DNA from: a virus | Length of the DNA: 25,275 bases | Virus record (IMG/VR): IMGVR_UViG_3300030450_001062 | Coordinates: 1-25,275 of that record | Reading direction: 5' to 3' (one strand) | Shown here: piece after piece, positions 1 through 25,275 of the stretch | How the letters are laid out: each line of letters begins with the position of its first letter | Position numbering within the stretch: position 1 is the first letter of the stretch | The notes under the pieces: generated by a model | Databases searched by the model: none | Seen by the model: only the letters and a program-made list of their open reading frames with translations | What the model was told of the DNA's origin: nothing | Program-made: the position numbers and the translations under genes

Positions 1-74
1 GTTAACTCGCATAAAGGTTTTAAGATTTTTCCGTTTGTTTTCTTTATTTTATAATTTTTATTTAATTTTTTTTT

Positions 75-425
75 CTACCTATACATGTTTGATTTCGTGT
101 AAACAATAGAATCTTTTTCTTTTCGGGACTTTATATTGTGGCAATCATCACATAAAGTTTGTAAGTTCATCAAATCAAATGCTGATCCACCTTGTCTTAT
201 TGGTTTAATATGATCGACAACATTTCCACTAACGATCTTGTTGTCTTCTTTACAATGAACACATAATGGATTTCGTTGAATGTGATATCTTCTTGTTGAT
301 CTCCATTGTTGCGATTGATAAATATTCATCATTTCATTGTGAGTCTTTGCACCTCTAGAATGTGGATTATTCTTTTCACGTTTTACAACCCAAGTCTTTA
401 TTTTTGATTTTGGAAATGTAGGCAT
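75..425 (-). CDS. HNH endonuclease
   Basis: This 116-residue protein is a canonical HNH nuclease. A zinc-binding pair C55xxC58 precedes the D71-H72 motif, N87 follows, and C92xxC95-H96 closes the ββα-metal fold, with a basic tail after it. Phage HNH proteins of this size nick or cut DNA and often lie next to the terminase, where in HK97-like phages they help DNA packaging. Here it is the last complete gene of the leftward cluster. On a circular map with no missing genes it would sit just before the ParB-like and terminase genes at the other end of the window, but that closure is only inferred. It starts 7 bases after the upstream gene stops. The family call is firm; the packaging role is inference. 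Confidence 0.9.
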   Translation of the reverse strand: MPTFPKSKIKTWVVKREKNNPHSRGAKTHNEMMNIYQSQQWRSTRRYHIQRNPLCVHCKEDNKIVSGNVVDHIKPIRQGGSAFDLMNLQTLCDDCHNIKSRKEKDSIVYTKSNMYR

Positions 426-431
426 ATAAAT

Positions 432-764
432 TTATTCTGTAATTAGAAAATAATATTCTGGATCAACAGATAAAACATATTCAATATTTTTATGATAATC
501 TAACAATTTTGATCTTTCATATTTTGTTTCCCACATTTCATGACATCCTTTCCTGTTTCCAATACTTAAACAATGATATGTAATATTTAATTTTTCTAAT
601 TGTAGATCCTTTCTTCTTGATATTGGAATTATATGTGAATGAGATAGTGGAACATCAGAACGACCGCAGCCAGTGCAATAATGTGGTCTTTCATCCATTA
701 TTTCCTGATAAATCTTTTTTAATTCCTTTTTTCTTTTACTCTCTTTTTTTGTTCTTTGTTTCAT
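432..764 (-). CDS. HNH-like zinc nuclease
   Basis: This 110-residue protein opens with a very basic N-terminal 20 residues. Then come C30xxC33, an SHSH motif (H42, H44), N60, C65 and a second knuckle C74-H75. This order of CxxC, His pair, Asn and Cys-His matches the HNH/ββα-metal nuclease layout, also seen in NinG-like recombination proteins, but the spacing differs from the HNH protein directly downstream. A structure-specific or nicking endonuclease in phage recombination or packaging is plausible. The start overlaps the upstream zinc-ribbon gene by 29 bases in another frame, indicating translational coupling. An alternative reading is a non-catalytic zinc protein, but retention of the His and Asn positions argues for a nuclease. 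Confidence 0.7.
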   Translation of the reverse strand: MKQRTKKESKRKKELKKIYQEIMDERPHYCTGCGRSDVPLSHSHIIPISRRKDLQLEKLNITYHCLSIGNRKGCHEMWETKYERSKLLDYHKNIEYVLSVDPEYYFLITE

Positions 765-882
765 AATCTATTGATTTTAGATTTGTCCCTCGACAATCAT
801 CACAATAAACAGTTGGATTATCTACAATAAAAACTTGATCACAATCTAAACATTTATATTTTATTTCATTATATATCAACAT
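736..882 (-). CDS. small zinc-ribbon protein (48 aa)
   Basis: This is a 48-residue ORF with two CxxC knuckles (C11xxC14 and C27xxC30) separated by a short hydrophobic strand segment, followed by a lysine-rich tail. That is the layout of a minimal zinc ribbon. Its start overlaps the end of the VRR-NUC nuclease gene by 7 bases and its end overlaps the next nuclease gene by 29 bases, so it fills what would otherwise be a gap of about 110 bases in a densely packed operon. Small zinc ribbons of this sort bind nucleic acid or a protein partner. The function is unknown. The intact motif pair and the coupling support a real gene. Confidence 0.6.
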   Translation of the reverse strand: MLIYNEIKYKCLDCDQVFIVDNPTVYCDDCRGTNLKSIDYETKNKKRE

Positions 883-1238
883 TTAATTCTAGGGGTTTTA
901 TTCATTTTCATATATTTATCAATGCAATAAATCGCTTGATCAATTCCTTTGCAAATTTGCGCTGAATATCCTAAATCTTTTAAATCTTCAATCCATTCTT
1001 TTTGATATTTGGTTGGCCGTCCTTTTAATGTTTTTAATTCTATAAATAAACCAAAAAAACCGCCACGTGCTTCCAGAATTTGTAAATCAGGAAATCCACG
1101 AACATATCCACTTTTTTTAGCTTTTATAGCTTGTTTCATAGTGGTTCGAATGCCACCTAGTGATGAACAATATCTCAATTTATTATATTTTAATTTAATA
1201 TAAATAACTAGAGATTCCTGTAGACTTTGTTCATTCAT
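876..1238 (-). CDS. VRR-NUC domain nuclease
   Basis: This 120-residue protein is recognisable as a stand-alone VRR-NUC (PD-(D/E)xK) nuclease. It has an N-terminal helix with E8, a GGIRTT segment near 28-33, G48-F49-P50-D51 as the catalytic Asp motif, and E67-L-K69 as the ExK motif. A conserved K-Q pair precedes the final helix-strand-helix. Phage proteins of this type act as Holliday-junction or flap resolvases that process replication and recombination intermediates before packaging. The length is normal for phage members. It is flanked by zinc and HNH nucleases, so this end of the cluster looks like a DNA-processing block. The start overlaps the preceding microprotein gene by 8 bases. Confidence 0.88.
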   Translation of the reverse strand: MNEQSLQESLVIYIKLKYNKLRYCSSLGGIRTTMKQAIKAKKSGYVRGFPDLQILEARGGFFGLFIELKTLKGRPTKYQKEWIEDLKDLGYSAQICKGIDQAIYCIDKYMKMNKTPRIKC

Positions 1239-1365
1239 TATTTGTGTATTCTTTATATATTTGAATTATTAAAAAATAAATTAATGATAATATGAAAAGA
1301 ATTATCACAAAAGGTAAAAACAAAAGGCTAATTGATAATTTGATTATCGGCTCTAAAATATTCAT
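1231..1365 (-). CDS. single-pass membrane microprotein (44 aa)
   Basis: This 44-residue ORF starts inside the end of the upstream gene (38-base overlap) and ends 8 bases into the nuclease gene. Residues 12-35 form an almost uninterrupted hydrophobic stretch rich in Leu, Ile and Phe, followed by a charged tail (KEYTNNE). That is the profile of a small single-span membrane protein with a short cytoplasmic end. It occupies the otherwise empty 89-base gap between two genes. I do not recognise a family. Holin-like or host-takeover roles are possible but unsupported. A chance AT-rich hydrophobic ORF is the main alternative, since T-rich codons encode hydrophobic residues. Confidence 0.45.
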   Translation of the reverse strand: MNILEPIIKLSISLLFLPFVIILFILSLIYFLIIQIYKEYTNNE

Positions 1366-1519
1366 CACTTAAAGTATTTGGTTCAAAATTTATTTCAATT
1401 GTTCCTTTTCCTTTCATCCATAATTCCATTTCTTTATATATTTTTTCAATCAATTTGTCTTCTAATTGTTGTGGTGTTAAAAATGGATCGATTATTTCAA
1501 ATTGTATGGTTGCTTTCAT
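1328..1519 (-). CDS. hypothetical protein (63 aa)
   Basis: This is a 63-residue soluble protein of unknown function. It begins with a β-strand-like segment (residues 1-11), a helix rich in Lys and Glu (16-36) and a second strand (40-47). This αβ pattern could form a small ferredoxin-like fold. There are no cysteines and no membrane segment. It sits in the leftward cluster and overlaps the upstream 51-residue gene by 4 bases (ATGA), so the two are probably translationally coupled. No family was recognised. Confidence 0.65.
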   Translation of the reverse strand: MKATIQFEIIDPFLTPQQLEDKLIEKIYKEMELWMKGKGTIEINFEPNTLSDEYFRADNQIIN

Positions 1520-1671
1520 TTTTTATTTTTTAAATAATCATCCATATCAATTTGGGTTTCTTTTATATGTTTAATAACATTAATTTTATTTTGAAATTCT
1601 CTAATAAAATATTCAGTTAATCTATTTTTATTGTTATTTTGGGTGGTATTAATTGTATCTTTATTATCCAT
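1516..1671 (-). CDS. hypothetical protein (51 aa)
   Basis: This 51-residue ORF has an Asn/Thr-rich N terminus (residues 6-16), then an amphipathic helix through residues 18-40 and a charged, Lys-ending tail. It fills the gap between two neighbouring small genes. Its TGA stop overlaps the next start as ATGA, and its upstream leader is A-rich like those of its neighbours. There are no motifs that identify a function. The coupling and placement are the evidence for a real gene. Confidence 0.5.
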   Translation of the reverse strand: MDNKDTINTTQNNNKNRLTEYFIREFQNKINVIKHIKETQIDMDDYLKNKK

Positions 1672-1680
1672 ATTTTAAAT

Positions 1681-1905
1681 TTAAACATTTTCTTTTTCCA
1701 TTATATCAATAACTTCTAATAAATTATATATATCATTATGTGAATGAATATCTGGTTGATATATATTATATACCTCAGTTAATTCCCCCTTTTCATTTCT
1801 TTTAATGGTGAAAAACATTTTAGATGGATCAAGTTTTTTATTTTCAATTTCTTTTTTCCAATATTTATATGTGGGAATTTTCATATTCAAATTTAATAAT
1901 GTCAA
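1681..1905 (-). CDS. hypothetical protein (74 aa)
   Basis: This is a 74-residue protein with no recognised family. A central segment (residues 29-50) alternates hydrophobic and charged residues like a β-hairpin and contains Y-N-I-Y, followed by a His/Asp-rich turn and a C-terminal acidic helix. An internal methionine at residue 8 (start at 1884) is an equally good start. Residues 1-7 look like translated leader and their removal would leave a Lys-rich start typical of these genes. It is preceded by about 45 bases with no gene and followed closely by the 51-residue ORF. Confidence 0.6.
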   Translation of the reverse strand: MTLLNLNMKIPTYKYWKKEIENKKLDPSKMFFTIKRNEKGELTEVYNIYQPDIHSHNDIYNLLEVIDIMEKENV

Positions 1906-1950
1906 GTTATTTAATATAAAGTTTTTTATTTTATTATAAACAATTAATTT

Positions 1951-2013
1951 TTAATATCTCATTTCTCTAATCATATACATAATTATTGCGCAAATTATCA
2001 CCCAACCGATCAT
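1951..2013 (-). CDS. putative 20-aa hydrophobic peptide
   Basis: A 20-codon ORF begins in an ATGA overlap with the stop of the upstream gene. Residues 2-15 are strongly hydrophobic (Ile, Val, Trp, Cys, Met) and the last five are charged (IREMRY), which is the pattern of a tiny membrane-inserted peptide. The exact ATGA junction matches those between clearly real genes in this cluster. At 20 codons in AT-rich DNA it could easily be chance. I report it because the junction is precise and no other feature occupies this gap. Confidence 0.3.
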   Translation of the reverse strand: MIGWVIICAIIMYMIREMRY

Positions 2014-2471
2014 GCCCATGCTTCATTAAATGGATCAATCGCAAATTCTCTGTATAATTTACATCCGTTTATTTCTTGATTAAACCAACATTTTTTATAT
2101 TTATCCTTTAGAGTTATGGCATATGAAAATTCATGCAACATAATTGATGATCTTTCAATCATATCATTTCCATCTATATGAAAACGATCATAAATATATA
2201 TTTCATCTATCTCTTTATTCTGATCATTTAATTCCATCCATTCCAACCATCTTTCATATTTTTCTTTATTTGCAATAAAAATCATTTTTCCAACTACTGA
2301 ATTTGAATCTTTATAATATTTATTCATATCTGAATCCAATTTAGATTCTGAAATTATTAAAGGTTTTGACACTGCAATAATTATTTTTTCTAAATATTTA
2401 TCTAATTTAATAGGTTCTTTTTTATCTAAGTTTTCCATGTTTTTAATTAATTTACTATTTTGTTTTCCCAT
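2010..2471 (-). CDS. hypothetical protein (153 aa)
   Basis: This is a 153-residue soluble protein of unknown function. A Lys-rich N terminus (1-27) leads into an α/β body with a repeated strand-helix pattern, for example IIIAVSKP near 30-37 and KMIFIANKEKYERWLEWM near 62-79. A Trp/Cys-containing region near 127-136 is followed by an acidic end (DPFNEAWA). A second methionine at residue 12 is an alternative start. It overlaps the upstream membrane-protein gene by 17 bases. The long charged body suggests a cytoplasmic phage accessory factor, but no family was recognised. Confidence 0.65.
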   Translation of the reverse strand: MGKQNSKLIKNMENLDKKEPIKLDKYLEKIIIAVSKPLIISESKLDSDMNKYYKDSNSVVGKMIFIANKEKYERWLEWMELNDQNKEIDEIYIYDRFHIDGNDMIERSSIMLHEFSYAITLKDKYKKCWFNQEINGCKLYREFAIDPFNEAWA

Positions 2472-2832
2472 TGCCTTTTTTAATTAAATTTTCATATAGA
2501 TCTTTTACATATTCATTTTCCTCAGAGGTTTCACCAATATTGTTCAAATGCATCTCAATGTTTTTAATTAAATAATCCATTTCATATTTATTTAATTTGA
2601 TTTTAGTTTTAGAAACATCAATGAATCTTTTTTCTTTTACATCTAAAGTGATATTTTGAACGGGTATTCTAACCATATTTCCATTATCATCTTTGAATGA
2701 ATAATGATATTTAGTTTTATCATTAAAATCTTTATTTATTTTGTTTTTTAAAAAATTATAAATAAAAATGCCAATTGTAATTCCAAATAAAAAAACAACC
2801 AAAAAAGTCAATATTATTATTATTAATTTCAT
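2455..2832 (-). CDS. membrane-anchored hypothetical protein (125 aa)
   Basis: The first 28 residues are a run of Ile, Leu, Val and Phe with a single Lys at position 2, so this is an N-terminal signal-anchor or single membrane span. The remaining hundred or so residues are hydrophilic, with a β-strand region (43-70) followed by two charged helices. It has no cleavage site of the usual Ala-x-Ala form and no lipobox, so anchoring rather than export is more likely. The start overlaps the upstream gene by 4 bases (ATGA). An inner-membrane protein acting during infection, such as exclusion, lysis control or replication anchoring, is possible; none of these is shown. Confidence 0.65.
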   Translation of the reverse strand: MKLIIIILTFLVVFLFGITIGIFIYNFLKNKINKDFNDKTKYHYSFKDDNGNMVRIPVQNITLDVKEKRFIDVSKTKIKLNKYEMDYLIKNIEMHLNNIGETSEENEYVKDLYENLIKKGNGKTK

Positions 2833-3212
2833 AATGATAAAATATTTTTATTAATATTCAATTTTTTTAATCCCGTTCCTTTTTTAGATCTATATTTTAA
2901 ACGTTTATCTTTTTGTTGATCTGATAAATCTTCATTATCCCATAACACCTGACGATGTGATCTAATCCATTTATAATAAGTTTTAACATTTAAATGATAA
3001 TCATCACTAGATCTAACACCTATTTTAAATGCCTGAATTATATCAATAAAATCTAGTGTTTCAAAATCTGATTTTAAATCATCAGCTAAAATTTGTGCAA
3101 AGGTGATCATAGTATCTGAATCGGATTTTTGACCAAGTTCAACATATGTTTTTGCTAGTAGATCTACACATTTAGATTGCAAATCATTTAATTCAATATC
3201 TTTTATTTTCAT
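2829..3212 (-). CDS. putative replication accessory / helicase-loader-like protein
   Basis: This 127-residue protein lies directly after the HTH replication protein with an ATGA overlap. It is mostly helical with acidic patches. A central segment (about 55-85) has the pattern I-x-x-A-F-x-x-G-V-R followed by a strand and Y-Y-K-W-I-R. That resembles small phage proteins located downstream of replication initiators, where a helicase loader is often found. The C terminus is basic (RLKYRSKKGTGLKK), fitting nucleic-acid contact. No AAA+ or Walker motif is present, so it is not a DnaC-type ATPase. The position and the AF..G.R/W pattern are the only evidence for the role. Confidence 0.5.
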   Translation of the reverse strand: MKIKDIELNDLQSKCVDLLAKTYVELGQKSDSDTMITFAQILADDLKSDFETLDFIDIIQAFKIGVRSSDDYHLNVKTYYKWIRSHRQVLWDNEDLSDQQKDKRLKYRSKKGTGLKKLNINKNILSL

Positions 3213-3868
3213 TTATTTTTTTGTTTTTCTATAAATTGTTTTGCTTTTGTCCATTCACTATACGCATTTGAAATTTTAGATTTACCATTCAATGATTTTT
3301 TAGTGGTCCATTTTTCATTGTTTTTTTTCCATCTTAAAATCCTTTTATTAGTGTTCCATGTTTTTTCCATTTCATATCTCATTAATGTTCTTGATTTATT
3401 TGTTTCTGTCCAGTAATCGATAAATTGTTCAATTTGTGATCTTTCTAAAATATCTTTTGATTCTTGAATTACTTCATTAATGAATTTTTCATTCCTATTA
3501 GATAAATTACTTGTAATATTATTTTTTATATTATTATATTCATCATTTTTGATGATACCTTCATTTTTATTTTCGTGATACCTATCATCATTTTTAATGA
3601 TAGCCATTGACCTTTTAACAACTTGTTTTTTTTCATCTCTATAAACTTTAACATTTATAAAGTTGTGTTTCTTTAATTGATTAATCCATAAACTGATAGT
3701 GTTTTTTGAAACACCATATAATTCTGCAAAATAATTGTTTGTGGACCAGCAATAACCCTTCTGATTTGATAATGCAGTGATTTCACCATATAAAAGTTTG
3801 GCATTTGGTTTTATATCCGCATATCTAACATTTGCGGGAATTATAGCATAATAATTTGGATTTTCCAT
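3209..3868 (-). CDS. HTH replication protein (phage initiator-like)
   Basis: This 219-residue protein begins with a well-known phage winged-helix module. Residues 6-35 read PANVRYADIKPNAKLLYGEI, and residues 43-72 form the helix-turn-helix (FAELYGVSKNTISLWINQL), with a Trp-containing recognition helix and a β-wing after it. This N-terminal HTH_36-type domain is typical of phage replisome-organiser proteins. The middle (residues 90-120) is Asn/Lys/Asp-rich with two IIKND repeats and corresponds to iteron-like repeats in the DNA. The C-terminal part (about 120-219) is helical and basic. By analogy with phage O/DnaD-type initiators it would bind an origin inside its own gene and recruit the helicase loader encoded next. 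The HTH call is strong; the initiator role is inferred. Confidence 0.8.
   Translation of the reverse strand: MENPNYYAIIPANVRYADIKPNAKLLYGEITALSNQKGYCWSTNNYFAELYGVSKNTISLWINQLKKHNFINVKVYRDEKKQVVKRSMAIIKNDDRYHENKNEGIIKNDEYNNIKNNITSNLSNRNEKFINEVIQESKDILERSQIEQFIDYWTETNKSRTLMRYEMEKTWNTNKRILRWKKNNEKWTTKKSLNGKSKISNAYSEWTKAKQFIEKQKNK
3500..3605. other. candidate replication origin (iteron-like repeats plus AT-rich stretch)
   Basis: Within the HTH replication gene the motif TGATA(C/G) occurs on the plus strand at 3553, 3576 and 3598, giving spacings of 23 and 22 bases, about two helical turns. The outer two copies sit in a longer near-palindromic unit (atcatttttgatgat and atcatttttaatgat). Immediately to the left, positions 3501-3540 are almost pure A/T, as expected of a DNA-unwinding element. 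Phage origins embedded in the initiator gene are well known (lambda O). The repeats also encode the IIKND protein repeat, so coding constraint in low-complexity sequence is the alternative explanation. Confidence 0.35.
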
Positions 3869-3869
3869 A

Positions 3870-4172
3870 TTAAAATAATTCTTTTTGAATAGTATTTGTG
3901 GTGTTTACTGGTCCAGATACTGGTTTTTTTATTTCTTTAAATCCAACAACTTGAAATTGTGAATCCGCATCAATTAATCCTTTATGTTTTAATTTTAAAT
4001 TATCCAAAACCATTCCAGGTCTTACAACCCTATCCCATTTCTTGAAATTTCTCATGTTAGGATAAATACAGGATTTTAGACTTTGACCATTTTGATCCTT
4101 AAAAAAAACATAAAAAAATGTTTTTCCATATTTAGATTTTTGTTCTTTAAAACTGGTGATTTGTGCTTTCAT
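3870..4172 (-). CDS. small OB-fold-like protein (100 aa)
   Basis: This 100-residue protein has a predominantly β pattern. Strands appear at 2-8, 17-25 (KTFFYVFFKD), 31-37 and 53-60, followed by a final strand near 72-80. Lys, Tyr and Phe alternate along the strands, as in OB-fold nucleic-acid-binding proteins. The C-terminal 20 residues are flexible (Pro, Thr, Asn) and end in KELF. It sits between the replication HTH gene and other cluster genes, overlapping the upstream stop by one base (TAATG). A single-stranded DNA-binding or replication accessory role would fit. No diagnostic SSB residues are clear, so the fold is an inference from the strand pattern. Confidence 0.45.
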   Translation of the reverse strand: MKAQITSFKEQKSKYGKTFFYVFFKDQNGQSLKSCIYPNMRNFKKWDRVVRPGMVLDNLKLKHKGLIDADSQFQVVGFKEIKKPVSGPVNTTNTIQKELF

Positions 4173-4570
4173 TATATTTTATTTTTTAATTTATCTGATC
4201 GATATCTTTTTCTAAATTGGAGACGATAATATGCTTTCCGCATATCATTTTGATATTTTAAAGGATCTAAATCATCTGGACTCCAATTAACACCATGTTT
4301 TTCAAAATGATTAACACATTCATTTTCTAGATCTTTTTTAGTGTATTGTTTGCCAATATAATATTCTGTTTGATTTTCAACTTCATCAATAAAATCATCA
4401 AGATCAATTTCAATTTCCTTAGAAATCGGTATTTTAACATCATTTTTTATTAATTCATTCTCTAGCATTAAAATATATTCTTTTATTTGTTTTTTAGGAT
4501 TTCCATTTAATTCATTTTCTAGTATATCTTCAATATTTCTTTTAATTATTAAAAAATCAATTAATTCCAT
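4172..4570 (-). CDS. hypothetical acidic protein (132 aa)
   Basis: This is a 132-residue protein of unknown function. It is mainly helical and has a strongly acidic middle (EIEIDLDDFIDEVENQTE at about 47-64), then a segment containing HFEKHGVNWSPDDLDPLKY, and ends in a basic tail (RLQFRKRYRSDKLKNK). This acid-then-basic layout suggests a protein-protein adaptor or a DNA mimic with a basic tail, but nothing specific is identifiable. It is coupled to both neighbours by one-base overlaps between stop and start codons. No cysteines or membrane segments are present. Confidence 0.6.
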   Translation of the reverse strand: MELIDFLIIKRNIEDILENELNGNPKKQIKEYILMLENELIKNDVKIPISKEIEIDLDDFIDEVENQTEYYIGKQYTKKDLENECVNHFEKHGVNWSPDDLDPLKYQNDMRKAYYRLQFRKRYRSDKLKNKI

Positions 4571-4734
4571 TATTTTCTTTTATATGTTCCCATTTTATTG
4601 GATTCCCAAATCAATTCACCTTTTAAATGCATTTTAATTTTTATTTTATTTTTTTTAATCCTCTCTTTATATTGATCATATGTTTCATATGAAAATCTTT
4701 TATCACTTAAATTTATTTCATCAAAATATCCCAT
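4570..4734 (-). CDS. hypothetical protein (54 aa)
   Basis: This 54-residue ORF fills the gap between the DnaA-like gene and the 132-residue gene, with TAATG overlaps at both ends. Residues 14-35 are an extremely basic helix (YDQYKERIKKNKIKIK), followed by a strand with a Trp (GELIWES) and a basic end (GTYKRK). Such small basic proteins are common in phage replication clusters and could bind nucleic acid. The exact junction at both ends makes a real gene more likely than chance. No family is assigned. Confidence 0.6.
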   Translation of the reverse strand: MGYFDEINLSDKRFSYETYDQYKERIKKNKIKIKMHLKGELIWESNKMGTYKRK

Positions 4735-5150
4735 TATATCAATTTTTTTAATGTTTTCAATCTTTCTTCAATCATTTGCATTTCTTTTATTGCTTTCACA
4801 TAGTCTTTCATTAAATTCGTATGCCCTTCTTTTTCCATTTGTGTTTTAAAATTTTCATAACTTTCTTTTGTGAAAAATTCATTTTCCATTAATTCTTCCA
4901 TTTTTCTGAAATGCCAAATAGACGTGGCATGACTCCTTAATGCTGGAATGTATTTATGCATATATGAATGACGAATGCCACATTCTTTTATTAGATAATA
5001 AACTAAAAATCGACGCGCTTCATTTATATTAGCTTTTCTAGATACATTAACTTCAAAATGTTCAATTTCCATGTCAAATATAGTTGCTAATGTGGATTTT
5101 GCCATTTGAATTGTTTTTTCCATACTAGAATGGGACAAATTCTGATTCAT
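4734..5150 (-). CDS. DnaA domain IV-like DNA-binding protein
   Basis: This 138-residue protein carries what looks like only the DNA-binding domain (domain IV) of the replication initiator DnaA. The pattern A45-R46 ... Y51-L53 (ARRFLVYYLIKE) matches the ARQ-x-AMYL helix of DnaA. Residues 73-85 (SHATSIWHFRKME) match the signature D-H-T-T-V-L-H-A-x-R-K-I that contacts DnaA boxes, with both His positions (H74, H80) kept. There is no AAA+ ATPase domain. A C-terminal helix (115-136) is likely a coiled coil. The protein probably binds DnaA-box-like sites to direct, or to block, replication initiation. It overlaps the preceding SSB-like gene by 26 bases, supporting a replication cluster. The domain match is by eye. 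Confidence 0.65.
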   Translation of the reverse strand: MNQNLSHSSMEKTIQMAKSTLATIFDMEIEHFEVNVSRKANINEARRFLVYYLIKECGIRHSYMHKYIPALRSHATSIWHFRKMEELMENEFFTKESYENFKTQMEKEGHTNLMKDYVKAIKEMQMIEERLKTLKKLI

Positions 5151-5562
5151 TAATTTCTTTTTTGTTTTTAAATTTTTCTGTTTTTAATTCATTTTTTGCA
5201 TCATAAAACCATTTATATGCCGTTTCAGAAACCTGTTGTTCTGTGATTGTTTCTTTATGAGCATAAAAAGATGCCGCAGCTTTATACATACATTGCATCA
5301 TAATCACATCACTATTATCATCATTATTATAATTATTATTATTATTAACAAATTTTTCTTGTCCTTCTTTTATAATTTTTATTGTTCCTTTTGGGTTAAT
5401 AGTAAACATGACATTTTCACCAATTTCACAATATGGATTGTCGGTTTTCTTAAACATTAAACCCACCGTTCCATCTTCGAATTTCAGTTCAAACTTGAAT
5501 AAATCATTCCATTTTTCCTGTTTTTTTATCGCTGTGATTTTAGATTTTTTAATTTGTTTCAT
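5125..5562 (-). CDS. putative ssDNA-binding OB-fold protein with SSB-like tip
   Basis: This 145-residue protein has three visible parts. Residues 5-66 are β-rich (FKFELKFEDGTVGLMF, VMFTINPKGTIKII) in a pattern shared by phage OB-fold/ssDNA-binding-like proteins. Residues 73-84 are an Asn-rich linker. Residues 86-127 form two helices (MYKAAASFYAHKETI, VSETAYKWFYDAKNEL). The last residues, ESEFVPF, resemble the acidic C-terminal tip of bacterial SSB proteins (acidic residues followed by a terminal Pro-Phe), which docks replication and repair proteins. It precedes and overlaps the DnaA-like gene. The linker is encoded by a trinucleotide tract. SSB-like function is inferred from fold pattern, tail and neighbours; an unrelated phage DNA-binding protein is possible. 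Confidence 0.5.
   Translation of the reverse strand: MKQIKKSKITAIKKQEKWNDLFKFELKFEDGTVGLMFKKTDNPYCEIGENVMFTINPKGTIKIIKEGQEKFVNNNNNYNNDDNSDVIMMQCMYKAAASFYAHKETITEQQVSETAYKWFYDAKNELKTEKFKNKKEINESEFVPF
5313..5347. repeat. ATT/ATC trinucleotide tract
   Basis: About 35 bases made of ATT, ATC and AAT triplets with few interruptions lie in frame inside the SSB-like gene and encode its Asn/Asp linker. Because the unit is three bases, slippage would change linker length without breaking the reading frame. Confidence 0.75.
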
Positions 5563-5572
5563 TTTATTTTAT

Positions 5573-5839
5573 TTAATTTTTATTTATATTGACATCAAAC
5601 ATATTTATATTTTTTATGTTTTTTAATTTTACAATCTGATTGTTATCATCCCGAATTATTTCTGTAATTTCTTTTTTTAAAAGATCAGAACATATCTTAT
5701 AACCAACACCATGAATTCTATCATCCTTATATTTATCATTCAAATCATCAAATAATTGTGCCAAATAATGTAATCGTGAAACAACTGGTTGTCTTAAAAA
5801 ATATTTTTTTCTATTTTTCATTTTTAACTTTTTTTTCAT
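5573..5839 (-). CDS. hypothetical protein (88 aa)
   Basis: This is an 88-residue protein of unknown function. A very basic N terminus (KKKLKMKNRKKYFLR) is followed by a helix with RLHYLAQLFDDLNDKY, then the segment GVGYKICSDLLKKEITEII, and ends in an Asn/Lys-rich tail. The start could be the second methionine (residue 7, at 5821), which has the better A-rich leader and would shorten the overlap with the upstream gene. It is the second gene of the leftward cluster, so expression just after entry is plausible. A small DNA-binding regulator is one possibility given the charge, but no HTH is clear. Confidence 0.6.
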   Translation of the reverse strand: MKKKLKMKNRKKYFLRQPVVSRLHYLAQLFDDLNDKYKDDRIHGVGYKICSDLLKKEITEIIRDDNNQIVKLKNIKNINMFDVNINKN

Positions 5840-5978
5840 CCATCACATTTAATTGATGTTGTATTTTTAAAGTAATTTCCAAATCATATTTTCTTAATTT
5901 TTGGATTTCGTTCTTATACCATAAGAACCTTTCGCTGGACATTGGAACATAAAATGTTTTTTGTTTTTCTTTTTTCAT
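5811..5978 (-). CDS. hypothetical protein (55 aa), first gene of the leftward cluster
   Basis: This 55-residue ORF begins MKKEKQKTFYVPMS and continues as a charged helix (WYKNEIQKLRKYDLEITLKIQHQL). It is preceded by an A-rich leader and lies just downstream of a candidate -7 promoter element. It overlaps the next gene by 29 bases in a different frame. Being the first ORF after the intergenic region, it would be the promoter-proximal gene of the replication cluster. A coiled-coil or small regulator is possible. No family was recognised. Confidence 0.6.
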   Translation of the reverse strand: MKKEKQKTFYVPMSSERFLWYKNEIQKLRKYDLEITLKIQHQLNVMDEKKVKNEK

Positions 5979-6004
5979 AACTTTGTTTGTTTAAATTGTT
6001 GATT

Positions 6005-6012
6005 CAAAATTA
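6005..6012 (-). promoter_or_regulatory. candidate Bacteroidota -7 element
   Basis: Read on the minus strand this is TAATTTTG, an exact match to the Bacteroidota consensus TAnnTTTG. It lies 27 bases upstream of the first start codon of the leftward cluster (5978). No TTG at the usual spacing upstream was found, so the -33 element is weak or absent. The intergenic region 5979-6174 otherwise holds only the terminator at 6086-6112. Confidence 0.35.
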
Positions 6013-6085
6013 TGAATAATGTTCAAATGATAGACTTGTAGACATTTAAGTTTTTAACAAATACTTTTTAATAACACAAATAAAA

Positions 6086-6112
6086 AAAGGAACCACAAAT
6101 GGATTCCCTCTT
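6086..6112 (-). terminator. probable rho-independent terminator after the phosphoesterase gene
   Basis: On the minus strand a stem of GGGAA(T)CC pairs with GGTTCC(T) around a 6-base loop (6095-6100) with one bulged base, followed by seven consecutive T. It lies about 60 bases past the phosphoesterase stop. Together with the promoter candidate at 6005 it would separate the late block from the replication cluster. The bulge lowers confidence. Confidence 0.5.
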
Positions 6113-6174
6113 TTATGAACAACTAAACCAAAGTATTATGATTAACAACTTAATCAAATTGAACTGCAAAAATA

Positions 6175-7404
6175 CTATATTATTATTTCAAATAAAGTTT
6201 TTTTCTGTTTAGTTTTCAACAATGATTTTGCATTATATTCCGCTAATTTTAAATCAATTGGATAACCATCATAAAAAGATGTATTTTGTAAATCAACACG
6301 AATATCATTTCTGCCATCTACTGTAAATAGATATAAATTCTGACTGGCTCTTGATGAAAGATTTAATGCATTATCAGAATATGAATTCGCACCAACAGTT
6401 GATCCAGCTTGAGCATAAAAATCACCAATTATGCAATGATGTTTATGTCCACAAATAACAAAATCAACTTTTATTCCTTTATTTGAATATTTAGATATTA
6501 ATTTAGAAACTGATGTTTCATTTAATCCTTTAATTTGATGTCCATGAATTAATAAAATATTTTTATTTCCTATATTAACGACAACCTCAAGTCCGCAATC
6601 GATAAATTTTACGCCTTTTTTATTATTAAACAATAAACGTAACATTTCATAAATTGTATAATCATAGTTATCTGACGCTGTTATATCAGTCCATCCATTG
6701 TTTTCTTTAACTCTCGATTCATTCCCCGTAACACATGCAATATTTACATTTCCAATAGAATTTAAATCTTTAATAAAATAAGATAATAAATTTACTGATA
6801 AGAATGTTGCTTTCGCTCTATTTGTAGACATTGACAATAATTCATCTAAACGTCTGTCTGAATTCATTAAATCACCTGTAATTGCTAGTAAAACATTATT
6901 AATGTTATATAATTTGGCATGTTTTTTTGCAATTTCACAAAATTTTCTGAGTCTTTTTGATGCAATTAAAAAATCATATTTGTTTCCCTCTATATTTACT
7001 AGCTCATTAAAATGTGTATCTGTTAAATGGACAACCATAACTGCATTTTCTTCAATGCTTTTATGTTTATTTGTTTTAAATGATAAATTATAATTTTTTA
7101 AAAGTGAAACAATTTCTTTACTGTATTCGCTAATAGCATTCTCAATTCTTGCATGTTCTCTAAATGATTTTCTTTCAATTCGATTTAAATCCTGTTGTTT
7201 TTGTTTTTGTTTTGCTAATTTAACAGAAGATTTTAATAGTTCTTTGTCTACAAGCTGATGTTTTATTATTTGATTAATAATACGTTCAAATTCTTTTTCA
7301 TTAACTGTTAATTTATATTTAATAATTAAATCTTTTGCAATATGAGTAGTCCCGAAACCACTCATCCACATATCAATTATTTCTTCAGAGTATTTATTAA
7401 ACAT
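6175..7404 (-). CDS. metallophosphoesterase with N-terminal HTH
   Basis: This 409-residue protein has a calcineurin-like phosphoesterase core from about residue 121 to 380. The metal-binding motifs are in order: D129-x-H131 (LTDTHF), G177-D178 (GDLMNS), N228 in G-N-E, H287-G-H289, and G319-H320-x-H322. The usual GNH(D/E) reads G227-N228-E229, so the catalytic His is replaced by Glu. The first 50 residues look like a helix-turn-helix (IIDMWMSGFGTTHIAKDL), linked by a Gln/Lys-rich coiled segment (60-100). Phage relatives are thought to act on DNA ends or nucleotides. The gene stands alone between two terminators, so it may be expressed apart from the lysis and replication blocks. The fold call is strong; the substrate is unknown. 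Confidence 0.85.
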   Translation of the reverse strand: MFNKYSEEIIDMWMSGFGTTHIAKDLIIKYKLTVNEKEFERIINQIIKHQLVDKELLKSSVKLAKQKQKQQDLNRIERKSFREHARIENAISEYSKEIVSLLKNYNLSFKTNKHKSIEENAVMVVHLTDTHFNELVNIEGNKYDFLIASKRLRKFCEIAKKHAKLYNINNVLLAITGDLMNSDRRLDELLSMSTNRAKATFLSVNLLSYFIKDLNSIGNVNIACVTGNESRVKENNGWTDITASDNYDYTIYEMLRLLFNNKKGVKFIDCGLEVVVNIGNKNILLIHGHQIKGLNETSVSKLISKYSNKGIKVDFVICGHKHHCIIGDFYAQAGSTVGANSYSDNALNLSSRASQNLYLFTVDGRNDIRVDLQNTSFYDGYPIDLKLAEYNAKSLLKTKQKKTLFEIII

Positions 7405-7407
7405 TTT

Positions 7408-7437
7408 AAAAAAAAAAGGGTGGAATGAACCACCCTT
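7408..7437 (-). terminator. strong rho-independent terminator after the lysis genes
   Basis: On the minus strand AAGGGTGG pairs perfectly with CCACCCTT around a 6-base loop (7424-7429), and eight more T follow. It lies 5 bases beyond the stop of the holin-like gene and marks the end of the late operon. The start codon of the phosphoesterase gene comes only about 4 bases after the T run. Confidence 0.9.
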
Positions 7438-7441
7438 CTAT

Positions 7442-7669
7442 TTATTTCTTTTTACATTCTTTTTTAACACATTCAGCTGATTTGCCAAAATCTGCAAGAC
7501 CTTGAAACCCCGCCAGACTTAACAATGCAATAAATAAGTTTCTTGCAGTTTCATCATCAACTCCCAGATATTTCATTATCAATGGAACAACAATTGAACT
7601 GATTGTGTAAATAAATTTTTTACTGTGAAATACTTGTTTCACAATAATGGACATAAACCAATTTTTCAT
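7442..7669 (-). CDS. holin-like membrane protein (75 aa)
   Basis: This 75-residue protein has two hydrophobic segments, roughly residues 19-34 (FIYTISSIVVPLIMKYLG) and 43-57 (ARNLFIALLSLAGFQ), separated by an acidic turn (VDDET) and followed by a Cys/Lys-rich tail (CVKKECKKK). Size, two weak membrane spans, a charged C terminus and position next to a peptidase fit a phage holin, which would form the membrane lesion that releases the endolysin. The combination of a PLIMKYLG-like first span and a GLADFGK end resembles small membrane proteins found beside endolysins in Bacteroidota phages. It is the last gene before the terminator. Confidence 0.55.
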   Translation of the reverse strand: MKNWFMSIIVKQVFHSKKFIYTISSIVVPLIMKYLGVDDETARNLFIALLSLAGFQGLADFGKSAECVKKECKKK

Positions 7670-7685
7670 ATTTTTAATTTTTTAG

Positions 7686-8171
7686 TTAATAATAATCCCA
7701 TATTAATTCATGGGCTTTCTTTTTACTGACAGTGGAATCAACATGAATAAAATTTTCACCTATTCCAAATCTAGTAAATCCAACATCCATTAAAGATCTG
7801 ATTATTCTATATCTTGAATGTGAATTGGATGTTAATATATCGGCGGCCTTGCATGGAATTTCACAATGACAAGAATTCATTACTCCTTTCACTTTTTCAT
7901 TATGTTTTATACTTCTATAGCCGCTAGTAATAATAAAAGGAATTCCAGCAAAATGTCGGGCTTGATCTAATCTTTTCACAAAAGATAAATCCATGTATTT
8001 TTTCCCAGATCCTTTTTCATCTGGACTGTCAAATTCTGATAAATCTTCTCGAAAATATCTAAGATCTTTTATTTCTTGATTTCGGTTTTTTTCTAGGTAA
8101 AATTTTGACTTGTTTTTTGCCATATATTTCATCAATAATATTTTTAATTTCTTGAACTGATAAAATCCCAT
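7686..8171 (-). CDS. M15-family peptidase (endolysin)
   Basis: This ORF of up to 161 residues contains the M15 D,D-peptidase signature. S88-G-Y-R91 is followed by H-N, then a zinc ligand His in S-C-H-C with the paired Asp in K-A-A-D about eight residues later, and the last ligand in F-I-H-V-D near the C terminus. Enzymes of this family cleave the peptide crosslinks of peptidoglycan, so this is the likely lysis enzyme. It is small and lacks a wall-binding domain, as is common for Gram-negative hosts. The region SCHCEIPCKAAD is unusually cysteine-rich. Internal starts at 8129 or 8120 have better A-rich leaders than the first ATG at 8171, and the true protein may be 144-147 residues. Confidence 0.85.
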   Translation of the reverse strand: MGFYQFKKLKILLMKYMAKNKSKFYLEKNRNQEIKDLRYFREDLSEFDSPDEKGSGKKYMDLSFVKRLDQARHFAGIPFIITSGYRSIKHNEKVKGVMNSCHCEIPCKAADILTSNSHSRYRIIRSLMDVGFTRFGIGENFIHVDSTVSKKKAHELIWDYY

Positions 8172-8184
8172 GCGGTTTCTTCAT
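8059..8184 (-). CDS. putative 41-aa basic protein overlapping the endolysin start
   Basis: This ORF starts in an exact ATGA overlap with the stop of the preceding membrane-protein gene. Residues 8-24 form an amphipathic helix (LSVQEIKNIIDEIYGKK) and residues 25-41 are very basic (KILPRKKPKSRNKRS). It lies in a different frame from the endolysin. If both are real, translation passes through it before an endolysin start at 8129 or 8120 and the two share 60-70 bases. A coupling device or lysis regulator is possible. It could also be chance, since lysine codons are frequent here. Confidence 0.4.
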   Translation of the reverse strand: MKKPHGILSVQEIKNIIDEIYGKKQVKILPRKKPKSRNKRS

Positions 8185-8336
8185 TTTTTCATTATCCATT
8201 TCACCAATTTAAAACATGAAACACTGATTGCCAAAATTAATGATATGAACGTCAAAACCTCATTACATTCCGTAATGCTAAATCCCACCGCCGTTCCATT
8301 CATGATTAATATTTCCGTTGTGTCTTTTAATTTCAT
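8181..8336 (-). CDS. small membrane protein (51 aa), possible holin
   Basis: This 51-residue protein begins one base past the stop codon of the large tail gene. An N-terminal hydrophilic part contains ILIMNGTAVGFSITECNEVL, a single membrane span covers about residues 27-45 (VLTFISLILAISVSCFKLV), and the end is basic (KWIMKK). The NGTA-G-S pattern followed by one span and a short basic tail is a layout I associate with small membrane proteins found just ahead of phage lysis enzymes. A holin or antiholin role is likely from position and topology. Its stop overlaps the next ORF by ATGA. Confidence 0.55.
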   Translation of the reverse strand: MKLKDTTEILIMNGTAVGFSITECNEVLTFISLILAISVSCFKLVKWIMKK

Positions 8337-8337
8337 T

Positions 8338-11300
8338 TTATTTTCGTATTAATGTAAATGATAAAATTCCCCTGAAATTGGTTGATGATATTCCCGTGCA
8401 AACGACTTGAGGGATTATTACATCACCCGCTGCAATATCCACATCTGGTATTGTGAACGTTACATCATATGGTGTTGCATTCCCCGTTCCTGTTATTGCT
8501 CCAGATGCCAATTCTGTTGTCGTTAATTTTGATGATGATCCAGGGGATATTGTTGCTTTGTATAATTTCATCGTTACTACCGCACTTGATAATGCGGAAA
8601 TTGTCATTTTTGCTGATTCTACTTTGAATGCATGTTCACAATAAAATCTAGTGGATTTCATTGCTCGTTGACCACTAATTTGTGTTGGTGCATCTGGATT
8701 TGTTGATGCCATTCTACCAGATTTCGTATTGTCTTCACCATTAAAAATATAATAATCCCCTGTCGCGCAATCATAACCTTCTACTCTGAAAGATATATAT
8801 TGACGGCCCACATGAGTCGCACCATCAATTGTTGTTGCTGTAATATCCAAACCAGCAATTTTTCCAGATGTTTTACGATTCATGTTTTCCCATAGATTAA
8901 GCATAGGAATTTGAATTAATGGTGCAGTATTACTGGTAACTGTTGGTGTAATTGAATTAAATGAAATTGAAGATGCATCCGTTGCAACATCTGATGTCAA
9001 TGTTAATTCATATTTTTCTCCACTACCATACACCATCCAAACCTTATCCCCAGATTTTAAATTATAATCAACACCCAGTAAAAAATCAGTTTCGGCATCA
9101 ATATCTGTTGATCTGTTAACTTGAACATCTAATGATGTAATTGCCACATCTTTAATAACTTGTTCCGTTGCACGTAATAAAGTCAAACGTGGATAATTAT
9201 TTGGTAATGCACCAGAATTTAATGATCCAGATAATGTATTTCCTGAAAGTGATGAATTTGTTCCACCCGCAACCGTTGAAAATGAATTTCCGCCGCCACT
9301 AATATCTGTCACTGTTGCTTCTAACCATTCACCGTTAAGTTCACCAGTAATAAAATTATATGTTCCCCTGGTGAAAAAATATTGAACTGGATTTGAAAGA
9401 GAATAACAATCTGTTAATGCACCCATCGGATTAACAAAAAAAGGTTGTCCCCCATAGAACAATCCTTGTGGGGAATTAACAACAGTCAAACTGGCTCTTT
9501 TAAGAGAAATTGATTGACATTCTTTCATCTGATAGGTTAATAATTCATTAAAATTATATCCACTACCTTTTGTGGGCAATGAATCAGTGACGCCACATCT
9601 TTTCCAGTCTGGAGATGTCCAATCTGTAAATTCATATGATGCCAAACCTGTTTTCACTCTTAATGCAGAATTATCCCAGTATTCAGGCCCATCCCCCCAA
9701 TAAATGTCACCCCAATCTAAACGTTGCGAATCTTTTGTATTTGAATTCACAAATATTGTGTTCATTGTTGATGGATTGTTTGATATGGGTTGAATTGTTG
9801 AAAGAAACCAATTCGCAAATCCAGTTGACCATGAAGGGGGTGCAATTCCAGTATTTGAAAAAGGATCCAACCAACTAGTGAATGCATATGCGGATGAATA
9901 TGGATATCCAGTTGATATATTTATTAATGTTCCTAATTGGTTTTTTGCTCTAACAAAACCCATTGTGATCATATAACTTGTCGCCGCGTCACGATATCCC
10001 GGAAATTCCAAGTCGGGACCTAATTTGATCACCGATACCTGTCCACCAGGATATGGACCATCAACAGAAACAATTGGTAAAACCATTCCCAAGTTCGTTC
10101 CTGTATAAGGAGGTGTATCATCCCATCCATAAGAATTTGAAACTGGATCAAATGTTAATGTTGCTAACCCATCCGCAACAGATGTTGATCCAGCTGGGAG
10201 AGCAATAATTCTCATACCCATTTGAGTAAGATCATAGGATGTTAAATATTGTCCAGATGGTGCCGTTAATTGAATATAAAGATTCGTTTTAAATTTATAT
10301 TGTGTTGAATTTATAAATTCATTATTTCCTGATGTGGACCCACTAACAAAAAGAATTCCATTTGTTCCAAATTCATCTGGTTCTGGTATTCCACCGAATA
10401 CATTTTGAAATCCTTCATGCACTAGATTAATTTTCACCTCTTTTAAACGGGGTAAAAATTTATATTTTCCACCCTGTAATTTTTGAATCCTTCTTCCTGG
10501 ATGTGTAAAATTGGCAATATCATTATTAAATCTAGAAAATGTTGTATCACCCATAGATGTTGAAAAGGCAAATGCATTTGAATCACCTGCAAAATATCTG
10601 AATCGTTGACTGTCTTTCGGTGTTGTCCATTTAGCCAAATTATTTCCCGTCTGTATATTCGTATTGCTGTATTCATAAATCTGGAAAAAATGCCATTTTC
10701 CACCCCACGCAATCACCCTCATTCCCCATGCTTTGCATATTGCTTCTAATACATCATAAGCACTCGCAATATTTAATTGATCATTTGCGGGATTATATTG
10801 ACTAGCCCAATTCATTTTGGACCAGGTTTGATTTAAAGGATCGGCATTCAATTCACCTGGTGTTGGTTGTGGACCATATTCCATTTCTGAATTATACCAT
10901 CTTACACATGTTTGAAATGCTTCAGTGTCTAAATAATCATCCCAAAACCCAGTTGGAATAGTGGGATTTTTAAAATGTTTTGTATGCAATAAAATTTGAG
11001 AAATCCAATAAGTGAATGGTTGATATCCCTGTCCTGAATATGTTCCTGTGCCTGATCCCCATGTATTGCTCAATTCAAAATCAATTTCTTTTAATTTTCC
11101 AATACCATCTGTGAATGTTAATTGAATTGGAAAAGGTGATCCCACATCTGGTAAGGTGTCTAAATCCATTAAGTATTCACCATAAAACAATATAGGTCCA
11201 CCAACACTATTTGTTCTAACTACTATATAAATGTCCCGTTCTTGATAGTCTGGATTCGTTAATAAATCATTCATAAATTGAGAATGTCCAATTACATCAT

Positions 11301-11541
11301 AATCAATCATGAAATTTAATGTGCATTTACATCCCACTATTGGAGCAAATTTTTCTTGATTTTTAGAATCATATGTGAGATTTAATCCACTATCCGTAAT
11401 GTCAAATGAATAAGGTGGTGAACCTGGCGCACCCGATGTTGTGAATCTCGCATCATATATTGATATATAATATGTTTTATTATCCCATGATTTAAATTGT
11501 GATCTGAATCGCTCAGTATAATATGAATTAACAGTTGCCAT
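8338..11541 (-). CDS. large tail-tip / receptor-binding protein (1067 aa)
   Basis: This is the longest gene in the window and directly follows the tape-measure gene, the position of distal-tail and baseplate proteins. Residues 1-155 (SWDNKTYYISIYDARF ... FTDGIGKLKEIDF) resemble the N-terminal module of large tail proteins in Bacteroidota phages, which attach to the tail tip. A long β-rich middle follows, including segments with Gly/Ser-rich linkers near 745-770. The last 190 or so residues (YDCATGDYYIFNG to FTLIRK) look like a β-sandwich likely to bind the cell surface. No coiled coil, collagen repeat or enzyme motif was seen. Receptor recognition by the C-terminal part is inferred. Confidence 0.75.
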   Translation of the reverse strand: MATVNSYYTERFRSQFKSWDNKTYYISIYDARFTTSGAPGSPPYSFDITDSGLNLTYDSKNQEKFAPIVGCKCTLNFMIDYDVIGHSQFMNDLLTNPDYQERDIYIVVRTNSVGGPILFYGEYLMDLDTLPDVGSPFPIQLTFTDGIGKLKEIDFELSNTWGSGTGTYSGQGYQPFTYWISQILLHTKHFKNPTIPTGFWDDYLDTEAFQTCVRWYNSEMEYGPQPTPGELNADPLNQTWSKMNWASQYNPANDQLNIASAYDVLEAICKAWGMRVIAWGGKWHFFQIYEYSNTNIQTGNNLAKWTTPKDSQRFRYFAGDSNAFAFSTSMGDTTFSRFNNDIANFTHPGRRIQKLQGGKYKFLPRLKEVKINLVHEGFQNVFGGIPEPDEFGTNGILFVSGSTSGNNEFINSTQYKFKTNLYIQLTAPSGQYLTSYDLTQMGMRIIALPAGSTSVADGLATLTFDPVSNSYGWDDTPPYTGTNLGMVLPIVSVDGPYPGGQVSVIKLGPDLEFPGYRDAATSYMITMGFVRAKNQLGTLINISTGYPYSSAYAFTSWLDPFSNTGIAPPSWSTGFANWFLSTIQPISNNPSTMNTIFVNSNTKDSQRLDWGDIYWGDGPEYWDNSALRVKTGLASYEFTDWTSPDWKRCGVTDSLPTKGSGYNFNELLTYQMKECQSISLKRASLTVVNSPQGLFYGGQPFFVNPMGALTDCYSLSNPVQYFFTRGTYNFITGELNGEWLEATVTDISGGGNSFSTVAGGTNSSLSGNTLSGSLNSGALPNNYPRLTLLRATEQVIKDVAITSLDVQVNRSTDIDAETDFLLGVDYNLKSGDKVWMVYGSGEKYELTLTSDVATDASSISFNSITPTVTSNTAPLIQIPMLNLWENMNRKTSGKIAGLDITATTIDGATHVGRQYISFRVEGYDCATGDYYIFNGEDNTKSGRMASTNPDAPTQISGQRAMKSTRFYCEHAFKVESAKMTISALSSAVVTMKLYKATISPGSSSKLTTTELASGAITGTGNATPYDVTFTIPDVDIAAGDVIIPQVVCTGISSTNFRGILSFTLIRK

Positions 11542-13674
11542 TTATATATATCTATTCATTCCGATTTCTGCTTTTTCACTTGATAAAACAATATCCTGTC
11601 CCGATAAATTTCCAATAACATTAACTTTGTTTCCGCGATTTGACAGAATTTGTTCTAGTTTAGACAATGGAGCAATAACCTCAGGATCATTAAGTGCATT
11701 AGGATTATCACCAACAATTGCATGTGTTGGGCTAAATGCTAATGCTCCCTTTGCCATTGGAATTGGTTCCGCCGCAATTGTTGCAATTTGCGCACCACCT
11801 ATTATTGCAGCTAATGACATCATGAAAGGATCGGGGATTGCTTTTGTTATTCCCGCCGCTGTGTTAATGATAGCATCAAAAATTGCAAATCTTTTTTGAC
11901 TTTTCGCCGCTTTAATTTGTAGTGCCTTTCTTGAATTTTCATATCTTCGATCCAGTTGTTCTTTTCTTTTATTGAATTCATCAGCGGATAATGCTTTATT
12001 TTCTAGAACTGACAGTTCTTTATTATATTCATTATCCAATGCGATCATTCTATTATTGTGACCCTGTTGAAATACCGAATTTAAACCAGCTGAAATTTGT
12101 GATGCATTTCCAATAAAATGATCCATGACTTGCGCCGTATTTTTTCCCCATGCTTCCCATTCCTTGTCTTGATTTGCAAAAAATTTTTGCCATATTGATG
12201 TGGGTGGATCATCACTCCCACCACCAGGATCAAAAGTTGAAAAACCACCCCTTTTTGTGCTAGTGGTAGTGGGCATTGGAATTGATGCACTACTAAAAAT
12301 ATTTTTTAATTTATTTACCGCATCATTCCCCATTTTAGCTATTTGATCAACACCATCTTGAATATCATCTTCATTTATATATTCAATTTTTTCATCTGAA
12401 AAGGCTTTTGAAAAATTATCCTTTGCATCTTGACCTGTTTTGGTAAATACATCAATCCAGGATTTAGACATATCATCCAACCCTTCAGTGAATAAATCCC
12501 AGTCTAATGTGAAAATCCCCATCAATGATTTTCCAAATCCTTTCATCATTTCCCAAGTTGATAAAACCGCATTTCTCATTGCATCAAAAACGGTTTCAAC
12601 AACTAGACCAATTGATTGTAATATTCGACGAAAGGCTTTAGATTCATTAAATAAATCAATCCATGCATTGATTGTGTTTGTAATCCATTTTTTTGTTATA
12701 TCCCAGTTTGTTATTATTGCCGCTGTTACTAAAGTAATTGCAGAAACAACTAAACCAATAGGTGATAATAATAATCCAAATGCACCAACTAATGATCCTA
12801 AAAATGTTAATAATGGTCCCGAGATGGCAATTATTCCACCAATAGCCATGATCCAGTTTTTAGTGCTTGAATCTAAATTCCTAAAAGATGTAATTAAATT
12901 ACTTATCCCATTAACCATTGATGCCGCAATAGGTAGTAATATTTGACCGAGTTCAACCGCTAAATCTTGAATTCTACCAATAACAATTCGTGTTTGATTT
13001 GCAAAACTTCCAGATGTTCTAGCAAAATCACCTATAGCTTTAGAACTTTGATCGGTGGCAATTTCTAAATTTGCTAATGCTTTAGCCTGTAAAAGTGAAA
13101 CATTTTGATTTTCTTGAATTTGTGAAACTCGATCTTTATATTCTTTTGTGCCTTGTCTTATAACAATTCCAAGTGCCTTCGCGGATTCCGTTTCACCGAC
13201 TAATGCTTTTGTTAATGCTTTTGATGCACCTTCTGCACCACCTTCAAAATTAGCAAAAGATGCCAGATCAACTGCCAGTCGATTAACTTGTTCAGATAAT
13301 GATAATGCCGCATCTTCTTGAAAACCGAATCCAACTAATAAATCACCCGTATCACTTAATAGTTTTTTTGATGCAACACTCGATAATCCAAATGATTCTT
13401 TAAATGTTTGAGCGGTCTTTTCAGCTTCCAAAGAAATACTAGAAAATACAGTTTTAAATTTTGCATCAGTTTCTTCAAAATCAGATGCCATTTTTACTGA
13501 TGCCGCTCCAATTGCAGCAAATGGTAACGTGAAAGATGTGGTGATTGATGCACCAACTGCTTTCATTCTAGTAGCAAATTTTTGAATTCTTGCGGATGCT
13601 TGATTCAATCCTTTATATAATCCCGTATTTACAACACCGAGAATGATGTTCATGGATGTATTGTTCCTAGCCAT
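11542..13674 (-). CDS. tail tape measure protein (710 aa)
   Basis: This protein has the tape-measure signature. An amphipathic N terminus carries FATRMKAVGASITTSFTLPFAAIGAASVKMASDFEE, a long helical region follows, and two or three hydrophobic stretches lie around residues 268-318 (IMAIGGIIAISG, FGLLLSPIGLVVSAITLV). A charged coiled coil near 540-590 precedes a conserved end (FSPTHAIVGDNPNALNDPEVIAPLSKLEQIL). It sets tail length, is held in the tube and may form the channel for DNA at the inner membrane. Using the usual 0.15 nm per residue, 710 residues suggest a tail near 105 nm. It follows the chaperone genes, the standard order. Confidence 0.93.
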   Translation of the reverse strand: MARNNTSMNIILGVVNTGLYKGLNQASARIQKFATRMKAVGASITTSFTLPFAAIGAASVKMASDFEETDAKFKTVFSSISLEAEKTAQTFKESFGLSSVASKKLLSDTGDLLVGFGFQEDAALSLSEQVNRLAVDLASFANFEGGAEGASKALTKALVGETESAKALGIVIRQGTKEYKDRVSQIQENQNVSLLQAKALANLEIATDQSSKAIGDFARTSGSFANQTRIVIGRIQDLAVELGQILLPIAASMVNGISNLITSFRNLDSSTKNWIMAIGGIIAISGPLLTFLGSLVGAFGLLLSPIGLVVSAITLVTAAIITNWDITKKWITNTINAWIDLFNESKAFRRILQSIGLVVETVFDAMRNAVLSTWEMMKGFGKSLMGIFTLDWDLFTEGLDDMSKSWIDVFTKTGQDAKDNFSKAFSDEKIEYINEDDIQDGVDQIAKMGNDAVNKLKNIFSSASIPMPTTTSTKRGGFSTFDPGGGSDDPPTSIWQKFFANQDKEWEAWGKNTAQVMDHFIGNASQISAGLNSVFQQGHNNRMIALDNEYNKELSVLENKALSADEFNKRKEQLDRRYENSRKALQIKAAKSQKRFAIFDAIINTAAGITKAIPDPFMMSLAAIIGGAQIATIAAEPIPMAKGALAFSPTHAIVGDNPNALNDPEVIAPLSKLEQILSNRGNKVNVIGNLSGQDIVLSSEKAEIGMNRYI

Positions 13675-13676
13675 TT

Positions 13677-14036
13677 CTATTTTTTATTATTTGATTCATT
13701 TATCTTTTTATATAGTAATGCTTCATTTTGTAATTTTTCAATTTCTTCACTACTTTTTATTTTCTTTTTCTTTTCCCATTCAAATCGTGTTATGTCTTTT
13801 GGTTGTATATTTTTTTTCACATGTGGATTTATTATTACGGATGCTAACCATCGCGCCCTTTCCCATTCATTTTGATTGTTAATTTCCCATTCATCAAATT
13901 TTCCTTTTTGTGCATTATAAAACATTGAGGGTGTTAAATCATATAATTCAACTGCATTTAAACCTAATTGTCCCAGCCCTATTTTTTCAACATATGCCCA
14001 GTCAAGAATTATTTCTTCTTGCTGGGATTCAACTTT
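13677..14036 (-). CDS. tail assembly chaperone, -1 frameshift extension (T-like part)
   Basis: Reading in the -1 frame from the slippery site at 14036 stays open for 119 codons to the stop at 13677. The translation contains EEIILDWAYVEKIGLGQLGL and ELYDLTPSMFYNAQKGK. The conserved-looking LTP(S)MF, WE and basic-tail features are typical of the T part of lambda-type G/GT chaperones. Joined to the 110 residues read before the slip, the product is about 229 residues. The extension would bind the tape measure during tail assembly, while the G part binds tube subunits. An internal ATG at 13925 would give only an 82-residue fragment and has no good leader. The gene is adjacent to the tape measure, as expected. 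Confidence 0.85.
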   Translation of the reverse strand, partial: KVESQQEEIILDWAYVEKIGLGQLGLNAVELYDLTPSMFYNAQKGKFDEWEINNQNEWERARWLASVIINPHVKKNIQPKDITRFEWEKKKKIKSSEEIEKLQNEALLYKKINESNNKK

Positions 14037-14042
14037 TTTCCC
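13997..14042 (-). promoter_or_regulatory. programmed -1 ribosomal frameshift signal
   Basis: On the minus strand the codons TCG-GGA-AAA-AAG create two overlapping in-phase slippery heptamers: G-GGA-AAA (14042-14036) and A-AAA-AAG (14039-14033). A 6-base spacer (TTGAAT) follows. Then comes an 11-bp stem in which CCCAG pairs with CTGGG and CAAGAA with TTCTTG, with one bulged A and a 7-base loop (13997-14026). The zero-frame TAA stop lies in the loop. This is the standard layout of the tail-chaperone frameshift, with A-AAA-AAG being the efficient bacterial dnaX-type site. Confidence 0.92.
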
Positions 14043-14365
14043 GATCCTTCTTTTTCATCAATTCCAAAAACCATCCCCATGTGATCCGCAAATAATTCCA
14101 TTGCAATTTGCATTCCTTTTTGATCACCATCTAAAAGATCACCAATATCATCTGATGTAAGATTAAAATCTACACCCGCTTTTCGATGTCCTTCTTGCGC
14201 TCCATAAAATATTAGTTCAACAATATCATCTAAACTCATTTCACTCCCTAATGTTCCTAATTTATGAAGGGATGTTCCTGTTGCTCTGCAATATTTACGC
14301 AATGCATTAAATCCAAAATAACATGGTAAATCTTTTTTACCTAATTTAATTATCTCATAATTCAT
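14009..14365 (-). CDS. tail assembly chaperone, zero-frame product (G-like)
   Basis: This 118-residue protein lies between the tail-tube genes and the tape measure, where lambda gpG-type chaperones lie. It begins MNYEIIKLGKKDLPCYFGFNALRKYCRATG, which resembles the N terminus of known tail assembly chaperones, and has a helical body with an acidic loop (residues 70-82). It ends in a Lys-rich tail (GSGKKLNPSKKK), part of which is translated from the slippery sequence. The lambda counterpart is 140 residues. Most ribosomes would make this short form; a fraction slip to make the 229-residue fusion. Both are usually needed in a set ratio and are absent from the finished tail. Confidence 0.88.
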   Translation of the reverse strand: MNYEIIKLGKKDLPCYFGFNALRKYCRATGTSLHKLGTLGSEMSLDDIVELIFYGAQEGHRKAGVDFNLTSDDIGDLLDGDQKGMQIAMELFADHMGMVFGIDEKEGSGKKLNPSKKK

Positions 14366-14378
14366 TTCATGTGTTTTT

Positions 14379-14477
14379 TTTAGTTAAAAATTAAATTAAA
14401 AGGTTTGGCAAAGGGCAAAATCCACATGAATGAATAATGCCCAGTGCTTTCACCTTATTTTTGTTGAATAGTTTCAT
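14379..14477 (-). CDS. putative 32-aa CxxC peptide
   Basis: This 32-residue ORF starts in a TAATG overlap with the stop of the second tail-tube gene and ends 14 bases before the chaperone start. It has a basic N terminus (KLFNKNKVKALG), the segment HSCGFCPLPN with a C-x-x-C pair, and a hydrophobic end (LFNLIFN). It fills a gap of 111 bases in which neither a terminator nor a promoter is evident. The precise junction argues for translation. A metal-binding or redox peptide, or a leader controlling chaperone translation, are options. Chance is possible at this length. Confidence 0.4.
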
Positions 14478-14911
14478 TATTGTGTTGTGATTGAAAGTTC
14501 ACCCGCAGCAATGAATGATGCCGAATATGTTGTTGATTGTTGATTTGGGGCATCTACACTAATTGCTGTTAAAATCGCATTTCCAGAAAAATATTTGTCA
14601 CCACTTACGCCACTACCAGTAGTCATGAATCTAACTAAAACAATCTTTCTTGCTTCAATATATTCTGTAAACATATCAAAAATTGAAACACGGGATCCAG
14701 TCACCGACATAAGAACAAAACCATCCGCAGTCATTTCCCAGTCGCGATCGCCTAACATACGCGTATTCCAACCATTAGAAATTGCATTTGTTGTATTTCT
14801 GTAATTGTTAGAAATTGATAAACTGCAAGATGTTCCATATGCCACCACTTCATTAAATGGACCAATTAAAATCTCAAATTTCGTTCCATTAACTATTCCA
14901 CTTGTTGCCAT
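14477..14911 (-). CDS. major tail (tube) protein paralogue B (144 aa)
   Basis: This protein starts MATSGIVNGTKFEILI and is β-rich throughout. It keeps the marks of the TP901-1/phi13-type tail tube family: S-I-S near 33, the R-D-W-E-x-T/S-x-x-G strand (residues 55-64), F-T-E-Y-I and the D-A-P-N-x-x-S-T-T-Y-S-x-S-F near the end. It shares these positions with the gene just upstream, so the pair arose by tandem duplication. It directly follows that gene without a gap. One copy may form the tube shaft while the other caps, decorates or mixes into it; which is the main tube protein cannot be told from sequence. Confidence 0.85.
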   Translation of the reverse strand: MATSGIVNGTKFEILIGPFNEVVAYGTSCSLSISNNYRNTTNAISNGWNTRMLGDRDWEMTADGFVLMSVTGSRVSIFDMFTEYIEARKIVLVRFMTTGSGVSGDKYFSGNAILTAISVDAPNQQSTTYSASFIAAGELSITTQ

Positions 14912-15355
14912 TTACGATGCCGCTTGAGTTAACGTAGATGTCCCAGTGAATGAACATGAATACGTTGTTGATTCTTCATTTGGTGCATCCATACTGATTG
15001 AACTTATATACGCTGAACCACTCCATTTAAAATCACCAGTTTCTGATGATTCAAAACTAATTGTGTATGTTCCACGTGTTGCAATATACGCGGTGAAAAG
15101 TTCATCAACAGTTGATCCAGATACTGCTGAACCCGCTAAATCCTTAAATGCAACCATTCCTTCAACAGAAATTTCCCAGTCTCTTTGACCTTCCATCACT
15201 TCCTTCCATCCACTAGATTCTTTATTTGATGTATCTCTAGTAGAATGATTGATTGAAATAGAGCCAGACGTTGCATAAGCCACCAGAACTGAACTACCAC
15301 TTGAATTATCATAAATCCCAAATTTCGTTCCATTTAAAATTCCACTTGTTGCCAT
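14912..15355 (-). CDS. major tail (tube) protein paralogue A (147 aa)
   Basis: This protein starts MATSGILNGTKFGIYD and shares the tail-tube signature with its downstream neighbour: S-I-S, R-D-W-E-I-S-V-E-G (57-65), F-T-A-Y-I-A-T-R, and D-A-P-N-E-E-S-T-T-Y-S-C-S-F near the C terminus. The family builds the hexameric rings of siphovirus tail tubes. Its Ser/Thr-rich surface loops are longer and more acidic than those of the second copy, with an insert near residue 72-80. It follows the decoration-protein gene. Being the first and more family-like copy, it is the better candidate for the main tube subunit, but this is inference. Confidence 0.87.
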   Translation of the reverse strand: MATSGILNGTKFGIYDNSSGSSVLVAYATSGSISINHSTRDTSNKESSGWKEVMEGQRDWEISVEGMVAFKDLAGSAVSGSTVDELFTAYIATRGTYTISFESSETGDFKWSGSAYISSISMDAPNEESTTYSCSFTGTSTLTQAAS

Positions 15356-15377
15356 AATTTATTTCGTTTTTTTATTA

Positions 15378-15734
15378 TTAATTATTTTGTAATGTTAAGA
15401 TTGCGATCGAAACGCTAGTTGACGCGCTGTATGTTATTTGACAATATCCCGATGCATCATTAAATGCTCCCGTTTCAAATGGTCCAATGTAACCTGTTAT
15501 CCCACTGGCCAATGTAATTGTTGCATTAGATTTTGTTGCTGGTCCATAAGTCGGTGAATCAAATGATGTTGTTTGTGCTGTAAATGTAACCGTTAAATCT
15601 GAACCACTCGCATTTTTAATTGCTACAAATTCAGATCCAGAATTCAACCATTGATCACCGCCACCACTAACCGCCGTGAGTGTTGGATTATTTAAACCAG
15701 TTTGATCGATGTTTTGTGATGTAATTGTCGCCAT
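15378..15734 (-). CDS. phage structural protein, probable decoration or Ig-like protein (118 aa)
   Basis: This 118-residue β-rich protein begins MATITSQNIDQTGLNNPTL and has the repeated pattern of a common phage structural family. The body reads F-V-A-I-K-N-A-S-G-S-D-L-T-V-T-F near 36-51 and ends with Y-I-G-P-F-E near 81-86, then F-N-D-A-S-G-Y-C-Q-I-T-Y-S. Proteins of this type are small virion components that coat the head or tail surface; the exact location in this virion is unknown. It lies between the neck genes and the tail-tube genes. Absence of cysteines other than one and of any enzyme motif fits a structural role. Confidence 0.6.
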   Translation of the reverse strand: MATITSQNIDQTGLNNPTLTAVSGGGDQWLNSGSEFVAIKNASGSDLTVTFTAQTTSFDSPTYGPATKSNATITLASGITGYIGPFETGAFNDASGYCQITYSASTSVSIAILTLQNN

Positions 15735-15736
15735 AT

Positions 15737-15940
15737 CTAATTATTTTCGTTTGCTTTCTTTGTTTTTTTCTTCAATTTAACTTTTTGTTTTTTTATATCT
15801 TTGATTTTATTGCAATATCCTTTGTCTAGTAAATCATAATAAGATTCCCAAGAAACAAAATATTTTGACCCTTCTGGAAATACTTTTTCAAATTCACCAT
15901 ATTTTCTGATTATTTCTTTTTTTAATATTATTTCTGGCAT
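15737..15940 (-). CDS. hypothetical protein (67 aa)
   Basis: This is a 67-residue protein beginning MPEIILKKEIIRKYGEFEKVF. An earlier in-frame ATG at 15970 would add ten residues, but the start at 15940 has a far better A-rich leader (TTGATAAAAATAAAAATT) and does not overlap the upstream gene. The sequence has a charged helix, a strand with Y-F-V-S-W-E-S-Y and a Lys-rich end. It sits among neck genes, so a small head-tail or tail assembly protein is possible. No family was recognised. Confidence 0.6.
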   Translation of the reverse strand: MPEIILKKEIIRKYGEFEKVFPEGSKYFVSWESYYDLLDKGYCNKIKDIKKQKVKLKKKTKKANENN

Positions 15941-15954
15941 AATTTTTATTTTTA

Positions 15955-16182
15955 TCAATTCACAATCCATCCATTTTCTGGATTGTTGATTATCTCTAAA
16001 ATTTCAGTATGTGAATAAATAGTTAACCCAGATAAAAAAGAAGGTGTTTCGCCATAAAATTTTAGAATAATACTTTCATTATTTAATGATGATCTTAATG
16101 TGTTTTCACTTGTTTCAATCACCTTATTAAAGTCAATTTCATTGACTTCAGCTTTATTATATATTACATATTTTATTTCCAT
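15955..16182 (-). CDS. hypothetical protein (75 aa)
   Basis: This 75-residue protein starts with a strand (MEIKYVIYNKAEV) and has an α/β pattern: D-F-N-K-V-I-E-T, then a strand S-I-I-L-K-F-Y-G and a final helix H-T-E-I-L-E-I-I. Acidic and hydrophobic residues alternate, and there are no cysteines. Its start overlaps the stop of the LamG-fusion gene by one base. It is translated between two virion genes, so a small structural or assembly role is likely, but nothing in it identifies a family. Confidence 0.6.
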   Translation of the reverse strand: MEIKYVIYNKAEVNEIDFNKVIETSENTLRSSLNNESIILKFYGETPSFLSGLTIYSHTEILEIINNPENGWIVN

Positions 16183-17372
16183 TATGGAACAATATTTTGT
16201 ATATCATTAGCCGCCATGTTAGTCATGGTAGCATTATTAGTATTTGAACTGTTATCATTAACAACTGGATATGCACCAGAATCACCCATTCGCCACCATC
16301 CTATCAAACCAGTATGTGATTCTAAATCTGTAGGTGATCCACCATTGTAAATTGCTAAAACTTGCGATGCTGATAATTCAATATCAAACAAAGACATTTC
16401 ATCAATATGTCCATTATAATATGATGCGCCTAAACCCATAAATCCAAAATTTAATGGTGCTGCCGTGTTTTCCATTGCAACATATGTTCCACTTGTTGTT
16501 GTTGATTGTGCTGGTGTAACCGCATCAACATATATTTTTATCCCAGTCGCAATGCCAGATCCATCATAGGTGCATACAATGTGATACCATGTGGAAATTG
16601 ATAATGGATTTGTTAATTCAGATTGTATATATGAAGATGCCGATGCATCCGCACATCTAAATCGTAAATCGCCACCACTAGAAAATCGACATTGATATTC
16701 TTGTATACTTGAACTAGAAGATTTTCCAAAAAGTGTCCCCCCACTTATTGATGCTGGTCTTATCCAAAATGACATTGAAAATGCTGAATCTGTCGTTCCG
16801 TTTCCAAAAGAAAAAATTGATTGATCCCCAACAGTTAAATAATCATCAACCCCATCAAATTGTATTGAATAAACATTTGCAAATGCTGGTGCAAAATCAG
16901 TATTTATAATTCTAACAATATATTCTTGAGTAAAATTATAAACCCCCTGCGGTTTAATTTTATGTTCATAATCAGTTGACATTCCATCATAAATGATTGA
17001 ATCTATTGTTGGACCAGAACCAACCACAAAACCAGATCCAATTCCCCTATCTAGTATTGTTCTGATTCTATTTGCTATTGTTACCCCAGTTGAATAATCT
17101 GTTGAAAATGAACTGATTTGAATCCTTACAATATCAAGTGGACTTCTTTGATTTGGTGTTCCACCAACAACTGGATTTCCATCATCCTGAGGACCTTTCG
17201 TGTTTGTTGGCGTTTGACTAATAATGTTATATGTAATATATGGAAATGTTTGTGCAATATTTAATGGAGCCACATCAGGAAAAATTCTAACAGGTGATGT
17301 TCCAATATAACCCGTTAAGGTAGCATCAGCGGCTAATTTAGAATATATAGTTGATCCAATTGTAAAACTCAT
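16182..17372 (-). CDS. tail terminator-like (DUF3168) protein fused to a LamG domain
   Basis: This 396-residue protein has two parts. Residues 1-155 match the DUF3168/tail-completion pattern: a short N-terminal helix (IGSTIYSKLAADATLTGYIG), V-R-I-F-P-D, F-P-Y-I-T-Y-N-I, an I-x-R-I-R-x-I-L helix and Y-I-V-R-I at the end. Such proteins cap the tail at the neck. From about 167 a concanavalin-like LamG fold follows: I-Q-F-D-G-V-D-D-Y-L, F-S-M-S-F-W-I-R-P, W-Y-H-I-V-C-T-Y-D-G and I-G-W-W-R-M-G-D-S. The normal family member is about 120-150 residues, so the lectin-like domain is an addition. It probably displays a glycan-binding domain at the neck. Neighbours are head-tail genes, which supports the first part. 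Confidence 0.82.
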   Translation of the reverse strand: MSFTIGSTIYSKLAADATLTGYIGTSPVRIFPDVAPLNIAQTFPYITYNIISQTPTNTKGPQDDGNPVVGGTPNQRSPLDIVRIQISSFSTDYSTGVTIANRIRTILDRGIGSGFVVGSGPTIDSIIYDGMSTDYEHKIKPQGVYNFTQEYIVRIINTDFAPAFANVYSIQFDGVDDYLTVGDQSIFSFGNGTTDSAFSMSFWIRPASISGGTLFGKSSSSSIQEYQCRFSSGGDLRFRCADASASSYIQSELTNPLSISTWYHIVCTYDGSGIATGIKIYVDAVTPAQSTTTSGTYVAMENTAAPLNFGFMGLGASYYNGHIDEMSLFDIELSASQVLAIYNGGSPTDLESHTGLIGWWRMGDSGAYPVVNDNSSNTNNATMTNMAANDIQNIVP

Positions 17373-17381
17373 TTTATAATT

Positions 17382-17837
17382 TTATACCCTCCATTCATAA
17401 TATCTTTTCCCCTTGTTTAATCCTTTAATGGCTTTTTGTGCAATTAACTTACAAGCCGTCACCATTTCTGATGTAACAACATTTTTAGTTGAATCCCATG
17501 CTGGACGCATATAGGGTTGTGCTGACATTTGCGATGTTCCATATTCTATTTTAGATGCATAAGATGGACCACCATCCCATTTTTCAGATGATGAAAATTT
17601 CACGCCAATTGTAACATAACCATCTTTCCTGCCTTGTCTAGTCACAAAAACTTTTATATGTTTTTTTAATAATCCTGTATCATGTGGAACTTTTGATTTC
17701 GCCGCTTCTTTTACTTTGTTTCCCACCTTTCTGAATGCAGCAATAAAAAACTTTTTTTGATCTATTAAATATGGGAGTTTTTTCAAATCTCTTTGAACAC
17801 CTCGCCAACCTTCTAATTTTGTAACATTTACACTCAT
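17382..17837 (-). CDS. HK97 gp10-like tail completion protein
   Basis: This 151-residue protein matches the HK97-gp10 family. The N-terminal segment is L-E-G-W-R-G-V-Q-R-D-L-K-K-L, followed by a long helix (KVGNKVKEAAKSKVPHDTGLLKKHIKV) in which the K-x-P-x-D-T-G-L-L-x-x-S/H-I motif is diagnostic. The later segment has Y-A-S-K-I-E-Y-G-T-S-Q-M-S-A-Q-P-Y-M-R-P-A, the family's Y.-x-x-x-E-Y-G and P-F/Y-M/L-R-P motifs. It joins the tail to the head or acts in tail completion. It overlaps the upstream adaptor gene by one base and is of typical length. Confidence 0.93.
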   Translation of the reverse strand: MSVNVTKLEGWRGVQRDLKKLPYLIDQKKFFIAAFRKVGNKVKEAAKSKVPHDTGLLKKHIKVFVTRQGRKDGYVTIGVKFSSSEKWDGGPSYASKIEYGTSQMSAQPYMRPAWDSTKNVVTSEMVTACKLIAQKAIKGLNKGKRYYEWRV

Positions 17838-18178
17838 TATACTTGAACGGATGATGTTATTACTCGTAAATATTTTTTCCTTCCATCAACAATATCAATT
17901 GCATCAATATAATATTTTTTTTCATCATAAAGAATATAATCTTCCACATTTGCTGTTGACATTACACCACCATTTCTAACATAAAATTCAACCACCTTAT
18001 TATTTTGCATCTGTTCGCCTTCTTCATTTACTTTTCCACCTTTCCAAACAACATTGGCGAATATCCTTTCAGATTGTAATTCATATGCAATTGTTTGAAT
18101 ACCACCATATGTAACGTCCGCGCTCTGTGATCTTACATATAAGACTATTTGGCGATCCAATTGCCCAACTGCAATCAT
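17837..18178 (-). CDS. head-tail adaptor (SPP1 gp16 / phage_H_T_join type)
   Basis: This 113-residue protein begins M-I-A-V-G-Q-L-D-R-Q-I-V-L-Y, the hallmark G-x-L-D/R-R-I opening of head-tail joining proteins. It has a β-barrel pattern, with R-I-F-A-N-V-V-W-K-G-G-K near 43-54, V-V-E-F-Y-V-R-N near 63-70, and Y-Y-I-D-A-I-D-I-V-D-G-R-K-K-Y-L near the end. The family forms a ring below the connector, completing the DNA exit channel at the neck. Its start overlaps the upstream connector gene by 4 bases (ATGA) and its length is normal. Confidence 0.92.
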   Translation of the reverse strand: MIAVGQLDRQIVLYVRSQSADVTYGGIQTIAYELQSERIFANVVWKGGKVNEEGEQMQNNKVVEFYVRNGGVMSTANVEDYILYDEKKYYIDAIDIVDGRKKYLRVITSSVQV

Positions 18179-18816
18179 AATGTTTGAATTTTTAATGTGT
18201 TAAGTAAATATTCAGATGTTTTAGGAATTGATGATGCTATCCTTCCAACTATTACTGATTGTCTATTTTCATACATATCCGCAATAGTTATTAAAACCGC
18301 CTGTGTTGCAACTTCACTTAAACTGGTTGTTTCTTGAATATCCCATGTTGGACGTGCTTCAAATGTAACCTTTATATTTCCAATACCATCCCGCAAATCT
18401 GGATAGTCCTTATCTGGTTTTAAACATATTCGTGATCTTTGTGATCCACTATCAAGATAATATTCTGTCGCACCCCATGTTTGTAATGCATCATCAACAT
18501 CATAATATTTTATATGAGTTATTGATCGAACTCCCGAAACTTCTGGAATCTCTTTTGTTTGTTCCCAAGTGTCACATGTTAATTCAAAATTTGCAATTGA
18601 AAAAACTTGTCCAGTATAATTTTCACAAAGTAATTGAGCCGCCTTTGTTAATCTTGTAATATATGTATCATCTGACGTATGTCCAATTCGTAAATGATCT
18701 TTTGCAGTTTCTAAACTTACAAGCCATGTCCTTTCACCAGATGGGGTGATCGGGATGATCCCTCTTTGTGGTAAATGATTTGCATTAAACGGTGATGAAA
18801 TATATACTTGACCCAT
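18175..18816 (-). CDS. head-tail connector (HK97 gp6-like)
   Basis: This 213-residue protein contains the gp6-like connector core from about residue 30: T-W-L-V-S-L-E-T-A-K-D-H-L-R-I, then D-D-T-Y-I-T-R-L-T-K-A-A-Q-L-L-C-E-N-Y-T-G, which is the signature. A long β-rich middle, with a Y-Y-L-D-S-G segment and G-N-I-K-V-T-F-E-A, precedes a final helix V-A-T-Q-A-V-L-I-T-I-A-D-M-Y-E-N-R-Q, the conserved helix with E-N-R. It is longer than the roughly 100-residue HK97 gp6 because of the β insert, as in many phages. It forms a ring below the portal. It is the first gene after the capsid terminator. Confidence 0.88.
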   Translation of the reverse strand: MGQVYISSPFNANHLPQRGIIPITPSGERTWLVSLETAKDHLRIGHTSDDTYITRLTKAAQLLCENYTGQVFSIANFELTCDTWEQTKEIPEVSGVRSITHIKYYDVDDALQTWGATEYYLDSGSQRSRICLKPDKDYPDLRDGIGNIKVTFEARPTWDIQETTSLSEVATQAVLITIADMYENRQSVIVGRIASSIPKTSEYLLNTLKIQTL

Positions 18817-18827
18817 AATAATTATTT

Positions 18828-18865
18828 TTTAAAAAATGGGGATGGTAGATCCACCACCCCCATTT
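18828..18865 (-). terminator. rho-independent terminator after the major capsid gene
   Basis: On the minus strand AAATGGGG, a G:T wobble and TGGT pair with ACCA, T and CCCCATTT around a 6-base loop (18847-18852), a 13-pair stem. The last three T and three more continue as a six-T run. The wobble pair exists only in minus-strand RNA, fixing the orientation. It would let the capsid gene be expressed at a higher level than the connector genes that follow on read-through. Confidence 0.9.
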
Positions 18866-18880
18866 CAATATTAATTCTAA

Positions 18881-20125
18881 TTATATTAGTGATGTATATT
18901 TCACAAAAGATGCGCCAGATGCAACACCCCAGTCCATGTGATTATTCATTACTAATCTAACCTCATTGTTTGTAGCTCTTGAGTATGGATCAACTAAAAT
19001 GTTAGAAGGTCCAAAAGTAGCAAAATAAACTCTTGAGAAATCACCGAATAAACCATCCGCTGATGTTATTGGTGGACCACCCGCCGTTGCTGGTGCTGCA
19101 CTAAAATAACCAGGATATCCCATTAATTTATCATCAACATAAGAAGGATAAACCGATGCAACTTGTGTTCCTTGTTTTAAATTAGTATACATTGCCCACT
19201 GATTTACGAATGCTAAATTTCCATCAAGTCCGTGATTATCAGCAATTGTTTGAATAGCTGTCAACATATCTTCATTCATTCCCGCTCCACCAGCTGTCAC
19301 AGATTCTGTGAATGTTAATGTCCCAGCTGTTTGAACGATTGCAGTTGGTGCATTTGCTACATTAGAAGAACCAAACATTGCAGCATCAATTTGTGTTGCC
19401 ATATTTCTTCCCATGTCACGCATTACTGATGCTTCAGCAGCCGTTCCATTTTGTGCTAAAATTACATTTGATAAATTTGCATATCCTGTGATTCTTTTTG
19501 GTGTTAATGTAACCTTTGCGAAATCCGCACCACCATCAGCAGCTGCACCAACTTCCGCAGCCCATGCCACAGTTGATCCACCCGCAATTGGTAAAACAGT
19601 GTCCGCAGCAACAGTCCCAAGATCATTGATACCAACTCTATTATATAATCCAGCAGCTTGTAATGAATCAACATATGTTCCAACAGATGTTGGGGCAATA
19701 GCCGAATTTGTTTGGTCAATTGCTCTAGTTTCCGTCATGAAAGTTGGAATTCCAATTCCTTGTAATCCTTTTCGTGCTTCACCTTCCGCTTCTTGATGCA
19801 TTTCTTTTTCTAAGCCAGTTAATGAACCGCCATTTCTTATTTCATTTATTGCTTTAAATAAAGACCAGTTTCTAGAAATTTTCTCAGTGTCTGGTGTTGA
19901 AACTTTTGTTCCCGCTAATGTAGCCGCTCTTTTTAATTGTGCTTCTACTTTTTCAGCTCTTTCAATTAAAGTGTCCACATCATTAATTTTAGATAATAAT
20001 GTATCAACTTCGGTATTTTCTTCTGTAGAAAGATCTCTTTCTTCAGTAGTTGCAAGATCTTTGATTGTTTCAAGATTTGCAATCAATTCTGATCTTTCTT
20101 CTTTTAAAGTGATTGATTTTTTCAT
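18881..20125 (-). CDS. major capsid protein (HK97 fold)
   Basis: This is a 414-residue HK97-type major capsid protein. The N-terminal 70 residues form a charged coiled coil (KEERSELIANLETIKDL..., LLSKINDVDTLIERAEKVEAQLK), the delta domain that acts as scaffold and is cut away by the protease encoded next door. The segment ISRNWSLFKAINEI near 84-97 probably marks the mature start. The rest carries capsid features such as W-A-A-E-V-G-A-A-A-D near 188-197, the P-domain strand V-T-L-T-P-K-R-I-T-G-Y-A-N-L-S, and the A-domain end V-R-L-V-M-N-N-H-M-D-W-G. No crosslinking Lys-Asn pair can be assigned by eye. The terminator follows directly. Confidence 0.94.
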   Translation of the reverse strand: MKKSITLKEERSELIANLETIKDLATTEERDLSTEENTEVDTLLSKINDVDTLIERAEKVEAQLKRAATLAGTKVSTPDTEKISRNWSLFKAINEIRNGGSLTGLEKEMHQEAEGEARKGLQGIGIPTFMTETRAIDQTNSAIAPTSVGTYVDSLQAAGLYNRVGINDLGTVAADTVLPIAGGSTVAWAAEVGAAADGGADFAKVTLTPKRITGYANLSNVILAQNGTAAEASVMRDMGRNMATQIDAAMFGSSNVANAPTAIVQTAGTLTFTESVTAGGAGMNEDMLTAIQTIADNHGLDGNLAFVNQWAMYTNLKQGTQVASVYPSYVDDKLMGYPGYFSAAPATAGGPPITSADGLFGDFSRVYFATFGPSNILVDPYSRATNNEVRLVMNNHMDWGVASGASFVKYTSLI

Positions 20126-20127
20126 TT

Positions 20128-20910
20128 TTATTTACTTTTTAAAATTTTAATATTAAGTTCTAACAGGTTTCGTTTTATTAAGTCTATTTCCTCATCTTTC
20201 TTTTTTTGTTGTTCATTGTGGATTGCCAAACTTCTTTGAGCCACTGACAGATCATTGGCGGCTGGATATGCTGGAATTGAAACTGGAGAAACATCATATA
20301 ATCTTTTTACTTTATTGATTGTTCTGATATCCATTCCATCATCCGATTTATCCCATGAGTCACTGTCTATTGTGAATGCAAATGACGATTGATTTATATC
20401 ACCACGTTCCATTGATACTAGAAGATCCCTTCCTGTCGATGTATCTGGTAGATCAAATTCATATCTTAATCCCTTTTCATCAACAGATAAACGCAATGTT
20501 CCTGATGAAACACGTGCTAATAAATGATTCGGATCATGATTGAAAAATGCTCTCACATCATTTTCCAAAACATTGTTAAATGCATCAGGATTAATTTTTT
20601 CTCTAAATCCACCAAGATCTTCACTCAATGTATTAAAAACCGCAGCATGTCCGACCACTACGGTTTGAGGGTTTTCACCTTCATTTCTTTTTTCTAGTTT
20701 AATATTATAGAATCTTTTTTCCATTTGGTTTTTAGAATTCCATATATTACTTTTGTTTTCTTTTTCCATTTTATTTTTGTTTTCTGATGATTTTAATTCA
20801 TCATTATAATAATCGGCATTATCATCTTCAGCTTCTTTTTGTGAATCATATTTGCATTCACCATATTCACCCCATTTCCATTTTCCGTTTTGGCACTCTA
20901 TTGATGGCAT
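20128..20910 (-). CDS. HK97-family prohead protease
   Basis: This 260-residue serine protease (peptidase U35/HK97 gp4 type) has the expected core in residues 63-225: V-G-H-A-A-V-F-N, then F-F-N-H-D-P-N-H-L-L-A-R (catalytic His) and G-D-I-N-Q-S-S-F-A-F-T-I (catalytic Ser). The final L-Y-D-V-S-P-V-S-I-P-A-Y-P-A motif is typical. It cleaves the capsid delta domain and itself. A separate N-terminal module (1-37) reads C-Q-N-G-K-W-K-W-G-E-Y-G-E-C-K-Y, with two cysteines and an acidic helix. Internal ATGs at residues 48 and 63 would remove it and leave the usual 200-residue protease, so two forms are possible. Confidence 0.93.
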   Translation of the reverse strand: MPSIECQNGKWKWGEYGECKYDSQKEAEDDNADYYNDELKSSENKNKMEKENKSNIWNSKNQMEKRFYNIKLEKRNEGENPQTVVVGHAAVFNTLSEDLGGFREKINPDAFNNVLENDVRAFFNHDPNHLLARVSSGTLRLSVDEKGLRYEFDLPDTSTGRDLLVSMERGDINQSSFAFTIDSDSWDKSDDGMDIRTINKVKRLYDVSPVSIPAYPAANDLSVAQRSLAIHNEQQKKKDEEIDLIKRNLLELNIKILKSK

Positions 20911-20923
20911 ATTTTATTTTTTT

Positions 20924-22150
20924 TTAATCTTCTTTATTTACCATTTCTAATGTTTCCATTGATTTTGGCATATATAATTCATCACCTGAATCAACACGAT
21001 TCATGTTTTCTCGTTCTCTAACTTCATTAACAGTCATGGCACCTATATTCACCATCTTTTCATAAAATGATGCTCGATCATTTGGTGATCCCCTGAGTAA
21101 ACCATTTACATTAAAATTAGTAAAAACAACACCTTGCTCATTTTGTTTGAATAATTTCAAATCCATTTCACTTTCCAAAATTGATAAATATGGTTGGATT
21201 GTGTATCTTACGAATTCCGTTGATTGTTGTTCTATATTGTTAAAACTTGATTTGGAAAGATCTTTCAACATGTGTGGCGGGATATTATAAACCCGCGCCA
21301 CTTCTTGAATGGCCATATCTCTTGATGCTAAAAATTGAGCTTGTTCATTTGAAATTGATACTTGTTGAAATTTCAGACCCTCTTCTAGAATTAAAGTTTT
21401 ATTTGCATCATTCAATGATGCATATTGTTCTTGAAATGATGTTTTTAATCTTTCAATTGATAATTCAGACATTTGTCTATCCGTAGATAAAACACCCGAA
21501 AGTTTTGCGCCATTTTTAAAAAATGTGTTTCCATAAGTTTCAACAGCTAAACCCCACCCGATTGCATTTTTACATTGTTGAATGGGTGAAATACCATAAT
21601 ATCCATTAGTTGATAATGTTTTAAAATGTAATATTTCATCAGATGAATAAACTTTTCCACTGTCTGTATTATGATAAAAAACATCTTTTTCATTGATAGT
21701 CATATCAATATGATCAGCATTCATGCAATATAAATTAATGGGAACACCTGATCCGTTTCGTTCTATATATACATATGAATTTCCATCCAAACATAAATCA
21801 ACAATAACTTTGCTAAAAAAAGAAACTTTTGTTTGTTGTGGATTTGGATTTAATGTCAATATTCTAGACAATGAATGATTGTTCAGGATAGTGATATCAC
21901 CATCACTGGTTTTGCGACATACTTCCAAAGGTATTTGAGAAATTGATTCAGATAATAATCTTACTGCATTAAAAACAGGGGTGAAACCCATCGCAGTTGA
22001 TTTATTAACTACTGCACCAGATGCTGCATTCGCATAAAACCAATTTGGATTGATATATGCGGATGATCTTTCTTCTGTTTTATTCGTAAAAATTCTGGTG
22101 ATTTGGTCAAAAATTCCCATGTAATTATATTTTTTTTTCAAAAATAACAT
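20924..22150 (-). CDS. portal protein (HK97 family)
   Basis: This 408-residue portal protein carries the usual order of features: V-F-N-A-V-R-L-L-S-E-S-I-S-Q-I-P near 58-73, K-V-I-V-D-L-C-L-D-G-N-S-Y-V-Y-I, then I-L-H-F-K-T-L-S, Y-G-I-S-P-I-Q-Q-C-K and Y-N-I-P-P-H-M-L near 293. The end region has the R-S-T-E-F-V-R-Y-T-I-Q-P-Y-L type helix (residues 312-325). It forms the dodecameric ring at one vertex through which DNA is packaged. Residue 11 is a methionine (start at 22120) that gives MGIFDQITRIF, closer to the family's usual beginning. The outer ATG also has a good A-rich leader, so the start is open. Confidence 0.95.
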   Translation of the reverse strand: MLFLKKKYNYMGIFDQITRIFTNKTEERSSAYINPNWFYANAASGAVVNKSTAMGFTPVFNAVRLLSESISQIPLEVCRKTSDGDITILNNHSLSRILTLNPNPQQTKVSFFSKVIVDLCLDGNSYVYIERNGSGVPINLYCMNADHIDMTINEKDVFYHNTDSGKVYSSDEILHFKTLSTNGYYGISPIQQCKNAIGWGLAVETYGNTFFKNGAKLSGVLSTDRQMSELSIERLKTSFQEQYASLNDANKTLILEEGLKFQQVSISNEQAQFLASRDMAIQEVARVYNIPPHMLKDLSKSSFNNIEQQSTEFVRYTIQPYLSILESEMDLKLFKQNEQGVVFTNFNVNGLLRGSPNDRASFYEKMVNIGAMTVNEVRERENMNRVDSGDELYMPKSMETLEMVNKED

Positions 22151-22162
22151 TTATATTTTTAA

Positions 22163-22387
22163 TCAAATGAAACTCAGTTTCTTTTCTTTTTTAATTCTGT
22201 TGTTATGAGAAACGCGAAATGAATCATATGATGAATATTTATTAATGTTGAAATATTTAAAAAATTCTTTTTCTGTTTTTTTGTATGCTTCAGAATATGT
22301 TTTTGATTTTTTACAATAAAAATAATATCTATCATCGAAACCTTTTTCAGTTAACATTGCTAATATGTATTTCGGATATTTAATCAA
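22163..22387 (-). CDS. hypothetical protein between terminase and portal (74 aa)
   Basis: This 74-residue protein begins MIKYPKYILAMLTEKGFDDRYYFYC. It has several aromatic and basic residues, a helix K-T-Y-S-E-A-Y-K-K-T-E-K-E-F-F-K-Y-F and a basic end (HNNRIKKEKKLSF). Its start overlaps the large terminase stop by 4 bases, and the stop is followed closely by the portal. Small basic proteins at this position may assist packaging or portal assembly. No cysteine motif is clear (one C near 25) and no family was recognised. Confidence 0.65.
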   Translation of the reverse strand: MIKYPKYILAMLTEKGFDDRYYFYCKKSKTYSEAYKKTEKEFFKYFNINKYSSYDSFRVSHNNRIKKEKKLSFI

Positions 22388-23949
22388 AATGCAATGATTC
22401 CACGTTCATCATAAACTGATCCTTTCGTGTCCGATAACATCCATTCACCAATTGACATTATTGTCGAAATAACACCATCAACTTTTTCACTCGATTTCTT
22501 TTTATCTACTTTTATATTATTAGCGGGATCAATTCTCAATTGAACATTTTGCATTTGCCACCTCAACACGGGATTTGCACCATGAACAATTTGTTTTTTT
22601 AAAATCATTTTTTCCATCTCTTTTGTCGGTGCCGATTGTGAAACATAACCCATTCCAAAGGGTGACATGTTTGCACCATCATCCTGTAATTGAATAACTA
22701 ATTGCGATGAATTCCAACGATCAAATGCAATTGATTTAATTAAATAATCTTTACTAATATCATTTATTTTTTTACGAATAAAATCATAATCTTGCACATC
22801 CCCTTCAGTTAATTCAATAAATCCTTGACTAGCCCATTGTAAATATGGAACCTTATCTTTTCGCTGTCTTTCTTCAGCTGTTAATTTTGGTAACCAAAAA
22901 AATGGAACAATATGAAATGTCCCATCTTCTAATGGAAAAAATAATGTTAATGCCGATAAATCTCTGACACTTGAAAGATCTAAACCAGCATAACATTCAT
23001 GATTTTTTAATTTTTCTAAATTTAGAGGTTGATCACATGCCATCCATTGCTGATCAGAAATCCATTTTGTTTCATTTGTGGTCCATTGATTTAAATGTAA
23101 TCGTCTAAAAGAATTTTCATATGAAGGTAAATCCATTGCGAGTTTTGCTTCTGCTTTCATATATTCTTTTCGAATACTAATACCATAATTTGGATTCGCT
23201 TTTTTCCATGTTGATTCCAATTGAATATCATCAGATTCATCAGCTGCATAAATAACTGGTAGAAAAGTTGGATCATCAATAATTCCTTTTTCTACTTTTT
23301 TTGCATATGAATGAATTTGCCAACATATATTTCCATCGGTTTTATTTGATCCCGCTGTTGTTAAGCAAATTAATAAAGGTTGTGTTCTAGCACCCATAGA
23401 TGTTTTCATTGTTTGATATAATTCATCATTTGGTTGGGTATGTAATTCATCAAATAATATTGCATGTGCATTATGTCCATGTTGTAATTTTGCATCCGCT
23501 GACAATGCACGATAGGTATTGCCCTTAATTGGATTGATAATTGATGAACGATATATTTCCGCTCTATCTTTTAAATTGGAATCACTTTGAACCATTGTTT
23601 TTGCAATATCAAAAATGATAGATGCTTGAGATCGATCCCCCGCACATGAAAAAACTTCCGCACCCCTTTCCGAATCAGCAAATAAAATATATATTGCAAT
23701 GGCAGCGGCAAGAGTTGATTTTCCATTTTTTCGCGGAATTTCTACATAACATTGTCGATATTTTCTGAATCCTGTTTCTTTATTTTTCCAACCAAATAAT
23801 GGTTTTATAATATCATCTTTTTGCCATTTTTCTAGAATCATTTTATGTCCTGTCAATTCACCTTTTGTATGTTGAATGAATGTTTCAATAAATGAAACGG
23901 CCCTTTCAGCTTCATGATTATCAAAAAAATATTCTGTTTTTTTAGTCAA
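22384..23949 (-). CDS. terL: terminase large subunit
   Basis: This 521-residue packaging ATPase/nuclease belongs to the Terminase_1 type paired with P27-like small subunits. The ATPase has Walker A P72-R-K-N-G-K-S-T79, Walker B A163-I-L-F-D-E168 and the coupling motif C-L-T-T-A-G-S at 195-201. The C-terminal nuclease (RNase H-like) has catalytic acids in G-L-D324-L-S-S-V-R-D330, D410 in I-A-F-D-R-W and D491 in K-V-D-G-V. It packs DNA through the portal and cuts concatemers. It overlaps the small subunit gene by 8 bases. The length and all motifs look intact, so it should be active. Confidence 0.97.
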   Translation of the reverse strand: MTKKTEYFFDNHEAERAVSFIETFIQHTKGELTGHKMILEKWQKDDIIKPLFGWKNKETGFRKYRQCYVEIPRKNGKSTLAAAIAIYILFADSERGAEVFSCAGDRSQASIIFDIAKTMVQSDSNLKDRAEIYRSSIINPIKGNTYRALSADAKLQHGHNAHAILFDELHTQPNDELYQTMKTSMGARTQPLLICLTTAGSNKTDGNICWQIHSYAKKVEKGIIDDPTFLPVIYAADESDDIQLESTWKKANPNYGISIRKEYMKAEAKLAMDLPSYENSFRRLHLNQWTTNETKWISDQQWMACDQPLNLEKLKNHECYAGLDLSSVRDLSALTLFFPLEDGTFHIVPFFWLPKLTAEERQRKDKVPYLQWASQGFIELTEGDVQDYDFIRKKINDISKDYLIKSIAFDRWNSSQLVIQLQDDGANMSPFGMGYVSQSAPTKEMEKMILKKQIVHGANPVLRWQMQNVQLRIDPANNIKVDKKKSSEKVDGVISTIMSIGEWMLSDTKGSVYDERGIIAF

Positions 23950-24418
23950 AATAATTATGATTATTTGTTTGGATATTTATTGTCGGTGTTGATATACCAG
24001 TTCGGGATGATGGTGTCAATCCAAATTCCCGAGCAATTTTCAATGCTCGATCAAGTGCATCATTTGCAATCTTTTGATATGGAACTGATTGCGCATGTTT
24101 AATTGTTCCATCTGGATTTTTATAAACTTGAATCCGTCCTTTTTCTCGCAACATCATTTCCGTTTCTATATGTAAAGACATAGCATTGCAATATGATTCA
24201 ATTAATCTTAAATCTATTTTATGCAACATCTGTTTTCCAAACAATTCGAAACATACTTTTTCCCATTCTGATTTTCCAATTGGTGATAACCAATCGGGAG
24301 CATCAGGAATTTCAGGAACTAAAGCAACAATCATTTCATTTTCTATCAATCGATCTTTTCGTGTTGTCCCCCTTAATTGTTTAATTTTGGTTGGAATTTT
24401 TTTTCTACCTTGTCCCAT
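23942..24418 (-). CDS. terS: terminase small subunit (P27 family)
   Basis: This 158-residue protein has the P27 pattern. It opens with G-R-K-K-I-P-T-K-I-K-Q-L-R-G-T near 4-18, then E-I-P-D-A-P-D-W-L (36-44), a central helix with W-E-K-V-C-F-E-L, and D-L-R-L-I-E-S-Y-C-N-A. A long helix leads to the final I-A-N-D-A-L-D-R-A-L-K-I-A-R-E-F-G-L-T-P-S-S-R motif that is diagnostic. It binds the packaging initiation site and hands DNA to the large subunit. It begins one base past the stop of the zinc protein (TAATG) and overlaps the large subunit gene. The last 20 residues are Thr/Asn-rich. Confidence 0.94.
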   Translation of the reverse strand: MGQGRKKIPTKIKQLRGTTRKDRLIENEMIVALVPEIPDAPDWLSPIGKSEWEKVCFELFGKQMLHKIDLRLIESYCNAMSLHIETEMMLREKGRIQVYKNPDGTIKHAQSVPYQKIANDALDRALKIAREFGLTPSSRTGISTPTINIQTNNHNYFD

Positions 24419-24606
24419 TATTTTTTTCTAAGTGATGATTCGGTTCTGATTAAATTTGGAAAACCTTCTTTAGTTTTCGATGTCATATACATATCACATT
24501 TTAAACAATAACTTTCTTTTACTTTCCATAAATCATTAATAAAAATTAAAGTTGCTTTTCTTAATTCTTTAACAATTCCACATTTTTCACATTTGTATTT
24601 TGTCAT
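24418..24606 (-). CDS. small zinc-binding protein (62 aa)
   Basis: This 62-residue protein carries two CxxC knuckles, C6xxC9 and C34xxC37, separated by a helix (VKELRKATLIFINDLWKVK) and followed by a basic Ser-rich tail. The layout is that of a small zinc ribbon or finger, likely nucleic-acid binding. Position directly before the small terminase subunit suggests a packaging accessory or late regulator. The start forms an ATGA overlap with the preceding gene. I do not recognise a specific family; a Com-like or transcription-factor-like finger is possible. Confidence 0.65.
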   Translation of the reverse strand: MTKYKCEKCGIVKELRKATLIFINDLWKVKESYCLKCDMYMTSKTKEGFPNLIRTESSLRKK

Positions 24607-24737
24607 CTTCCTTGTCCTCTATATGGTTTTAAATATTGTGACCCACCTTTTGTTCTTGATTTATTTTTTGAATGAATCCCTTTCCTTTTTTTTCGGTTTT
24701 TAGATTTAAACAAAAATGATATTGATTTTCTTGCCAT
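24603..24737 (-). CDS. small basic protein (44 aa)
   Basis: This 44-residue ORF is extremely basic: residues 11-31 are mostly Lys, Arg and Ser, and the end is YRGQGR. Its stop overlaps the next start by ATGA, and its start is 10 bases past the ParB-like gene stop. The charge suggests a nucleic-acid- or ribosome-binding peptide. No family is recognised. The fit between two genes and the coupling make a real gene likely. Confidence 0.6.
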   Translation of the reverse strand: MARKSISFLFKSKNRKKRKGIHSKNKSRTKGGSQYLKPYRGQGR

Positions 24738-24746
24738 AATTAATTT

Positions 24747-25181
24747 TTATTTTCCGCAGTAACTGCATTTTTCTTTTTCTTCTTTATTAGAATCTAAATC
24801 ATCAATTTTATGAAAAAAGTCTTTTTCTTCAAATCCCCATTCTTTTAATTCATTGAAATCATAATGGTTTGCCAACATATCATGATCCCATGATCCAACA
24901 TTTTTATTTAGTCTAATATTTAATTCTTTTTCATGTTCTATGTCTAAATGTAATTCAATACATGGAACATTATGATGCCCCATTCCTTTCCAGATTTTTG
25001 TTCTTTGATGACCACCTATAATAACATTTTTTCTATTTGGATGTATATTAATAATAACAGGATCAACAAAACCAAATTTAATTAAAGATTCTTTAATGTC
25101 TTTATGATCTTTTTTTGTTAATGTTCTCGGATTATAATCCGCTGGAATTAAATCTGAAATTCTATATTTTTTTATTATCAT
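24747..25181 (-). CDS. ParB/Srx-fold domain protein
   Basis: This 144-residue protein contains a ParB N-terminal-like (ParB/Srx) fold. It begins Y-R-I-S-D-L-I-P-A-D-Y-N-P-R-T, then D-I-K-E-S-L-I-K-F-G-F-V-D-P-V-I-I, and the phosphate-binding motif G56-G-H-Q-R60 followed by I-W-K-x-M-G. A final C139xxC142 pair may bind zinc. The domain binds DNA or CTP-like nucleotides; in phages it commonly lies next to terminase or methyltransferase genes and acts in DNA binding or nicking. No HTH domain of true partition ParB is present. It is the first gene after the right-edge promoter, so it would be expressed first in the late operon. Confidence 0.85.
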   Translation of the reverse strand: MIIKKYRISDLIPADYNPRTLTKKDHKDIKESLIKFGFVDPVIINIHPNRKNVIIGGHQRTKIWKGMGHHNVPCIELHLDIEHEKELNIRLNKNVGSWDHDMLANHYDFNELKEWGFEEKDFFHKIDDLDSNKEEKEKCSYCGK

Positions 25182-25197
25182 TTTTTTAAAATTAAAA

Positions 25198-25227
25198 CAA
25201 ACTTAAACCAGTTTTAGTTCAGTCAAT
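25198..25227 (-). promoter_or_regulatory. Bacteroidota-type promoter of the head/tail operon
   Basis: On the minus strand the -33 element is ATTG (TTG at 25226-25224), then an 18-base spacer, then TAAGTTTG (25205-25198), which matches TAnnTTTG exactly. Transcription would begin about 6 bases further and give a very short leader before the ATG at 25181, which is preceded by an A-rich run. It is well placed for the ParB-terminase-capsid operon. Confidence 0.65.
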
Positions 25228-25235
25228 TAAACTAA
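25214..25235. promoter_or_regulatory. operator-like inverted repeat over the -33 element
   Basis: TTAGTT (25214-25219) and AACTAA (25230-25235) form a perfect 6-bp inverted repeat with a 10-base spacer, giving a 22-base site centred on the -33 TTG of the promoter. The size and position fit a dimeric repressor or activator site. No other copy was noticed, and the phage regulator is not identified. Confidence 0.4.
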
Positions 25236-25275
25236 CAGACCCATATTGTTAATTTTGACAGTATGTCTGAAAAAA

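Follow-up and report, generated by a model that had tools for sequence, protein, structure and literature searches.

Is the short ORF that ends at position 14009 followed by an unrelated second ORF, or are the two parts of one gene, read through by ribosomes that change frame just ahead of the stop? The question was raised by the window, i.e. the whole stretch of 25,275 nucleotides of viral DNA that was analysed, for which the original prediction was a programmed -1 frameshift. Judged from its sequence, the locus very probably encodes a tail assembly chaperone whose expression involves programmed -1 ribosomal frameshifting. Its elements are listed here, the clade being the window together with its ten close relatives.

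14009 to 14365, minus strand: G ORF, read as the zero-frame tail assembly chaperone, 118 aa, from ATG 14365 to the stop TAA at 14011-14009 (PHROG, AF2/BFVD, ten relatives)
14036 to 14042, minus strand: overlapping heptamer G_GGA_AAA, in phase with the G ORF, present only in the window and in relative L002 out of the 11 clade members
14033 to 14039, minus strand: slippery heptamer A_AAA_AAG, in phase with the G ORF, conserved slip site in 11/11 clade members
14027 to 14032, minus strand: spacer TTGAAT of 6 nt, from slip site to stem (5-7 nt in the relatives)
13997 to 14026, minus strand: predicted stimulatory hairpin, 11 bp with one bulged A (fold energy, arm-swap test, two-sided changes)
13677 to 14034, minus strand: T extension in the -1 frame, 118 codons plus stop, residues 112-229 of the fusion (PHROG 16333, of unknown function, E 1.1e-9; codon-position pattern)
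13677 to 13925, minus strand: 82-aa ORF starting at ATG 13925, the C-terminal part of T, which ordinary gene calling would report

On the minus strand, the 3′ end of the G ORF reads GGA TCG GGA AAA AAG TTG AAT CCC AGC AAG AAG AAA TAA. Both heptamers of the original prediction, GGGAAAA (14042-14036) and AAAAAAG (14039-14033), are in phase there, with a run of 6 A at the slip site, and the predicted 6-base spacer follows (14032-14027). The 11-bp stem-loop with the zero-frame stop in its loop was recovered in full, plus one bulged A that had been left unmentioned: the 5′ arm covers 14026-14016, the 7-nt loop 14015-14009 and the 3′ arm 14008-13997, the TAA forming the end of the loop. Its energy of -14.5 kcal/mol compares with a mean of -5.9 for shuffled sequences (z -4.18), and 0 of 200 dinucleotide shuffles folded as well. 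Heptamers of the pattern XXXYYYZ, Y being A or T, occur in phase 115 times across the 35 ORFs of the window (7,623 codons). Only two of them have a fold below the threshold of -12 kcal/mol in the 45 nt downstream, and both lie in the G ORF, 21-24 nt before its stop. The heptamer-plus-hairpin signal exceeds chance. Scans of the window for tRNA and Rfam families gave no matches.

The -1 frame has no stop from 14054 down to 13679-13677. A -1 slip gives a G-T fusion of 229 aa, the length announced in the original prediction, with the predicted junction ...SGKK/VESQ...; judging from the codons, a slip on either heptamer would give the identical protein. The short product of 118 aa and the frameshifted one of 229 aa would share their N-terminus. 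The phage, an uncultured one, probably makes two versions of a tail assembly protein, by means of a small share of ribosomes slipping back one base. The majority of ribosomes would read G to the stop at 14009, whereas a minority, stalled at the hairpin while two tRNA-Lys occupy AAA AAG, would move one base backwards on A_AAA_AAG and bypass the zero-frame stop to produce GT. By analogy with phage lambda, G and the G part of GT would coat the tape measure protein, T would recruit tail tube subunits, and the G:GT ratio would control tail assembly.

Relatives were collected in two IMG/VR scans with the G and T parts, which yielded 10 distinct ones besides the window. At the protein level they are 66-80% identical to the window in G and 54-68% in T. 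In every one of them T matches in the -1 frame of G and AAAAAAG is in phase, 18-24 nt ahead of the G stop; these are the two features on which the original prediction had staked itself as far as related phages go. The hairpin starts about 5-7 nt past the slip site and has the G stop inside its loop, again in 10/10. The A run is of 6-8 A in the clade, always with AAAAAAG in phase. The second heptamer did not fare as well. GGGAAAA overlaps AAAAAAG in the window and in L002 only, the nine other relatives having AAAAAAG alone at the site, and the doubled heptamer, which had been put forward as the source of an unusually strong signal, finds no support in this role from the clade. With 2 occurrences among 11 members, GGGAAAA may be incidental. 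A joint requirement for the two heptamers is ruled out on the same count.

Hairpin arms folded with their own partner gave a mean of -14.1 kcal/mol, against -9.9 with the arms of relatives, and only 1 of 20,000 permutations was as good. Among the five members of equal length, two-sided changes were seen at two hairpin pairs, one of which is A-U, C-G or G-C depending on the member. We concluded from both results that the arms co-vary, the sequence changing while pairing is kept. The structure is weak by energy in three relatives (L003, L005 and L009), where it folds no better than shuffled sequence, and the hairpin may be weak or dispensable in these. No conserved upstream element that could act as a 5′ Shine-Dalgarno stimulator was found at the slip sites of the clade. 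A further A9T run is present in L003, L005 and L006, about 15 nt upstream of the A6G slip site. A -1 slip on this run leads at once into a stop, and the run could be left over from the A9 type described below, or be due to chance.

Could the -1 product arise from slippage of the RNA polymerase on the A run, rather than from the ribosome? Transcriptional slippage is cited for runs of more than 7 A (PMC3711429), and it needs neither a given codon phase nor a hairpin downstream. What could plead for it is found in distant relatives, which carry A9 runs without hairpin in any codon phase; moreover, T is in the +1 frame in one A9 clade and in one A8 phage, a position that suits polymerase slippage. 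In the window, by contrast, the run is A6, below the approximate limit of 7 A or T, and throughout the clade AAAAAAG is in phase and accompanied by the co-varying hairpin. With a run shorter than those cited, and phase and hairpin both conserved, we find transcriptional slippage quite improbable at this locus. Ribosomal frameshifting agrees with what the clade has in common, namely an in-phase heptamer in 11/11 members, a hairpin, apparently maintained by selection, about 5-7 nt downstream (5-9 nt being expected of a stimulatory structure), and a -1 frame that is open and constrained.

This last point bears on whether T is a gene of its own. The first ATG, GTG or TTG of the -1 frame in the window is ATG 13925, 36 codons past the slip, and at this ATG begins the 82-residue ORF that had been predicted to appear as an orphan. 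The existence of such an ORF would fit a T gene translated after G termination from its own start, either this ATG or a non-canonical codon upstream. When the relatives were compared over T codons 9-35, which lie upstream of any canonical start in the window, differences numbered 68/54/129 at codon positions 1/2/3. This pattern indicates that T is under protein-coding constraint in the -1 frame from the slip up to the first codon that could serve as a start, and the codons upstream of ATG 13925 are kept as protein in all relatives. A separate T is thus at odds with conserved coding that reaches about 35 codons upstream of the ATG, where the window has no canonical start, and with start codons of the relatives' T that share no common position. 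Both observations favour continuous reading from G. The 82-aa ORF is probably not a separate gene, and an independent start for T appears extremely unlikely. Internal initiation of T was likewise rejected, no common start codon being found upstream of the conserved coding. The missing Shine-Dalgarno motif upstream of T is not evidence either way, since SD-like motifs are rare upstream of all window genes.

We then considered what the protein may be. The genes on either side are the following.

11542 to 13674, minus strand: tape measure protein, next gene downstream (PHROG tape measure families, best E 1.3e-22)
14477 to 14911, minus strand: tail tube / major tail protein 2, upstream (PF06199 Phage_tail_2, PHROG 1407)
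14912 to 15355, minus strand: tail tube / major tail protein 1, upstream (PF06199 Phage_tail_2, PHROG 1407)

The order is therefore tail tube, G/GT, tape measure. The G protein matches PHROG 2115 'tail protein' (E 2.9e-4). Its AlphaFold2 model has a pLDDT of 83, and a Foldseek search of BFVD with it returned as best match a 'Tail assembly chaperone protein' (E 3.5e-5), followed by several more, this similarity resting on predicted models and annotated names. The model of T is poor (pLDDT 64). No match was found in a fold search of the PDB, nor in a Pfam search with G or with the fusion. Gene order and the similarity of the modelled G fold to annotated tail assembly chaperones point to a gene of the G/GT type, as do the short and long products deduced above. 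The lambda arrangement that had been claimed is thereby borne out by T in the -1 frame of ten relatives, by the tail tube and tape measure flanks, and by the chaperone-like fold predicted for G. Two tail tube-like proteins, both PF06199, stand in tandem within this one genome. Further upstream, at 16182-17372 on the minus strand, a tail terminator-like protein (PHROG 347; PF11367 near the cut-off) has a laminin G / concanavalin A-like lectin domain (PF13385, E 1.1e-22) fused to its C-terminal end.

The finding is correct and well supported, frameshifted tail chaperones being a well-known trick of tailed phages. In phage lambda, the G/GT slip reportedly takes place on G_GGA_AAG. As in the window, a short zero-frame protein is extended in the -1 frame by a slip a little ahead of its stop, tail tube and tape measure genes flank the gene, and the frameshift is conserved while the protein sequence diverges (for the lambda arrangement see Xu, Hendrix and Duda 2004 and the review PMC5009743). 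Unlike lambda, the window clade has A_AAA_AAG as conserved slip site and a conserved downstream hairpin with the stop in its loop, and no Pfam-level sequence similarity was found. The slip heptamer is identical to that of Escherichia coli dnaX, where -1 frameshifting uses A_AAA_AAG and a hairpin (PMC3711429, PMC5009743), also a few bases downstream. dnaX differs in having an upstream Shine-Dalgarno-like stimulator and in that its frameshift product is the shorter one, whereas the window clade has no conserved 5′ element, and the genes of the window are almost never preceded by SD-like motifs.

The 'tape measure chaperone' of Bacillus phage Silence (KT001912) is annotated as a joined CDS, with a distant T domain in the -1 frame and a matching gene order, but its slip site is CCCAAAG directly before the stop, and identity is 38% over 58% of T. 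Homologues of T also precede the tape measure gene in Cellulophaga phage phi39:1 (gp19/gp20) and Bacteroides phage Bacuni_F1 (genes 5/4). These differ from the window, phi39:1 having an A8 run with T in +1 and Bacuni_F1 an A9 run with T in -1. In the records of phi39:1, Bacuni_F1 and GBK2 the T homologues are annotated as separate hypothetical proteins, and the present locus would similarly be entered as a pair of short ORFs with no link between them. Once the signal is recognised, the correct product of 229 aa follows, and the chaperone can be named in a group that has no Pfam match.

A wider survey, covering 178 distinct loci, was made with a T profile, which gave 248 matching stretches in one scan and more in others. 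Of these loci, 173 have T in the -1 frame of G (172 scored by script, and L231, -1 with an A10 run, by hand). An error of sequencing or assembly that breaks up a single G-T ORF, as might be feared from error-prone short homopolymers, is a negligible prospect given this identical -1 relation in so many loci and in the ten close relatives, and is refuted barring a shared systematic error. In the five remaining loci T is found in +1 (or -2) relative to G. Four of them (L230, L236, L254 and L302) have A9-G before TGA, L230 and L236 forming a well-supported A9 pair on the tree, and the fifth, L019, is phage phi39:1 with its A8.

Two main types of site emerged. In-phase A7-G sites (43 loci, mean fold z -1.7) and A6-G sites (14 loci, mean fold z -1.25) frequently have hairpins. 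The A9 runs, in about 90 loci once L003, L005 and L006 are set aside, are without hairpin (mean z -0.4 to +0.7 in the main groups) and are spread over the three codon phases (5, 64 and about 21 loci). Compared over 20 clusters of the short-run types and 26 of the A9 types, the median fold z was -1.18 against -0.04 (Mann-Whitney p 5e-4, an optimistic value, since clusters made at 80% identity are still related by descent). In the GC-rich loci, which amount to 199 kb, 48 A9 runs mark the chaperone and three other A/T runs reach a length of at least 9, many of these loci being close relatives. Mapped on a tree of 55 representatives, the A9 label has to change 8 times, and well-supported branches force at least 5 of these changes. 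Exceptions to this division are L049 and L058 (A6-G without hairpin), the A8 runs, L306 and L310 (GGGAAAC), and L288 (a T7 site).

A run of A9 without hairpin, in any phase and leading to either frame, is what transcriptional slippage is expected to look like, which suggests that it operates at the A9 sites of these related tail chaperones. Alternatively, ribosomes may slip there on A_AAA_AAA. Distant relatives thus seem to reach the same outcome as the window by a different kind of slip, and this is the newer point of the analysis. It is conceivable, at somewhat short of an even chance, that a single chaperone family has switched repeatedly in the way its second frame is reached, between ribosomal frameshifting (A6/A7-G with hairpin) and probable transcriptional slippage (A9, hairpin-free, independent of phase, with one clade in +1). 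A parallel exists: passages of PMC3711429 (citing Larsen 2000 and Baranov 2005) and of PMC5009743 describe switches between the two mechanisms in dnaX and IS elements. There too homologous genes arrive at one product either through A_AAA_AAG with a hairpin or through A9, the genes being dnaX and transposases, unlike the tail chaperones. The literature that we found describes phage tail chaperones solely in terms of ribosomal frameshifting, and within its incomplete coverage we found no published report of transcriptional slippage in one of them. The related natural sites, A6/A7 with hairpin versus A9 without, form a set that could serve to test how slippage by the ribosome is traded against slippage by RNA polymerase.

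As to the host, two scans of genome contigs revealed no relative, and INPHARED no near phage. The window has a GC content of 30%, and SD-like 4-mers were found upstream of 1/34 of its genes, versus 4/34 in the control. Bacteroidota are poor in Shine-Dalgarno motifs (PMC8710568), and the scarcity of such motifs in the window suggests a host from this phylum.
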